Source: Acidocella sp. KAb 2-4 (GTDB taxonomy: Bacteria; Pseudomonadota; Alphaproteobacteria; Acetobacterales; Acetobacteraceae). From it: 64,000 nt of DNA. Within the stretch, counting starts at the first letter, position 1; each line of letters opens with the position of its first letter. Below the pieces are notes generated by a model, which saw nothing but the letters and a program-made list of their open reading frames with translations, did no database searches and had not been told where the DNA came from. Made by a program: the position numbers and the translations under genes. The stretch is from positions 62,001 to 126,000 of the forward strand of contig NZ_JAJDJU010000005.1 in assembly GCF_020567705.1 (NCBI RefSeq). The letters run 5' to 3'. Below are positions 1-64,000 of the stretch, piece by piece.

Positions 1-438
1 AACCACACTAAATACGATGATTACGAATAACACCGTCGGGATCTCATTGGCGATGCGGTAGAAACGCTCGCTGCGCGTGTTGCGGTCGTTCAGGAAATCC
101 CGCCGCCAGCGCGACAGAAACGCGTGGAAACCCGACATTAGGATGACGCAGGTGAATTTGCTCCACCACCAGGCGGCGTGCCAATTCACCGCACCGGGGG
201 TGAGCATCAGCAGGATGCCGAACAGCCAAGTCGAGATCATCGCCGGGTTGATGATCAGGCGCAGGAGTTTCACCTCCATCACCTTGAAGCGCTCGGATTC
301 CGCCGTGCCGGGCACGGTCTGGCAGTGATACACGTAGAGCCGGGGCAGGTAGAACATGCCCGCCATCCAGGCCGTGAAGCTGACGACATGAAACGCGAGA
401 AGCCAATGAAAAGCCGGGATCAGCGCGGGGATGGTCAT
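1..438 (-). CDS. hemJ: protoporphyrinogen oxidase HemJ (C-terminus beyond window)
   Basis: The translation starts MTIPALIPAFHWLLAFHVVS and continues with FTAWMAGMFYLPRLYVYHCQ, a hydrophobic multi-helix membrane protein with the conserved early His residues of HemJ (UPF0093/CopD-like). HemJ oxidises protoporphyrinogen IX to protoporphyrin IX in the inner membrane. The ATG at 438 overlaps the stop of the upstream HAD gene as ATGA, so the two are probably translationally coupled. It is the fourth gene of the leftward run hemE-hemH-HAD-hemJ, and the heme context supports the call. The reading frame is open to base 1, so the C-terminus is missing from the window. Confidence 0.88.
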   Translation of the reverse strand, partial: MTIPALIPAFHWLLAFHVVSFTAWMAGMFYLPRLYVYHCQTVPGTAESERFKVMEVKLLRLIINPAMISTWLFGILLMLTPGAVNWHAAWWWSKFTCVILMSGFHAFLSRWRRDFLNDRNTRSERFYRIANEIPTVLFVIIVFSVV

Positions 439-1094
439 GCCAGAACTCCAAAAATCTCGTGCAAATCGGAAAACACCGCCTTCGCCCCGGCGGCGAGCAG
501 CGGTTCAGCGCCGCCATGCGGGGCGAAGCCGTAGCAGGTCATGCCCGCGGCCACCGCGCCGGTGACGCCGAGGCGGCTATCCTCCAACACGATGCAGCGC
601 GCCGGGGCGGCCTGGGCCGAGGCGGCGGCAGCCAGGAACACATCGGGCGCGGGCTTCGGGCGGCCACCGCGCGCGATCACGCTGGCCGCCGAATGCGCCC
701 GCCCGGCGGTGAGATGCGCGATGCCGGTGCGGGTGAATTTCACCGCCATTTCCTCGTCCGAGGAATTGCTCGCCACCCGCCACTCGATCCCCAGCTCGTT
801 CACACGGTGCAGCATGGTATCGGCACCGGAGATCAGCCTGGACTCCTCGCCCAGCGCCAACACCAGTTTTTCAGCGAGATTGGGCCGCCAATCAGGCGGC
901 AAGGGCTGCTTCAACGCGGCCTCGATCATTGGCACCATGTCGCCGATCGACATGCCCATGAACAAGCGCATCGCCTCCGCCGCGTCCATCGCCCAGCCCA
1001 GCCCGGTGAGTTCGCGCGCGATCAGCGCCGAGGCCACGCCCTCGCTATCGATCAGCACGCCGTCGCAGTCAAAAATGATCAGCTCAGGCGGCAT
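435..1094 (-). CDS. HAD-superfamily phosphatase (CbbY/beta-phosphoglucomutase-like)
   Basis: A 219-residue protein with HAD motif I at the N-terminus (IIFDCDGVLIDSE), motif II in VASNSS, the motif III lysine in GGRPKPAPD and motif IV in VLEDSRLGV. Residues between motif I and II form the helical cap typical of phosphoglycolate phosphatase or beta-phosphoglucomutase relatives. The substrate cannot be told from sequence. The start MPPELIIF at 1094 lies 11 bases inside the 3' end of hemH, and the stop overlaps the hemJ start, so it is embedded in the heme operon. A longer in-frame extension upstream only shadows hemH and was not used. Confidence 0.88.
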   Translation of the reverse strand: MPPELIIFDCDGVLIDSEGVASALIARELTGLGWAMDAAEAMRLFMGMSIGDMVPMIEAALKQPLPPDWRPNLAEKLVLALGEESRLISGADTMLHRVNELGIEWRVASNSSDEEMAVKFTRTGIAHLTAGRAHSAASVIARGGRPKPAPDVFLAAAASAQAAPARCIVLEDSRLGVTGAVAAGMTCYGFAPHGGAEPLLAAGAKAVFSDLHEIFGVLA

Positions 1095-2103
1095 TGAACG
1101 GGCAATCCTTATGCGCGCCGCAGGGCGAGCCGCCGCGGCATAATCCGGGGTTGGCGGCGCGGCGCACGATGCCGGCCAGTGCCGCGATGAAGGCCGGGTC
1201 GTCATTCTGCGCCGGCACGCGGAAATAGCCCGGCACCTGGGCCTGCTCCGCGACATGGCGGTTCTCGATGTCCAGCTCGACCAGCGTCTCGATATGGTCG
1301 GAAATGAAGGCGATCGGCGACACCACCGCCACCACGCCGTCGCGCCCAGCCTGCTCGATCGCGGCGATCGTGCTCGGCTCCAGCCATTTTTGCGGCGTGG
1401 CGCGCGATTGGAAGCAGACCAGATGCTCGACATCCTGGTCCTTGAGCCGCGCCATCACGCCCGAAACCGTGGCTTCCACCTGCGCCTGATACGGGTCTCC
1501 GGCCTTAATGATGCTTTCCGGCAGGCCATGCGCCGAAAACAACACACGGATCTTCATCCCCGGATGCGCCGCCTTGGCCTTGGCGATGGTCGCGTCGACC
1601 AGCGCGGCGGTGGCGGCGCAATAGGCGGCATCGTCAAACCAGCAGCAGATGGTGGTGGTGGGCTTGGCCAGCCCGGCCCGCGCCGCCGCCTCGCGCCAAT
1701 CATTCAGCGAGGAGCCGGTCGTGGTGCTGGAAAATTGCGGATAAAGCGGCAGCAGCACGATGCGGTCAGGGTTCCAGGCTTTCACCTCGCGCGCCACCTC
1801 GGCCGCGAAGGGGTGCCAGTAGCGCATGGCAATGAAGCTTTTATTCGTCCCGCCCAAGGCCTGCTCCAGCGCCGCCGCCTGTTTTTGGGTCAGCCCCAAA
1901 AGCGGCGAGGATCCGCCCATTAGCGCGTAATTCTCCGCCGCCGCCTTGGCCGAACGCCCCGCGATCAGCCGCGCCAGCCAGAAGCGGATGAACACCGGGG
2001 CGCGGATGATCGCCTTGTCGGAGAACAGATTGACGCGGAATTTCTGGATCGCGGCTGGGCTGTCCGGGCCGCCGAGGTTGAACAGGACGATGGCCGTCTT
2101 CAT
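1084..2103 (-). CDS. hemH: ferrochelatase
   Basis: A 339-residue ferrochelatase, which inserts Fe2+ into protoporphyrin IX as the last step of protoheme synthesis. The N-terminus KTAIVLFNLGGPDSPAAIQ, the QFSSTTTGSS segment and the catalytic-His motif FSAHGLPESII are family signatures. The C-terminus has three cysteines (CRGGSPCGAHKDCPF). Some microbial ferrochelatases, including that of Caulobacter, carry a [2Fe-2S] cluster on Cys ligands. Whether these cysteines do so is inference. The ATG overlaps the hemE stop by 4 bases, which indicates coupled translation. Confidence 0.96.
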   Translation of the reverse strand: MKTAIVLFNLGGPDSPAAIQKFRVNLFSDKAIIRAPVFIRFWLARLIAGRSAKAAAENYALMGGSSPLLGLTQKQAAALEQALGGTNKSFIAMRYWHPFAAEVAREVKAWNPDRIVLLPLYPQFSSTTTGSSLNDWREAAARAGLAKPTTTICCWFDDAAYCAATAALVDATIAKAKAAHPGMKIRVLFSAHGLPESIIKAGDPYQAQVEATVSGVMARLKDQDVEHLVCFQSRATPQKWLEPSTIAAIEQAGRDGVVAVVSPIAFISDHIETLVELDIENRHVAEQAQVPGYFRVPAQNDDPAFIAALAGIVRRAANPGLCRGGSPCGAHKDCPFNAA

Positions 2104-3110
2104 GCGCTGCGAATGATCTCCATCAGACGGGCCACGTTCGCCTCCGGCACGTCCGGGGTGATGCCATGGCCAAGATTGAAGATATGGGGGCGGCCACGCG
2201 CCTGCGCCAGCAGCTTGCGCGCGGCCTCGTCCATCGCCACGCCGCCGAGCTTGAGCAGCAGCGGGTCGAGATTGCCCTGAAACACCGTGCCCGGCGGGCA
2301 GACGTCAATCGCCTTGGCCAGATCGGTGACCGTATCCAACCCGACCGCGTCCACCCCGGTGTTTCGCGCATATTCGCCCAGCATCAGCCCGGCCAGACGC
2401 GGGAAGCCGATCACCTTGAGACCCGGATGCCTCGCCTTGAGCGTGGCAATGATGCGCCGGTTGGGCGCGATCACCAGCTCGCGGAACTGCGCCGCGGGGA
2501 AAATCCCGGCCCAGCTCTCGAACAGCATCACGCAATCCGCCCCGGCTTCGACCTGCGCGGAGAGATAGGCGATCGTCGCCTCGCTCAAAACCTCCAGCAC
2601 GGCGGCGACAAAGCCCGGCTGCTCATAAGCCAGCCGTCGGGTGCGGGGAAACTCTCCGCCGCCTTCGCCATCGAGCATGTAACACGCCACCGTCGCCGGG
2701 CCGCCGGCGAAGCCGATCAGTGCCGTCTCGGCGGGTAATTCGGCCCGCACACGGCGGACGGTCTCCATCACCGGCGCGTAAACACCCGGCGCCCGCGCGG
2801 TGTCCAGCGTGCTGAGGCTTTCCAGCGGCGGCAAACGCGGACCCTCGCCTTCAGCAAAGCGCAGCCCCTGCCCCAGCGCCATTGGCAGGATCAGGATGTC
2901 TGAAAATAAAATAGCGGCATCGAACCCGAATTTACGGATCGGCTGCAGGGTTACTTCAGCGGCGAGGGCCGGGTTGAGGCACAGGCTGATGAAATCCCCG
3001 GCCTGGGCGCGGGTGGCCCGGTATTCCGGCAGATAGCGCCCGGCTTGGCGCATGAGCCAGGCGGGAGGCGGCCAGATGGGCTCGCCATTCAGGGCTTGGA
3101 GCAATTTCAT
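2100..3110 (-). CDS. hemE: uroporphyrinogen decarboxylase
   Basis: A 336-residue enzyme that decarboxylates uroporphyrinogen III to coproporphyrinogen III. Signatures are PPAWLMRQAGRYLPEYRATR near the N-terminus, the SDILILPMALG segment with its active-site Asp, and GFPR with a C-terminal NLGHGITPDVP. I chose the ATG at 3110 because AGGCGG lies about six bases upstream. The GTG at 3116 would leave no spacer to that site. This is the first gene of the leftward heme operon, and its promoter must lie in the DnaA-box-containing gap at 3111-3392. Confidence 0.96.
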   Translation of the reverse strand: MKLLQALNGEPIWPPPAWLMRQAGRYLPEYRATRAQAGDFISLCLNPALAAEVTLQPIRKFGFDAAILFSDILILPMALGQGLRFAEGEGPRLPPLESLSTLDTARAPGVYAPVMETVRRVRAELPAETALIGFAGGPATVACYMLDGEGGGEFPRTRRLAYEQPGFVAAVLEVLSEATIAYLSAQVEAGADCVMLFESWAGIFPAAQFRELVIAPNRRIIATLKARHPGLKVIGFPRLAGLMLGEYARNTGVDAVGLDTVTDLAKAIDVCPPGTVFQGNLDPLLLKLGGVAMDEAARKLLAQARGRPHIFNLGHGITPDVPEANVARLMEIIRSA

Positions 3111-3169
3111 GCACACCGCCTAAACCTAAACATTATTTCTTTAAAGGTTGAGGGGTGGGGGTGGTTGGC

Positions 3170-3178
3170 TGTGGATAA
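3170..3178 (-). promoter_or_regulatory. DnaA box, perfect (TTATCCACA on minus strand)
   Basis: The plus strand reads TGTGGATAA, the exact complement of the consensus DnaA box. It is the box nearest hemE and sits just beside the AT-rich run at 3121-3147. Confidence 0.8.
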
Positions 3179-3214
3179 CGGGGTTTAACCCAATGCGCGG
3201 ATAATTCCACAAAG

Positions 3215-3223
3215 TTATCCACA
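3215..3223 (+). promoter_or_regulatory. DnaA box, perfect (TTATCCACA)
   Basis: Exact consensus box in the middle of the gap, in inverted orientation to the box at 3170 and 45 bases from it. A degenerate box (CGCGGATAA at 3196-3204) lies between them. Confidence 0.8.
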
Positions 3224-3269
3224 TCCAGAAACCAGCGGTAAGCTGCTGATTTTTACATATCCCCCATGG

Positions 3270-3278
3270 TTATTCACA
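3270..3278 (+). promoter_or_regulatory. DnaA box, one mismatch (TTATTCACA)
   Basis: Differs from TTATCCACA only at position 5. It is in the same orientation as the box at 3215, 55 bases downstream. Confidence 0.65.
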
Positions 3279-3392
3279 GGCCTAGAACAAGTTGGGCCGG
3301 TTTTATCCCATGTTCACGATTTCGCATTTTTATCCCCGGCTTTCGCAAAAAGGGGGAGGTCGGGGCAAATAATCCACGCTATTAACACAGTT

Positions 3393-4268
3393 ATGGACAG
3401 CGATAAGCTCAATATACACCTGATATCCGACGCCACTGGGGATACTTTGAACTCCCTGGGGCGGGCCGCCGTGGCGCAGTTCGATGAAGCGCTGGTGACG
3501 TATCACCGTTGGTCGCTGATCCGCTCGCGCCTGCAATTGCACCGGGTACTGGAGGGCATTCAGGCCGAGCCCGGCCCGGTGCTGTGCTCACTGGTCGACC
3601 AGGCGCTGCGCCATGAGCTGGATTCAGCCTGCGCGCGCATGGGCGTGCCGCTGTTGCATGTGCTCGACCCGGTGCTGGAGATGTTGCAGGCGCAGTTCGG
3701 CGCCCCGGCCCGGCACAAGCCCGGCCGCCAATATGTGCTGGACGCCGATTATTTCCGACGCATCGATGCCATGCATTATGTCATCAGCCATGATGACGGA
3801 CAGGCTAATCGCGGCATTTCCGACGCCGATGTCGTGCTGGTGGGAGTGTCGCGCTCGTCGAAGACGCCGACCTGCTTCTATCTCGCCAATCGCGGCATCA
3901 AGGCGCTCAACGTGCCGCTGGTGCCGGGCATCGAGCCGCCGGAGGCGCTGATGAATGACCCGCCCTGCCCGGTGATCGGCCTGACCATCGACCCGAAATC
4001 GCTGATCGACATCCGCCGGCACCGGCTGCAACTCATCGGCGGCGGGGCCGAGGCCGGGTTCGCCCGCGCCGATAAGAGCGATTACGTGGATTACGAGGCG
4101 GTGGAAAAAGAGCTGCTCTGGGCGCGGCGGCTGTGCAATGCGCGCGGCTGGCCGACCATCGACGTGACCCGCCGCTCCATCGAGGAGACATCGGCGACCG
4201 TGCTGAAGCTGATGGATAATTGGCACGCCAAGCGCGAAAAACCGCCAGCGGCGGATGACGCGGGCTGA
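3393..4268 (+). CDS. ppsR: PEP synthase/PPDK regulatory kinase-pyrophosphorylase (DUF299)
   Basis: A 291-residue protein of the DUF299/PPSR family. The N-terminus ([18 protein letters not shown]) and the P-loop [18 protein letters not shown] around residues 150-170 are diagnostic. The family inactivates PEP synthase or pyruvate phosphate dikinase by ADP-dependent phosphorylation and reactivates it by Pi-dependent dephosphorylation. Which target is used here cannot be told. The gene starts directly beside the DnaA-box region and runs away from hemE, as RP001 does in Rickettsia. No strong ribosome-binding site precedes the ATG. The SDR gene begins 12 bases after its stop. Confidence 0.93.
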
Positions 4269-4280
4269 GAGGAGCGGGCG

Positions 4281-5060
4281 ATGGATTTGGGCTTGAACGG
4301 GCGCCGCGCTCTGGTCTGCGCCGCGAGCGCCGGGCTGGGTTATGCCTGCGCCGAAGCGCTCGCGCGCGAGGGCGCGGCGGTGACGATCACTGGGCGTGAC
4401 GCGGCGGCGCTGGAGCGGGCGGCGGCGCGGTTGCGGGCGGAGACCGGGGCCGAGATCGCCGCCGCGGCGGGTGACATCACCACGGAAGCCGGGCGCGCGG
4501 CGGCTTTCGCGGTTTGTCCGGCGCCGGATATTCTCATTAATAATGCCGGCGGTCCGCCGGCGGGCGATTTCCGCGAGTTTACTGAAGCGCAATGGCAGGC
4601 GGCGCTGAACGCCAACATGCTCACCCCCATCGCCATGATGCGCGCCGTGGTGGATGGCATGGCCGCGCGCCGCTTCGGGCGCATCGTCAACATCACCTCG
4701 GCCGCGGTGAAGGCGCCGATGCCGGGGCTGGCCCTCTCCAACACGGCCCGCACCGGGCTGACCGGCTTTGTCGCCGGGCTGTCGCGTGAGGTCGCCTGGG
4801 CCAACGTCGTCATCAACAACATGCTGCCCGGCCCGTTCGACACCGGGCGGCTGCGGCGCAACCTCTCGCCGGGCGGCGCTATCGACAACGCCGCCGCCGA
4901 GCGCGGCATGGCGGCCTGGGCGGCGCGGATTCCGGCGCGGCGCGTGGGTAACCCGGCGGAATTCGGCGCGGTCTGCGCCTTTCTCTGCTCGGCCCATGCC
5001 GGGTTCATCGTCGGCCAGAACATTTTGCTCGATGGCGGCGAGTTCAATTCAACCATCTAG
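4281..5060 (+). CDS. SDR-family protein with altered catalytic YxxxK
   Basis: A 259-residue short-chain dehydrogenase/reductase fold. It has a glycine-rich cofactor loop [15 protein letters not shown] (residues 13-27), NNAG (87-90) and the catalytic-loop Ser at about 140. Where the catalytic Tyr-x-x-x-Lys should be, it reads SNTAR (153-157), so both Tyr and Lys are replaced. I recall an SDR subfamily with the same LSNTAR segment, so this is probably a family trait rather than damage. The substrate is unknown, and it may not be a conventional reductase. It follows the PPDK regulator closely and precedes leuS. Confidence 0.85.
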
Positions 5061-5104
5061 CCCGCCCCTTGGCGCGGCCTGGGCGCAAGACTAAAGACGG
5101 GGCC

Positions 5105-7684
5105 ATGTCCGACACCGAAACCTCACGCTACGATTTTTCCACCTCCGAGCCCCATTGGCAGGGCGAATGGGAGAAGGCCGGCTGCTTCAAGGCGGAAGAT
5201 GTGCCCGCCGGGGGCAAGCCCAAATATTATGTGCTGGAGATGTTCCCCTACCCGTCGGGGAAGATCCACATGGGCCATGTGCGTAACTACACGCTGGGCG
5301 ACGTGGTGGCCCGCTACAAGCGCGCCCAGGGCTTCGATGTGCTGCACCCGATGGGCTGGGACGCGTTCGGCCTGCCCGCCGAAAACGCCGCGCGCGAGAA
5401 TAACGCCGATCCGGCGAGCTGGACCTACGCCAACATCGCCAATATGCGCGCCGAGCTGAAGCGCATGGGCTTCTCACTGGATTGGGACCGCGAGATCGCC
5501 ACCTGCGACCCCGAATATTACGGCCAGCAGCAGAAAATCTTCCTGGATTTCTGGAAGGCCGGGCTGGTGGAGCGCCGCGCCGGTTATGTGAACTGGGACC
5601 CGGTGGACATGACCGTGCTGGCCAATGAACAGGTCATCGATGGGCGCGGCTGGCGCTCGGGCGCCATTGTGGAGAAGAAGAAGCTCTCGCAATGGTTCCT
5701 GCGCATCACCGATTTCGCGCCGGAATTACTCGACGGGCTGAAGACGCTGGAGCGCTGGCCCGAGCGCGTGAAGCTGATGCAGGAAAACTGGATCGGCTTC
5801 AGCCAGGGCGCGGATGTCACCTTCCCCCTCGCCGCGCCGGTGGACGGCATTGAGAGCGTGACCGTTTACACCACCCGGCCGGACACGCTGTTCGGCATGT
5901 CGTTTCTGGCCATCGCGCCGGAGCACCCGATCGCCAAGGCGGTGGCCGCCGCCAACCCGCAGGCGGCGGCCTTCGTGGCGGAATGCGCCAGCCAGGGGAC
6001 GTCGGAGGCGGTGATCGAGGCGGCGGAGAAAAAAGGCTTCGCCACCGGGCTCACGGTCATCAACCCGTTCAACGGGCAGGAATACCCGGTCTGGATCGCC
6101 AATTTCGTGCTGATGGAATACGGCACCGGGGCGATTTTCGGCTGCCCCTGCGGCGACCAGCGCGATTATGAATTCGCCAGCAAATATGATCTGCCGATCC
6201 CCGTGGTGGTGTCGCCCAGCCCGGACGAAGCGCCCGAACTGCCCGGCAAGGCGCTGGATGGCGAGGGCTATATCGTCAATTCCGGCTTCCTCTCCGGCCT
6301 GCGCACCAAGGAGGCGAAGGAAAAGGCGATCGCCGAGCTGGAGGCGATTGGCGCGGGCAAGGCGGTGACGAATTGGCGCCTGCGCGACTGGGGGATTTCC
6401 CGCCAGCGCTATTGGGGCTGCCCGATCCCGGTGATCCATTGCGAGGCCTGCGGCCCGCAGCCCGTGCCCGAGGCCCAGTTGCCGGTGGCGCTGCCCAAGG
6501 ATGTCAGCTTCGACAAGCCGGGCAACCCGCTCGACCATCACCCGAGCTGGCGGCATGTGGCCTGCCCGAAATGCGGCGAAGCGGCCCAGCGCGAGACTGA
6601 CACCTTCGACACCTTCATCGATTCCTCGTGGTATTTCGCCCGCTTCTGCGCGCCGCGCGCGGCCACGCCGACCGGGCTGGACGCGGTGAAGCACTGGCTG
6701 CCGGTGGATCAATATGTCGGCGGCATCGAGCATGCGATTTTGCATCTGCTTTATGCGCGGTTCTTTACCCGCGCCATGGAGCGCACCGGACACGTTACGG
6801 TGAAGGAACCATTCGCCGGGCTGTTCACGCAGGGCATGGTGACGCATGAATCCTACAAGGATGCAGGTGGAAACTGGCTCTATCCCGATCAGGTGATCAA
6901 GACCGCCGACGGCGCCACGCATCGCGATACCGGCCTGCCGGTCACGGTCGGGCGCGTCGAGAAAATGTCGAAATCGAAACGGAATACGGTCGATCCGGGT
7001 GTGATCGTTGAACGTTTTGGTGCCGACACGGCGCGCTGGTTTGTGCTTTCCGACAATCCGCCCGAGCGCGATGTGGAATGGACCGAGACCGGCGTGCAGG
7101 GCTCGTTCCGCTTCGTGCAGCGCCTGGCGCGGCTGGGCGCGCTGATCGCGGCGGAGCCGATGGTGGATGCCCCGGCGGCGCTGGAGGGCGAGGCGAAGAA
7201 GCTGCTGAAGCAGACGCACAAGGCCATCGCCGCGGTGACCGAGGCGCTGGACACCTTCGCCTTCAACCTCGCCGTGGCGCGGATTTATGAACTCGCCGGC
7301 AACCTCGCCGGCACCACACCGGAAGATCCGGCCCTGCTTTATGCGCGGCGCGTGGCGATGGATATCATCGCCCGGCTGGTGGCGCCGATGATGCCGCATC
7401 TGGGCGAGGAGATTTTCGCCCGCCTGCACCCAGGCGCCGGGCTGGTGGCGCAGCAGCCCTGGCCGAAGGCCGACCCGGCGCTGCTCACCGTGGATGAGGT
7501 GACCATTGCGGTGCAGGTGAACGGCAAGCTGCGCGGCACCATCACCGTGCCCGCGGGCCAGGCGGGGGAGCAAAATATCGCCGCCGCCGCCGCTGCGGTC
7601 TCGACAGCGCTGGCCGGGCAGACCATTGTCAAGCAAATCCACGTGCCGGACAGGATCGTGAACTTTGTCGTCAAACCTGCTTAA
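5105..7684 (+). CDS. leuS: leucyl-tRNA synthetase
   Basis: An 859-residue class I synthetase that charges tRNA-Leu. The HIGH-type motif is HMGH (residues 55-58, in [17 protein letters not shown]) and KMSKS is at 620-624. The central editing domain carries the TTRPDTLFG segment (around residue 258) and the family Cys pairs (CEACG, CPKCG) occur before KMSKS. I chose the ATG at 5105 ([11 protein letters not shown]). The frame is open back to a TTG at 5069, but the extra residues look non-coding. The lptE start lies inside its last codons, giving a leuS-lptE-holA operon. Confidence 0.97.
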
Positions 7685-8180
7685 GCCCGCCGCTCTCGCC
7701 GCCCTGCTCGGCCTCTCCGCCTGCGGCTTCACGCCGCTTTATGGCGGGCCGCAAGGGGTGGCTGCCAGCGCCCAGCTCGACGAGGTGGCGGTGGCGAATA
7801 TCCCCGAGCGCACCGGCCAGCTCCTGCGGCAAAGCCTGGAGACGCAGCTTCACACCGCGGGCGCGCCGGTGAGTGAGCTGTATGAGCTGAAGGTCACCTA
7901 TACCGTGGCCACCTCCGGCATCGGCGTGTTGCAGGATACCGCCACCACCCGCAACCGGCTCACCGCCACCGCGCAATGGAGCCTGACGCCGATCGGCAAT
8001 CCGGGGCAGGCGCTGCTCAGCGGCACCGCTACCGCGATGAATGCGGAAAACGTGGTCGACCAGCAATATTTCGCGCTGACGCTGGAAAGCGACACGGTGA
8101 ACAAGCAACTGGCCGATCAGGTGGCGGGCGAGATTACCGCGCAGATCGCCGCCTGGTTCCGCGCCCACCCCAACGCATGA
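7665..8180 (+). CDS. lptE: LPS-assembly lipoprotein LptE
   Basis: A 171-residue lipoprotein with a short signal peptide ending in a lipobox (LGLSACG, Cys at residue 19), then GFTPLYGG, which is typical of alphaproteobacterial LptE (LPS-assembly RlpB family). LptE plugs LptD in the outer membrane and helps deliver lipopolysaccharide. The only sensible start is a TTG at 7665, 20 bases inside the end of leuS. A weak start within an overlapping gene suggests translational coupling. The stop overlaps the holA ATG (ATGA). The conserved leuS-lptE-holA order supports the call. Confidence 0.9.
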
Positions 8181-9187
8181 AGCTCGATGCCGGCCGTATC
8201 GACGCCTTTCTGAAAGCGCCGACGGCCCCGATTGTGCTGCTGCACGGCCCGGATGCGGGGCTGGTTGCCGAGCGCGGGCTGGCGCTGGCGCGGGCGGTGC
8301 CGGGGGCGCTGAATGATCCGTTCCGCTTCGCCGAGCTGAGCAACCCGCCGCCGGATACGCTGCTGGCTGAGGCTTCCGCCGCCGCGCTGACCGGCGGGCG
8401 GCGCGTGGTGCGCGTGCGCGAGGCGCATGAGGCCCTGGCCAAGCCCTTGGAAACGCTGCTGAAACACCCGCCAGAAGCGCTGGTGATTTTGGAAGCGGGG
8501 GAGTTGACACCGAAATCCAAGCTACGCGCCCTGGCCGAGAAATCGCCCGACATTGCGGCCATCGCCTGTTATGCGATCGACCCGGCGAAATTGCCGCAAG
8601 TTGTCACCGCCCGGTTGCGCGGCATGGGGGTGAGCATCGACCAGGACGCCGCCGCCTGGGCTGGGCAGAATCTCTCGGGCGAGGAAGGCCCGCTCGGCCA
8701 GGCGCTGGAGGTGCTGTATCTCTATGCCGGGGAGAGCAAGGCGCTGAGCCTCGCGGATGTCGCCGCCGCGCTCACCGATGGCGGCGATACCTCGATGGGC
8801 GATGCCATCGACGCGGCGCTGACCGGCGATGTGGCGGCCACCGACAAGGCGCTGAGCCTGGCCTACGAGGAAGGCGTGTCGCCGGTCGGGTTGATCCGCG
8901 TGTTGCTGGGTGAGTTGCTGCGCCTGCGCGTGGCCGCCGGAGCCGTGGCGGAGGGCGCCTCGACGCAGGAGGCCATGGCCGGGATGCGCCCGCCGGTGTT
9001 CTTCAAGCGCCAGCCGGTGGTGACCAAGATGCTGCGGCTTTGGCCGCTGCCCGCGCTGGAGCAGGCGATCGCGGCGGCGCTGGCGGCGGAGGCGGCGTGC
9101 AAGACCACGCATATCCCCGACCAAGCCTATTGCCGGCAGACTTTGCTGGCCCTGGCCTCACGCGCCCGGAGCGTGGCGCGGCGCTGA
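8177..9187 (+). CDS. holA: DNA polymerase III delta subunit
   Basis: A 336-residue clamp-loader delta subunit (HolA). It begins [15 protein letters not shown], followed by IVLLHGPDAGLVAERG, the degenerate nucleotide-binding start of the delta AAA+ fold. The VLRV-like segment VRVREAHEAL and the helical C-terminal collar (KMLRLWPLPALEQAI) match the family. It opens the sliding clamp within the loader complex. The ATG overlaps the lptE stop by 4 bases. It converges on parB, and the 24-base gap holds a ParB-site-like palindrome. Confidence 0.92.
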   Translation: MKLDAGRIDAFLKAPTAPIVLLHGPDAGLVAERGLALARAVPGALNDPFRFAELSNPPPDTLLAEASAAALTGGRRVVRVREAHEALAKPLETLLKHPPEALVILEAGELTPKSKLRALAEKSPDIAAIACYAIDPAKLPQVVTARLRGMGVSIDQDAAAWAGQNLSGEEGPLGQALEVLYLYAGESKALSLADVAAALTDGGDTSMGDAIDAALTGDVAATDKALSLAYEEGVSPVGLIRVLLGELLRLRVAAGAVAEGASTQEAMAGMRPPVFFKRQPVVTKMLRLWPLPALEQAIAAALAAEAACKTTHIPDQAYCRQTLLALASRARSVARR

Positions 9188-9194
9188 ATGGCGC

Positions 9195-9210
9195 CGCTCC
9201 ACGTGGAGCG
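9195..9210. promoter_or_regulatory. parS: candidate parS site (16-base perfect palindrome)
   Basis: The sequence CGCTCCACGTGGAGCG is a perfect palindrome centred on CACGTG, the core of the bacterial parS consensus (TGTTTCACGTGAAACA type). It fills the gap between convergent holA and parB, about 6 kb from the oriC candidate. The outer bases differ from the classical site, so binding by this ParB is inferred from position, symmetry and the second copy at 13203. Confidence 0.72.
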
Positions 9211-9211
9211 T

Positions 9212-10084
9212 TCAGCCGTTGAGCAGGGCCAGCAGCGAGTCCAATTGGTCCAGATTGGCGTAATTCAGCACCAGCTGCCCGCCCTTGCCGGTATATTTGA
9301 TATCCACCCGCAACCCGAGCCGTTCGGTCAGGCTCTCGGCCAGGGCGGCGATGTCGGAATCGGCATGGGCGCTGCTCTTCGCCTTGGGCTCTGCGCCCGC
9401 CTTCGCCGCGCGGCTGGCGGCCTGCACCAGCGCCTCGGTTTGGCGCACATTCAGGCCTTTTTTCAGCACCTCGCGCGCGGCTTTCGCCGGGTCCGGATGG
9501 CCGAGCAGCGCCTTGGCGTGCCCAGCGGTCAGCTTGCCCTCGCGCACCAGCGCCAGTGCGGCCTGGGGCAGCTCCAGGATGCGCATAATGTTGCCGATAT
9601 GCGAGCGCGACTTGCCGACCGCTTCGCCCAGCTTGTCCTGGCTGAGGTTGAACTCGCTGACCAGGCGGCGATAACCCTCGGCTTCCTCGACCGCGTTCAA
9701 ATCCTCACGCTGCAAATTTTCCACCAGCCCGGCGGCCATGGCCTCGGCATCCGAGAGCGGCTTCACCAGCACCGGCACCTCGTGCAGCTTGGCGCGCTGG
9801 GCGGCCCGCCAGCGGCGCTCACCGGCGATGATCTGGTATTGCTCGGCCTTTTTCGGGTGCGGGCGCACCAGCAAAGGCTGCAAAATGCCGCGCTGGGCCA
9901 CGGAATCGGCCAGCTCCTGCAAGGCGTCGTCCTGCATCGTCTGGCGCGGCTGAAACGGCCCCGGCTCCAGCATCTCCACCGGCAGATGCTGCACGCCGGG
10001 CGCGCTCACGCCGGGCGCCGCTGCATCGCCCAGCAGCGCCGCTAACCCGCGGCCCAAACGTTTCGGCTGTTCCTTCGCGCTCAT
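9212..10084 (-). CDS. parB: chromosome-partitioning protein ParB
   Basis: A 290-residue ParB. It starts KRLGRGLAALLGD, followed by the CTP-binding ParB/Sulfiredoxin domain (PFQPRQ, then IIAGERRWRAAQRA), the ENLQREDLNAVEEA segment, a helix-turn-helix (LGEAVGKSRSHIGNIMRIL) and a C-terminal dimerisation tail. ParB binds parS, spreads as a CTP-dependent clamp and works with ParA to segregate the origin. Two parS-like palindromes lie at 9195 and 13203, one on each side of the operon. Its ATG overlaps the parA stop by 4 bases. Confidence 0.97.
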   Translation of the reverse strand: MSAKEQPKRLGRGLAALLGDAAAPGVSAPGVQHLPVEMLEPGPFQPRQTMQDDALQELADSVAQRGILQPLLVRPHPKKAEQYQIIAGERRWRAAQRAKLHEVPVLVKPLSDAEAMAAGLVENLQREDLNAVEEAEGYRRLVSEFNLSQDKLGEAVGKSRSHIGNIMRILELPQAALALVREGKLTAGHAKALLGHPDPAKAAREVLKKGLNVRQTEALVQAASRAAKAGAEPKAKSSAHADSDIAALAESLTERLGLRVDIKYTGKGGQLVLNYANLDQLDSLLALLNG

Positions 10085-10878
10085 GTCAGCACCTTCTTTG
10101 CCCTTGCCCGCTTCATGAATTCGGCCGCCAGGGCCAGATAAGATTGCGCCCCGACGGAGCGGAAATCATAAAGCAGGACTGGAATGCCGTGGCTAGGGGC
10201 CTCGGTGACGCGGATATTGCGCGGGATCACCGTGTCGAACACCAGCTGCTTGAAGAAGGCGCGTACGTCGTTGGTCACTTGTTCGGAGAGGTTATTGCGC
10301 CGGTCGGTCATGGTCAGCACGATGCCTTCCACCTCCAGCGCCGGGTTCAGGTTGCGCTTGACCATGTCCACCGTGCGCATGATCTGCGAGATGCCCTCCA
10401 GCGCGAAGAATTCCGCCTGGAGCGGGATCAGCACGGCATCCGCCGCCACCAGCCCGTTGAGGGTGAGTAGCCCCAGGCCGGGTGGGCAATCGATGAACAC
10501 GACATCCGCCTGGGCCTGTTCGCGCAGGGCGTCGCGGAGCATGAATTCGCGCCGTTCCGTGCCGCCGAATTCGAGGTCCACGCCGATCAGATCCGCCACC
10601 GAGGGCGCGATGGTGAGGTTTTCAACCGCTGTCGGCAGTGTGCTTTCGGCCAGATTCGCCTCGCCCGCCAGCAGCCCATAGGTGCCGCCCTTGCGGTTGG
10701 CGGCGTCGATGCCCAGCCCGGTGCTGGCATTGCCTTGCGGGTCGATATCCACCAGCAGCACTTTTTTGCCGCCGACGGCGAGCGCGGCGGCGAGGTTGAT
10801 GGCCGTGGTGGTCTTGCCGACGCCGCCTTTCTGGTTGGCGATGGCGACGATGCGCGGGCGCTTAAGCTTGGGCGGCAT
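10081..10878 (-). CDS. parA: chromosome-partitioning ATPase ParA
   Basis: A 265-residue deviant-Walker ATPase. KGGVGKTT (residues 17-24) carries the signature lysine, followed by VLLVDIDPQGNASTGLG and a Walker B in VFIDCPPGLGLLT. ParA forms nucleotide-dependent dimers on the nucleoid that pull ParB-parS complexes. The start at 10878 lies 17 bases inside the end of rsmG. The gene order parB-parA-rsmG-mnmG read leftward is the classical origin-proximal gid-par operon. Confidence 0.97.
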   Translation of the reverse strand: MPPKLKRPRIVAIANQKGGVGKTTTAINLAAALAVGGKKVLLVDIDPQGNASTGLGIDAANRKGGTYGLLAGEANLAESTLPTAVENLTIAPSVADLIGVDLEFGGTERREFMLRDALREQAQADVVFIDCPPGLGLLTLNGLVAADAVLIPLQAEFFALEGISQIMRTVDMVKRNLNPALEVEGIVLTMTDRRNNLSEQVTNDVRAFFKQLVFDTVIPRNIRVTEAPSHGIPVLLYDFRSVGAQSYLALAAEFMKRARAKKVLT

Positions 10879-11434
10879 GGCGGATCTGGCTCACTTTCAG
10901 AATGCAGCTGTCACCCCAGCCCGGGGCGGCGATGCGCTCGGCCTGCATGTGCCAGAGCGCCTTGGCGGCGGTCAATTCGGCCTCCCAGCCGCGCCCCTTG
11001 GGGAACAGGCAAACCCCGTCCGGGGCCAGCAGCGGGGCCGCCAGCCCGAGCAATTTATCCAGCGGGGCCAAGGCTCTGGCGGTGATCAGCGGGGCCGGGA
11101 TGAGGTTTGTCGCCTCGATGCGGGTATTGTGAATTTTCGCGGGCGCGCCGGTGATGCGCGCCGCCTCGCGCAGAAAGGCGGCCTTGCGGGTGTCGGCTTC
11201 GACCAGATCAAACGGGATACCGGTGGCGATGGCCAGCACCATGCCGGGAAACCCGGCCCCGGAGCCGAGATCGATGGCGCGGGCCGTCCCGGCGGGGATA
11301 TAGGGGACCAGCCGCAGCGAATCCTGCACATGCCGCTCCCATAGATGCGGCAGGTCGGCCTTGCTCACCAGGTTGATCTTGGGCGACCATTTTTCCACCA
11401 GCGCGGCGAATTGGCGCAGCTTGTCCTCGTTCAT
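10862..11434 (-). CDS. rsmG: 16S rRNA (guanine-N7)-methyltransferase RsmG
   Basis: A 190-residue SAM-dependent methyltransferase (RsmG/GidB) that makes m7G527 in 16S rRNA (E. coli numbering). The family start [11 protein letters not shown], the HVQDSLRL segment and the SAM-binding loop [18 protein letters not shown] are clear, with [12 protein letters not shown] later. It is slightly shorter than E. coli RsmG. Its ATG overlaps the mnmG stop by 4 bases and its end overlaps parA, so it is a middle gene of the mnmG-rsmG-parA-parB transcript. Confidence 0.95.
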
Positions 11435-13143
11435 GCCGCCCGGCGCCCCTTTTTCAACGCGCCGAACAGCGCGCCCAGCGCCGCCGGTGTCATGGCCTCG
11501 ATCCGCCCGGCGGCGGCCAAGTTGCGCGGGCGCACCCGCTCCAGCTTCTCGCGCAGCTCGGCCGATAATCCGCCCACTTGCGCGAAGTCGAAATCCACCG
11601 GGATCAGCACCGCCTCGTCGCGCTCACGGGCTTTGATTTCAGCCTCCTGGCGGGCAAGATAGCCGGCATAATGCAGATCGGCGCGCAGGATGTTGGCGGC
11701 GCGGCTCTCGCCCTCCGGCTTACCGTTGAAACCCGCGATCTCGGCGCGTAGCGCGGCGAAGGCGGTTTCGCGCGCCGCCCCCACGCAGCCCCAGCCCAGG
11801 CCCAGCGGTGTGAGCCGCAGCTCGGCATTGTCGGCGCGCAATTGCAGGCGGTATTCGGCGCGCGAGGTGAACATGCGGTAAGGCTCGGTCACGCCCTGCG
11901 TCACCAGATCGTCGATCATTACCCCAATATAAGCCTGGGCGCGGCTGAGCACGGCCATGCCGGCATTGCCCGCCAGGCGCGCGGCATTCAGCCCGGCCAT
12001 CAGCCCCTGCGCGCCGGCTTCCTCATAGCCGGTGGTGCCGTTGATCTGCCCGGCCAGGAACAGCCCCGGCAGCGCCTTTACTTGCAAGGCATGGTCCAGG
12101 GCGCGCGGGTCGATATAGTCATACTCCACCGCATAGCCGGGGCGCAGGATGACCGCGTGGTCCAGCCCGGGGATGGAGCGGATCAACTCCAGCTGCACAT
12201 CCGGCGGCAGCGAGGTGGAGATGCCGTTGGGATACACGGTATCATCATCCAGCCCTTCGGGTTCCAGGAAGATCTGATGCCCCGGCTTTTCAGCAAAGCG
12301 CACCACCTTGTCCTCGATCGAGGGGCAATAGCGCGGCCCGCGCCCGGCGATGTTGCCGCCATAGACAGCGGATTTATGAATATTGGCGCGGATGATCTCG
12401 TGTGTGCGCTCGGTGGTCTTGGTGATGCGGCAGGAGATTTGCGGGTTGGTCACCGCCGCGGTCAACGCCGAGAACGGCTCCGGCGGGTCCTCGCCCTTGT
12501 CCTCGGGCAAATGCTCCCAGTCGATGCTGGTGCGGTTGAGCCGGGCCGGGGTGCCGGTCTTCAACCGGCCGAGCGGCAGGTTGAGCCGTTTCAGCGCTTC
12601 GGCCAGATGGGTCGAGGGGGCGTCGTCGATCCGCCCGCCGCGCACCATCTCGGCGCCGAAATGTAGCACGCCGTTGAGGAAGGTGCCGGTGGTCAGCACC
12701 GCCGCGGCGCAGGAAATCTCGCGGCCATCGGCCAGGGTGACGCCGCGCAGACGCCCATGCGCATCCTGCAGCAGCCCGGCGGCTTCGGCTTCCAGAATGG
12801 TGAGGTTGGGCTGCGCGGCCAGCAGCGCCTGGATGGCCTGGCGGTAGAGCTTGCGGTCGGCCTGGGCGCGCGGGCCGCGCACCGCCGGGCCCTTGGTGCG
12901 GTTGAGCAGCTTGAAATGGATGCAGGCGGCGTCGGCCGCCTTGCCCATCAGCCCGTCCAGCGCGTCGATCTCGCGCACCAGATGCCCCTTGCCGATGCCG
13001 CCAATGGCCGGGTTGCAGGACATTTCGCCCAGCCGGTCGGCCCGGTGGGTGACGAGCAGCGTGGCGGCGCCATAGCGGGCGGCGGCGGCGGCGGCCTCGG
13101 TGCCGGCATGTCCGCCGCCAATGACGATGACATCATAGTGCAT
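11431..13143 (-). CDS. mnmG: tRNA 5-carboxymethylaminomethyluridine synthase subunit MnmG
   Basis: A 570-residue FAD protein (MnmG/GidA) that works with MnmE to modify U34 of certain tRNAs. It begins [20 protein letters not shown], with [27 protein letters not shown]-like [17 protein letters not shown] and [13 protein letters not shown] chose the ATG at 13143. The frame is open to 13209, but those residues are unlike the family and cover a parS-like palindrome. E. coli MnmG is about 629 residues. The missing stretch lies in the C-terminal helical part, between FNGK and [19 protein letters not shown], while the end ([12 protein letters not shown]-type) is kept. Confidence 0.95.
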
Positions 13144-13202
13144 GGCCGGGGTATTAGCGGGTCTTGGCGGCAAACGCCAAGCGCTGAATCGGGGGCTGGG
13201 CC

Positions 13203-13216
13203 GCTCCACGTGGAGC
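13203..13216. promoter_or_regulatory. parS: candidate parS site (14-base perfect palindrome)
   Basis: GCTCCACGTGGAGC repeats the core of the palindrome at 9195-9210 exactly, lying 60 bases upstream of the mnmG start. Having one copy at each end of the mnmG-rsmG-parA-parB operon argues for parS rather than chance. It also lies where an operon promoter would be, so ParB could autoregulate, which is inference. Confidence 0.7.
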
Positions 13217-13258
13217 AGATGGACGGCGATGTTGCACTAAGTTTTTGAAAAATATCCC

Positions 13259-13975
13259 TTAAATCTCGTCCGCCGGGGGGCGATTCTGGCGCAATGCCGC
13301 CGCATTGGCCGCGATGCGCGCATAGAGCGCGTCGCTGAGGCTCTTGCGGCTCTTATAGGTTCCGGGTGGAATGGCGGGGTCGAGCCAGATGGTGGCGCGC
13401 AGGCTGCGCCGGCGCAGCAATTGTCCGGCATGCGGGGCGAGGTCCATGTCGCCGAACCAGGCGATCCCGGCGCGGTCGGCCCGGCGCACGGGCAGGCCTT
13501 CGAGTTGGTCATAGACGATCGTCACCGGCTGCACCCAGGGCGCGGCCGGGGTGAAGGCCAGCGAGAAAAACGCGGCGGCGAAGGGTAGCACGCGGTTGCC
13601 ATCGGAGGATGTGCCCTCGGGGAACAGGATGACATTATCCCCCGCCGTCATCCGCGCGGCCATATCCTGCTGCTCGCGGGCCAGCGTGTCGCGCCCGCGA
13701 GAGACAAAGATCGTCCGCCCCAGCTTGGCGATCAGCCCGATCCCCGGCCAGGAGCCAACCTCGCCCTTGGCCACGAAACAGCCCGGCAGCACCGCGCCGA
13801 GGGCGATGATATCGACCCATGACCAATGATTGGCGGCGAACAGCACGGGGCGCGCGGTGGAAATTTCGCCCAGCACGCGCAGGCGCAGCCCGATGATCCA
13901 GGCCACGCCGCGCCAATACGCGCGGGCGAAGCGCTCCTTGCCACGCACCGGCAGCGCCAGCAGCACGGCCTGCAC
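13259..13975 (-). CDS. 1-acyl-sn-glycerol-3-phosphate acyltransferase (PlsC-type)
   Basis: At least 238 residues. The acyltransferase HX4D motif is NHWSWVD (His50, Asp55 from the GTG start), and the block III motif FPEGTSSDGN follows around residue 118. The family transfers acyl groups to lysophosphatidic acid or related lysophospholipids at the inner membrane. The first conventional start is a GTG at 13975. The frame is open further to a CTG at 14035 and encodes a convincing membrane helix (LIRLIYRLTLFALW). The true start may therefore be non-canonical and overlap the end of the RgpF-like gene. Confidence 0.85.
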   Translation of the reverse strand: MQAVLLALPVRGKERFARAYWRGVAWIIGLRLRVLGEISTARPVLFAANHWSWVDIIALGAVLPGCFVAKGEVGSWPGIGLIAKLGRTIFVSRGRDTLAREQQDMAARMTAGDNVILFPEGTSSDGNRVLPFAAAFFSLAFTPAAPWVQPVTIVYDQLEGLPVRRADRAGIAWFGDMDLAPHAGQLLRRRSLRATIWLDPAIPPGTYKSRKSLSDALYARIAANAAALRQNRPPADEI

Positions 13976-14031
13976 CGGGATGGAAAACGCCGTCCACAGC
14001 GCGAACAGCGTCAGGCGGTAGATCAGCCGGA

Positions 14032-15072
14032 TCAGGGTGCGCCGCCTTTCAGCATCAGCCGCAGATCTTGCAGGATCGGCCCTGGATCGGCGCCGAGCTG
14101 GTCGCGCACAACCTCCACCCAGTCGCCCACGTCTTCCACGCGGGTCGGGTTGTCGCGCAGCAATTCGCGCTTAATGAAGGGAAAGCCGGCGAGCAAAAGC
14201 TGACGCCACAGGTCGGAAGTCGGGTTCAGCGCCACGCGCCGCGCCACGCCGTCGCGGATGCGCAGCACCTGGATCTTGCGGGTGATATGAATCGGGTCCG
14301 CCTTGCCGAGATCGGTCTCCTCCTCCTCGACCAGCTTGTCGATCTCGCCGCGGCCGACCATGCGCACCAGCTCGTCATACCGCCACACGGCGGCGCAGCG
14401 CAGCCCGCCCGCGGTCATCGCCTGGGTGATGCCGACCTCATATTCGCGCACGATATAGGTTTTCATCGGCACCGGCATCACCTGCGCCCAGAACGCGCGG
14501 AACGCCTCGGCGCGCAGCGCGGCAGGGCCAAAGGCGAGGAAGAAGGATTGCAGATGGTAGCGTACCTGCCAGCTTTCCGTGAGGCCCCAGATATCAGCCT
14601 TGCTGTAGTCGATCCGCCGCAGCGTGTCCGCCAGCGGCAGGATCGGGCCGAACACGCTGTCATTGGCGAGGATCACTTCCTCCGTCTCCGCGCGCGGCAG
14701 GCCGAGATGCTCCAGCGCGTCGCGCCAGGCCCCGAAATCATAGCCGATATTCTTGCGCACGATCACGGCGCTGCACAGCGCCTGCGCCGCCCGCAGCGCG
14801 GCGGGTTGGAGTTGGCCGGAATTGGTGACGAACACCACATCGCGTCCTGCCGCCTTGAGTTCGCGGATATAATGCAGGACCTGCTCGCGGATCAGCCCGC
14901 GCCCGTCGAAATGCATGAACAGCGCCACTTTCGGCCCCAGCGCGATCTGCCCTGGCGGCGCGGCGAAGATGATCTGGCGCGGACCGCGCCGCCGCGCCAC
15001 CACGCGGGCGAGCGGCACCAGCAGGGTCCATTTCAGCAGCGAGCGCAGGCGCAGGAGCTTGTCTTTGATCAT
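14032..15072 (-). CDS. RgpF-family (rhamnan synthesis F) glycosyltransferase-like protein
   Basis: A 346-residue protein of the rhamnan-synthesis-F/RgpF family. Typical segments are VALFMHFDGRGLIREQVLHY, VVFVTNSG, RKNIGYDFGAWRDALEHLGL and VILANDSVFGPILPL, followed by DIWGLTES and FWAQV. The family takes part in building rhamnose-containing or other surface polysaccharides, usually as glycosyltransferases. The sugar here is unknown. The ATG overlaps the stop of the methyltransferase gene upstream by 4 bases, and the operon also has a UDP-glucose dehydrogenase, so a glycan role is likely. Confidence 0.85.
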   Translation of the reverse strand: MIKDKLLRLRSLLKWTLLVPLARVVARRRGPRQIIFAAPPGQIALGPKVALFMHFDGRGLIREQVLHYIRELKAAGRDVVFVTNSGQLQPAALRAAQALCSAVIVRKNIGYDFGAWRDALEHLGLPRAETEEVILANDSVFGPILPLADTLRRIDYSKADIWGLTESWQVRYHLQSFFLAFGPAALRAEAFRAFWAQVMPVPMKTYIVREYEVGITQAMTAGGLRCAAVWRYDELVRMVGRGEIDKLVEEEETDLGKADPIHITRKIQVLRIRDGVARRVALNPTSDLWRQLLLAGFPFIKRELLRDNPTRVEDVGDWVEVVRDQLGADPGPILQDLRLMLKGGAP

Positions 15073-16820
15073 GGGGTTAGCGTCTCAATGGGGTCAATCT
15101 GCTGGCGCAAATCATCGGGCGCGCCGGGATAGGCGGCGATGCAGTCCCGCAGCAGCAGGCTGGCCTCCTCGTAGCGTTCCAGCCGGTGCAGCGCCACCAC
15201 CTCGCCGCGCAAGCTTGGCCAGAATAGCGGTTCCGGCGCGGCACCGGGCGGGTTGGCGCGGCACAGCCCATCGCGCAGCTTGGCGAAGCCGGCCGCGCTG
15301 AGCAGCCAGTTTTCCTCGGCCAGATGCAGCATGGCGGCGGCGAAGAGCGCATCGCGCCGCAGCCCGGCGGGCAAGGTATCGCCGGGCGTCTCGCCCAGCA
15401 GGGCTTGTTGCAGGCGCGCGGCCTGCGCATAGGCCCCGGCATTGACCAGCGCCACGAAGCCCCGCCAGCCCGCCGCCACATCGCCCCGCGCGCAGAGCGC
15501 GTCAACGCTTTCCGGCTCTCCGGCCTCGGCGGCGCAGAGCAGCAGCTCCAGCGCGGCGAGATCGGCGATATTCCCGGCCAGCCCGTCGCCCAGCGAGCGT
15601 TTGGCCAGCGCGTTTTGCAGCGCCGTCAGGGCCGTGAGCGCGAGCGCGAAGAGCGGCCGCAGCGGCGCCCTGCCCTCGCCCTGGCCCAGGCGCTGCATGG
15701 CCCGGCTGTAGAAAATCACCCCCAGCCCCAGTGGCATGCGCTGCCCCAGCTCGACCAGGCTGGCATCGGCACAGCCCGGCGGCAGGGCGTCCAGCAGCGC
15801 TTCGGGGTCGTAGCCGTAACGCGCCCGTACCCCGGCCCGGAAGGCCGCCCAGGCGGCCTCGGCGGTGGCCCAATCGGCGGCGTTCACGGCCTCGAACAAG
15901 GCGCGCCCGGCGAAGCCGAGCTGCGCGTCGCTGCCCGGCTCGGCCCCCTGCCCGCGCTCAGCCAGATAGTGCCGGTAGAGGCCGTGTGCGGCGGCGAAAT
16001 CCTCGTTCAGGGCAAAGGGCGCGGCCGAGGCATAGGCGATCAGCGTCATTCCGTCGCGCCGCAGCGCCACATGCGTGAACCCGGCTGCGCGCAGCGCATG
16101 CTCCAGGCTCTGCCATGTCTGCAAGATCAGATGCGCGTCCGGCGCCAGCAGCGCGACCAAATCGCCCGCGCCCAGCTCTGGCGTGATCCATTCCGCATCC
16201 GGTGTGGTCAAAACCAGAATGCCGTCCGTGGCCAGCGCCGCGCGCATCAGCCGCAGAAAGGCTGGCGGGTCGGCCAGATGTTCGATCACTTCGGTGGCGA
16301 TGGCCACATCCCACGGCCCGGCGCCGAGATGATCGGCGGTGAGATAGCTTTGCCGTATGTTCAGCCCCAATGCGCGGGCGCCATGCGCGGCCAGGGGGGA
16401 AGGATCGAACCCCTCGCCCCGCCAGCCGCGCGCATGGATGCAGAAATCCAGCCCGAACCCGTAGGCGCCGCCAATCTCCAGCACGCGCGCCCCCGCCGGC
16501 TTGACGACGCGCGCCAGCGGCGCGGTGATTGGCCAGATGCCGGCGCCGATCTGCGCCTGGTAGTGATGCCATCCGAGCCGGATGGCTTTTTCGGATTCGT
16601 ACTCGGCGATTTGCAGATCGTCCACGGTGCGCACGCTGCATCGCGGGCAGATCATCAGCGTCTTGTGCCGGTTCTCGCCCTCCAGATCGTCATCCACCGT
16701 GAGGATTTGCGCCATCTCGCCGGCAAAACCGCAATTCGGGCAGGTGGCTTGCGCGGTGCGCCCGTGCAGCCACTCGATCTCGATCTGCGCGGCGATGCGG
16801 ATTTTGCCGGATGGCGGCAT
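15069..16820 (-). CDS. zinc-ribbon SAM methyltransferase with long helical C-terminal region
   Basis: A 583-residue protein. The N-terminus has a Cys4 knuckle (CPNCGF and later CPRC). Next comes a class I methyltransferase domain with VLEIGGAYGFGLDFC as SAM loop, IATEVIEHLADPPAFLRLMR and GILVLTTPD. The remaining roughly 280 residues are Ala/Leu-rich and helical, TPR-like but without repeats I can define. Proteins of this layout occur in surface-glycan loci, often as sugar methyltransferases. I chose the ATG at 16820 because it forms TAATG with the stop of the upstream gene. Its acceptor is unknown. Confidence 0.78.
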   Translation of the reverse strand: MPPSGKIRIAAQIEIEWLHGRTAQATCPNCGFAGEMAQILTVDDDLEGENRHKTLMICPRCSVRTVDDLQIAEYESEKAIRLGWHHYQAQIGAGIWPITAPLARVVKPAGARVLEIGGAYGFGLDFCIHARGWRGEGFDPSPLAAHGARALGLNIRQSYLTADHLGAGPWDVAIATEVIEHLADPPAFLRLMRAALATDGILVLTTPDAEWITPELGAGDLVALLAPDAHLILQTWQSLEHALRAAGFTHVALRRDGMTLIAYASAAPFALNEDFAAAHGLYRHYLAERGQGAEPGSDAQLGFAGRALFEAVNAADWATAEAAWAAFRAGVRARYGYDPEALLDALPPGCADASLVELGQRMPLGLGVIFYSRAMQRLGQGEGRAPLRPLFALALTALTALQNALAKRSLGDGLAGNIADLAALELLLCAAEAGEPESVDALCARGDVAAGWRGFVALVNAGAYAQAARLQQALLGETPGDTLPAGLRRDALFAAAMLHLAEENWLLSAAGFAKLRDGLCRANPPGAAPEPLFWPSLRGEVVALHRLERYEEASLLLRDCIAAYPGAPDDLRQQIDPIETLTP

Positions 16821-18520
16821 TATGCGAAGAGTTCCGGCACGCGCTGGCGCAGCGCCGCGTTCAGCTCGTCGCGCCGCGCCCACAGGCTGCGGTACCACGC
16901 GCCGCGTGCCTCCACCTGATAGGCCAGCATCCGTTTGCTGGCGGCATGGGCGTGCGCCGCCTCGGCCATGCGCTTCGTTGCCTCGGGGTAGGCCAGCAGG
17001 CGCAGCAAACCGGCCCGCAATTGCAGCGGATTTTCAAACAGCAGGCCGGTTTTGCCGTCCTCGATGCTGCCCGCATACACCACCGGGCTGGCCAGCGCCG
17101 CCACCCGCGCGGCGGCGGCCTCGATGAATTTCAGATCCGATTTGGCGCGGTTGAATTCGGTGTCGGCGAGTGGCATGAACGAGATTTCCGCCTCGCCCAG
17201 CATCTTCATATAGCCGGCATAATCGGCCATCGGCGCGAAGCTCTTATGCGGCGTTTCCAGCGCGTTGAAGAACGCCTCGTCGTACAACACCTGGAATTTC
17301 AGCCGCTCGCCCACCGCGCGCGCCACGTCGTTGATCGCGCCGATCAGCGGCGCCCAATCCGCCTGCCGGTTGAGCGCGCCGAAAAACAGGGTCATTTGCT
17401 CAGGGTTTTGGAAGTTGCGCGGCTGCGGCAGTTCGAAGATGCCGTTGGGGAACACCGCCACTTCCGGATTTTGCGCGCGCAGCGCCTCGCCTAGCGGGCG
17501 CGTGCTGGTCTGCACCGCATGCACGCCGCGGAAGGTGAGTAGCTCGTTCAAATTCACCCCGCGCTCCTCCAGGAACATCGGATGATCGTCAAACTCGCTG
17601 ATCACGACATAGCCTTTTTCGAGCAGCGCGCGCACGCGGGCGAGCCCGTTGGCGCCGGTGAGCAGCGGGCGGTGCAGCACGGCGATGCGCGGCGTGTCCG
17701 GCAGCGCGGGGCGCATCTGCGCTTCGTCCATGATCACGCCAAACAGCGCGCTGTCGGTGCGCAGCGCGCGCACCGGCTCCAGCACCCGCACATCGGAGAC
17801 ACCGCCTTGCGGCGCCAGCATGGTGGCGTCCAGCTCCAGCCGCTCGGGCGCCGATTTGCGCGCGCGCCAGATGAATTGCAGCGGCCCGGCGCGGTTGAGA
17901 TATTCCTGAGGCTCCACGCCCAGGGTTTGCAGTGCCGGGGCCAGCGCGGCGGCGAATTGCTCCGCCGGTTCTCTGGCGAAGGGCCGAGGCGAGAGGTCGG
18001 AGAGCTGCAACCCGGCCTCGCTCAGCGCGCGCGCCATGGTGCGCGGGGTGAACCAGCGCAGATGCGTGCGGTCAAACAGCCCCTGCTCCTCGTAATCAAA
18101 CGCGCCGGTGAGCAGCCGCGCGGCGAAGCTCCAATGCTCGACATTGGGCATGCAGACCAGCACCGTACCTTCGGGCGAGAGATATTTCGCGTGTTCGGCC
18201 AGCAGTGCCCAGGGGTCGGCCAGATGCTCCAGCACATCGCCATAGATGATGCAGTCGATCCCCTCCGGCACCTCGAACGGCATCGGGGTTTTTTCCACAT
18301 CGCCGCAGAATACCTCGCTGATGCGGTGCCGCGCATGGCTGATCGCCACTTCGTCGAGATCGATCCCCAGCACCCGGCAATTCGGGTTGCGGCGCAGATA
18401 ATCGGCGCCCAGCGCCCCTTGCGCGCAGCCGACATCGAGGATGGTTCTGGCGGTGAGCGGGATTTTCTCCAGAAGCTCGGGGTTGGCGAAATCGGGGTAA
18501 TGCGTGTGGACGGCGTTCAC
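16820..18520 (-). CDS. methyltransferase-glycosyltransferase fusion protein
   Basis: About 566 residues with two parts. The N-terminal methyltransferase has TILDVGCAQGALGADYL, IDCIIYGDVLEHLADPW and the FDRTHLRWFT segment of surface-glycan methyltransferases. The C-terminal part, from about residue 250, resembles a GT-B glycosyltransferase (RIAVLHRPLLTGANGLARV, AVFPNGIFELP, YAGSIEDGKTGLLFENP). I chose the GTG at 18520 (NAVHTHYPDFANPELL), with GAGG about nine bases upstream. A longer frame reaches 18703 but overlaps the dehydrogenase gene. The stop is shared with the next ATG as TAATG. Confidence 0.78.
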   Translation of the reverse strand: MNAVHTHYPDFANPELLEKIPLTARTILDVGCAQGALGADYLRRNPNCRVLGIDLDEVAISHARHRISEVFCGDVEKTPMPFEVPEGIDCIIYGDVLEHLADPWALLAEHAKYLSPEGTVLVCMPNVEHWSFAARLLTGAFDYEEQGLFDRTHLRWFTPRTMARALSEAGLQLSDLSPRPFAREPAEQFAAALAPALQTLGVEPQEYLNRAGPLQFIWRARKSAPERLELDATMLAPQGGVSDVRVLEPVRALRTDSALFGVIMDEAQMRPALPDTPRIAVLHRPLLTGANGLARVRALLEKGYVVISEFDDHPMFLEERGVNLNELLTFRGVHAVQTSTRPLGEALRAQNPEVAVFPNGIFELPQPRNFQNPEQMTLFFGALNRQADWAPLIGAINDVARAVGERLKFQVLYDEAFFNALETPHKSFAPMADYAGYMKMLGEAEISFMPLADTEFNRAKSDLKFIEAAAARVAALASPVVYAGSIEDGKTGLLFENPLQLRAGLLRLLAYPEATKRMAEAAHAHAASKRMLAYQVEARGAWYRSLWARRDELNAALRQRVPELFA

Positions 18521-18555
18521 GGCGTGGGGTCCTCGCAAAGGGCGGTGCGCTGGGC

Positions 18556-19869
18556 TCAAATATTCGGGCGGCCAATGCCGGTATAGGCGAAGCCGGCGTC
18601 GCGCAGGGCCTGCGGGTCGAAGGCGTTGCGCAGGTCGACCACGACATCGCCGCGCATCAATTCCTTCAGCCGGGCCGGCGCCAGGGCGCGGAACTCGTTC
18701 CATTCCGTCACCAGCACCAGCGCGTCGGCGCCGGTCAGCGCGGTGGCGGCGTCTGGCGTCAGCGCCACCTCTTCCGGCAGCAGCGCCTTGGCGGTGTTCA
18801 TCGCCTCGGGGTCGAAGGCCTGCACGCGCGCCCCGCGCGAGACCAGCCCGCGGACCAGCGGCAGCGACGGCGCCTCGCGCATGTCATCGGTCTCGGGCTT
18901 GAAGGCGAGGCCGAGCACCGCGATGGTCTTGCCCCGCACATCGCCGCCGCAGGCGGCCACCACGCGCGCGGCCATCGCCTCCTTGCGCGCGTCGTTCACC
19001 GCCACCACCGACTGGATCAGCCTTGATGGCGCCCCCGCCTCCTCGGCGATGCGCATCAGGGCCAGTGTGTCCTTGGGGAAGCAGGAGCCGCCGAAACCCG
19101 GCCCGGCATGCAGGAATTTGCGCCCGATGCGCCCATCCAGCCCGATGCCCTTGGCGATGTCGTTCACATCCGCGCCGACCTTCTCGCACAAATCGGCCAT
19201 TTCGTTGATGAAGGTGATCTTCATCGCCAGGAAGCCGTTGGCGGCATATTTGATCAGCTCGGCGGATTCGATGCCGGTGAACAGGATCGGCGTCTCGATC
19301 AGGTTGAGCGGCCGGTAGAGCCGGCGCAGCACGTCGCGCGCCATGTCGCTCTCGGCGCCGACCACCACGCGGTCCGGGCGCATGAAATCGCCAATGGCCG
19401 AGCCCTCGCGTAGGAATTCGGGGTTGGAGGCGACTTCGACGCCGAGATCCGGGCGCAGCTCGCGCGCCATTTGCAGGATCTTCCGCCCGGTGCCGACCGG
19501 CACGGTGGATTTGGTGACGATCACCACCGGATGGTCCAGCTCGCGCAGCACCTGCTCCACGGCGGCGAACACATAGGTGAGGTCGGCATGGCCATCGCCG
19601 CGCCGCGTGGGGGTGCCGACGGCGATGAACACCGCCTCCGCCCCGGCGATGCCCTCGGCCAGCGTGGCCGGAAAGGTCAGCCGCCCGGCGGCGACATTAT
19701 CGGCCACCAGCTTGTCCAGCCCCGGCTCATAGATGGGGATCTGCCCGTGCAGCAGCATCTCCCGCTTGGCGGCATCGGCCTCGACCACCGCCACCGCGAC
19801 CCCGAACTCCGCGAAGCAGGCGCCCGACACCAGCCCGACATAGCCGCCGCCAATAATCGCAATCCTCAT
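18556..19869 (-). CDS. UDP-glucose/GDP-mannose dehydrogenase family, probable UDP-glucose 6-dehydrogenase
   Basis: A 437-residue NAD-dependent nucleotide-sugar dehydrogenase. It begins with a Rossmann motif IAIIGGGYVGLVSGACFAE, and has YEPGLDKLV, VGTPTRRGDGHADLTYVFA, KSTVPVGTG and ASNPEFLREGSAIGDFMRPD. The catalytic Cys lies in GPGFGGSCFPKDTLAL. Lys and Asp residues in KYAANGFLAMKITFINE are also conserved. It oxidises UDP-glucose to UDP-glucuronate, a precursor for acidic surface polysaccharide. It heads the leftward glycan operon, and its promoter should lie in the 122-base gap to the divergent WecA-like gene. Confidence 0.93.
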   Translation of the reverse strand: MRIAIIGGGYVGLVSGACFAEFGVAVAVVEADAAKREMLLHGQIPIYEPGLDKLVADNVAAGRLTFPATLAEGIAGAEAVFIAVGTPTRRGDGHADLTYVFAAVEQVLRELDHPVVIVTKSTVPVGTGRKILQMARELRPDLGVEVASNPEFLREGSAIGDFMRPDRVVVGAESDMARDVLRRLYRPLNLIETPILFTGIESAELIKYAANGFLAMKITFINEMADLCEKVGADVNDIAKGIGLDGRIGRKFLHAGPGFGGSCFPKDTLALMRIAEEAGAPSRLIQSVVAVNDARKEAMAARVVAACGGDVRGKTIAVLGLAFKPETDDMREAPSLPLVRGLVSRGARVQAFDPEAMNTAKALLPEEVALTPDAATALTGADALVLVTEWNEFRALAPARLKELMRGDVVVDLRNAFDPQALRDAGFAYTGIGRPNI

Positions 19870-19991
19870 GCCCTGCTCTCCCGCATCCGCAACGCCCCGG
19901 TTCTGGCGTGGCCGTTGCGCCTTCGCAAGCCCCTTTCGCGGAAACGTGTGCATCTTCTAATTTGCGCCGGTTTCCGCCAAGTTGCGCGGGC

Positions 19992-21062
19992 ATGACCCTC
20001 CCCGCCGCCCTCGCCGCCCTCGCCCTGCCCCGCCATCTGGCGCTGATGGCCGGGTTGGCCATCGTTTCGGGCATCATCGTGCGGGTGATGATCGCCATCG
20101 GCGTGCCGGACCGCCCGGACGCGCGCAAGGCGCACAGCCAGGTCACGCCCAAATCCGGCGGTGTCGGCATCGTCGCCGCGTTTCTGCTCGGTGTGCTGCT
20201 GCTTTATCATTACGGGCAGGTCTCGCGCCTGGCCGAGCCCTATTTCCGCGGGGTGATCGCGGCGGCGGCGCTGATGGCGGCGGTGTCGTTGCTCGACGAT
20301 CTGTTCAACCTCTCCTTCGTCGTGAAGCTGCTGGCGCAGATCGTGGCGGCCGGCGGGGCGGTGGCCTCGGGGCTGTGGGTGCAGAGCCTCTCTTTGCCCT
20401 ATTACGGCGTTGTCGGTTTCGGCTGGGTGGGGGTGGGCATCACCATGGGTTTCCTGCTCCTCGTGACCAACGCCATGAATTTCATCGACGGGCTGAACGG
20501 CCTGGCGGCGGGGGTGACGCTGATCGCCTGTCTGTTCCTTGCCGGCATTGCCGGGCTGCATGGCGGGTTTTTCGTCTATACCGCGTCGTTGCTGCTGGCG
20601 GGCGGGGTGCTCGGTTTTCTGCCCTACAACTTCCCCGCCGGGCGGATCTTCATGGGCGATGTCGGCAGCCAGTTCTGCGGCTTCATGCTGGCGCTGTTCG
20701 GCGTCGCCGCCACACGGTTCGAGGGTGTGCCCCTCTCCTTCCTGCTGGTGCCGTTTTTGCTCTCCGGCGTGCTCTATGATGTCGCCTTCACCCTCATCCG
20801 CCGCGCCCTGGCCGGGGAGAATCTGGCGCGCGCGCATAATGGGCATCTCTATCAGGTGGCGCGGCGCGCGGGGCTGGATGCGCGGGCGGTGGCGGCGCTG
20901 CATTGGGGCTTCGCCGGGCTGGGCGGGCTGGCGGCGCTGGGCTTCCTCGCCGCGCCGCCCGCCATCCGCCCGGCGATGGGCCTGCTGCCGCTGGCCGTGC
21001 AGCTGGGGTGGACGCGCTATGTCATCGCCCGCGCCCGCGCCGCCGGGCTGGCGCGGTGGTAG
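19992..21062 (+). CDS. polyprenyl-phosphate glycosyl-1-phosphate transferase (MraY/WecA family)
   Basis: A 356-residue membrane protein with about ten hydrophobic segments. Family motifs are RKAHSQVTPKSGGVGIV near the N-terminus, LLDDLFNLS (Asp-Asp pair), TNAMNFIDGLNGLAAG and GRIFMGDVGSQFCGF, with AHNGHLYQ replacing the usual His-rich end motif. Such enzymes load the first sugar phosphate onto undecaprenyl phosphate for O-antigen, capsule or similar polymers. I chose MTLPAALAA at 19992. The frame is open to 19908, but that part is unlike the family. It is divergent from the dehydrogenase operon and likely belongs to the same pathway. Confidence 0.88.
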   Translation: MTLPAALAALALPRHLALMAGLAIVSGIIVRVMIAIGVPDRPDARKAHSQVTPKSGGVGIVAAFLLGVLLLYHYGQVSRLAEPYFRGVIAAAALMAAVSLLDDLFNLSFVVKLLAQIVAAGGAVASGLWVQSLSLPYYGVVGFGWVGVGITMGFLLLVTNAMNFIDGLNGLAAGVTLIACLFLAGIAGLHGGFFVYTASLLLAGGVLGFLPYNFPAGRIFMGDVGSQFCGFMLALFGVAATRFEGVPLSFLLVPFLLSGVLYDVAFTLIRRALAGENLARAHNGHLYQVARRAGLDARAVAALHWGFAGLGGLAALGFLAAPPAIRPAMGLLPLAVQLGWTRYVIARARAAGLARW

Positions 21063-21065
21063 GGC

Positions 21066-21794
21066 TTACAACCCGAACAGCGTGACCAGCAGCGGCAGCA
21101 GCAGCGCGGTGACGATGCCGTTCAGCCCGATCGCCAGCCCGCCAAAGGCCCCGGCGGTTTCGTTCAGGCTGAGCATGCGCGCCGTGCCCAGCCCGTGCAT
21201 CGCCACGCCCGCGGCCAGCCCCCGCGCGCGCCAGTCGCCGATCCGCCCAAGCTTGAAAAAGGCCGGATAGACCAGCAGCCCGAACATCGCGGTGATCATC
21301 ACGAACACGGCGGTGAGCGAGGGAATGCCGCCGAGGCTTTGCGAGATGCCCATGGCAATGGGTGAGGTGACCGATTTCGGCCCCAGCGAGATCACCACCG
21401 CGCGCGGCGCGCCCAGCGCGTGGGCGATGAGCATGGCCGAGCTCGCCGCCACCACCGAGCCGGCGGTGAGGGAGACGAAGATCGGCAGGAAATGCTTGCG
21501 GATGGCGGCCCAGTTGGCGTGCATCGGCACCGCCAGCGCTACCGTGGCCGGACCGAGCAGGAAATGCACATACACCGCGCCGGTGAAATAGGCCTGGTAG
21601 CTCGTATGCGTGGCCAGCAGCAGCGCCGAGAGCAGCACGATGGCCAGCACCGTGGGGTTGCTGAGCGCCTTGTGCCCGCATTTGGCGTCGATGAAGAGGC
21701 ACAGCTCCCAGGCGCAAAGCGTGGCGGTGAGCCCAAGCAGCGGCTGCGTTTGCAGGTAAACCCAGATGTGGAACAGCGGCAGCAGGCTATGCAT
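21066..21794 (-). CDS. LrgB-family membrane protein
   Basis: A 242-residue polytopic membrane protein of the LrgB/CidB/YohK family. LSNPTVLAIVLLSALLL, the central LGPATVALAVPMHANW and ISLGPKSVTSPIAMGISQSLGG are family hallmarks, with VAMHGLGTARML towards the C-terminus. With LrgA-type partners the family has been linked to murein hydrolase control and, in plants and bacteria, to glycolate or pyruvate transport. The actual role here cannot be read from sequence. The ATG lies 8 bases inside the end of the LrgA-like gene. Only 3 bases separate its stop from that of the convergent WecA-like gene. Confidence 0.9.
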   Translation of the reverse strand: MHSLLPLFHIWVYLQTQPLLGLTATLCAWELCLFIDAKCGHKALSNPTVLAIVLLSALLLATHTSYQAYFTGAVYVHFLLGPATVALAVPMHANWAAIRKHFLPIFVSLTAGSVVAASSAMLIAHALGAPRAVVISLGPKSVTSPIAMGISQSLGGIPSLTAVFVMITAMFGLLVYPAFFKLGRIGDWRARGLAAGVAMHGLGTARMLSLNETAGAFGGLAIGLNGIVTALLLPLLVTLFGL

Positions 21795-22143
21795 GGGGTT
21801 CCTCCCCGGCGCGGGCCATGAACCATTGCATGATCACGCCGCTGACCAGCAGCCCCAGCACGGTGGAGACCGCGATGGCCAGCACGATGGCCAGCAGATT
21901 TTGGCGGAACACGTTCAGCTCCGCCACCACGCCCACGCCGGCAGGCACGAAGAGCAGGCCGAGATAGCGCAGCAGCCCCTGCGAGGTCTCGCGCAGCTCC
22001 ACGCTCGGCCCGCCCCGGCGCAGCAGCACCGCCAGCAGCAGCACCAGCCCCAGCACCGGGCCGGGAATGGGCAGCCCGGTGCCCTGTTGCAGGATTGTCC
22101 CGGCCAGCTGGCACAGCAGCAAAACCGCCAAGGCTCGTATCAT
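21787..22143 (-). CDS. LrgA/CidA-family membrane protein
   Basis: A 118-residue protein with four hydrophobic segments. LCQLAGTILQQGTGLPIPGPVLGLVLLLAVLL is the recognisable LrgA/CidA core (read in two parts), followed by LRYLGLLFVPAGVGVV. I chose the ATG at 22143 (MIRALAVLLL). The longer frame up to 22248 adds 35 polar residues unlike the family. It forms a two-gene operon with the LrgB-like gene and is divergent from rpmE. Confidence 0.88.
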   Translation of the reverse strand: MIRALAVLLLCQLAGTILQQGTGLPIPGPVLGLVLLLAVLLRRGGPSVELRETSQGLLRYLGLLFVPAGVGVVAELNVFRQNLLAIVLAIAVSTVLGLLVSGVIMQWFMARAGEEPHA

Positions 22144-22328
22144 CGCGTCATCCCTCGCATGCCGCTCCGCCCATAGCGCAGCAAAGCCCACCGCCGAAGC
22201 GCGAATCCCGCGCCCCAGCCGCCAAAAACCGCTTATCTTCCCTTGCATCCGGGGCGGGGCCAGCGTAAAGCCGGGCCTCCATGCTGCCGGTCGGGATCGG
22301 CGGCCCGAAACCTATTGGAGCTGACACG

Positions 22329-22556
22329 GTGAAAGCCAACATCCATCCGGACTATCACGAGATCAACATCATCATGACCGACGGGACTGAGTTCAAGACC
22401 CGCTCGTGCATGGGCCAGCCGGGTGAGACCCTGCGCCTGGACATCGACCCGAAGTCGCATCCGGCGTGGACCGGCGTGCAGCGCGTGATGGACACGGGTG
22501 GCCAGGTCGCTAAGTTCAACAAGAAGTTCGCCAGCATCGGTCTGCGCAAGAAGTAA
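22329..22556 (+). CDS. rpmE: 50S ribosomal protein L31 (bL31)
   Basis: A 75-residue bL31 starting (M)[20 protein letters not shown]. There is a single Cys (TRSCMG), so the zinc-binding Cys set of C+ type bL31 is absent and this is the zinc-free form common in alphaproteobacteria. The start is a GTG at 22329 with GGAG eight bases upstream (22317-22320). The upstream in-frame ATG at 22281 would add 16 residues unlike the family. A strong terminator follows. Confidence 0.95.
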
Positions 22557-22581
22557 GCCCTGGCCCGCATGGGCGTGGCGG

Positions 22582-22608
22582 AAAAGGCCCCTTCGCGGGG
22601 CCTTTTTT
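22582..22608 (+). terminator. rho-independent terminator after rpmE
   Basis: The stem AAGGCCCC / GGGGCCTT (22584-22591 and 22597-22604) with a TTCGC loop is followed by a T run to 22608. It ends rpmE transcription and abuts the end of the convergent mltG gene. Confidence 0.9.
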
Positions 22609-22616
22609 ATGGCTGA

Positions 22617-23552
22617 TCACCGGCGCGCGTTGAAGAAATGCTCGATATTGCGCAGCTGGTCCTGGAAGAAACGCGAGAATACATGGCCGCCGGAGCCGGT
22701 GGCGACGAAATACAGCGCGTCGCTCTGCGCCGGGTGCAGCACGGCCGCGATGGCCGCCGCGCCGGGCGCGCAGATCGGGCCCGGCGGCAGCCCGGCATGG
22801 GCGTAGGTGTTGTAGGGCGAGGGGTTGGCGAGGTCGGTGCGGGTGATGACCGCGCCGCCTGACTGCTTGCCCTGGGTGGCGGCGTAGATCACCGTCGGGT
22901 CGGCCTGCAGCTTCATGCCGATCCGCAGCCGGTTTTCATACACGGCGGCGATTTTCGGCAATTCCTGCCCCAGCGGCGTTTCCTGCTGCACGATGGAGGC
23001 CAGGATCAGCGCCTCCTGCGGCGTGGCCAGCGGCAGATTGGGCGCGCGTTGCGCCCAATCGGTGGTCAGAGTGGTCTGCATCGCTGCCTCGGCCCGAGCC
23101 AGGATGGCGTCGCGCTTGGTGCCCCAGAGGTAATTATAGGTTTGCGGCAGCACCGCGCCCTCGGGCGGGGGCGCCACGCTGCCGGTGGCGGCGGGCGCGG
23201 CGTTGAGAATGGCGGCGATCTGCGCGCCGGTGAGCCCCTCGGGGAAGGTGACCTGATGCTCCACCTGCTGCCCGTGGCGCAGGATGTGCAGAATATCCTT
23301 AAGGCTGGCATGGGCGGGGAAGATGAACTCCCCGCTATGCAGCACGCCATCGCCACGGGTGAACAGGGCGGCTGCGCGGAAAATAAGCGGATGCCGGATC
23401 ACCCTGGCCGCGGTCAGCGCCCGCGCGGCGGCGCCACTGCCCCCGGCGGGGATCACCACATCGGCATTGGTCTGTCCGGCGCCCGGGGAGAGATAGCTCT
23501 CACGGGCTGCCATCTGCCCCACTCGCAGCACGGCGAGCAGGGTCAGCAGCAC
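22617..23552 (-). CDS. mltG: endolytic murein transglycosylase MltG
   Basis: About 311 residues, YceG/MltG family. An N-terminal membrane helix (LLTLLAVLRVGQMA) is followed by VVIPAGGSGAAAARAL-like sequence, VTFPEGLTGAQIAAIL, LPQTYNYLWGTKRDAIL, the catalytic-Glu segment LASIVQQETPLGQELPKIAAVYENRL, and LQADPTVIYA with SPYNTYAHAGLPPGPICAPG. It cleaves nascent peptidoglycan glycan strands at the membrane. The GTG at 23552 is the first usual start, but the in-frame codons back to the fabF stop (ISLRVRIFF) complete the membrane helix. A non-standard start nearer fabF is therefore possible. Confidence 0.92.
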   Translation of the reverse strand: MLLTLLAVLRVGQMAARESYLSPGAGQTNADVVIPAGGSGAAARALTAARVIRHPLIFRAAALFTRGDGVLHSGEFIFPAHASLKDILHILRHGQQVEHQVTFPEGLTGAQIAAILNAAPAATGSVAPPPEGAVLPQTYNYLWGTKRDAILARAEAAMQTTLTTDWAQRAPNLPLATPQEALILASIVQQETPLGQELPKIAAVYENRLRIGMKLQADPTVIYAATQGKQSGGAVITRTDLANPSPYNTYAHAGLPPGPICAPGAAAIAAVLHPAQSDALYFVATGSGGHVFSRFFQDQLRNIEHFFNARR

Positions 23553-23582
23553 GAAGAAAATGCGGACGCGCAGAGAGATGGC

Positions 23583-24845
23583 TTAAACGGCCCGCTTGAA
23601 GATGATGGAGGCGTTGGTGCCGCCAAACCCGAAGGAGTTGGATAGCGCCACGTCGATCTTGCGCGGTTGCGCCTGCAGAGCCACGCGGTCCACCACCGAG
23701 GCGCGGCTCGGCTCGTAGAGGTTCAGCGTCGGCGGGGCGACATTGTCGCGGATGGCGAGAATGGAGAAGATCGTCTCCACCGCGCCGGCCGCGCCGAGCA
23801 GATGCCCGACCGCCGATTTGGTCGAGGACATGGCGAGCTTCTTGGCGTGGTCGCCAAAGAAATTCTCCACCGCCTCCAGCTCCAGATCGTCGCCCAGCGG
23901 CGTCGAGGTGCCGTGCGCGTTGATGTAATCCACCACATCCGGCGAGATGCCGCCGTTTTTGAACGCGGCCTTCATGGCGCGGAAGGCGCCGTCGTGATGC
24001 TCGGCCGGGGCGGTGATGTGGTGGGCGTCGCCCGACATGCCGTAGCCGCCGATCTCGGCGTAAATCTTGGCGCCGCGCTTCTTGGCGTGCTCGTATTCCT
24101 CGAGCACCACCACGCCGGCGCCTTCGCCCATCACGAAGCCGTCGCGGTCCTTGTCCCAGGGGCGGGAGGCTTCGGCCGGGCGGTCGTTGAAGGCGGTGGA
24201 GAGGGCGCGCGCGGCGGAGAACCCGGCGATGCCCAGCGGGCAGACCGCGGCCTCGGCGCCGCCAGCCACCATCACATCCGCATCGCCATAGGCGACGAGA
24301 CGGGCGGCGTCGCCGATCGCGTGCACGCCGGTGGCACAGGCGGTGACGGCGGAATGGTTGGGGCCCTTGAGCCCGTATTTGATGGAGACCTGCCCGGAGA
24401 TCAGGTTGATCAGCGCGGCCGGGATGAAGAAGGGCGAGACGCGCTTGGCGCGGCCCTCATGCACCATGATCGAGGTCTCATAGATGGTCTGCAGCCCACC
24501 AATGCCGGAGCCGATCATCACGCCCGAGGCGCATTTATCCTCCTCGGTTTCCGGCGCCCAGCCGGAATCCGCCATGGCCTGGGCGGCGGCGACCATGCCA
24601 TGATGGATGAAGCGGTCCATCTTCTTGAGTTCCTTGACCGCGATCCACTCCGCGAGGTCAAGCTTGCCCTCGGCGGCCGGTCCCGCGGAGACCTGGCCGG
24701 CGATCTTGGCGGCAAGATCCGTGGTGTCGAAGGAGTCGATGGCGGTGATGCCAGACTCCCCATTGAGCAGCCTCTTCCAGACATGTTCAACCCCCACCCC
24801 AAGCGGGCAGGTGATCCCCATACCTGTAACGACAACACGGCGCAT
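23583..24845 (-). CDS. fabF: 3-oxoacyl-[ACP] synthase II
   Basis: A 420-residue condensing enzyme. It starts RRVVVTGMGITCPLG, with the active-site Cys170 in SAVTACATGVHAIGDA, catalytic His residues in INAHGTSTPLGD and KSAVGHLLGAAGAVE, and the end FGFGGTNASIIF. It elongates acyl-ACP with malonyl-ACP in type II fatty-acid synthesis. It lies 42 bases after acpP in the leftward fabD-fabG-acpP-fabF-mltG run. Its stop TAA is followed in the same frame by mltG. Confidence 0.97.
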   Translation of the reverse strand: MRRVVVTGMGITCPLGVGVEHVWKRLLNGESGITAIDSFDTTDLAAKIAGQVSAGPAAEGKLDLAEWIAVKELKKMDRFIHHGMVAAAQAMADSGWAPETEEDKCASGVMIGSGIGGLQTIYETSIMVHEGRAKRVSPFFIPAALINLISGQVSIKYGLKGPNHSAVTACATGVHAIGDAARLVAYGDADVMVAGGAEAAVCPLGIAGFSAARALSTAFNDRPAEASRPWDKDRDGFVMGEGAGVVVLEEYEHAKKRGAKIYAEIGGYGMSGDAHHITAPAEHHDGAFRAMKAAFKNGGISPDVVDYINAHGTSTPLGDDLELEAVENFFGDHAKKLAMSSTKSAVGHLLGAAGAVETIFSILAIRDNVAPPTLNLYEPSRASVVDRVALQAQPRKIDVALSNSFGFGGTNASIIFKRAV

Positions 24846-24887
24846 GCGAACTCCTTGGACGGCTTTAGCGCAACAAGCGGGGGCTGA

Positions 24888-25127
24888 TTACTCGGCCTTC
24901 TGCTTCTCGATGTACTCGACCGCATCCTTCACGGTGGTGATCTTCTCGGCGGCATCCTCGGGGATCTCGACGCCGAAGGCTTCCTCGAACGCCATCACCA
25001 GCTCCACCGTGTCCAGCGAGTCAGCGCCCAGATCGTCGATGAAGGAGGCTTCCGGGGTCACCTTGGCCTCGTCCACGCCCAGGTGCTCGACCACAATCTT
25101 CTTAACCTTGTCGGCGATTTCGCTCAT
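24888..25127 (-). CDS. acpP: acyl carrier protein
   Basis: A 79-residue acidic protein with the phosphopantetheine attachment site [18 protein letters not shown] (Ser37). It carries acyl chains through fatty-acid synthesis, and holo-ACP synthase adds its 4'-phosphopantetheine arm. It lies between fabG and fabF, as in E. coli. The 136-base gap upstream towards fabG may hold its own promoter, which I did not resolve. Confidence 0.97.
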
Positions 25128-25263
25128 AAAACTTCACTTTCCTGCAACTAAATGGGTGGAGACGGTGCGACCTTAGCACCGCTGGGGATAACGCGTGAAT
25201 CCAAACCGAGGCGGCGCTTAGCATGGTTTTTCACGCCAAGCCAAGCCGCCGCCCGGTTTGGGC

Positions 25264-26001
25264 TCAGATCATGGCCATGCCGCCATTCACATGCAGCGTG
25301 GCGCCGGTGACCCAGCCCGCCTCCTCGGCGGCCAGATAGACCACGGCGGCGGCGATGTCCTTGGGCGCGCCGAGGCGCCCGAGCGGGATCTTGCCCGAGA
25401 GATCGGCGCGCTGCGCGTCGGAGAGCGCGTCGGTCATCGGGGTCTCGATGAAGCCGGGCGCCACCAGGTTCACGGTGATCCCGCGCGAGGCGACTTCCTG
25501 CGCCAGCGACTTGGTGAGGCCGATCAGCCCGGCCTTGGCGGCGCAGTAATTGGCCTGGCCGGGGTTGCCGGTGGCGCCGACGATGGAGCCGATATTGATG
25601 ATGCGCCCGGCCTTGCGGCGGAGCATGAATTTCAGCGCCGCGCGGATCAGCCGGAACGGGGCGGCGAGGTCCACGTTCAGCACCTTCTCCCAATCGGCGT
25701 CCGACATGCGCATCGCCAGCCCGTCCTTGGTCAGCCCGGCATTGTTCACCAGGATGTCCACCTTGCCCAGCGCCGCCTCGGCGTCGTTGATCAGCCGCGC
25801 CGCCTCGTCGGGCTGGGCGAGGTCGGCGGGTAGCACATGCGCGCGCTCGCCCAGCTCGGCGGCCAGGGTGTCCAGCGCCTCGCGCCGCGTGCCGGAGAGC
25901 GCGACAATGGCGCCCTGGGCGTGCAGGGCGCGGGCGATCTCGGCCCCGATGCCGCCGGAGGCGCCGGTAACGAGGGCGGTTTTACCAGTCAGATCAAACA
26001 T
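25264..26001 (-). CDS. fabG: 3-oxoacyl-[ACP] reductase
   Basis: A 245-residue SDR enzyme with cofactor loop VTGASGGIGAEIARAL (residues 11-26), NNAG (86-89), Ser139 and the catalytic Tyr152-x-x-x-Lys156 (YCAAK). It reduces 3-oxoacyl-ACP with NADPH. The ATG directly abuts the fabD stop (26002), so the two are surely co-transcribed. Unlike the SDR at 4281, the catalytic residues are all present. Confidence 0.96.
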   Translation of the reverse strand: MFDLTGKTALVTGASGGIGAEIARALHAQGAIVALSGTRREALDTLAAELGERAHVLPADLAQPDEAARLINDAEAALGKVDILVNNAGLTKDGLAMRMSDADWEKVLNVDLAAPFRLIRAALKFMLRRKAGRIINIGSIVGATGNPGQANYCAAKAGLIGLTKSLAQEVASRGITVNLVAPGFIETPMTDALSDAQRADLSGKIPLGRLGAPKDIAAAVVYLAAEEAGWVTGATLHVNGGMAMI

Positions 26002-26958
26002 TTACAGAACCTTCAGCAGGGCTTCGATATCGGCCGGGGAACCGGCGGAGATGGCGGTGGCGTCCGGCGCGATGCGCTTGACCAGCCCGGCCAGCACCTT
26101 GCCGGACCCCAGCTCGACGAAATTGGTCACGCCGAGCGCGGCCATCTCCTGCACGCTCTCGCGCCAGCGCACGGTGGCGGTCACTTGCTGCACCAGCAAG
26201 TCGCGGATCAGATTGGGGTCGCTCACTTTCTGCGCGGTCACATTCGCCACCAGCGGCACCACCGGGGTGCGGGGCGGGGTGTTGGCGAAGGCTTCGGCCA
26301 TGGCGTCGGCTGCCGGGGCCATCAGCGCGCAATGGAAGGGCGCGGAGACCGGCAGCAGCATGGCGCGCTTCACGCCCTTGCCCTTGGCGATCTCGATGGC
26401 GCGGTCCACCGCCGCCTTATGGCCCGAGATCACCACCTGGCCGCCGCCATTATCGTTGGCGGCGGAGACGATCTCGCGCCCCTCGGGGCCCATTTCCGCC
26501 TCGGCGCAAATTTCACGCGCGGTGTCCATCTCCACGCCCAGCAGGGCGGCCATGGCGCCCAGCCCGGCGGGCACGGCGCGCTGCATGGCCTGGCCGCGCA
26601 GCTTCAGCAGCCGCGCGGTGTCGGCGACAGAGAACGCATCGGCCGCGGCCAGCGCCGCGTATTCGCCCAGGGAGTGCCCGGCGACCAGGGCGGCCTTCTC
26701 CTTCAGGCTGACCCCGCCCTCGGCCTGCAACACGCGCAGCACGGCCAGCGACACCGCCATCAGCGCCGGCTGGGCGTTCTCGGTCAGGGTCAGCTCCTCG
26801 GCCGGGCCTTCGAACATCAGCTTGGAGAGCTTCTGCTTCAGAACCTCGTCCACTTCCTCGAACACTTGCCGCGCCGGGGCGAAGGCGGCGGCGAGGTCGC
26901 GGCCCATGCCGACGGCCTGGCTGCCCTGGCCCGGGAAAATAAAGGCGTTCACCGCCAT
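26002..26958 (-). CDS. fabD: malonyl-CoA:ACP transacylase
   Basis: A 318-residue enzyme with the N-terminal FIFPGQGSQAVGMG and the nucleophile Ser96 in GHSLGEYAAL, plus the catalytic His in SAPFHCALMAPAA. It loads malonyl groups onto ACP. I chose the ATG at 26958 (MAVNAFIF), preceded by GAGGAG at good spacing. An open frame to 27087 adds residues unlike FabD. It is the first gene of the leftward fab operon. Confidence 0.96.
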   Translation of the reverse strand: MAVNAFIFPGQGSQAVGMGRDLAAAFAPARQVFEEVDEVLKQKLSKLMFEGPAEELTLTENAQPALMAVSLAVLRVLQAEGGVSLKEKAALVAGHSLGEYAALAAADAFSVADTARLLKLRGQAMQRAVPAGLGAMAALLGVEMDTAREICAEAEMGPEGREIVSAANDNGGGQVVISGHKAAVDRAIEIAKGKGVKRAMLLPVSAPFHCALMAPAADAMAEAFANTPPRTPVVPLVANVTAQKVSDPNLIRDLLVQQVTATVRWRESVQEMAALGVTNFVELGSGKVLAGLVKRIAPDATAISAGSPADIEALLKVL

Positions 26959-27057
26959 ATCGTGGGTCTCCTCTAACGTGACGGGGGGACTAGCATGAGC
27001 CGTCGCCGACGCAAAATCGGGTCGGAAGTTATGATACAACCGCCTGAAATAATTAAA

Positions 27058-27142
27058 AGTTTTTGGGGGTGTGGGGGCTTTTTTCAAAAAGCCCCCAGGA
27101 GGATTCCGCCATTTTTTGCAAAAAAGGCGGCCCCAAAAAACT
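27058..27142. repeat. three-stem palindromic intergenic element
   Basis: The gap between fabD and the DUF1489 gene holds two adjacent hairpins enclosed by a third pairing. Stem 1 is GGGGGC-TTTTTT / AAAAA-GCCCCC (27073-27096). Stem 2 is CCGCC-A-TTTTTT / AAAAAA-GGCGG (27106-27130). The flanks AGTTTTTGGGG (27058-27068) and CCCCAAAAAACT (27131-27142) are complementary, so the whole can fold as a three-way junction. The T runs suit a terminator for the DUF1489/ilvC transcript. The complexity suggests a dispersed REP-like element, but I see no second copy in this window. Confidence 0.7.
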
Positions 27143-27155
27143 CTTGTTAATTTAG

Positions 27156-27545
27156 TCAGAGCAGCCCGAGCGCGGCGAGGTCGCGGCGCATGGCCTCGGG
27201 CATGGCGTCATCGCCAGCCACGCTGGTCAGGTCCGCCGGGGCGTCCTTCGCCTCCAGGTAGCGCCAGCCCTGAAAGGCGCGTTGGGCGCGGGCTTCCACA
27301 CGCACCAGCGTCGGCTCCAGCACCAGGGCGGTGCAGGGCGTGCCGTCCGGCTCTTGGTCGTGCCGAATGTCGAGGATCAGCTGGCGGGCCAGCACCGCTC
27401 CGCCGATCACCCAATAGATCGAGCCGCCCGCCGTCAGCTCCGCCGCGCGCTTGGGAAAATTGCGCGTAAAATGACGCAAGGGCGGAGAAGCCTCCGCCCT
27501 TGCTTTTTGCAGCGCGGCGAGGTGCGCGATGTCGCGCACCCCCAC
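27156..27545 (-). CDS. DUF1489-family protein
   Basis: A protein of about 130-137 residues with the conserved start LHLIKLAVGVRDIAHLAALQ and a later SIYWVIGGAVLARQLILDI. The DUF1489 family is common in alphaproteobacteria and has no established function. The first usual start is the GTG at 27545. The conserved N-terminal residues extend upstream in frame to a CTG at 27569, only six bases after the ilvC stop. The true start may therefore be that CTG. It is downstream of ilvC on the same strand. Confidence 0.82.
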   Translation of the reverse strand: MGVRDIAHLAALQKARAEASPPLRHFTRNFPKRAAELTAGGSIYWVIGGAVLARQLILDIRHDQEPDGTPCTALVLEPTLVRVEARAQRAFQGWRYLEAKDAPADLTSVAGDDAMPEAMRRDLAALGLL

Positions 27546-27572
27546 GGCGAGCTTGATCAGATGGAGCAGGGC

Positions 27573-29228
<1,656 letters not shown>

Positions 29229-29229
<1 letters not shown>

Positions 29230-31022
29230 CAGACCAGCGCCATCCCGGCATCGGTCACGCCCGGCTGCCCTTCGCCCTTGTGTTCGGGGCCGAGCAGCAT
29301 CTCGTTATGCGCCGCGCCCGAGGGGATCATCGGGAACACGTTTTCCTTCTCGTCCACGCAGATATCCGCAATCACCGGCTTGTCCACCGCAATCATCTCC
29401 GCAATCACCCGGTCCAGATCATCAACCTTTTCCGCGCGTAGACCCACCGCGTGGAAACTCTCCGCCAGCTTCACGAAATCGGGCAGCGCGTCGGAGTAGG
29501 AGTTGGAATAGCGGCTGCCGTGCAGCAATTCCTGCCACTGGCGCACCATGCCCATGTAATGGTTGTTGAGGATGAAGATCTTCACCGGCAGGCGGTATTG
29601 CGCCAGCGTGCCCATCTCCTGGATGTTCATCAGCGTGCTCGCCTCGCCCGCGATGTCGATGACCAGCGCGCCGGGATGCGCCACCTGCACGCCCATGGCG
29701 GCGGGCAGGCCGTAGCCCATGGTGCCGAGGCCGCCGGAGGTCATCCAGTGGTTCGGCTTGTCGAATTTGAAATATTGCGCCGCCCACATCTGGTGCTGGC
29801 CGACCTCGGTGGTGATGAAGGTCTCGCGCCCGCGCGTCGCCTTGTAGAGCTGCTCGATCGCGTATTGCGGCTTGATGATGCTGCCGGGGTCGCGGCTTTG
29901 CGTGTAGCGCAGCGATTGCTTGGCCCGCCAGACATCGATCTGCGCCCACCACTGCACCAGCGCGTCCTTGTCCGTGGGGGTGGAATCGGCCTTCCACGCG
30001 CCGATCAGCGCCTTCAGCACGGCCAGCGCGTCACCCACCACCGGCACATCCACCACCACCGATTTGTTGATGTTGGCGGGGTCGATATCGGCGTGGATCT
30101 TCTTGGAGTTGGGTGAGAAGGCGCTCAGCCGCCCGGTCACGCGGTCGTCGAAGCGCGCGCCGATGTTCAGCATCACGTCGCAGCCATGCATGGCGAGGTT
30201 GGCCTCGTAAGTGCCATGCATGCCCAGCATGCCGAGAAAAAGCGGGTCGGTCGCCGGATAGGTGCCCAGCCCCATCAGCGTGTTGGTACAGGGAAAGCCG
30301 GTCAGGCGCACGAATTCGGTGAGCAGGCGGCTCGCCTCGGGGCCGGCGTTGATGATGCCGCCGCCCGCATACACGACCGGGCGCTTGGCGCGCTTGAGCA
30401 GCGCCACCGCCTCTTTGATGCGCGCCGGGTCGGGCTCGGTGCATGGGCGGTAGGAGCGATGCGGCTGGCCGTTGGGGTCGTGATACGGCGCCGGGGCGAT
30501 CAGGATGTCCTTGGGCAGATCCACCACCACCGGGCCGGGGCGGCCCGTGCGGGCGACGAGGAAGGCCTCGTGGATGACGCGCACCAGATCGGTGGATTTC
30601 TTCACCAGGTAATTATGCTTGGTGGCCTGCCGGGTGATGCCGGTGGTGTCGGCCTCCTGGAAGGCGTCATTGCCGATCAGATGGGTCGGCACCTGGCCGG
30701 TGAGGCAGACGACCGGGATGGAATCCATCAGCGCGTCCACCAGCCCGGTGACGGCATTGGTGGCGCCGGGGCCGGAGGTGACGAGCACGACGCCAACCTT
30801 GCCGGTGGAGCGGGCATAGCCCTCGGCCGCATGCACCGCCGCCTGCTCGTGCCGCACCAGGATGTGGCGGATCTCGTTCTGCTGGAAGATGGCGTCATAA
30901 ATCGGCAGCACCGCGCCGCCGGGATAGCCGAAGATCGTGTCCACGCCCTGCGCCTTCAGCGCCCGGAGAATGGCCTCCGCGCCTGAATTCATCAGTTCGG
31001 TCGTTGCGATCGTGCCGTCCAT
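29229..31022 (-). CDS. ilvB: acetolactate synthase large subunit
   Basis: A 597-residue ThDP enzyme that condenses pyruvate to acetolactate. It has the catalytic Glu59 in VRHEQAAVHAAEGYARS, VTSGPGATNAVTGLVDA and the ThDP-binding stretch VIDIAGEASTLMNIQEMGTL ending in NNHYMGMVRQW. The usual GDG/GDA of this motif reads GEA here, so the first metal-ligand position is Glu. This may be a lineage feature. It starts the ilvB-ilvN-ilvC transcript. Only 64 bases separate it from miaA upstream. Confidence 0.96.
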
Positions 31023-31086
31023 AACTCAATCCTGCCGCTCGGGGGGTGATAAGTCTGCCAGCGATTAGCGGCTGGGGCGGCGGCGG

Positions 31087-32073
31087 TCAACCGGGGGTGT
31101 TTATAAAATTCACAAAACCATCAAGGAAACTTTCCGAAAGTTGCGCGGAATGGCCTATTCTTGAATGAATTATTTGCATGGCAGAACTGCCGACCAATTT
31201 CTGATGGCGGAACCAGGTGCCTTGGCGCTTGGTGTATTGGTGCGTGACCAGCACGGCGCGGGCCTTGGCCTCGTCCAGCGAGATCTCGCCGCGCAGATAG
31301 GCGCCGAGTTCCGGCACGCCATGCGCGCGCATCAGCGGCAGCGCCGTGTCCAGCCCCAGGGCCAGGAAGCCCCGCACCTCCTCCAGCGCCCCCTCGGCCA
31401 GCATCGCCGCGAACCGGGTTTCGATCGCGGCGCGCAAGGCGTCGCGCGGCGGGTCGAGCAGGATCATGCGCAGCCGCCAGCCGGTGAGCGCCGCGGTCGG
31501 CCGCGCCTGCCACCAGGCCAGCCCCTTGCCGGTGGAGCGCAGCACCTCATAGGCGCGGGCGATGCGCTGGGAGTCGCCGGGGCGCAGCTTGGCGGCGGTT
31601 TCGGGGTCCAGCTTCACGTGGAGCGCCGCGGGGCCGATCTCGTCGATCAGCCGCCGCGCCTCCTCCCGCGCCGCCGGGTCGGGTTCGGGGATGTCGGCGA
31701 TGCCGTTCACCAGCGCCGAGAAATACATGCCGGTGCCGCCGCACAGGATCGGCAGCGCCGCCCTTTCCATTTCGGCCAGCGCGGCGCCGCGCCACCAGGC
31801 GGCGTTGGCGGGCTCAGCGGCTTCGCGCACGCCGTAGAGCCGGTGCGGGGCGGCTGCCTCGTCGGCCGGGCTGGGCCGGGCGGTGATGATGCGCAGCTCG
31901 CGGTAGCATTGCATGGCGTCGGCATTGATGATGGTGCCGCCGAGGCGCCGCGCCAAAGCCAGGGCCAGGGCGGATTTGCCGCTCGCCGTCGGCCCGGCCA
32001 GGAGCAGCGCGGTGCGTTCGCCTCCGGCGATGCGTTGCCCTGTTTCGATCTCTGTCCTACCAGTCGCGCCCAT
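31087..32073 (-). CDS. miaA: tRNA dimethylallyltransferase
   Basis: A 328-residue enzyme that prenylates A37 of tRNAs reading UNN codons. The P-loop is GPTASGKS (residues 27-34), followed by NADAMQCYRELRIITARPS, PHRLYGVREA and the CGGTGMYFSALVNGI segment. The C-terminus ends in the family-typical KRQGTWFRHQ plus an extension. The ATG at 32073 is the only plausible start and overlaps the divergent serB ATG. The miaA promoter must therefore lie within serB. A parS-like 14-mer lies inside the coding sequence at 31611. Confidence 0.95.
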   Translation of the reverse strand: MGATGRTEIETGQRIAGGERTALLLAGPTASGKSALALALARRLGGTIINADAMQCYRELRIITARPSPADEAAAPHRLYGVREAAEPANAAWWRGAALAEMERAALPILCGGTGMYFSALVNGIADIPEPDPAAREEARRLIDEIGPAALHVKLDPETAAKLRPGDSQRIARAYEVLRSTGKGLAWWQARPTAALTGWRLRMILLDPPRDALRAAIETRFAAMLAEGALEEVRGFLALGLDTALPLMRAHGVPELGAYLRGEISLDEAKARAVLVTHQYTKRQGTWFRHQKLVGSSAMQIIHSRIGHSAQLSESFLDGFVNFINTPG

Positions 32074-32950
32074 GTCTCATATCGTCACTTTCGTCGCCAA
32101 CCGGCAAGCCGGTTCCCTCACCGCCGCCGAGGCCAAGCGCGCCCAGGATCTCGCCCAGGGGTTCGAACTGACCTGGCTGGAGGAGGGCCATGCCGTGGAA
32201 TTCGCGGCCCCCGCCGCGCCCGACCGCGCCGCCCTGGCCGCCGCGCTGGACCATCGGCAGGTGGATATCTTCGTCACCAAATCCCGCGGCCGGCGCAAGG
32301 CCGTGCTGGTGGCGGACATGGACAGCACCATCGTCACCGCCGAAACGCTGGACGAGCTGGCCGCCTTCGCCGGGCTCAAGGAGCAGATCGCCGGGATCAC
32401 GCAACGGGCGATGAATGGCGAGCTGGATTTCGCCGCCGCTCTGCGCGAGCGCGTGGCGATGCTGAAGGGGTTGAAGCTCTCGGCGCTGGAGGCGACCTGG
32501 GCCGAAATCCAGTTCTGCCCTGGCGCGCGGGAGTTGGTGGCGACCATGCGCGCGCATGGCGCGACTGCGGCGCTGGTCTCGGGCGGGTTCACCTTTTTCA
32601 CCGCGCGCGTCGCCGCCGCGCTGGGGTTCGACATTCACCGCTCCAACGAGCTGCGCGACAATGGCTCCGAGCTGACCGGCGAGGTGGCGGAGCCGATCTT
32701 GGACAAAAACGCCAAACTGCACACGCTGGAGGAGCTGGCCGCCAAGCGCGGCGTGAAGCTCGCCGCCACGCTGGCGGTGGGCGATGGCGCCAATGATCTG
32801 CCGATGCTCGCCGCCGCCGGGCTGGGCATCGCCTATCACCCCAAGCCGGTGGTGGCGGCGCAGGTGGCCAATTGCGTGCAGCATACGGACTTGACCGCGC
32901 TGCTGTTTGCGCAAGGATACCCGGCAAGCGCATTCAAAACGGGGGAGTGA
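32072..32950 (+). CDS. serB: phosphoserine phosphatase
   Basis: A 292-residue HAD enzyme that dephosphorylates phosphoserine, the last step of serine synthesis. HAD motif I is VADMDSTIVTAETLDELA (Asp82, Asp84), motif II lies in ALVSGGFTFFT and motifs III/IV in LAVGDGANDLPMLAAAGLGIAYHPKP. The N-terminal 75 residues are a small regulatory-like domain as in other alphaproteobacteria. I chose MSHIVTF at 32072. The longer frame to 31913 shadows miaA. frmA starts 3 bases after the stop. Confidence 0.95.
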   Translation: MSHIVTFVANRQAGSLTAAEAKRAQDLAQGFELTWLEEGHAVEFAAPAAPDRAALAAALDHRQVDIFVTKSRGRRKAVLVADMDSTIVTAETLDELAAFAGLKEQIAGITQRAMNGELDFAAALRERVAMLKGLKLSALEATWAEIQFCPGARELVATMRAHGATAALVSGGFTFFTARVAAALGFDIHRSNELRDNGSELTGEVAEPILDKNAKLHTLEELAAKRGVKLAATLAVGDGANDLPMLAAAGLGIAYHPKPVVAAQVANCVQHTDLTALLFAQGYPASAFKTGE

Positions 32951-32953
32951 GAG

Positions 32954-34063
32954 ATGAAGACCAGGGCAGCAGTGGCGCGCGCGGCGGGCAAGCCGCTTTC
33001 GCTGGAGATCGTCGATATCGAAGGGCCGAAATACGGCGAGGTGATGGTGGAGGTGAAGGCCACCGGCATCTGCCACACCGATGACTACACCCTCTCCGGC
33101 ATGGACCCGGAAGGGCGCTTTCCCGCCATTCTCGGGCATGAGGGCGCGGGCGTGGTGGTCGAGGTCGGGCCCGGCGTGACCAGCCTGAAGAAGGGCGATC
33201 ATGTCATTCCGCTCTACACGCCCGAATGCCGCCAGTGCAAAACCTGCCTGTCGCGCAAGAGCAATCTCTGCACCGCCATCCGCGACACCCAGGGCCGCGG
33301 CGTGATGCCGGACGGCACCTCGCGCTTCTCCTGCGATGGCGAGCCGGTGATGCATTACATGGGCTGCTCGACCTTCGCCAATTTCACCGTGTTGCCCGAG
33401 ATCGCCCTGGCCAAGGTGCGCGAGGACGCGCCCTTCGACAGGATTTGCTATATCGGCTGCGGGGTCACCACCGGCATTGGCGCGGTGTTCAACACGGCCA
33501 AGGTGCAGCCGGGAGATAACGTGGTGGTGTTCGGCCTGGGCGGCATCGGGCTGAACGTGATCCAGGGCGCGCGCATCGCCGGGGCCGACAAGATCATCGG
33601 CGTGGACCTCAACAACGCCCGCAAGCCGATGGCCGAGAAATTCGGCATGACGCATTTCGTCAACCCGAGCGAAATCGGCGAGGATCTGGTGCCCTATCTG
33701 GTTAACCTCACCGATGGCGGCGCGGATTATTCCTTCGAGTGCATCGGCAATGTGAAGGTGATGCGCCAGGCGCTGGAATGCTGCCATCGCGGCTGGGGCA
33801 CCTCGATCATCATCGGCGTGGCCGGGGCGGGGCAGGAGATTTCCACCCGGCCGTTCCAGCTCGTCACCGGGCGCAGCTGGAAAGGCACGGCCTTTGGTGG
33901 CGCGCGCGGGCGCACCGATGTGCCGAAGATCGTGGATTGGTACATGAACGGCAAGATCGATATCGACTCGCTGATCACCCATGTGCTGCCCTTCGAGCAG
34001 ATCAACGAGGGCTTCGAGCTGATGCGCAAGGGCGAAAGCATCCGCTCCGTCGTGGTGTATTAA
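32954..34063 (+). CDS. frmA: S-(hydroxymethyl)glutathione dehydrogenase (class III alcohol dehydrogenase)
   Basis: A 369-residue zinc enzyme that oxidises S-hydroxymethylglutathione in formaldehyde detoxification and can reduce S-nitrosoglutathione. The catalytic zinc ligands are Cys40 and His62 (GHEGAGVV) with the later IGCGVTTGIG. The structural zinc cluster has Cys92, 95, 98 and 106. The GLGGIGLNVIQGARIAGA loop binds NAD. GGGGGAG-like sequence before the ATG gives a good ribosome-binding site just after the serB stop. No S-formylglutathione hydrolase gene is adjacent. Confidence 0.95.
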   Translation: MKTRAAVARAAGKPLSLEIVDIEGPKYGEVMVEVKATGICHTDDYTLSGMDPEGRFPAILGHEGAGVVVEVGPGVTSLKKGDHVIPLYTPECRQCKTCLSRKSNLCTAIRDTQGRGVMPDGTSRFSCDGEPVMHYMGCSTFANFTVLPEIALAKVREDAPFDRICYIGCGVTTGIGAVFNTAKVQPGDNVVVFGLGGIGLNVIQGARIAGADKIIGVDLNNARKPMAEKFGMTHFVNPSEIGEDLVPYLVNLTDGGADYSFECIGNVKVMRQALECCHRGWGTSIIIGVAGAGQEISTRPFQLVTGRSWKGTAFGGARGRTDVPKIVDWYMNGKIDIDSLITHVLPFEQINEGFELMRKGESIRSVVVY

Positions 34064-34168
34064 GCCCGCCGCCGGGGGAGGTTGCGCGAGGTCAAGGCGC
34101 CGCCGCCCCGGTTATGCTCTCTGGCCTGGCTCCGCGCGCTGGCGCGGGCAGGCATAGGAGAGCCTCGC

Positions 34169-34837
34169 ATGAGCAAGACACCGTACAATTTGGGCCGCAT
34201 TTTGGCGGCGAGTTTGGCTATGGCCGCCCTCGCCCCGGCGGCGCTGGCGCAGACGGAGACTGCCGCTCCGGCGGCAACGCAGGCCGGGCCGGGCGGCTAT
34301 GGCCCAGGTATGATGAATGGCTGGAACGGCGGCGCTGGCCCAGGCCCCGGGATGATGGGCGCATGGGGCGGCGGCTTCGGGCCGGGCATGATGCGCGGCT
34401 GGGGCAGCCCTGGATTTGGCCCGGGTGCCGGGCATTGGGGCGGGCCGGGATTTTCGGATGAGGACAGGCTGGCGGCGCTAAAGCAGGAGCTGAAGATCAC
34501 CAGCGACGAGACGGATGCCTGGACCAGCTATGCCGCCGCCGTCAGCGCGGCGGATAAAGCCTTCGCGAGCGGGGTGGAGCCGCTATGGCGCAATGCCGGG
34601 CCGGGGATGACGCAAGATCAGCGTTTCGATGCGATGAGCCAGATGATCGCGCTGCAAAAACAGAGCTATGACCAGAAGAAAGAGGCGGCGGCGGCGCTGC
34701 TGCCCAAGCTCACACCCTTCCAGCAGGGCCAGGCCAGCGAAATCCTCCCCGGTTTGGCCGCGGGCCACAGGGGGTGGGGCGCTGGCTGGGGTGGCGGCTT
34801 TGGGCCGGGCACGATGATGCCCGGCTGGCAGGATTGA
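34169..34837 (+). CDS. Spy/CpxP-like periplasmic protein, Gly/Met/Trp-rich
   Basis: A 222-residue secreted protein. A signal peptide (ILAASLAMAALAPAALAQ) precedes a stretch of about 60 residues rich in Gly, Pro, Met and Trp, with repeats of GPGMM and GWG. Next comes a helical domain with RLAALKQELKITSDET and the LTxxQ motif (KLTPFQQGQ) of the Spy/CpxP family, and a second GW/GPGTMM-rich tail. Spy/CpxP proteins are periplasmic chaperones or stress sensors. The Met-rich parts could bind Cu, which is speculation. The ATG at 34169 has AGGAG nine bases upstream. Confidence 0.78.
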   Translation: MSKTPYNLGRILAASLAMAALAPAALAQTETAAPAATQAGPGGYGPGMMNGWNGGAGPGPGMMGAWGGGFGPGMMRGWGSPGFGPGAGHWGGPGFSDEDRLAALKQELKITSDETDAWTSYAAAVSAADKAFASGVEPLWRNAGPGMTQDQRFDAMSQMIALQKQSYDQKKEAAAALLPKLTPFQQGQASEILPGLAAGHRGWGAGWGGGFGPGTMMPGWQD

Positions 34838-34844
34838 CCGCGCC

Positions 34845-35510
34845 TTATTGGCCGTAGCGCTGCAGCATGGTGCGCAGGGGGTTGGCCCCGGCATTGGCCC
34901 CCTGGCCGCCGACCACGATCGCCCGCGCCCCTGGCGCCATGCCGTAATATTGCTGCTCGTAATCCGTGTCGTCCGACAGCACGGAGCCGGAGAGCGAGAT
35001 GCCGCCATACAGGCCCTCGCTCTTCGAGAAGCTGACGATATCGGCGGTCAGCCCGGTGGACATCGCGCCATTCACTCCGGCGCCGAGCGTGGCGATGGAG
35101 AGCCCGGCATCGGCGCCGATCTTGAAGTGCGAGTTGAGCAGCGCGTTCAGCCCGTTATCGGTCATGATGATCATCATCACCTCGGCGCTCTGCACGCCGA
35201 TCTGCAGCCCCAGGCTGCCGCTGCCCATGGTGTAAAACGCCGGGTAGGACCAGCCGCCATCGGGCGTGCGGGCGGAGAGCACGCAGCCGCCGCCCTCGCC
35301 GCCGAGGAAGAAGCCAGCGCGGAAGATGTTGGGGCAGACCACCACCGCCTTGGCTTTCTTCAGGAAATCCTGCGCCTGGGTGCCTTCGGCGCTGCCCATC
35401 ATGTCCTCCAGCGCCAGGGTGGAGCTGTCCACCAGATGCTGCGGGCTGCCGGCGAAGGCCGGGGCGGCGGTGCCAAGGGCGAGGGCGGCGGCAAGGAGAA
35501 GGCGTTTCAT
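34845..35510 (-). CDS. SYLF (Ysc84/lipid-binding) domain protein
   Basis: A 221-residue secreted protein with signal peptide KRLLLAAALALGTAAPAFAG. The SYLF domain follows: AKAVVVCPNIFRAGFFLGGEGG, then SYPAFYTMGSGSLGLQIGVQ, MTDNGLNALL and the LYGGISLSGSVLS segment. The domain binds phosphoinositides in eukaryotes. In bacteria it occurs in secreted proteins of unknown job. It is convergent with the Spy-like gene, 7 bases apart, and 20 bases downstream of the histidine phosphatase gene. Confidence 0.88.
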   Translation of the reverse strand: MKRLLLAAALALGTAAPAFAGSPQHLVDSSTLALEDMMGSAEGTQAQDFLKKAKAVVVCPNIFRAGFFLGGEGGGCVLSARTPDGGWSYPAFYTMGSGSLGLQIGVQSAEVMMIIMTDNGLNALLNSHFKIGADAGLSIATLGAGVNGAMSTGLTADIVSFSKSEGLYGGISLSGSVLSDDTDYEQQYYGMAPGARAIVVGGQGANAGANPLRTMLQRYGQ

Positions 35511-35530
35511 GGGCGTGGGCTCCTTCGGGG

Positions 35531-36169
35531 TTATTGCGGTTGCGTGAGGCCGGGCGGCTCGGCCAGATGCTCATTGATAGAGAGAACGCGCCAGCCGCGC
35601 GCGTTAAATTCCAGCCGGGTGAGGGAGATGTTGTCGATTTGCAGGCAGAGCGCCTGGTGCGCGGTGAGCCCCAGCGCATGCGCGCAGGCGGCGCGGATGG
35701 CCCCGCCATGCGAGACGATGATGGTGTGCCGGCCGGTAGCGGTGGCGCGCAACGCCTCCAGCCCGGCGCCGACGCGGGTGATGAGATGCGCGAAGCTCTC
35801 GCCGCCCGGCGGGGTTTCGGCGGCGTGGATCGGCCAGAACGGATGCCGCTCGCCCTCGGCGCGGTCGTCGAACCCGGCGATTGGCAGGCCCTGCAACTGG
35901 CCGAAATTCTGCTCGACGAAGGCGGGGTCCACCAGCATCTCGGTCTCGGGATAGCCAGCGCGGAACAGCGCCTGGGCGGTGAGGCGCGTGCGCGAGAGCG
36001 GGGTGCAGACGAAGCGCGCCGGGCGGGGCAGGCGCGCGGCCAGCATGGCATAGCGCCCGGTTTGCGCCTGCATGGTCGCCTCGCAGAGCGGCACGTCGTC
36101 GGTGCCGTAGAGGTAGCTCAGCGAGTTGGGGTGCACGAGGGCGTGGCGGATGAGCCAGAACTGATGCAT
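35531..36169 (-). CDS. histidine phosphatase family protein
   Basis: A 212-residue phosphoglycerate-mutase-like phosphatase with the catalytic RHG-type motif altered to LIRHALVHP (Arg-His kept), CTPLSRTRLTAQAL, VEQNFGQLQG and the second catalytic His in IIVSHGGAIRAACAHALGL. The substrate is not evident. Alpha-ribazole phosphatase and sugar phosphatases are possible. I chose the ATG at 36169, two bases after the stop of the ABC permease gene, with GGGGAG just upstream. A longer frame shadows that permease. Confidence 0.86.
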   Translation of the reverse strand: MHQFWLIRHALVHPNSLSYLYGTDDVPLCEATMQAQTGRYAMLAARLPRPARFVCTPLSRTRLTAQALFRAGYPETEMLVDPAFVEQNFGQLQGLPIAGFDDRAEGERHPFWPIHAAETPPGGESFAHLITRVGAGLEALRATATGRHTIIVSHGGAIRAACAHALGLTAHQALCLQIDNISLTRLEFNARGWRVLSINEHLAEPPGLTQPQ

Positions 36170-36171
36170 GC

Positions 36172-36963
36172 TCACTCCCCGATCGCCAGCAGCGCGCCGC
36201 GCACCCGCGCGCGGCGGAATTCCAGCGCGAACACGCCGATGGCGAGCGCCGCCCACAGCGCGTTGAGCCCGGTGGCCAGGGCGAATTGCCGCCAATCCGT
36301 GGCGTGGGTGAGCAGCGCGGTGCGCAGCCCCTCGAAAATATGCGCCGCCGGCAATGCCTGGGCGAAGGGTTGCAGCCAGACGGGCAGGGCGGAGAGCGGG
36401 TAATAAACGCAGGCCAGCGGGGTGATGCCGAAGGCGATTGTCCAGGCCAGCGCCTCGGCCCCGGCGCCGTAGCGGAACAGCAGCGACACGATGCCGAGCG
36501 CCACCCACCAGCCCATCACGAGCAGGTTGATGAAGAACAGCAGCATCACCGGGCCAGGCGCGAAAATATCATATCTGTAAAGCAGATAGGCGATGATTGT
36601 GGCAGGAAGCAGGCCAAGCGCGGTGCGCATGGCGGAAACCAGCACCAGCGCCCCCAGCAGTTCGCCCGGCCGTAGCGGGCTGACGAATAGATGCCCGAGA
36701 TTGCGCGACCAGATTTCCTCCAGAAACCCGATGGTCACGCCAAGCTGCCCGCGCAGCATGATCTCCCACAGCAGCACGCCGCCGATCAGCGCCCCCGCCG
36801 CCACGGCCCGCGGCGCCCCATGCGCCTGCGCGATATAGGAGGAGGTGAACCCCCAGATCAGCATGTTCAGCGTCGGCCAATAGGCGATCTCGGCCAGGCG
36901 CGGCCAGGAGCGCCGGTACATGGCGAGATGGCGGTAGAGCATGCCCCAGATGCGGCGGATCAT
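36172..36963 (-). CDS. ABC-2 type transporter permease
   Basis: A 263-residue membrane protein with six hydrophobic segments of the ABC-2 exporter type. It contains YWPTLNMLIWGFTSSYIAQ, EEIWSRNLGHLFVSPLRPGE (the conserved coupling region) and ITPLACVYYPLSALPVW. It pairs with the ATPase encoded just upstream, whose stop overlaps its start by 4 bases. The exported substrate is unknown. The layout resembles Nod-factor/polysaccharide-type or multidrug ABC-2 exporters. Confidence 0.9.
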   Translation of the reverse strand: MIRRIWGMLYRHLAMYRRSWPRLAEIAYWPTLNMLIWGFTSSYIAQAHGAPRAVAAGALIGGVLLWEIMLRGQLGVTIGFLEEIWSRNLGHLFVSPLRPGELLGALVLVSAMRTALGLLPATIIAYLLYRYDIFAPGPVMLLFFINLLVMGWWVALGIVSLLFRYGAGAEALAWTIAFGITPLACVYYPLSALPVWLQPFAQALPAAHIFEGLRTALLTHATDWRQFALATGLNALWAALAIGVFALEFRRARVRGALLAIGE

Positions 36964-37688
36964 AGCTCGGCGCTCCGCGCGATGTGCAGGAAGACCTGCT
37001 CCATATCCTCGCGCCCGTAGCGGGCGATCAGCTCGGCGGGCGGGCCGCGATCCACGATGCGCCCGGTCTTCAGCATCAGCACATTGTCGCAGAGCCGCTC
37101 GACCTCGCCCATATTGTGCGAGGCGAGCAAAATCGCCGCCCCCCGCGCGCGGCGGTAATCCTCCAGCACCCCGCGCACATAATCGCCGGTGTCGGGGTCG
37201 AGGCTGGCGGTGGGCTCGTCGAGCAGCAGCAGCTCGGGCTGGTTGATCAGCGATTTCGCCAGCGCCACGCGGGTCTTCTGCCCGGCGGAAAGCTCGCCCG
37301 CCGGGCGCTTGAGCAGGGTGGTGAGGTGGAATTGCTCGGCCAGCTCCGCGATGCGCCGCTTGAGGTTGGGCACGTTGTAGAGATGGCCGTAAACCGCGAG
37401 ATTTTCATACACGCTCAGCCGCGCCGGCAGGGCGATATAAGGCGAGGAGAAATTCATCCGCGCCAGGGCGGCGAAGCGGTCGCGCGCCATGTCGTGCCCG
37501 AGCACGGTGATGCGCCCGGCGCTCGGCACCAGCAGCCCGAGCAGCATGGCGATGGTGGTGGTCTTGCCCGCGCCATTGCCGCCGAGCAGGCCGAGGATCT
37601 GCCCCGGCGCCAGGGTGAAGGAAATATGATCCACCGCCAGCGTGTGGGGGTAGCGCTTCACCAAGTTTTCCACGCGGATCGCATCCAT
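36960..37688 (-). CDS. ABC transporter ATP-binding protein
   Basis: A 242-residue ATPase with Walker A GGNGAGKTTT, the signature ELSAGQKTRVALAKSLINQP and Walker B LLLLDEPTASLDP followed by a switch His in LLASHNMGEVERL. It energises the ABC-2 permease encoded next. It is divergent from hemW, with 40 bases between the two starts that must hold both promoters. Confidence 0.93.
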   Translation of the reverse strand: MDAIRVENLVKRYPHTLAVDHISFTLAPGQILGLLGGNGAGKTTTIAMLLGLLVPSAGRITVLGHDMARDRFAALARMNFSSPYIALPARLSVYENLAVYGHLYNVPNLKRRIAELAEQFHLTTLLKRPAGELSAGQKTRVALAKSLINQPELLLLDEPTASLDPDTGDYVRGVLEDYRRARGAAILLASHNMGEVERLCDNVLMLKTGRIVDRGPPAELIARYGREDMEQVFLHIARSAEL

Positions 37689-37728
37689 GGGTTTTGGATA
37701 GAAGGTGCGGTTGGGGTATGTCCAGGCG

Positions 37729-38877
37729 ATGGACGATCTCGCCCTCTACATCCACTGGCCGTTTTGCCTCTCGAAATGCCCGTATTGCGATTTCAATTCG
37801 CATGTGGCTGAGCGCATCCCGCAGGCGCGGATGCTGGCCGCGCTGCGCGCCGAGCTGGCGTGGGAGGCGGCGCGGCTGGGGAAGCGGCGGGTCACCTCGG
37901 TCTTTTTCGGCGGCGGCACGCCGAGCCTGATGGACCCGGACAGCGTGGCGGCGCTGATCGAGGAGGCCGGGCGGCTGTTCGCCCTGGCGCCGGACGCCGA
38001 AATCACGCTGGAGGCCAACCCGACGAGCATCGAGGCCGGGCGTTTTACCGCTTACCGCGCGGGCGGGGTGAACCGGGTGTCCATCGGGGTGCAGAGTTTT
38101 GAGGAAGCCTCGCTCAGGTTTCTCGGCCGCCAGCATTCGGCGGCGCAGGCGATCAGGGCCATCGAGCTGGGCGCGAAAATCTTCCCGCGCCTGTCCTTCG
38201 ACCTGATCTATGCCCGCCCCGAACAGACCGAGGCCGCCTGGCGGGCGGAATTGCGCCAGGCGCTCTCCCTGGCCGCCGACCACCTCTCGCTCTACCAGCT
38301 CACCATCGAGCAGGGCACGAAATTCGCGACGCTGTATGGGCGGGGTGAATTCAGCCTGCCTGATGAGGACCTCGCCGCCCGGCTCTATGACGCCACCGCC
38401 GAGGAGGCGGCGCGCTTCGGCCTGCTTGCCTATGAGATTTCCAACTACGCCAAGCCCGGCGCGGAATCCCGCCATAACCTCGCCTATTGGCGCTATCAGG
38501 ATTATGCGGGGATCGGCCCGGGCGCGCATGGGCGGCTCAGCCTGGACGGCGCGTTGCGGGCCACCAGCCGCCACCGCGCGCCCGAAGCCTGGATGAACCT
38601 TGTCGAGCGCCAGGGCCATGGCACGGTGGAGGAAACCGCCATCGCCCCGCAGGAGCGCGCGCGCGAGGCGCTGCTGATGGGGCTGCGTCTGGCCGAGGGC
38701 GTGGCGCTGGCGCGCTTTACCGCCCGCACCGGGCTGGCATTGGCGCAGGCGGTGGAGCCCGGCACCCTCGCCGCCTGCCTTGAAGAGGGCTATCTGACCC
38801 TCACCGAAGAGCGGATTGCCGCGACGGAACAGGGAAGGCACTTGCTGGACGCATTGCTGCCCGCTTTGCTCCGATAG
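37729..38877 (+). CDS. hemW: heme chaperone HemW (radical SAM)
   Basis: A 382-residue radical SAM protein with the cluster motif C13-x3-C17-x2-C20 (CLSKCPYCDF), so the HemW-type extra CxxxCxxC context is kept. It has FFGGGTPSLM, ANPTSIEAGRF, NRVSIGVQSF and the SFDLIYARPEQT segment. HemW binds heme and is related to coproporphyrinogen dehydrogenase HemN. HemN and HemW are easily confused, and the short N-terminus favours HemW. I chose MDDLALYIHWPF at 37729. Confidence 0.9.
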   Translation: MDDLALYIHWPFCLSKCPYCDFNSHVAERIPQARMLAALRAELAWEAARLGKRRVTSVFFGGGTPSLMDPDSVAALIEEAGRLFALAPDAEITLEANPTSIEAGRFTAYRAGGVNRVSIGVQSFEEASLRFLGRQHSAAQAIRAIELGAKIFPRLSFDLIYARPEQTEAAWRAELRQALSLAADHLSLYQLTIEQGTKFATLYGRGEFSLPDEDLAARLYDATAEEAARFGLLAYEISNYAKPGAESRHNLAYWRYQDYAGIGPGAHGRLSLDGALRATSRHRAPEAWMNLVERQGHGTVEETAIAPQERAREALLMGLRLAEGVALARFTARTGLALAQAVEPGTLAACLEEGYLTLTEERIAATEQGRHLLDALLPALLR

Positions 38878-38908
38878 TATAGGCCAGGGCGGAACATAAG
38901 GATTGCCG

Positions 38909-40306
38909 ATGCGTTATCTCTCCACCCGCGGCCAGGCGGAGCAAAAGGATTTCACGGGCGTGCTGCTGGCCGGGCTCGCCGCCGATGGCGGGCTGTATAT
39001 GCCCGAAACCTGGCCCCGCTTCTCGCCCGCCGAGCTGCGCGCCCTGCGCGCCCTGCCCTATGCCGAGCTGGCGGCGCGGGTGCTGGCCCCGTTTGTGGGC
39101 GAGTGCATCGCCTTCGCCGATCTGCAGGCCATGTGCCGGCGCGCCTATGCCGGGTTTGCGCACAAGGCCACCGTGCCGCTGGTGCAGCTCGACACCAATA
39201 TCTACGCGCTGGAACTGTTCCACGGCCCGACCCTGGCCTTCAAGGACATGGCGTTGCAGCTGGTCGGGCATTTGTTCGAGCATGTGTTGGCCGGGCGGGG
39301 CGAGAAGATCCGCATCGTCGGCGCCACCTCGGGCGATACCGGCTCGGCCGCCATCGAGGCGGTGGCCAACCGCCAGAATATCGACATCACCATCCTGCAC
39401 CCGCATGGCAAGACCTCCGAGGTGCAGCGCCGGCAGATGACCACGGTGAAGGCCGATAACGTGCTCAACATCGCCGTGGACGGCAATTTCGACGATTGCC
39501 AGGATCTGGTGAAGGCGATGTTCGCCGATGCGCCGTTCCGCGCCGAGATGAACCTCTCGGCCGTGAACTCCATTAATTTCGCCCGCATCGCCGCGCAGAT
39601 CCCGTATTATGTCTATGCCGCGCTCAACCTCGGCGCGCCCGAGCGCGAGGTGGCGGTGGCGGTGCCCACCGGCAATTTCGGCAACATCCTGGCGGCCTGG
39701 GCGGCCCGGCAGATGGGCGTGCCGATCGCGCGCTTCATCGTGGCCAGCAACCGCAACGACATCCTGGCCCGCTTCCTGGACGCCAACGACATGAGCGTGC
39801 AGGGCGTCGCGCCCAGCCTGTCGCCCTCGATGGATATTCAGGTCTCGTCCAATTTCGAGCGGCTGCTGTTCGAGTTTCTGGGCCGCGACGCGGCGCTCAC
39901 CGCGCAGACCATGGCCACCTTCCGCGCCAGCGGGAAGATGGCGGTGGCCGATCCGGTGTGGCGGGCGATCACCAAGGATTTCAAGGGCTACCGCCGCTCC
40001 GACCAGGAGACCCTGGCGGAAATCCCGCGGCTGCACCGCGAGAGCGGCTACCTCGCCGACCCGCATTCGGTGATCGGCATCGCCGCCGCGCGCGAGTTGG
40101 GGCCGGTCGGCATGCCGGTGATCGCCGCCGCCACCGCGCACCCGGCCAAGTTCCCGGATGCGATCGAGCGCGCGGTTGGCGTGCGCCCGCCCTTACCGGC
40201 GCATCTGGCCGACCTATATGAGAGGCATGAAACCTATACCCGCGCGCCCAATGATCTGGCGGCCATCGAGGCCTGCGTGCGGAATTTTGCCAACAGGAAT
40301 GTTTGA
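38909..40306 (+). CDS. thrC: threonine synthase
   Basis: A 465-residue PLP enzyme that makes threonine from O-phosphohomoserine. It starts MRYLSTRGQAEQKDFTGVLLAGLAADGGLYMPE. The PLP lysine lies in HGPTLAFKDMALQ, and GATSGDTGSAAIEA binds the phosphate. The length fits the long (class I, E. coli/yeast-like) form. The ATG at 38909 has AAGGA close upstream. The M16 peptidase gene begins 3 bases after the stop. Confidence 0.96.
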   Translation: MRYLSTRGQAEQKDFTGVLLAGLAADGGLYMPETWPRFSPAELRALRALPYAELAARVLAPFVGECIAFADLQAMCRRAYAGFAHKATVPLVQLDTNIYALELFHGPTLAFKDMALQLVGHLFEHVLAGRGEKIRIVGATSGDTGSAAIEAVANRQNIDITILHPHGKTSEVQRRQMTTVKADNVLNIAVDGNFDDCQDLVKAMFADAPFRAEMNLSAVNSINFARIAAQIPYYVYAALNLGAPEREVAVAVPTGNFGNILAAWAARQMGVPIARFIVASNRNDILARFLDANDMSVQGVAPSLSPSMDIQVSSNFERLLFEFLGRDAALTAQTMATFRASGKMAVADPVWRAITKDFKGYRRSDQETLAEIPRLHRESGYLADPHSVIGIAAARELGPVGMPVIAAATAHPAKFPDAIERAVGVRPPLPAHLADLYERHETYTRAPNDLAAIEACVRNFANRNV

Positions 40307-40309
40307 TTG

Positions 40310-41575
40310 ATGAATGAACAGGTCTCCATCACCACCCTGCCCTCGGGGCTGACGGTGCTGACGGAACGCATGGAACGGGTGGAGACGGTGTCGTTCGGCG
40401 CCTATGTCGGCGCCGGCACCCGCCACGAAACCGCCGCCGAGAACGGGGTCGCGCATTTTCTCGAGCACATGGCCTTCAAGGGCACCGAGACGCGCAGCGC
40501 CGCCGACATCGCCGAGGCGATCGAGAATGTCGGCGGGCATATCAACGCCTATACCTCGCGCGAGCAGACGGCGTATTACGTGAAGCTGCTCAAGGAGGAT
40601 CTGGCCCTGGGCGCCGATATCATCGGCGATATTCTGTGCCATTCGACCTTCGAGCCGGATGAGCTGGAGCGCGAGCGCGGCGTGATCTTGCAGGAGATCG
40701 GCCAGGCCAACGACACGCCGGATGACGTGGTGTTTGACCATTTCCAGTCCGCCGCCTATCCGGCGCAGCCGATGGGCCGCCCGGTGCTGGGCACCGAGGG
40801 CATTATCCGCGGCATGAAGCGCGAGGCGCTGCACGGCTTCATGCGCCAGCATTACACGCCGCGGAACATGGTGATCGCCGCCTCCGGCAAGCTGGACCAT
40901 GCCGAGGTGGTGGAGCTGGCGGCGAAGCATTTCGCCGATCTGCCCACCGCCGAGGCCGCCGCGCCGATGCCCGCCGATTACATGGGCGGTGAATACCGCG
41001 AGCTGCGCGACCTCGACCAGGCGCATATCGTGCTGGGGTTCAGCGCGCCGGGCTATGGCGAGCCGGATTACTACCCCTCCATGCTGCTCTCCACTTTGCT
41101 CGGCGGCGGCATGTCCTCGCGGCTGTTTCAGGAGATCCGCGAGCGGCGCGGGCTGGTCTATTCCATCTACAGCTTCACCGCCCCGGCGGTGGATGGCGGG
41201 CTGTTCGGCATCTATGCCGGCACGGGCGAGTCCGAGGCCGCCGAGCTGATGCCGGTGACGCTGGAGGAACTGGCCAAGGTGCAGCGCGAGGTGAGCGAGG
41301 CCGAGCTGGCGCGGGCGCGCGCGCAGCTCAAGGCCGGGTTGCTGATGAGCCTGGAATCCACCGGCAGCCGCTGCGAGCAGCTCGCCCGCCAGTGGCAGAT
41401 TTTCGGCCGCGTCATCCCGGCATCGGAGACGGTGGCGAAGATCGAGGCGGTGACGGTGGACGAGGTGCGCGCGGCGGCGGCGAAGATCTTCCGCCAGAAG
41501 CCGACCCTGGCGACCATCGGCCCGGTGGGGCAGGTGCCGAAATTCTCGGCCATCATCGACCGGCTGGCGGCATGA
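40310..41575 (+). CDS. M16-family zinc metallopeptidase (mitochondrial processing peptidase-like)
   Basis: A 421-residue pitrilysin-family protease. The inverted zinc motif HFLEH lies in NGVAHFLEHMAFKGTETR, with the distal Glu in LERERGVILQEIGQANDTP. The single-domain-pair length and GTRHETAAENG context match alphaproteobacterial homologues of mitochondrial processing peptidase. Its location and substrate are not evident, and no signal peptide is seen. The ATG at 40310 follows the thrC stop, and its own stop overlaps the next gene's ATG (ATGA). The thrC-M16-tldE order suggests one operon. Confidence 0.92.
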   Translation: MNEQVSITTLPSGLTVLTERMERVETVSFGAYVGAGTRHETAAENGVAHFLEHMAFKGTETRSAADIAEAIENVGGHINAYTSREQTAYYVKLLKEDLALGADIIGDILCHSTFEPDELERERGVILQEIGQANDTPDDVVFDHFQSAAYPAQPMGRPVLGTEGIIRGMKREALHGFMRQHYTPRNMVIAASGKLDHAEVVELAAKHFADLPTAEAAAPMPADYMGGEYRELRDLDQAHIVLGFSAPGYGEPDYYPSMLLSTLLGGGMSSRLFQEIRERRGLVYSIYSFTAPAVDGGLFGIYAGTGESEAAELMPVTLEELAKVQREVSEAELARARAQLKAGLLMSLESTGSRCEQLARQWQIFGRVIPASETVAKIEAVTVDEVRAAAAKIFRQKPTLATIGPVGQVPKFSAIIDRLAA

Positions 41576-42876
41576 GCGCGCTGCACGAGGCCGCCGCCGG
41601 GCTGCTGGCCGCGGCCAAACGGGCGGGGGCCGATGTGGCGGAGGTGGTGCTGCATGAGAGCGCCTCCGTCTCGGTGCAGCGCCGCTTGGGCAAGACCGAG
41701 GAGACCGAGCGCGCGGAAACCCGGGAGATCGGGCTGCGCGTGTTTCTGGGCCGGGCCAATGCCTCGGTTTCGGCCAGCGCCATCGATCCGGCGAGCTTCA
41801 TCCGCCTGGCGGAACAGGCGGTCTCCATGGCCCGCGTGGTGCCCGCCGACCCGTATGCCGAGATCCCCGAGGCCCCGGCGGCGCGGGACGCGGCCTTCTT
41901 GGACCTGGACGACCCGGTGGAGCCGGACATGGCGGCGCTGATCGCCCGCGCCGCCGCCGCCGAGGACGCAGCGCTCGCCGTGCCCGGCATCACCAATTCC
42001 GAGGGCGCTTCGGCCAGTTGGTCGCGTGGGACCACGCTGCTGGCCACCAGCCGCGGCTTCATCGGCGGTTATGCGCGCTCGCACCATGGCGTGTCGGTTA
42101 CCGCCATCGCCGGTGAGGGTACCGGCATGCAGCGCGATTACGATTATTCCTCCACCCTGCACGGGGCGGATCTGGAAGACCCGGCCACGCTCGGCCATCG
42201 CGCGGCCCAGCGCGCCCTTGCCCGGCTCAACCCCAGGCGGCCGCAAACCGCGAAGCTGCCGGTGGTGTTCGACCCGCGCGTGGCGGGCGGGCTGCTCGGG
42301 CATCTGGCCGGGGCGATCTCGGGCGCGGCCATCGCGCGCGGCACCTCGTTCCTCAAAGAGGCGCTGGGGCAGGCGGTGTTCGCGCCGGGGGTGAGCATCA
42401 TCGACGATCCGTTCCGCGTGCGCGGGCTGCGTTCGCGCCCCTATGACCGTGAGGGCCAGACGGTGCAGCGCCGCGCCTTCATCGAGGACGGAGTGCTGAC
42501 CAGCTGGATTCTGGACACGCGCAGCGCCAACCAGCTTGGCCTGAAGACCACCGGCAATGCCGGCGGCTTGAGCAATTTCTACCTCGCCCCCGGCGCGGTG
42601 AGCCCGGCGGCGCTGATGGCCGACATTGCCGAAGGGCTGTATGTGACCGAGCTGATCGGTATGGGCGTGAACGGGCTGACCGGCGATTATTCGCGCGGCG
42701 CGGCGGGGTTCATGATCCGGAAAGGCCAGCTCGCGGAGCCGGTGGCCGAATGCACCATCGCGGGTAATCTCAAGGACATGTTCCGCCAGCTCACCCCGGC
42801 GGATGACCTCGTGTTCAAGCGCGGCACCGACGCGCCAACCCTGCGCGTCGAGGCCATGACCCTGGCCGGGGCGTGA
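41572..42876 (+). CDS. pmbA: TldE/PmbA-family metallopeptidase-associated protein
   Basis: A 434-residue protein of the TldD/PmbA (modulator of gyrase) family. The N-terminal part has AKRAGADVAEVVLHESASVSV and EIGLRVFLGRANASVS. The C-terminal part has GTSFLKEALGQAVF, NFYLAPG and GMGVNGLTGDYSRGAAGFMI. TldD-TldE form a protease in which TldD carries the zinc, and they process small peptides and CcdA. This protein lacks an HExxxH motif, so it is the TldE/PmbA partner. No tldD is in the window. The start overlaps the M16 stop. Confidence 0.9.
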   Translation: MSALHEAAAGLLAAAKRAGADVAEVVLHESASVSVQRRLGKTEETERAETREIGLRVFLGRANASVSASAIDPASFIRLAEQAVSMARVVPADPYAEIPEAPAARDAAFLDLDDPVEPDMAALIARAAAAEDAALAVPGITNSEGASASWSRGTTLLATSRGFIGGYARSHHGVSVTAIAGEGTGMQRDYDYSSTLHGADLEDPATLGHRAAQRALARLNPRRPQTAKLPVVFDPRVAGGLLGHLAGAISGAAIARGTSFLKEALGQAVFAPGVSIIDDPFRVRGLRSRPYDREGQTVQRRAFIEDGVLTSWILDTRSANQLGLKTTGNAGGLSNFYLAPGAVSPAALMADIAEGLYVTELIGMGVNGLTGDYSRGAAGFMIRKGQLAEPVAECTIAGNLKDMFRQLTPADDLVFKRGTDAPTLRVEAMTLAGA

Positions 42877-43429
42877 ACGGCGCCCGTGAGGATTAGGGCC
42901 TCCGGCGACACGCTGAAGGCCCTAATTGTAATGTAAGGATACTTGCCAAATCCGCCGGGGGTGCCATGAATACGCGCGGGCGGTGCGTAAAATTGCGAAT
43001 GGTTCGCAATGCGTGGCGGGAGGGCGTGTTGAGCGGACAAAGATCTGAGGTAGAAACAAACAATTCGGCAATGGCAGAAGAATTTAAACCTCCGTCCCAG
43101 GGGTTATGACTGCCGGCATCATCTAGCAGTGATGTCTAAATAGAACGACTTGGGTGCGCGATTGTCTGTATCGCACATTAAATTTTAGGCTTTATGAAAA
43201 TTTCATAAATTTCAAGCGGGTCCCGCAATCACTCGCGGTGGAACGTTCACGGTTATGCAGGACCCGGTCAAGTTCCGAATACCTGGCTATCGGCGTTGCC
43301 TTCTAGCAGAACCGCTAATTGTTCTCTTGTGGGTCAGAGAAGTAGCGTCAAGGCAACATGAAGTCAGAGGCTTGTATTGTTGTAAAAGATACATTGAAAC
43401 GATAAAAGCGGAATAGTTATCATGGATTA
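42877..43429. other. 553-base intergenic stretch with one hairpin
   Basis: No convincing gene. A stem ATTAGGGCCT / AGGCCCTAAT (42892-42901 and 42917-42926) with a 15-base loop follows pmbA and may end its transcript, though without a T run. Sequence from about 43080 on is distinctly richer in A+T than the preceding genes, marking the left edge of the accessory island. The last 60 bases are AT-rich and presumably hold the promoter of the next gene. Confidence 0.6.
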
Positions 43430-43888
43430 ATGGTAGATATAGATATGTCAGAAACTATGGAAAAATCTAATTTAGGAAACGGCGGCGCTCAGAATATTTT
43501 TCACTTTGGCGCAGGTCGTGAGGGCAACCGTCTTCTTGGAGCGGGCTGGGGAGCGCCGGAGGATGGGTTTGTATGGACGGAAGGGCCGTTCAGTGTAATC
43601 GATTTGCCACCATCTGGCGTGTGTACCAATATTTCATTCAGTCTTTGGGGTTATGTGCCCGCGGGACACACCGCACAACGCGTAATTATTTTTGCCAACG
43701 GCGTTATGGTCGCGATGGCTGAGGTCGCAGAAAGAACAATTCTTAAAGCGGACATGCAGAACGTCTCTTCTTCCGGAAGTGTCACGCTGCAATTTTTTGT
43801 GCCCAACGCGCTGTCACCAAAGACGGCGGAGGGCGTGCCCGATGATCGGCGCCTTGGCATCGCACTTGCTGCATTAGTGCTCGGATAA
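43430..43888 (+). CDS. unrecognised small protein, glycan island
   Basis: A 152-residue protein I do not recognise. It has no signal peptide or membrane segment. Alternating hydrophobic residues, many Gly and Trp (GAGWGAPEDGFVWTEGPFSVIDLP), and VCTNISFSLWGYVPAGHTAQ suggest a beta-sandwich of the kind that binds carbohydrate, but this is only an impression. The end VTLQFFVPNALSPKTAEG...DDRRLGIALAAL resembles segments found beside glycosyltransferases. In-frame ATGs also occur at 43445 and 43457, so the start is uncertain. It lies 60 bases upstream of the large glycosyltransferase gene. Confidence 0.7.
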   Translation: MVDIDMSETMEKSNLGNGGAQNIFHFGAGREGNRLLGAGWGAPEDGFVWTEGPFSVIDLPPSGVCTNISFSLWGYVPAGHTAQRVIIFANGVMVAMAEVAERTILKADMQNVSSSGSVTLQFFVPNALSPKTAEGVPDDRRLGIALAALVLG

Positions 43889-43948
43889 ATATATCGAGTG
43901 AGAGCGGCTAAGACCGGTTGCCCAAGGCGTGTTGAACGGAGTTGATGG

Positions 43949-46858
43949 GTGGAATTAATATCGGCAAGGGGGCGTCACTGGTCATACCTGGATGCTGGGT
44001 ACTATCTAAAGCAGTGTGCTATGGCCGGAGTTGCGGTTCCATCGGTTGAATCGCGGGATTTGCTGGAGCATTATAATGAATTTGCGGGCCTGCACCGGCT
44101 TAGTCCGAATCCATTTTTCGACGAGAAGCGTTACATAGCGCGTTATCCTGCCGTGGCTCATGCCGTGGACCGCGGTGTGTTTCGCTCTGGTTTCGAGCAT
44201 TTCCGGCTTGTGGGTGTACGACAGGGCTATAGTCCAACCTGGTTTTTTTCCAGCGAATGGTACGTGGCTAAGCACGATATTTCGGAAAAGGATCTCAGTT
44301 TTTTGGGGTTCGAGGATGCGTATAGCCACTATCTTGCGGTAGGTCTCGAAAAAAATCTTGGAGCCGTGTGGCTGACGGAAGCCGTGGCGAAGGCGCAACT
44401 CAGCCCGGATATTCCGCGGTCTTTTCAGCAGTTGCATGAATGTCTGACAAGACCCGGCGGGCAGGCCCAGTGGCTGGCTCCTATTTTTGATGCTGCGTGG
44501 TGGTCCTCGAAATATGGGGTCTTCGATCACGATGAATGTGTGCAGACCTATGTCGAAGGGGTGGCAGATAAAGGCTACTCGCCAAGCGCGACATTTGACG
44601 AAAAATTCTATCGACAGCGTTATCCGGATGTGAACTCTAACATTGAACAGAAGTCGTTTGAATGCGGCTTCCATCACTTCCTCCTCTTTGGCATGGCCGA
44701 AGAACGCGAGCCAATTTCTGTTTTTGATACGCAGTATTATCTGGCGGCGAATGTGGGTGTCGCAAATGAGTGCCGCAGGGAAGGTCTGCCTCCCTACCTC
44801 CATTTTCTTAAATATCGGCGCAGCCGCGCTCTACGCATTGGCAGGCCTTTCGCCGAGCGTGATTGTGCGGAGGATGCTGGCAAGGGGATTTTTGAGCGCA
44901 AGGCCGCATTGTTGGCGGAGCTGGGGGGTGTCGATGTTCGCGAAATCCCCGCGCCTGTTGTGAGCATCATAATAGTAACGCAAAATATGTATGCAGAGAC
45001 CATGCAATGCATACAAAGCATTCAGACTGGCACAAAGTGTGGATTTGAAGTTATCATCTATGACAACGGTTCCACAGATGGCGTCGCCCAGATCCCCCAG
45101 CGCCACCCGCATATCCGCTATATTCGCTCAGAGCGTAATCTCGGCTTCACGATTCCGGCGAACCGGGCAGCGGAGCTTGCCCGAGGTGATGTCGTTCTGC
45201 TCGTGAACAATGACGTTGAGGTTGCTCCAGGCGCTGTAGACCGTGCTGTGCAACGGTTGCTGGAAGACACAAGCATAGGCGCGATCGGTGGACGCATTGT
45301 CCGCACCCACGGCATGTTGCAGGAGGCTGGCTCGATTGTCTGGGCAGATGGTGCCTGTCTTGGCTATGGGCGTGATCTTTCGCCGCATCATGGGTCCGTG
45401 CTGTTCGAGCGTGATGTTGATTACTGTTCCGGCTGCTTTTTGGCGCTAAGACGGCAGGATTGGCTCGCGCTTGGCGGGTTCGACGAAGCGTATGCCCCGG
45501 CCTATTACGAAGAGACTGATCTATGCCTGCGAGTGTGGGAGATGGGTAGGCGGGTTGTCTACGATCCGAAAATTGTCGTCTGGCATTTCGAATATGGCAG
45601 CTCCAAGCTGCCAGAGGATGCGCTGACCCTGATGCGGCGGAACCAGAAATATTTCCGCGACAAGCACAGGGATTATCTGCGCCAGTGCTGCGCGCCATCC
45701 GTTGCGAATATTGAGGTGGCGCGGATGCGCAAGGCGGCCACGCCGCGCCTGCTGTTTATTGAAGACACAATCCCCGCGGCAGGCACGGGGCAGGGTTTTG
45801 TGCGCTCGGCCTATGTGGCGGAGGAGTTGCGCAAGCTGATGGGCTTTACCACGATGGTGGGGCTGAATCCGCCGCCTGAGAAGAAGCCGCTTTGGGCTCG
45901 GATGCCCGCCGCCGCCAATCTGGAAATCCGCGATGACGTGACGCAGGAGAACTTTGCGGATTATCTGCGCGGCGTGGAGGGGGTGTATCAGTACATCTGG
46001 CTCTCGCGCACGCATAATATCCGGTTCCTGCGGGATTTTCTGCAAGCCAATCCGGAGTGGCGGCGGGGCGTGAAGATCATCGCCGATACCGAGGCCATCG
46101 GCGCGCTGCGCATGCGCAACCAGGCCGCGCTGCTGGGGGTGGAGGTTGACCTGCCCGCGTTGCTGGCCGAGGAGTTGAAGGGCATTGAGCTTGCCGACCA
46201 TATTTGCGTGGTCAACGAGACCGACGAGGCGGCCGTGCTGCAATATCTCGCATCCATTGGGGTGGAGCGGCCGGTTTCGATACTGGGCCACGCGCTTTCG
46301 CCGCGCGCGCGTGTGGCGGGTTTTGATGAGGCTGGCCAGATTGTTCTTACCGGCTCTTTCGCCTCGCCCACCGGGCCGAATGCCGATGCGTTGCTCTGGT
46401 TTGACCGCGCGGTGCGGCCGCTGCTGGGCCAGGCGCTGCCTGGGGTGGAATATGTGGTGGCGGGGCATAAGGCCGCCGAGTTCTGCGCCAAGGCCGAACT
46501 CACCGGGCGCTATACCGTGATGTCTGATGTGAAGGACATGGCGAGTGTGTACGCCAAGGCGCGGGTGGTGGTGGCGCCCACGCGCTTTGCCGGGGGCATC
46601 CCCTTTAAAGTGCATGAGGCGGCGAGCCACGGCGTGCCGGTGATGATGAGCGCGCTGCTCGCGGCGCAACTCGGGTGGGAGGATTTGGTGTGGAGCGAGG
46701 TAACCGGCGATGACGCCCCCCGGCAATTCGCTGAAACCTTGAGCCGGCTTTATACCGATAAAAAATATTGGGCCCAGACCGCGAAACACCAGACGGCGCG
46801 GATCGCCGCGGAATGCGATCCGGCGGTGTTCGCTAAACAACTACGATTAATTTTATGA
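43949..46858 (+). CDS. large two-domain glycosyltransferase (GT2 plus GT4-like) with N-terminal repeats
   Basis: A 969-residue protein. Residues about 1-300 contain degenerate repeats of the type FDEKFYRQRYPDV...GFHHFLLFG. A GT2 domain follows at about 335-570: VSIIIVTQNMYAETMQCIQS, IIYDNGSTDG, LLVNNDVEVAPGAV, and DEAYAPAYYEETDLCLRVWE as the C-terminal acidic motif. The last 330 residues are GT-B/GT4-like, ending VVVAPTRFAGGIPFKVHEAASHGVPV. It probably adds two sugars to a surface polymer. The GTG start at 43949 has GGAG seven bases upstream. Codon usage changes markedly near 45.6 kb within the gene. Confidence 0.87.
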   Translation: MELISARGRHWSYLDAGYYLKQCAMAGVAVPSVESRDLLEHYNEFAGLHRLSPNPFFDEKRYIARYPAVAHAVDRGVFRSGFEHFRLVGVRQGYSPTWFFSSEWYVAKHDISEKDLSFLGFEDAYSHYLAVGLEKNLGAVWLTEAVAKAQLSPDIPRSFQQLHECLTRPGGQAQWLAPIFDAAWWSSKYGVFDHDECVQTYVEGVADKGYSPSATFDEKFYRQRYPDVNSNIEQKSFECGFHHFLLFGMAEEREPISVFDTQYYLAANVGVANECRREGLPPYLHFLKYRRSRALRIGRPFAERDCAEDAGKGIFERKAALLAELGGVDVREIPAPVVSIIIVTQNMYAETMQCIQSIQTGTKCGFEVIIYDNGSTDGVAQIPQRHPHIRYIRSERNLGFTIPANRAAELARGDVVLLVNNDVEVAPGAVDRAVQRLLEDTSIGAIGGRIVRTHGMLQEAGSIVWADGACLGYGRDLSPHHGSVLFERDVDYCSGCFLALRRQDWLALGGFDEAYAPAYYEETDLCLRVWEMGRRVVYDPKIVVWHFEYGSSKLPEDALTLMRRNQKYFRDKHRDYLRQCCAPSVANIEVARMRKAATPRLLFIEDTIPAAGTGQGFVRSAYVAEELRKLMGFTTMVGLNPPPEKKPLWARMPAAANLEIRDDVTQENFADYLRGVEGVYQYIWLSRTHNIRFLRDFLQANPEWRRGVKIIADTEAIGALRMRNQAALLGVEVDLPALLAEELKGIELADHICVVNETDEAAVLQYLASIGVERPVSILGHALSPRARVAGFDEAGQIVLTGSFASPTGPNADALLWFDRAVRPLLGQALPGVEYVVAGHKAAEFCAKAELTGRYTVMSDVKDMASVYAKARVVVAPTRFAGGIPFKVHEAASHGVPVMMSALLAAQLGWEDLVWSEVTGDDAPRQFAETLSRLYTDKKYWAQTAKHQTARIAAECDPAVFAKQLRLIL

Positions 46859-46911
46859 GTTGTTGTGAGGCTTGTTGGCAGAGTTAACAAGCCTCGGAAA
46901 TTAATTTTGGT

Positions 46912-48032
46912 TTATGGTGCAGAGCTTTCAAAAACTCTCCAATCTCTCTGATCTTTTCTATAGGACATTTCTACAGCCCTAAAAACCTTGGGAAAACTGT
47001 CTTCGGGTAAGATTTTGAAACTTTCCCTCTCACTTCCTCTAATGAGGTGTTTATAATATTGGCGAACCAATGCCCGGGTCACAGGGCCCGGCCCAGATTT
47101 TAACCAAATAGATAGATGTGGTTCGTAAAAGCAATTATAGCTTAAAATCCGAATGCATTCTGCAAGGATTTTGTGTTCTTTCGTGGCGCCTAAAAATCCA
47201 TTTAAAACGGGCCTGAGTGAGCAAGAATAAATACTGCACTATCCGAACCGGAACAGATTTGTGATTGAAATAGTTCCCGGGAAATGATTTGATTGTCGGT
47301 ATCAAGATAATAACCGCCAAGCGCATAAAGAGCATGAAGGCGAAAGAAGTCACTTTCTTCGGCTGGGTGGCGAAGCGATTCAAATAGTTGTGCGGTGTGC
47401 TTCCCGTAATTTTCAAAAAGAAAATTGATTGCTGAAGATCGATCGAAATAAACAACATCAAAATATCTAAGATTTTTATGGTATTCAATGTTTTCTAGAA
47501 CTTCGCGGGGAGGGTTTTTATCCCAATAGAAAAACAAACGACGAGGAATGACATCTTGTGTGAATACTGAACGACTATTAGAATTTGATGAATTGTTTTG
47601 GTTATCTAATTTCATTGCAGTGCGAATGTAGAGCCAATCGACCTCAGAACCAGACCGAAACGATTCGAAGCAGGCGTCCAAAGTCTCTAGTATTTCTTTC
47701 GCATTCGAGCTTTTGTTAAGGCTTATTTGGTATGAACGATAGAATTTATAGAAATTTTCGTCTAAATTTTTTAGCCTTTCATCGTCCTCAGCCGAACAAA
47801 TTTGATGTGCGTCAAGAAGCGCCATCATTTTGGCGAGCAGAACTTCCTTTGAATGAGGATTTATCTGAAAAGCTTTGTCGAAGAAGAAGCTGGCTTCAAA
47901 GGAATGCCCTTCTGCCTTCAAGATATTGGCAATCTCAATATTAATCTGGAAATTTGCAGTCCCGTGTTTTGATAGCAGTGCTTGAATGCGATCTTTTCCA
48001 TCAATGATGTTCGTTATCGTCTCAGGTAGCAT
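46912..48032 (-). pseudogene. sugar transferase with DXD motif, broken by a single frameshift
   Basis: The frame from 48032 encodes 276 residues: a TPR-like helical N-terminus, VIPRRLFFYWDKNPPREVLENI, and the DXD-type core ESDFFRLHALYALGGYYLDTDNQ. It stops at 47202-47204 after LAHSGPF. Reading on in the -1 frame from 47205 gives 97 more residues, beginning LNGFLGATKEHKIL and containing SGPGPVTRALVRQYYK, the normal C-terminal part of this family. A stop is reached at 46912. One missing base in the TTTT at 47204-47207 explains it. The upstream start is good and base composition is AT-rich throughout. It is convergent with the large glycosyltransferase gene. Confidence 0.85.
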
Positions 48033-48148
48033 ATCACGGACTCCAATATCATACTCTGTGAAGCAAGATTTTAATGTAGCTCTAAGACAACAGGTTCAAG
48101 GTATTTTTAGTGGCAATTAGTAGTGCGCGCAATTCGCTAGGCTGGATT

Positions 48149-48172
48149 GAATTAGGTAAAAAATCCTAATTC
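48149..48172. other. hairpin in divergent promoter region
   Basis: GAATTAGG and CCTAATTC flank an A-rich 8-base loop. It lies between the divergent frameshifted transferase gene and the next rightward gene, so it could be an operator or a leader structure. No regulator is identifiable. Confidence 0.45.
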
Positions 48173-48239
48173 TGGGTGGATTTTAGGCGTGCGCGGGTCA
48201 TACTTGCGGCTTGGTTTTTTGACTGTAGAAAATACCGTT

Positions 48240-48608
48240 ATGATCAAGCGCGGTTTCATCGAAAACGCTATAACGCAGCATCGCACGGTCCGCGCGGTCC
48301 ATGGATGGATCGATATCGCGCCGCGGCTTCGTTATGTCTGTGTTTTTCACCCCTCGAAGCCGTATTTGTTCAAGATTATCTACCGTTACGCGCGACCCGA
48401 TTTAGCGCGGGCGGGGCAAGTTGGGCAGGGGTTTGTGGCCGAGATTGTGTATGGCGCAGACCAGATTACGGCTGGGTTGCCAGTGCAGGAGCCGGCTATC
48501 GCCACCGTATTGCTGGACGATGCCACGATTGCGGGCGCCCTTGTTTGTGAAAATGCGGTACAGCAGGCCCTCACAACGGCGCATGAACGCGGGGTGGCCG
48601 AGGCATGA
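48240..48608 (+). CDS. unrecognised small protein upstream of sulfotransferase
   Basis: A 122-residue protein with no family I can name. Its N-terminus MIKRGFIENAITQHRTVRAVHGWIDIAPRL and the regular beta-like pattern (YVCVFHPSKPYLFKIIYRY, GFVAEIVYGAD) suggest a small all-beta domain. Its stop overlaps the sulfotransferase ATG by 4 bases (ATGA), strong evidence that it is translated. The frame is open to a GTG at 48189 with a GGTGG eight bases before it, so the start may lie there, adding 17 residues. Confidence 0.68.
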   Translation: MIKRGFIENAITQHRTVRAVHGWIDIAPRLRYVCVFHPSKPYLFKIIYRYARPDLARAGQVGQGFVAEIVYGADQITAGLPVQEPAIATVLLDDATIAGALVCENAVQQALTTAHERGVAEA

Positions 48609-49351
48609 CCCGGTTTGTCGTGATTTCTGAGGCGAGGTCTGGCAGTACCATGCTTGGCAGTGCGCTTGCCAGCCATCCGCAAATGCTGATGCATGGGGAG
48701 ATTTTTGGCTCCGGCCCAGCGCCGCTGAATTTCTATGGTATCGACGAGATGCTGCCCTGGCCAACGCCGCTCGAAATCTACCTGAAAAAAATGCGGGATG
48801 CCGATCCGGTTCGGTTCCTCGATGAGTTGGTGTTCGCCGATACGGCAAGGCAAGCGATCGGGTTTAAATTCAAGTTCGAAGAATTCGCTGATTGGCCCGC
48901 CGTGGTCGATTATATCGTGTCCAAAAGATTGCATGTTTTGTTTGTCCGGCGGCGGAACCTTTTCGATCGCTATATTTCGGAAGTCGAAGCCTGGGCAACA
49001 GGCCGTTTCAATAGCACCGACAGCACGCAAAACGCACCCATGGCCGAGGCTTGGCTGCGCGATTGCCTAGCCCCGGATGCGGTCTGCCAGGCGATCGAAA
49101 AAGGGCTGGCATTGGAAAACATGCTCTATACAACCTTCTTCGCGAATCCTCACATTGAACTGGTGTACGAAGACATTGTTGGGTGGGAGGATGCCGTATC
49201 CACCAAAATTTGCAATTTCCTCGGGGTCGTGCCGATGGCCCTGCAAGCCCAGACCGTTAAAACCCGCGGGGAAAAGAGGGTCTCTGCGTTGGGCGATCTG
49301 AACGCGCTACGCGAACAGATGCGGCAACGGGGCTACGCCCAACGCTGCTAA
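48605..49351 (+). CDS. sulfotransferase family protein (Stf0/NodH-like)
   Basis: A 248-residue enzyme with the 5'-phosphosulfate-binding loop SEARSGSTML (residues 8-17) and a 3'-phosphate-binding segment around VLFVRRRNLFDRYISEVEAWATGRF, as in Stf0 and NodH-type PAPS-dependent carbohydrate sulfotransferases. It would add sulfate to a sugar hydroxyl, probably on the glycan made by this island. No cysteine-rich or membrane segment is seen. It is coupled to the preceding small gene and convergent with the TPR-glycosyltransferase gene, 11 bases apart. Confidence 0.87.
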   Translation: MTRFVVISEARSGSTMLGSALASHPQMLMHGEIFGSGPAPLNFYGIDEMLPWPTPLEIYLKKMRDADPVRFLDELVFADTARQAIGFKFKFEEFADWPAVVDYIVSKRLHVLFVRRRNLFDRYISEVEAWATGRFNSTDSTQNAPMAEAWLRDCLAPDAVCQAIEKGLALENMLYTTFFANPHIELVYEDIVGWEDAVSTKICNFLGVVPMALQAQTVKTRGEKRVSALGDLNALREQMRQRGYAQRC

Positions 49352-49362
49352 TTGGCGTCGGG

Positions 49363-52074
49363 CTAGCCGGTTGTTGTATCCCGCTCCGCTCCCTCTCCCC
49401 CAAACGCCGCCACCACCCAGTTTCGGCTGGTGGCGCGGTATGCCAGCATGCAGTTGCGCGCCATGGCCCGCAACATGGTGTGGCGGGCATGCACATGCAG
49501 CCCTGGCGGCAGCGCCATGCCGGAGGCTGAAGCCGCCGCCACCGCCTGGGCCACGGCGCGCGTCATCAGGCCGGGGCCGGTGGAAAGCCAGACGAGATCG
49601 GTATCCCCCCGGTTGAGCGCGGCCACCGCCTGCGCCAAGGCCCAGCTGATTACGGGATGCCCCGGCGCGGCGGCGATGAAATCATTGCCCAGGGTGGCCA
49701 GATCCTCCTGATACAGCACCAGCGTGGCGCCGGCCGGCAGCAGCGGGGCGATGGGCTCCAGACACCGATTATCGGCGTCGGTATAGATGCCCCCGTGCCG
49801 CTCCAGCCAGGCCAGGCGGAAAATATCCGCCTTCTGGGCAGGCTCCAGCGCGCGCGTATAGGCGCGCAACACCTCGGGCGGAAATTCCTGGGCCAGAAAC
49901 GCCCGCGCTGTTGCATCGTTATACCGCACCACCGGCATGCCGGGATGCAGGCGGCGCCAGCTTTGCGTCAGCGCTTCCACATCGGCCGGCACTGTCGAGT
50001 CATTCCAATATTGCATGATGATCTCGGGAATCGGATTCGGGCCGGGCACCGCCGGTTGGCCAAGAGCGCCGTTCTGGCGCAGCGCGATCATCAGCGCCAC
50101 GGCAGCGGCAATGCTTTCGGGCGCTTGCGCAACAAGCTGGACCAGGGCGGGGATGCGTGACTTGGGAGACAAACCGCGCAGTGCGCGCAATTGCTGCACG
50201 AGATCGGCGTCAAGCCGGAAGTCATCCAGAATCTGCCCGTAATGCGTTTGCGAGATATTGGTCGATTTTTGTTGTAGCGCCAATAATGGCCGGGATAGTT
50301 CGACAAAACGGCGAAGATGTTCGGTCGCTTCCGTGAGGTTCATTAATAGCAAGTTGACGCGCGTGAGAGCCCATTGCAGGTCGGCATTGTCTGGGCTCAG
50401 CTCCGAGGCTTGGCGATAAAGCGCGGCGGCCTCGTCCAGTGCCATTTCCCGCTCATGCAGCGCTGCCCGGAAGCAAAGGCGCAAAGCGCTCTCGCGTGGG
50501 CCGAAGGTGGACATCTGCAGCAAGGTGTGCGCCACTTCCGCGGCGTCGCAGATGAGCAGCTCGGTCTGTACGCGTTCCGAGGCGATCCAGAAATATTGAG
50601 GGAAAGCACTGGTGGCGCGGTGAGCCAGGTGCAGGCTGGTGTGGTAATCTCCGGCGAGACGGTGCAGGAAAATTATCTTTGCGAGCAGGATCGGCTGCTC
50701 GCCGAAACGGCCTTGCAGCTGCGTAGCCAGAGCCAGAGCCTCGTCTGGATGACCCGAGGCGGCAACGGCATCGAGGAGACCCAATTGCGGGGTGAGATCT
50801 TCTGGCGCCACCGCGGCGGCGCGCTGATAAAGCGTCCGAGCCTCGTCAGGCTTACCTGCGCGCATGGCCTGGGCCGCGAGATGCTGGAGTAAGGCAGGAT
50901 GATCTGGCGCAATGTGCCGCGCCAGGGCGAGGTGCTCGTTGGCTGCGGCGAGTAGACCAAGGCTGTATTCCTCAGCGGCAAGATCGAGAAGAAGGGGTAT
51001 CTGCTCCGGGCCGGTGAGGGGGATGCTGTGCAATGTGGCCACGGCGCGCTCGGGCTGGCCGGAAGCTCGCGCCGTTAACGCGATGCTGGCCAAGGCGTCC
51101 GTATTATTTGGCTGCAGGGCGAGTACTTTGTTCGCAGCTTCGAGTGCGGTGGCAAAATCCCCCGCATCCCTTGCTTCGGCCGCCCACTCGAGTTGCGCAT
51201 ATTTGTCATCCGGCGCCAACGCCGCCGCTTCACGGAAATGTTGCAGCGCTTCAACCCGGCTGCCAAGTATTCGCAGGCAGCGCCCCGCACCCAAATGAGT
51301 CGCCGAGAGGTCGGGGGCCAAGGCTATCCCCGCCATGTAGAACGCCAATGCCTCTTTTGGGCGTCCGAGAGCCAGCATTTCGCAGCCAGCCTCTAAATTT
51401 GCCCAGTGATTCTCAGGGGCAGCCGCCACCGCGTCTTGGAAGTAACGAAGAGCGGCGTTGCGGTCATTATTCTTACGGGCTTGTTGCCCGCGCGCTATGC
51501 TGAAATCGGCGGGCAGGCGGCCGTCAGGTGTTGCAGTTTTATAGGCGGCTTCGGCTTCGTCCCATAGGCCCATTTCTTCAAGGAGGGCAGCCAATTCTAA
51601 CCGTATAGCCTTGTTTTCCGGCGCGAGGGTAATAGCTGCGTTGAACTGTGTCAGTGCTCCCTCTATTTGGCCAATGCGTTTTAGGCAGCGCCCCAGCCCA
51701 AGATGTGCTTCGACATTTTGTGGGAAGGCGGCAATCCCTTTGGTATAAGCGGTGATCGCTCTTTTGGTCTGACCCAGCGTAAGGAACTCTCCGGCGGCTT
51801 CCAATATCGGCCATGGGTTGGATGGCTCCACTGCGTGGCCGGCGAGGAAATATGTCAGAGCAAGTTGGCGGTCTCCCCGGGTTCTTACGCACTGGCCGAG
51901 TCCAAGCCAGGCTGTGGCACCGGGCAAGCCATTGAAAACAAGCTCCCTGTATGCGTTCTCGGCAGCTGAAAATTCGCCTTTCCGCTGTAACTCTTGGGCG
52001 GAGAGAAGTAGGGCCTCTAAGTCCTGGGTACGGGCATTTTGGTTTGAGGGGAGGTGGTGCTCAAGAGAGGTCAT
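49363..52074 (-). CDS. TPR protein with C-terminal DXD sugar transferase domain
   Basis: A 903-residue protein. About 650 residues of tetratricopeptide repeats (for example AAENAYRELVFNGLPGATAWLGLGQC and many LGLGRCL units) are followed by a glycosyltransferase domain: IPEIIMQYWNDSTVPADVEAL, then KADIFRLAWLERHGGIYTDADNRC with the DXD motif, and WLSTGPGLMTRAVAQAV. That domain is the same family as the frameshifted gene at 46912-48032. I chose the ATG at 52074 because it overlaps the stop of the small upstream frame as ATGA. A GTG at 52104 is the alternative. The domain layout suggests a protein-bound or surface glycan. Confidence 0.86.
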   Translation of the reverse strand: MTSLEHHLPSNQNARTQDLEALLLSAQELQRKGEFSAAENAYRELVFNGLPGATAWLGLGQCVRTRGDRQLALTYFLAGHAVEPSNPWPILEAAGEFLTLGQTKRAITAYTKGIAAFPQNVEAHLGLGRCLKRIGQIEGALTQFNAAITLAPENKAIRLELAALLEEMGLWDEAEAAYKTATPDGRLPADFSIARGQQARKNNDRNAALRYFQDAVAAAPENHWANLEAGCEMLALGRPKEALAFYMAGIALAPDLSATHLGAGRCLRILGSRVEALQHFREAAALAPDDKYAQLEWAAEARDAGDFATALEAANKVLALQPNNTDALASIALTARASGQPERAVATLHSIPLTGPEQIPLLLDLAAEEYSLGLLAAANEHLALARHIAPDHPALLQHLAAQAMRAGKPDEARTLYQRAAAVAPEDLTPQLGLLDAVAASGHPDEALALATQLQGRFGEQPILLAKIIFLHRLAGDYHTSLHLAHRATSAFPQYFWIASERVQTELLICDAAEVAHTLLQMSTFGPRESALRLCFRAALHEREMALDEAAALYRQASELSPDNADLQWALTRVNLLLMNLTEATEHLRRFVELSRPLLALQQKSTNISQTHYGQILDDFRLDADLVQQLRALRGLSPKSRIPALVQLVAQAPESIAAAVALMIALRQNGALGQPAVPGPNPIPEIIMQYWNDSTVPADVEALTQSWRRLHPGMPVVRYNDATARAFLAQEFPPEVLRAYTRALEPAQKADIFRLAWLERHGGIYTDADNRCLEPIAPLLPAGATLVLYQEDLATLGNDFIAAAPGHPVISWALAQAVAALNRGDTDLVWLSTGPGLMTRAVAQAVAAASASGMALPPGLHVHARHTMLRAMARNCMLAYRATSRNWVVAAFGGEGAERDTTTG

Positions 52075-52277
52075 GCCGTTGTTCCAGGTCGAGATGTGAA
52101 CCACACTGGTTTTTCTTGATACTGTTTGGTGTAAGGTGCGTTACTTTGGGGGCTTTTCGGCACCAGGTGGTAGAATTTCTCGGTGTCTTGCCAGGGCATA
52201 TTTCTAGTGGGCCCGATGATCCAGCAATTGTTGAACCGGTCGGCCCGAACAGAGATGGTGTATTTGATTGTCCGCAC
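52071..52277 (-). CDS. unrecognised small protein translationally coupled to the TPR-glycosyltransferase
   Basis: A 68-residue frame starting at a GTG (52277), reading RTIKYTISVRADRFNNCWII and then GPTRNMPWQDTEKFYHLVPK. Codon third positions are mostly G or C, as in real genes here, and the stop overlaps the next ATG by 4 bases. GGAGAG lies just before the GTG. The frame stays open eight codons further to an ACG at 52301, which sits nine bases after a perfect AAGGAGG (52311-52317). An ACG start or a mutated ATG is therefore possible. I do not recognise the family. Confidence 0.6.
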   Translation of the reverse strand: MRTIKYTISVRADRFNNCWIIGPTRNMPWQDTEKFYHLVPKSPQSNAPYTKQYQEKPVWFTSRPGTTA

Positions 52278-52301
52278 AAGCTCTCCAAGCGCCTCGTCCG
52301 T

Positions 52302-52598
52302 GGGTCAATTCCTCCTTGTAAAGGTTGCCGGGCAACACACAAGATAAGACTGAATTTGCCGCAGTGCGTCAGGGAGGCGCTCTGGGCGATCAAGGTGCTA
52401 CGGGATGAGCCGTTGCCGTTATTCGCTGCGGCGGTACCAAGCGGTTTGGCCCCATCCCCGAGTTCTGCGCGCCGCTTTGATTTTCTCCTCGTCCGGGCGT
52501 TTTCAAATTAGTCGAGCCGGTGAAGGTCTTGGCGTTCAGGAAGATCAAAGATGACCTTTTAAGTTGTTTTTTAATAAATAAAAGCTCATATATGACCT
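52302..52598. other. intergenic region before hipBA
   Basis: No gene seen. It holds the AAGGAGG ribosome-binding site of the leftward small gene (52311-52317). Near its right end is an AT-rich stretch (52558-52590) that is probably the hipBA promoter. AAGGTC (52523-52528) and GACCTT (52553-52558) form an inverted repeat, and ATGACCT recurs at 52592-52598. These are candidate operators for HipB autoregulation, which is known for the family. Confidence 0.5.
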
Positions 52599-52916
52599 AT
52601 GTTGAAGACCCCTGAGGAGCTACGATTGGAGCTTGGCCAAGCCATTCGCGCACGGCGGATCGGGCGGGGCTGGTCGCAGGAAGAGGCGGCCACACGCGCC
52701 GGCATGGGGCTTAGCACCTGGAAGCGGATGGAAGCCCGCGGGCCGAGTCTTGTCGAGAACCTGATCAACGCCGCCTTTGCTTTGAGTTGCGAGGAGGGCT
52801 TTAGCCAGCTTTTCCCGGTACCGGCTGCCACCAGCCTTGATGAGCTTTTGCAGCGCCAGGCGGCTGCGGCGGGCAAGCTCCGCCAACGGGCACCACGGCG
52901 CAAGGCGGCGCCATGA
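52599..52916 (+). CDS. hipB: HipB-type antitoxin (XRE helix-turn-helix)
   Basis: A 105-residue DNA-binding protein with an XRE-type helix-turn-helix at about residues 8-60 (LGQAIRARRIGRGWSQEEAA, then AGMGLSTWKRMEARG). The Lys/Arg-rich tail (KLRQRAPRRKAAP) is unstructured. HipB-type antitoxins bind and inhibit HipA and repress their own operon. The stop overlaps the hipA ATG by 4 bases, the standard antitoxin-first arrangement. Confidence 0.9.
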   Translation: MLKTPEELRLELGQAIRARRIGRGWSQEEAATRAGMGLSTWKRMEARGPSLVENLINAAFALSCEEGFSQLFPVPAATSLDELLQRQAAAAGKLRQRAPRRKAAP

Positions 52917-54169
52917 GATTAGCACCCGGTACGCCCTTATCCATCGCGCTCAATTTCGAGCCTGGCAGGGAAACGCTCAAAGCTGGCCGGCTCGCGATGG
53001 ATGGTGGTCTTGCCCAACTCGAATGGTCCAAGGAGGTCATCGAGCGCGCTCTGCCGGTATCGCCACTTTATTACCCGCCCGAGCCCGGCCTGTTAGCCGC
53101 GCGGACCCGAAATTTTGACGGGCTGCACGGGTTTTTGGCCGACAGCCTGCCTGATGGCTGGGGCTATCTGCTCATGCGCAAACGCCTGGCGAAGCTGGGC
53201 GTCGACATCGCCGCGCTCACCCCCCTGGAGCGTCTGGCGCTGGTTGGCAATCACGGCCGTGGTGCGCTGGCGTTCGAGCCGGCAGCCACGCCTAATGATG
53301 ATTTGGAAAGTCTCGATCTGGACGCTCTGGCGCAGGACGCCACGGCGCTGTTGATGGGTGAAGAGAGCCGACTGGCGGACACTCTGGCGGGCCTGGCCGG
53401 CGGCTCTGGTGGTGCGCGGCCCAAGGTACAGGTGGGGTTCGATGGCCAGGGCCATATTTCGGTGGGCGAGGGTACGATGCCCGCCGGTTACGATGCCTGG
53501 CTGGTGAAATTCCGGGCGCCGTCTGATCCTGTCGATATCGGTCCCATCGAGGAAGCCTATGCGTGTATGGCGGAGGCGGCGGGCCTGACCATGAGCGCCC
53601 ACCGTCTGCTACCCGCGAAATCCGGGCCGGGATACTTCGCGACGCGGCGGTTTGATCGCCCGACGGGTGGTGGCCGATTGCACATGGTGTCCTTGGCGGG
53701 GGCGATCGAGGCGCCGCCCGAAGCGCCCTCAAGCTATGATATCTTCCTGCGGGCAACGCGCGCCATCACGCGCCGGGCTGACGATGTTGCGACCGCCTTC
53801 CGGAGGATGGTGTTCAACGTGCTCGCCTGCAACCGGGATGACCACGCGCGCCAGCATGCGTACCTTATGAATTCAACCGGCGAATGGCGTCTGGCGCCGG
53901 CGTTCGACCTCACCTATGCGCCAGGCCCTGGTGGTGAGCATTACCTCGACATCGAGGGCGAAGGCCGTCGCCCGACGCGCGCTCAGGTCATGAGCCTTGG
54001 TAGGAGGCATGGGCTTGATGCCAAGCGTATGGCGGCGATTATCGAAGATGTCGCCGTGGCTGTTGCTCAGTGGCCGACACGCGCACGGAGTGCTGGAGTA
54101 TCTCAGGATTCGATAAATCTGGTGCAGAAGGCTCTGGACCAAGTGTCCATAGCTTTCGAAGCCGGTTAG
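52913..54169 (+). CDS. hipA: HipA-type serine/threonine kinase toxin
   Basis: A 418-residue HipA kinase with the N-terminal subdomain (FDGLHGFLADSLPDGWGYLLM), GGSGGARPK (163-171) as P-loop-like segment, WLVKF (196-200), FATRRFDR (242-249), the catalytic loop NRDDHARQ (307-314) and FDLTY (331-335) for metal binding. Length and motifs look intact. E. coli HipA phosphorylates glutamyl-tRNA synthetase and induces persistence, but other HipA types use other targets. The NRDDH form differs slightly from the usual NxDDH. Its target is not predictable from sequence. Confidence 0.92.
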   Translation: MRLAPGTPLSIALNFEPGRETLKAGRLAMDGGLAQLEWSKEVIERALPVSPLYYPPEPGLLAARTRNFDGLHGFLADSLPDGWGYLLMRKRLAKLGVDIAALTPLERLALVGNHGRGALAFEPAATPNDDLESLDLDALAQDATALLMGEESRLADTLAGLAGGSGGARPKVQVGFDGQGHISVGEGTMPAGYDAWLVKFRAPSDPVDIGPIEEAYACMAEAAGLTMSAHRLLPAKSGPGYFATRRFDRPTGGGRLHMVSLAGAIEAPPEAPSSYDIFLRATRAITRRADDVATAFRRMVFNVLACNRDDHARQHAYLMNSTGEWRLAPAFDLTYAPGPGGEHYLDIEGEGRRPTRAQVMSLGRRHGLDAKRMAAIIEDVAVAVAQWPTRARSAGVSQDSINLVQKALDQVSIAFEAG

Positions 54170-54364
54170 GGGGCAACTGCTTTTGGACGGAATGGCGCCG
54201 AAGAACGAACCCGCTGCGCGGGAATGGTGCTCCTGTGATGGCGCCGGCTGGGTGTGGCGTGCAGGTTTTATTTGAGGATTTGGGCGGCCCAGCCTGAGGA
54301 TGTTGGCTTCTTTCATTGCAAAGGAGCCATGACAAAGCCTGCTCTGACCGCAAAGGGCGCGAGC

Positions 54365-54484
54365 CTACAGCGCGGCTTGCAGGTTTGCCAGAGTGGCCAT
54401 CAGCATCATCGGGTCAAGCGGTGACGGATCGAAGCCGACCCGCTCATAGAAAGCTGTCAAGCGAATCACGGAATTGCCCCCCTG
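54365..54484 (-). pseudogene. 3' remnant of a GNAT-family acetyltransferase gene
   Basis: Read leftward, 39 codons before a TAG give VIRLTAFYERVGFDPSPLDP and then MMLMATLANLQAAL. This is the C-terminal end of small GNAT proteins of the kind that act as toxins beside DUF1778/RHH antitoxins. The N-terminal part is absent, because the frame runs into the IS21-type sequence at about 54485. Toxin identity is inferred from the tail only. No antitoxin gene is present. The 195 bases between hipA and this remnant hold no gene I can see. Confidence 0.7.
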
Positions 54485-54508
54485 GGCGAACTGAAGAACT
54501 GACCCCTT

Positions 54509-55306
54509 TCATTGCGCGGTGGTTTCGGTTGGTTCGAGCGCCGATCCGGCCTTCTGCAGAAGGCCGGATCGGCGCTTTTCGCGGAGCCTGTAGCTGTCGC
54601 CGCAGACGGTGATCACCGTGGAATGGTGCAGCAGCCTGTCCAGGATGGCGGTGGCGACCACCGGATCACCGAATACGCTACCCCATTCCCCGACCGAGCG
54701 GTTGGAGGTGATCAGGATCGAGCCCCGCTCGTAGCGCCGAGAGACCAACTGGAAGAACAGATGCGCGGCGTTGGCCTCGAACGGCAGGTAGCCCAGCTCG
54801 TCGATGATCAGCAGCTTTGGACGCGACAGGATCGTCAGTTGCTTGTCGAGGACGACGTCGCCATGGGCCTTGGCCAGCATCGCCACCAGCGTCGCCGCGG
54901 TGACAAACTGCACGCTGTAATTCTGCCGGATCGCTTCCCGCCCCAGGGCAACCGCCAGATGCGTCTTGCCGGTGCCCGGCGGCCCCAGGAACAGCACCGT
55001 GTCCCCGTGCGCAATCCACCGGCAGGCGGCCAGTTCACGGAGCTGGCGTGGATCCAGCGAGGGCTGGGCGTCAAAGTCAAAGCCTTCGAGTTCCCGCACG
55101 AACGGGAACTGCGCGATCTTGCTGGCCATGCCGATGCGGCGCTCATCGCGCCGGGCGATCTCACGCCCGGTGAGGAACGCCAGGGCTTCGCGCAAATTCA
55201 TCTCCGAGCGTGCCGCCTCGTCCAGCAGTGTGTCCAGCTGGTCGCGGATCGCGGTCAGCTTCAGCCGGTCCAGCATCGCCACCAGCGCCGCATGATCAAC
55301 CGCCAT
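54509..55306 (-). CDS. istB: IS21-family ATP-binding protein IstB
   Basis: A 265-residue IstB with an N-terminal helical region, Walker A GPPGTGKTH (109-117), Walker B LLIIDELGYLPFE and the C-terminal ILDRLLHHSTVITVCGDSYRLREKRR. IstB helps the IstA transposase choose its target. The ATG at 55306 overlaps the istA stop (TGATG). It looks intact, but its istA partner is truncated. A 38-base perfect palindrome lies in its last codons. Confidence 0.92.
   Translation of the reverse strand: MAVDHAALVAMLDRLKLTAIRDQLDTLLDEAARSEMNLREALAFLTGREIARRDERRIGMASKIAQFPFVRELEGFDFDAQPSLDPRQLRELAACRWIAHGDTVLFLGPPGTGKTHLAVALGREAIRQNYSVQFVTAATLVAMLAKAHGDVVLDKQLTILSRPKLLIIDELGYLPFEANAAHLFFQLVSRRYERGSILITSNRSVGEWGSVFGDPVVATAILDRLLHHSTVITVCGDSYRLREKRRSGLLQKAGSALEPTETTAQ
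54538..54575. repeat. 38-base perfect palindrome inside the istB 3' end
   Basis: The sequence is its own reverse complement over 38 bases, with a CTGCAG centre and arms beginning GCGCCGATCCGGCCTTCTG. On the plus strand it is followed by TTTTC, so it could stop read-through into the element from hipBA. Because it encodes RRSGLLQKAGSAL on either strand, it forms the end of IstB. Confidence 0.85.
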
Positions 55307-55971
55307 CACCAGCCCCCTCCCGTCACCGCCTCATATTCAGCCAGCGGCCGCAGCAAGTCTGGCGGTGGCGCCGGCAACGGCCGCGACAAGCGTACCGTTC
55401 CCGTTGCGCCAGCCACCCCAGCTAAATGAGCCCGGTCGATGATCCGCTGCCGCCGGCCGTCACAAACAGGATGATCCGCCACCACCTGGCCGGCATGGCG
55501 CACGATGACGCGCCCGCCCAGCACCACCACTTGGACGCTCTCACCAATCAGCCGCCAGGGCACCGAGTAGCTGTTGGTGTCGAGATCAACTGCGCAATCC
55601 GCCTGCACCTTGCGCACCAGATCCCGCAACTGCCCGAACGGTGCCCGGCCGCCGAGCGCGCGTAACACGCCGGCCTCCTTGGCAAAGCGCAGCGCCGGCG
55701 CTTCGCCGGTCGTGCCATGCAGCCGCTGGTCGGCGACCTCGCGTGTCCACTGCTCGAGATGCGCCTCGAACGCCGCCCAGCTGGCAAACCTCCGGCCCGC
55801 GACCGCGTTCTTCTTCACATAGCCGACGCCGCGCTCATCCTTGCCCTTGGTCCGGGCCCGGTAGGGCGCGCAGGCGCGCGGCGTAAACCCCCAGTACCGC
55901 GCGAAGGCATGCAGCTTGGCATTGAACCGCACCTCGCGTGTCGCCGCGTCGTGATGTTCGACCAATGCCCG
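55306..55971 (-). pseudogene. istA: IS21-family transposase IstA, N-terminal part deleted
   Basis: About 220 residues of the IstA C-terminal half: EVRFNAKLHAFARYWGFTPR, ACAPYRARTKGKDERGVGYV with the last catalytic-region residues of the DDE domain, and the C-terminal domain with DTNSYSVPWRLIGESV. Full IstA is about 500 residues with an N-terminal helix-turn-helix and the first catalytic Asp residues. Those parts are absent here. Confidence 0.88.
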
Positions 55972-55975
55972 CGGG

Positions 55976-56275
55976 TTCGGTCTGCAGGCGCCCTATGCCG
56001 TTGCCGAGACCGGCTCACTGGTCTTCCGGTCGGGTCCGGACATGCCGGTCCTGTTCGCCCTCCTGCCGTGCCATCATCTGGTCGTGCTGGAGGCCGCCAG
56101 CATCGTGCCCTGGCTGGAAGACGCCGCGGCGTTGGAGGCCCAGCGCCCGGCGACGAGCAACCTGAAATTCGTGAACGGCCCCTCCAGTGCGACCGACATC
56201 GAGGGTACGCTGGTGCGCGGCGCGCACGGGCCTGGTTTTCTGCACATCATCCTCGTCGGTTCCCCCAACTCATAA
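55976..56275 (+). pseudogene. 3' remnant of lutC (LUD domain, lactate utilisation protein C)
   Basis: An open frame to the TAA at 56275 gives FGLQAPYAVAETGSLVFRSG, then LPCHHLVVLEAASIVPWLED, GPSSATDIEGTLVRGAHGPG and FLHIILV. These are the conserved C-terminal motifs of the LUD/YkgG domain in LutC, part of the LutABC L-lactate dehydrogenase. The N-terminal half is missing, removed at the junction with the truncated istA. No start codon or ribosome-binding site of its own is evident. Confidence 0.82.
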
Positions 56276-56349
56276 CCGAGAAGAAACGTCCGCCATGTTC
56301 CAACGGCTTTTGACGCCCGTGGACGGTAGCTTGCCGCTTTGCCGGTGAT

Positions 56350-56523
56350 GATCGTGCTGGTGTTGCTCGGCTTATTGCGTGGGCGATTTCCGTTGGCGTC
56401 TGGCAGATGCCAGTGGGTTTCGCATTCGGCGCCGTTTTCGTCTGCTGGCCGGTGAAGTGGATCATCGCCAACGCCTTGCTGTTGTTAAAGATCGCCGTCA
56501 AATCAGGTCGTTTCGATAAGACG
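56350..56523 (+). pseudogene. fragment resembling L-lactate permease (LctP)
   Basis: A frame reading LIAWAISVGVWQMPVGFAFG, then AVFVCWPVKWIIANALLLLK and IAVKSGRFD resembles the early membrane part of LctP/LldP permeases, whose usual text is near GAAFGLFPIGWIV with TVKTGQFE. It has no intact start, seems to have a small internal deletion, and degenerates after about 56523. Its position just after a lutC remnant supports a decayed lactate-use locus. The family match is from memory of motifs only. Confidence 0.5.
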
Positions 56524-56622
56524 GTAATCCTCGTTGTTCGATCATCCCGCTCCGGCCAGCTGGCGCTGGCGGGGAGCGGGTTCCGATTCACCGGTCGGAT
56601 GCCTCAATTCAAAGGCGCGATC

Positions 56623-57558
56623 TCAGAATGCGTGCGTTAGGCGTATGTTAAAGAAATCGCCAGCCACGTCGTTACGCGTTACGATGTTGTGAATCCACAT
56701 CGCCTGCACGTCGAAATTCTTGAAGTCATAGCCGACGATTGGGCCTAAACCGAAATTAGCGTTGGAGCGGCCGACGCCGATCTGGCTTTGTCCGTTAATG
56801 GTGTCAGGCGTGAATTGGTTTTCCTGTTCCCCACCAACACCCAAAGTCCAGGCCCCGAGACGCTTCGTCACCGTGTAATCCAGGGCGATCTCGTCTCCCG
56901 AATGGTAGTGCACGTTGTTCCATACATCATCGGTGATCGGTAGAGTGATATGCACGCCGACGCTGATGTTCCATCCACCAGTCAGCAGGCTGAGCCCAAA
57001 ATCTGGCTGCATCGTGGCGTGGCCGTTGCCAGATGGCAAACCGCCATTGGCCAGCTTACCGGTTTCCAGGCCATTTAGCGTGGAACTGGAATCGGGGAGA
57101 TGTACCTTAAGCCCCGTGGAAATGAACAAGCCATGCGGCAGCGCCCACGAGAGTTCCGCTGGAACCAGAATGGTGTTGTACGTGCCCAAATTGCCGCCAC
57201 CAACGGAATGGCTCAGCCCCGCCGACACAGTATAGTCGAATGGCTGTACGATGCCGAGGGCGTAGCTCGCCCCTAAAATATGCGGCTCGATGACCCACAA
57301 CACGCCGGGCACTTCGATGAGGCCGTTCAGCTGCGTGCCCGGCACCTTGTGGCCGCTGCTGTCGAAGTAGGTGTAAACCGGTACGTAATTGTCGAGGAAG
57401 GCGTAAACGCCGGGCGGCGGCAAGGCCCCGGAGGGATTGCCCACCTCTGCGCCACGGAGATACGGATCCCAGAGCGCTTCCGCGTGGGCGGCCAGGGGCG
57501 TGGTGGCCAGGACGAGCAGAGCTGCGGTACCGGACAAAGCAGAAACGTATTTTATCAT
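56623..57558 (-). CDS. SphA-family outer-membrane protein (Phenol_MetA_deg domain)
   Basis: A 311-residue outer-membrane beta-barrel-like protein with signal peptide (YVSALSGTAALLVLATTPLAAHA). It ends in Phe after alternating beta segments (DFFNIRLTHAF). The pattern GLSHSVGGGNLGTYNTILVP and PDFGLSLLTGGWNISVGVHI matches the Phenol_MetA_deg/SphA family found in aromatic degradation clusters, where it is thought to let hydrophobic substrates cross the outer membrane. I chose the ATG at 57558 because AAGGAGG lies upstream at good spacing. It is 181 bases downstream of mhpC on the same strand. Confidence 0.87.
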   Translation of the reverse strand: MIKYVSALSGTAALLVLATTPLAAHAEALWDPYLRGAEVGNPSGALPPPGVYAFLDNYVPVYTYFDSSGHKVPGTQLNGLIEVPGVLWVIEPHILGASYALGIVQPFDYTVSAGLSHSVGGGNLGTYNTILVPAELSWALPHGLFISTGLKVHLPDSSSTLNGLETGKLANGGLPSGNGHATMQPDFGLSLLTGGWNISVGVHITLPITDDVWNNVHYHSGDEIALDYTVTKRLGAWTLGVGGEQENQFTPDTINGQSQIGVGRSNANFGLGPIVGYDFKNFDVQAMWIHNIVTRNDVAGDFFNIRLTHAF

Positions 57559-57700
57559 TTTTAGAAACCTCCTTGTAGTACGCGAGTGCACAGACACGCG
57601 CCGACGCTCCACGCTTCACGGCGTGGCGCTAAGCTTTGTGTGGGCAAAGCCGACGATTCTGGCTGTGTTTGGTGAAATCTTTCCGATGAATTATTCGTTT

Positions 57701-57731
57701 TTCACCGCGCCGCGACGACCGGCGCGGTGAA
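57701..57731. terminator. strong hairpin between mhpC and the porin gene
   Basis: TTCACCGCGCCG and CGGCGCGGTGAA form a 12-base perfect stem with a 7-base loop directly after mhpC. No U run follows on the minus strand, so it may be a 3'-end stabiliser or a weak terminator rather than a strong stop. Confidence 0.5.
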
Positions 57732-57739
57732 TTGCGGGT

Positions 57740-58594
57740 TCAGCCGTTACGGCGGAGAAACTCCACAACCATGTGGTTGAAACTCTCGGCATGCTCCCAT
57801 TGCGCCCAATGGCCGCAACGGTTGAACACGTGCAATTCCGCGTTCTGCAATCCCCAGAGCAGCCGCAGCCCGCAATCAAGTGGCACGAAGCGATCGTCAC
57901 GCCCCCAGATGACCAGAGACGGCGCAAAAATCTCGCCAAGACGATGGCCATAATCGGGAAATTGCTTGGGATTGGCGGCAAGACTCTTGACGAAATTCTC
58001 GAGATGATCGCGCCGGGCCAGCATGGCATTGAGGCGCATCTGATACAGATCCTCCGTGAGCGCCGACGAATCATACACGAACACGGCCATCATTTTCTTG
58101 AGAGTCTCGATGGTCGGGTCGCGATACAGCGCCTGGATCAGTTTAATCCCCTCCGTCGGCATCGGCACGAAATGACTGGGACCGCCAGTGCCGCCCCCCA
58201 TCATCACCAATTTTCCAACCCGGGACGGATTGGAGAGCGCGAAGGCGACCGCGCTATGCCCGCCCATGGAATTGCCGATGATATGTGCGCGCTGAATGCC
58301 CAGATGATCGAGCAGCCCGGCCAAGGTGCTGGCGTTCAGGTCCGAGCGTGAGCCGGTGGAAACCACCGTGTCGCTTTTGCTCCACCCCGGGCAATCCATC
58401 AGCACGACGCGATACCCAGCCTGCACGAGCGGTTCGACATTGCGAGAGAAATTGGCCCAGCCGCTGGCGCCCGGGCCGGATCCATGCAGCATCACCACGG
58501 TTTCGCCGCCGCTCTGCGTGTCGTTGTAATGGATGTTGAAATCGCCGATTTTGGCGAAGCGGCTTGTCGAGGCTTCGGTGATCTGCGTTGTCAT
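57740..58594 (-). CDS. mhpC: 2-hydroxy-6-oxonona-2,4-dienedioate hydrolase (MhpC-like)
   Basis: A 284-residue alpha/beta-hydrolase with oxyanion segment [20 protein letters not shown], nucleophile Ser109 in [12 protein letters not shown], acid Asp in [11 protein letters not shown] and catalytic His in [10 protein letters not shown] recall E. coli MhpC as very similar throughout, including MPTEGIK and [13 protein letters not shown]-type stretches. It hydrolyses the meta-cleavage product to succinate and 2-hydroxypenta-2,4-dienoate. It is on the opposite strand from hcaEFCB and follows the lysR gene with a 159-base gap, which holds one copy of the repeat at 58741. Confidence 0.93.
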
Positions 58595-58740
58595 TGCGTT
58601 TCCCCTTATGGCAACCGCTGAAAGGTGCCATCCAGCCCGGTTATGGCGGGGCGGGGCATATTTCCTCCATCGGCCTTTAATAGCCCGGCAAATTGCGCGA
58701 AGAGCAGCGATTTACAAATACATAATCAGGATAAGTTTAA

Positions 58741-58762
58741 GACGCTAATCCTATTACTTAAC
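58741..58762. promoter_or_regulatory. candidate LysR operator, copy 1 (upstream of mhpC)
   Basis: A 22-base stretch, GACGCTAATCCTATTACTTAAC, matches 18 of 22 bases with 59652-59673. It overlaps the lysR stop codon and lies about 150 bases upstream of the mhpC start. It contains the symmetric TAATCCTATTA. LysR-type regulators bind T-N11-A-type dyads, so HcaR-like control of mhpC is inferred. Confidence 0.55.
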
Positions 58763-59641
58763 CGGCCCGCGCGCATCCACCAGCTCCCGAAATGCCGTGA
58801 CCTCAGGGGATTTGTCGTCCTCGCGCCAGGCCATGATTAGGTCGACACGGATCGGCTCGCCGGCCAGCCGCCTGGTGGTGACGTTACGGAACAGCAGGCT
58901 CTCTGCGTAATCCGGCATCAGCGAGAACCCGACGCCGAGCCCGATCAGGGTAAACAAGGTCAGGACGTTCTCCACCTGTTGCACGGTGTCCAGCACCACA
59001 CCCTGCGCCCGCAAATGCTCGCGGATGGTATCAAACAGCCGGCCGCCATGCATGGGCGAGATTTCCAGGAACGGCGTTTCAGCAAGCTCATGCAGGTTCA
59101 CTTCATCACGGCTCGCCAGGGTGTGGTCGGCCGGCAGCACGGCCACCAGCTGCTCCTGCAACACGGTTTTCGCGACCAGGCCGGGCTCGCTGAGCGGTGG
59201 GCGCATGAAGGCGATGTCGATATCGCCGCGCAGCAACGCGTCGCGTTGCTCCAGCGAGGTGAAGGACTGCAACTGCAATTGCAGCTTCGGGAAGCTCTCG
59301 CGCAGCAGGGTGAGAATACCGGGAAATACCTTGATCTCGGCCGCAGGGACGAAGCCGATGGTCAATTTATGCCCCTCCAGTTCCGCCGCCCGCCGGGCGG
59401 TGGCCACGGCGTTACGGGCCTGGGCGATGGTGAGGCGCGCCTCGTTCAGAAACGCCTGCCCGGCAACGGTGAGCGCCACGCTGCGCTTTGTGCGGGTGAG
59501 CAGCGGCGTGCCAATTTCGTGCTCCAGGTCCAGGATCTGTTGGCTGAGCGAGGGCTGGGCGGTGTTCAGGCGTTGCGCCGCACGGGTGAAATTGAGCTCC
59601 TCGGCGACGGCGATGAAGTAGCGGAGATGACGGAGTTCCAT
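58754..59641 (-). CDS. hcaR: LysR-family regulator, HcaR-like
   Basis: A 295-residue LysR-type activator. The helix-turn-helix is in the first 60 residues (MELRHLRYFIAVAEELNFTR with RLNTAQPSLSQQI), followed by the effector domain beginning KLTIGFVPAAEIKVFPGIL. It resembles my memory of E. coli HcaR, which senses 3-phenylpropionate and cinnamate. It is divergent from hcaE, 131 bases away, the usual arrangement for self and target control. Confidence 0.88.
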   Translation of the reverse strand: MELRHLRYFIAVAEELNFTRAAQRLNTAQPSLSQQILDLEHEIGTPLLTRTKRSVALTVAGQAFLNEARLTIAQARNAVATARRAAELEGHKLTIGFVPAAEIKVFPGILTLLRESFPKLQLQLQSFTSLEQRDALLRGDIDIAFMRPPLSEPGLVAKTVLQEQLVAVLPADHTLASRDEVNLHELAETPFLEISPMHGGRLFDTIREHLRAQGVVLDTVQQVENVLTLFTLIGLGVGFSLMPDYAESLLFRNVTTRRLAGEPIRVDLIMAWREDDKSPEVTAFRELVDARGPVK

Positions 59642-59651
59642 AAGCTAATTA

Positions 59652-59673
59652 GACGCAAAATCTATTACTCAAC
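59652..59673. promoter_or_regulatory. candidate LysR operator, copy 2 (lysR-hcaE gap)
   Basis: GACGCAAAATCTATTACTCAAC is a direct repeat of the copy at 58741-58762. It lies between the divergent lysR start (59641) and hcaE start (59773), where an activator site is expected. Confidence 0.6.
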
Positions 59674-59772
59674 AACCTGCAAAATATTTCACTTCCCCAT
59701 GTGCGGTTGGTACAGCCCCTGATCGTTATGGCCGCCCCCGCGCAGACGGCCGGCTTTCGGAGGAAAAACCGC

Positions 59773-61137
59773 ATGGATGACAAGCTCAACGTCAGGCAAC
59801 TCGTTGATGCCCACAAGGGCACCGTGAAGCCTGCGATTTACATTGATCAGGATATCTACGACCTGGAGCTGGAGCGCGTCTTCGGCCGGTCCTGGCTGTT
59901 CCTCGCGCATGAATCGCAGCTGCCGAAGGCGGGTGATTTCTTCACCACCTATATGGGCGAGGACCCGGTCATCGTCACCCGGCAGAAGGATGGCTCCATC
60001 GCCGCCTTCCTCAACCAGTGCCGCCATCGTGGCATGAAGCTCTGTCATGCTGATTCCGGCAACACCCGTGCCTTCACCTGCCCATATCATGGGTGGGGCT
60101 TCGGCCTGGAGGGCGGTCTCTCCGTCGTGCCGCTGGAGCAGGAAGCCTATCGCAACGGGCTGGACAAATCCAAATGGGGTCTCGTCCGGGTGCCGCGCCT
60201 GACCACCTATAAGGGCCTGATTTTCGGCAATTGGGATGAGACCGCCCCGTCGCTGGAAGACTATTTGGGCGATATGGCCTGGTACATGGATGGCTTCCTC
60301 GACCGCCGGGAGGGCGGCACGGAGGTGGTCGGCGGCGTCCATAAATGGGTGATCGATTGCAATTGGAAATTCGCAGCCGAGCAGTTCTGTTCTGACCAGT
60401 ACCACGCCCCCTACACGCACGGCTCCGCCATTCAGGTGCTTGCCCCCACGCCGGAAAACAAATCCGACGGCAAACCGCTGGGCGACGGCCAGACGCAGCG
60501 CCCGGCCTGGGCGAACGGCCTCGGCGGCGTGCAGTTCTCGGAGAAAGGACATGGCAGCGCCTTTTTCTTTACCGAGAAGCCTGATGCGAATGTGTGGGTC
60601 GGCGGTGAAGTCTCGGAATATTTCCGTGAGACATACCCCGAGGCCGAGCGGCGCTTGGGCTCCGTGCGGGCCCTGCGCCTCGCGGGCCATAATACCATGT
60701 TCCCGACCCTGTCCTGGCTGAACGGCACGCAGACCCTGCGTGTTTGGCATCCCAAGGGGCCGAACCAGATCGAGGTTTGGGTGTTCTGCATCGCCGACAA
60801 GGCGGCGCCGGACTCAGTGAAAGAAGCGTTGAAGGCCAGCCATGCCCGCGCCTTCGGCCCTGCCGGGTTCCTGGAGCAGGATGATTCCGAAAACTGGGTC
60901 GAAGTGCAGAAGGTGCTGCGCGGCTACAAGGCCAAGCAGACAGGCTTCTGCGTGCAGATGGGCCTGGGTTTCGAGGAGCGTCGCAAGGACGGCATCCCCG
61001 GCGTGACCAACTACACCTTCGCTGAAACCGCAGCGCGCGGCTTTTACCAGCGCTGGGTGGATATGATGACCTCCGAAACCTGGGCTGAGATCGAAGCCCG
61101 GACCAAAGAATACCAGAAGGAGCTGGTTCATGGATGA
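59773..61137 (+). CDS. hcaE: 3-phenylpropionate/cinnamate dioxygenase alpha subunit
   Basis: A 454-residue ring-hydroxylating dioxygenase alpha subunit. The Rieske cluster is C83-x-H85 and C103-x2-H106 ([19 protein letters not shown]). The mononuclear-iron histidines are H211 and H216 in [16 protein letters not shown]. It agrees closely with my memory of E. coli HcaE ([31 protein letters not shown]). It makes the cis-dihydrodiol of 3-phenylpropionate or cinnamate. CGGAGGA precedes the ATG at 59773. The longer open frame to 59701 is non-coding leader. The stop is 4 codons inside hcaF. Confidence 0.95.
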
Positions 61138-61675
61138 TCTGAGCGCCAAGGCGGCGGCCTCAGCCGTGTATAAGGTCTCTCCGGAGCTGCAGCACGAGGT
61201 TGAGCAATTCTTGTATCTGGAGGCGGCCTTGCAGGACGAGCACCGCTTCCGCGAATGGCTGGGCCTGCTGTCAGAGGATGTCCGCTACACCCTCTCCACC
61301 AACACGCTGGCCCAAGTGCGCGACCGCCGCCGCGGCATCGCCCCGCCCACCACCTATATCTTCAACGAGAACAAATACACGTTGGAGCGCCGTGTGGCAC
61401 GCCTGGAGACCGGCATGGCCTGGGTCGAGGAGCCGCAATCGCGCACGCGCCGCTTCATCACCAATGTTCGTATCACCGGCCAAGCTGGTGATGAGGTGAG
61501 GCTCTCTTGCAATTACGCGGTGCATCGTGCCGCCAAGGCGCGCGACCACCACACCTTTTACGGGACGCGGCGCGACACGCTTCGCCGCAACGGCGATAGC
61601 TGGATTGTTGTCTCGCGTGAGCTAGAGCTCGATGAGTTCGTGCTGGTGACAGCCAATATCTCGATCTTCCTGTAA
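61130..61675 (+). CDS. hcaF: 3-phenylpropionate/cinnamate dioxygenase beta subunit
   Basis: A 181-residue small subunit of the dioxygenase (SnoaL-like cone fold) that gives the enzyme its alpha3-beta3 shape. Recognisable are [54 protein letters not shown] and SRTRRFITN, all close to E. coli HcaF. The ATG overlaps the hcaE stop by 8 bases. Confidence 0.94.
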
Positions 61676-61694
61676 TCTGACATTACGCGGAACA

Positions 61695-62018
61695 ATGGAC
61701 AAAATATTCGTTTGTGCCGTGGCGGAATTACCGCCCGGCGAGGCACGTCGGATCGAAACCGATCCGGTGATCGCCGTATTTAACCAGGACGGCGAATTCT
61801 ATGCCCTGGCCGATCGCTGCACGCATGGCGAGGCATCGATGTCGGATGGCTATGTGGAAGATGACTGCACCGTGGAGTGCCCGATCCATTCCGCGAAATT
61901 CTGCCTGAAGACAGGCAAGGCGCTGACCCAGCCCGCCACCGTTGATCTCGCTACCTTTAAGGTCGAGGTCGAGGGAGACAATGTCTACGTCCTCGCTCCC
62001 GCGCAGGTGGCGGCATGA
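61695..62018 (+). CDS. hcaC: Rieske-type ferredoxin of the dioxygenase system
   Basis: A 107-residue Rieske ferredoxin with the cluster motif [16 protein letters not shown] and [16 protein letters not shown]. It passes electrons from the HcaD-type reductase to the HcaEF oxygenase. The N-terminus ([20 protein letters not shown]) and length match HcaC. Its stop overlaps the next ATG by 4 bases. Confidence 0.94.
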
Positions 62019-62827
62019 GCCGTCTGGCCGGGCAGGTTGTTTTGCTCACGGGCGGCGGCTCGGGCCTTGGCCGCGCCATTGTCGAGCGCTTCGTGGTCGA
62101 GGGTGCCAAGCTCTGCGTGCTGGAGCGCTCGCCCGATAAGGTGACGCAACTGCAAGCGGATTTCCCTGAGGTGGTGGTCGCCGTGGCGGGCGATGTGCGC
62201 AGCTACGCGGACAATGAACTCGCCGTGAATACGGCGCTGGAGACGTTCGGCAAGCTGGATGTGTTCATCGGCAATGCCGGTATTTGGGACCACAACGCGT
62301 CTCTGCTCGGTACGGAGCCGGCGCGGCTCGGCAAGGCTTATGACGAAATCTTCGATGTGAACGTGAAGGGCTATCTGCTCGGCGCGCGCGCAGCCGCCCC
62401 GGCGCTGGTCGCCGCGGAAGGCTCGATGATCTTCACCCTCTCCAATGCCGCCTTTTACCCTGGTGGCGGCGGGCCGGTTTACACCGCCGCCAAGCACGCC
62501 GCCGTGGGGCTGGTGCGCCAGCTGGCTTACGAGCTGGCGCCAAAAGTGCGGGTGAATGCGGTTGCGCCCAGCGGCATGGCCAGCGATCTGCGCGGTCCGG
62601 CGGCACTCGGGCAGGAGAATATGCGGATCATGGAGTCACGCTCGCCGGAGGCCATCCGCGCCATCCTGCCGCTGCAATTCTTCCCCGCTCCGGAAGATTT
62701 CGTCGGCCCCTACGTGATGCTCGCCTCGCGCGCTGATAATCGTACGCTGAGTGGAGTCTTGGTCAACGCCGATTGCGGCCTCGGCATCCGCGGCATCCGC
62801 CATGTCGCTGGCGGGCTCGCCTTGTAA
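62015..62827 (+). CDS. hcaB: cis-3-phenylpropionate-2,3-dihydrodiol dehydrogenase
   Basis: A 270-residue SDR enzyme with cofactor loop [28 protein letters not shown], the Ser in [13 protein letters not shown] and catalytic Tyr-x-x-x-Lys in [12 protein letters not shown]. It oxidises the dihydrodiol to 3-(2,3-dihydroxyphenyl)propionate (or the cinnamate analogue), passing two electrons to NAD. It is very similar to E. coli HcaB, including [12 protein letters not shown] and [14 protein letters not shown]. Confidence 0.94.
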
Positions 62828-62844
62828 TCTCCCGGGAGACTGAC

Positions 62845-63795
62845 ATGCCTGTTGAACTGATCTGTGTCTCGCACACGCCGATGATGGATTTCATCCACCC
62901 CCCGGCTGAGGTGGAGGCCGCGGCCCGCGAACATTTCGCGGCGCTTTCGCGCGAGGTTGCAGCCTACGCCCCCGATCTGATCGTGCTCTTCGCGCCTGAC
63001 CATTTCAACGGCTTCTTCTACGATTTGATGCCGCCGTTCTGCGTCGGGGTGCGGGCCGCCTGCGCCGGGGATTGGGATATCGGCCACGGCCTGCTCAACG
63101 TGCCGGAACAACTGGCTTTGGACCTCGTGAAAGCGGTGCAGGCGCAGGATGTCGATGTCGCCTATTCTTACCGCATGCAGGCGGATCATGGCTTCACCCA
63201 GCCGCTCGAACTCCTCACCGGCGGCGTGGCGCGCTACCCTGTGATTCCCATTTTCATTAACGGCGCCGCGCGCCCCCTGCCGCCCTGCCGCCGCGCCGTG
63301 GCCCTCGGCAACGCCGTCGGCAAGTTCATTGCCGGGCGCCAGGAGCGCATCCTTATCCTTGGCTCCGGCGGGCTCTCACATGATCCGCCGACCCCGCAAA
63401 TGGGCGCCGTCTCGCCGGAGGTGGAGGAGTTCCTCATTGCCGGGCGTAACCCGACGCCCGAGGCCCGCCAGACACGGCAGAACCGTGTGGTCGAGAATGG
63501 CCGCAAGCTCGCGCGCGGCGAGGGACGGGGCCAAACCCTTCCGCTGAACGCCGTCTGGGATGAAGGGCTGCTGGAGAGTTTCCTGGCCGGCGATTTCGAC
63601 CGCTTCAGCGCGATGACGGATGATGAGATTGCCGTAATGGGCGGGCGCGGGGGGCAGGAGATCCGCGCCTGGATCGCGGCCTTTGCGGCGCTGCGCGCCA
63701 TCGGCCCCTACGAGGGCCAGCGGCGCTATTACCACGCCATCGATGAATGGCTCGCGGGCATGGCCATGGTCAGTGCGAAGCCGGTGTGCGCATGA
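62845..63795 (+). CDS. mhpB: 2,3-dihydroxyphenylpropionate 1,2-dioxygenase (MhpB-like)
   Basis: A 316-residue class III extradiol dioxygenase with VLFAPDHFNGFFYDLMPPFC, MQADHGFTQPLELLTGG, PVIPIFINGAARPLPPC and LILGSGGLSHDPP. It opens the catechol ring by meta-cleavage and passes the product to MhpC. In E. coli mhpB is in the mhp operon, not with hcaEFCB, so this is a fused gene order. I chose the ATG at 62845. The longer frame to 62773 shadows hcaB. Its stop overlaps the next ATG (ATGA). Confidence 0.94.
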   Translation: MPVELICVSHTPMMDFIHPPAEVEAAAREHFAALSREVAAYAPDLIVLFAPDHFNGFFYDLMPPFCVGVRAACAGDWDIGHGLLNVPEQLALDLVKAVQAQDVDVAYSYRMQADHGFTQPLELLTGGVARYPVIPIFINGAARPLPPCRRAVALGNAVGKFIAGRQERILILGSGGLSHDPPTPQMGAVSPEVEEFLIAGRNPTPEARQTRQNRVVENGRKLARGEGRGQTLPLNAVWDEGLLESFLAGDFDRFSAMTDDEIAVMGGRGGQEIRAWIAAFAALRAIGPYEGQRRYYHAIDEWLAGMAMVSAKPVCA

Positions 63796-64000
63796 GCGCG
63801 CCCGTGTACATCGTGGTCGGCGCTGGCCATGCCGCCGCCGCCGCTGTTGCGGCCATGCGCGGGGCCGGGTTCGCTGGACGCATTATCCTTATCGGCGATG
63901 AGCCGCATGTCCCTTATGAGCGCCCGCCGCTCTCCAAAGACGTGTTGCTCTCGCCCGGGACCGGGCCGCGCCCAATCTATCCGGCGGATTATTACGCCAC
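63792..64000 (+). CDS. hcaD: ferredoxin reductase HcaD-like (3' end beyond window)
   Basis: The first 69 residues of an FAD/NAD protein: VYIVVGAGHAAAAAVAAMRG, an FAD-binding loop (GAGHAAAAA) and EPHVPYERPPLSKDVL, typical of Rieske-dioxygenase ferredoxin reductases. It would feed electrons from NADH to the HcaC-type ferredoxin, completing the dioxygenase. The rest lies outside the window. Confidence 0.88.
   Translation, partial: MSAPVYIVVGAGHAAAAAVAAMRGAGFAGRIILIGDEPHVPYERPPLSKDVLLSPGTGPRPIYPADYYA

Follow-up and report, generated by a model that had tools for sequence, protein, structure and literature searches.

A probable DnaA-dependent chromosomal origin between divergent hemE and ppsR genes in an uncharacterised genus of Acetobacteraceae

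The 282-bp intergenic gap between the divergent genes hemE and ppsR (positions 3111-3392 of the window, the whole 64-kb stretch of DNA analysed here) is very probably the single DnaA-dependent chromosomal origin (oriC) of this alphaproteobacterium. This assignment, which a first-pass annotation had put forward as likely, is well supported by a cluster of DnaA boxes, a GC-skew minimum, conservation and synteny. The finding is mostly ordinary, such an arrangement having been described in related bacteria. It locates the origin in an uncharacterised Acetobacteraceae genus and shows the reach of the hemE/ppsR rule in that family. The more surprising material, which concerns GTAC sites and the position of dnaA, belongs to relatives rather than to the window and is offered as a lead.

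The left boundary gene is hemE, encoding uroporphyrinogen decarboxylase (2100..3110, minus strand; TIGR01464, 357 bits), and the right boundary gene is ppsR, the COG1806/DUF299 regulator of PPDK and PEP synthase (3393..4268, plus strand; NF003742, 309 bits). The start of hemE is the ATG at 3110, the GTG chosen by the ORF tool lying upstream at 3116. Both boundary genes, as well as a likeness to the hemE-linked arrangement of Caulobacter and Rickettsia, had been recognised from the sequence at the outset; both models score over their cut-offs, and the boundary agrees with the hemE/COG1806 origin described for those two genera in the available text of PMC1914354. The genes parB (9212..10084, minus strand; TIGR00180, 188 bits) and parA (10081..10878, minus strand; ParA-type matches, the best being NF041546 at 99 bits, below the curated cut-off) were found 5.8-7.5 kb from the gap, where a distance of 6-8 kb had been given, with gidB and gidA further out. 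Like hemE and ppsR, parB, gidB and gidA all exceed their NCBIfam cut-offs, whereas the parA matches fall under theirs. A canonical parS was sought in both the window and the genome and discarded: no parS palindrome with three or fewer mismatches occurs in the 64-kb window, and GTTNCACGTGNAAC is found nowhere in the genome assembly. Elsewhere in the window, a 273-codon open frame with a weak PF00308 (Bac_DnaA) match (54695-55000, minus strand, 28 bits) could encode an Hda-type DnaA regulator. Between 42000 and 52000, G+C falls from ~67% to 53-59% and GC skew is stronger, and this segment is possibly an acquired island.

All three DnaA boxes of the gap match TTATNCACA with zero mismatches. Box 1 (TTATCCACA; 3170..3178, minus strand) adjoins an AT-rich run, box 2 (TTATCCACA; 3215..3223) lies on the plus strand, and box 3 (TTATTCACA; 3270..3278, plus strand) has a CACA core that is kept in the genus alignment. 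The first-pass annotation had counted two perfect boxes and a near-perfect one, a count that is borne out with the third box exact as well; it also mentioned several weaker boxes, and the total of eight sites with up to two mismatches is moderately above shuffles. A half box, TTCCACA (3206..3212, plus strand), lies in the TCCACA block of the genus alignment, and an element GGGGTTTAACC adjoining box 1 (3180..3190) appears as GGGGNTTAA in the genus and as GGGGTACC at some loci of the wider family. Two further sites are probably weak DnaA sites. One is TTATCCCCG (3330..3338, plus strand), which resembles a W-box with the core TCCCCA and is kept in the genus as TTATCCCC; the other is TAATCCACG (3370..3378, plus strand), which adjoins ppsR within the genus-conserved ATCCACGCTAT.

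The AT-rich run noticed earlier is confirmed on the hemE side of the gap, which is 53-54% AT compared with 35% in the 64-kb window; the five 22-mers of highest AT content begin at 3122-3128. This run (3120..3150), which contains TTTAAAG and an AAAG block kept in the genus alignment, is a candidate DNA unwinding element. Between boxes 2 and 3 lies an IHF-type site (3239..3251, minus strand), an exact match to WATCAN5WTR, the IHF consensus used in the available portion of PMC1914354. The window holds seven such matches, another being at 3413. GATC is absent from the gap, the closest listed occurrence being at 2937. Two further features were sought. For DnaA-trios, the accessible text of PMC8287927 gives a rule of (NAN)x3 no more than 16 bp from a DnaA box, which may contain mismatches; downstream of the three exact boxes the offsets are 33 for box 1 and 19 and 22 for box 2, with none for box 3, and no trio has the published spacing at these boxes. 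A CtrA-controlled origin of the Caulobacter type was set aside on finding that neither the window nor the 32 gaps from the genus contain a full TTAA-N7-TTAA site.

To gauge chance, 3117-3392 itself was shuffled 5,000 times with dinucleotides preserved; the exact boxes greatly exceed the chance level, and the weak ones do so moderately. Three exact TTATNCACA boxes were obtained in 0 of 5,000 shuffles, three sites with up to one mismatch in 15 (mean 0.30), and eight sites with up to two mismatches in 48 (mean 3.0). Across the 64-kb window the signal is weaker than within the gap, the four exact TTWTNCACA sites being matched by 3 of 100 shuffles. In the 3.1-Mb assembly TTATNCACA occurs 33 times, against 25 for a reversed-pattern control. 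The comparison of box counts with other places, suggested in advance as a check, singles out the gap: nowhere else in the whole assembly do three TTATNCACA fall within 300 bp, and the gap is also the densest 282-bp stretch of its 157-kb contig, with 11 sites of up to two mismatches and a maximum of seven elsewhere. The next closest TTATNCACA group in the assembly is a pair at C11:51100/51125. This pair (L039:6101-6134; G000:C11:51100-51133) consists of two exact DnaA boxes that face each other 16 bp apart and overlap the start of a uvrC-like ORF (L039:6121-7995; name read from sequence), and it is possibly a DnaA-controlled promoter.

The genome assembly is a 71-contig draft of 3.1 Mb, and GC skew was read over the entire contig C45 (157,406 bp). 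The cumulative minimum falls at window position 2880, 230 bp from the gap, and mean skew is -0.124 to the left of the gap and +0.035 to the right. Because the curve is nearly flat over ~44-92 kb of the contig, skew by itself narrows the position of the origin to no better than tens of kb. A complete single-contig relative with the hemE/ppsR pair (G045) was sampled in 20 stretches of 20 kb. Skew there is weak, never exceeding 0.024 in a stretch, with 10/10 stretches negative to the left of hemE/ppsR and, to the right, seven of 10 positive and three slightly negative. The sign changes between 1,590 and 1,625 kb, an interval that contains the gene pair at 1,606 kb; dnaA, at 2,224 kb, is 618 kb from the pair. 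A minimum elsewhere had been named as an outcome that would speak against an origin here; within the limits of a draft assembly, the outcome of this check favours the origin. In the window's own genome, dnaA lies on a separate contig, C7, where skew is ~zero in the first 5 kb and positive throughout the rest.

Within the genus, 38 genomes were searched, 37 had ppsR, and 30 fetched loci plus two named ones gave 32 gaps, 30 of them distinct. The divergent hemE/ppsR gap is present in all 30 fetched loci and both named loci, and two of the genus gaps look identical to those of the MAGs ZJ1.bin8 and ZJ1.bin73. The 32 gaps align well, with box 2 in the same alignment columns, and its sequence TTATCCACA occurs in 30/30 distinct gaps. 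Box 1 is kept as TGTG[GA]ATA in 27 of the 30 and as the full TGTGNATAA in 17. The adjoining GGGGNTTAA is found in 27/30 distinct gaps (L194-L223), TTATCCCC in 26, ATCCACGCTAT in 27 and the IHF-type site in 21.

At the family level, hemE was found in 57 of 60 genomes, and 57 loci were read from 56 genomes (G025 contributing two), one partial match being excluded. A divergent hemE/ppsR gap is present at 39 of these 57 loci, with lengths of 272-635 bp (31/39 under 340 bp); the family alignment comprises the 31 gaps shorter than 345 bp. The gaps, 13.1 kb in all, contain 62 boxes with up to one mismatch, compared with 12 over 129 kb of these loci. The exact TTATNCACA is present in only 11 of 39 gaps, and four have no box even with one mismatch; box sequences thus drift within the family. 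The IHF-type site is found in eight of 39 family gaps, and GGGGTACC occupies the place of GGGGNTTAA in 15. That the family is probably Acetobacteraceae was deduced from genomes classed with the window at this level: the hemE locus of one shares 90.6% identity with its Gluconacetobacter liquefaciens counterpart, and that of another is identical to MAG 'Proteobacteria bacterium G5_19'. Among named alphaproteobacterial hemE loci (80 kept of at least 596 candidates), 57 have a divergent ppsR, and six of those 57 gaps are without a box at up to one mismatch. In the 77 of 80 with 600 bp upstream, such boxes number 215 in 46.2 kb compared with 64 in 260 kb. At 17 loci where ppsR is not beside hemE, boxes with up to one mismatch number 50 in 7.65 kb upstream of hemE, compared with 11 in 35.3 kb.

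The acetic-acid-bacteria relatives, which are 16 family genomes in one supported clade of the hemE tree that includes the Gluconacetobacter relative G042, differ in this gene pair: ppsR adjoins hemE in 0/16. It is absent from six of the seven relatives searched whole, the seventh (G022) having a divergent copy elsewhere. Skew was sampled in stretches of four of these genomes, and its minimum lies at or near hemE even though ppsR is not adjacent. In G029, 10/10 stretches at 106-990 kb are negative and 9/9 from 1,036 kb are positive, the stretch at 10 kb being ~zero, with hemE at 1,025 kb and dnaA at 0.5 kb of 1,924 kb. In G013 the switch falls at 580-620 kb (hemE, 611 kb) and the opposite one between stretches at 1,815 and 1,930 kb (dnaA, 1,965 kb of 2,702 kb). 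G046 goes from negative at 1,700 kb through ~zero at 1,816 kb to positive at 1,838 kb (hemE, 1,836 kb), with the opposite switch between stretches at 648 and 710 kb (dnaA, 657 kb). Thus dnaA lies near the skew maximum, or terminus, ~half a chromosome from hemE in these three genomes. In G025 the switch lies between stretches at 1,790 and 1,850 kb, 25-65 kb from hemE (1,875 kb), and dnaA, 37% of the chromosome distant, does not coincide with the skew maximum.

These data bear on other explanations of the gap. Divergent hemE and ppsR require promoters here, and a broad skew minimum would also fit a gap that is only their promoter region under DnaA regulation, with the origin elsewhere nearby; this is nonetheless very improbable, since no second box cluster exists on the contig or in the genome, and since at least one box (up to one mismatch) persists upstream of hemE in 16/17 loci without adjacent ppsR. 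That the gap merely looks box-rich by chance or composition is scarcely credible. A gap of 53-54% AT inside a window of 65% GC would favour such an impression, as would the moderate excess of weak boxes (48/5,000), but it is contradicted by the shuffles, none of which gave three exact boxes, and by the genus alignment, in which the boxes are kept.

An origin adjoining dnaA, the position annotated for some acetic acid bacteria, is likewise extremely unlikely. In the text available from two Acetobacter genome papers (PMC3751514, PMC13209655), which concern strains other than those analysed here, oriC is placed near dnaA, and in one of the two it is equated with the skew maximum, with dif ~51 kb away. 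However, the dnaA contig C7 has no minus-to-plus switch, and in the complete relatives G029 and G013 the minus-to-plus change falls at hemE and the reverse change near dnaA. The published oriC positions beside dnaA in the two Acetobacter genomes may therefore deserve re-checking.

If the gap is the origin, DnaA would bind box 1, which faces the AT-rich run, together with boxes 2 and 3, and IHF would bend the DNA at 3239-3251. The weaker TTATCCCCG and TAATCCACG sites might then fill cooperatively to give a DnaA oligomer, by analogy with the W-boxes of Caulobacter, which the accessible text of PMC4285127 and PMC4468827 describes as weak, cooperatively filled sites with the core TCCCCA. Such an oligomer would open the AT-rich run beside hemE, helicase would load in both directions, and ParAB, encoded ~6 kb off, would segregate the new origins.

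A further proposal, which we hold only tentatively and regard as rather doubtful, is that methylation of GTAC marks, or once marked, the hemE origin in Acetobacteraceae. GTAC is absent from the window's gap. In the 16 acetic-acid-bacteria relatives, however, the 450 bp upstream of hemE contain 151 GTAC, or 21 per kb, some 20-fold the 1.0 per kb found on the hemE side, and 14 of the 16 have 6-14 per 450 bp. Inspection of 25 of the 80 named loci (11 from acetic acid bacteria and 14 others) gave 11-15 GTAC in nine of the 11 (Acetobacter, Gluconobacter, Komagataeibacter, Gluconacetobacter and Commensalibacter), 1-2 in Bombella and Parasaccharibacter, and 0-2 in the 14 others. The GTAC-dense loci, with 6-15 per 450 bp, are L030, L041, L043, L045, L047, L048, L054, L056, L057, L059-L061, L064 and L065, and, among the named, L129, L131, L136-L138, L140, L143, L145 and L176. 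Exceptions among the 16 are G032, with a GTAC cluster 26 kb from hemE, and G029, which has no methyltransferase of the type described below. Among the matches listed, spaced GTAC triples fall at the origin in 9/11 cases in G025, 7/13 in G040, 3/5 in G022, 4/20 in G013 and 1/2 in G046; such triples are thus also found away from the origin in these relatives.

The candidate writer of the mark is a solitary methyltransferase of ~280 residues with TSPPYN and DPFxGxG motifs (L288-L296, L298-L303, L306). It was sought in 80 of 97 genomes and found in 31 (>385 bits; best other match, 64.5 bits), and in none of the 21 genomes from the window's genus that were searched. The gene adjoins mltA in the five genomes scanned for neighbours. 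Of nine flanking proteins scanned, five are MltA, three are cytochrome c peroxidases and the ninth matches nothing; restriction enzymes are absent from this set. GTAC is present in the gap of 29/30 genomes with the methyltransferase and 10/26 without it (Fisher p 2.9e-6 over 56 genomes, uncorrected for kinship). On the hemE tree the methyltransferase changes at least nine times and GTAC (one or more) three times. In four well-supported independent pairs, GTAC differs in the same way in 0.3 on average, in the opposite way in 0, and not at all in 3.7; because there are only four such pairs, a kinship-controlled sign test cannot reach 0.05. The association is accordingly strong before kinship correction and undecided after it. 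Seven genomes without the methyltransferase keep a GGGTACC-type site, four of them being at most 93% complete. PF02086 (Dam-type) was found in 7/22 genomes, and under-representation of GTAC in sampled DNA fails to separate genomes with the methyltransferase from those without it.

By this scenario, the ancestral state may have been a single GTAC palindrome (GGGGTACCCC) next to DnaA box 1, from which most acetic acid bacteria examined would have built up 6-15 GTACs spread over the origin. The solitary mltA-linked methyltransferase, for which GTAC is the putative target, would write the mark and could control the origin in a manner comparable to the Dam/GATC/SeqA system of E. coli. The window's genus would represent the state without this enzyme, with GGGGNTTAA at the place of the palindrome. 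In acetic acid bacteria the origin would have stayed at hemE, and dnaA would have come near the terminus in some genera. Among the literature matches listed (titles and starts of abstracts, with most subscription papers outside the scope), there was no report of a GTAC methylome or GTAC-marked origin in acetic acid bacteria and, with DoriC also outside the scope, none of a hemE origin in Acetobacteraceae or Gluconobacter. The sites and the enzyme are a candidate for methylation-marked origins in these industrially important bacteria.

The layout of the gap can be compared with that of three known origins. The E. coli oriC consists of an AT run, a DnaA box in the same orientation, an IHF site and further boxes. 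The window's gap shares this order of AT run, same-orientation box, IHF site and additional boxes, whereas its neighbour genes are different and it has no GATC. The Rickettsia origin has identical boundary genes, hemE and COG1806, but its gaps measure 383-395 bp in the rows shown in PMC1914354, compared with 282 bp here, and the window differs further in its GC-rich host genome and in a gap without CtrA sites. The likeness to the Cori of Caulobacter crescentus, as far as the available text of PMC1914354, PMC4285127 and PMC4468827 describes it, extends to the boundary genes, DnaA boxes, IHF site, AT-rich run and weak W-box-like sites. In contrast, Cori has TGATCCACA G-boxes where the window's gap has TTATCCACA boxes, and the window and the 32 genus gaps are without the TTAA-N7-TTAA CtrA site. 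The oriC of the window thus adds a member without CtrA sites to the known hemE/COG1806 origins.
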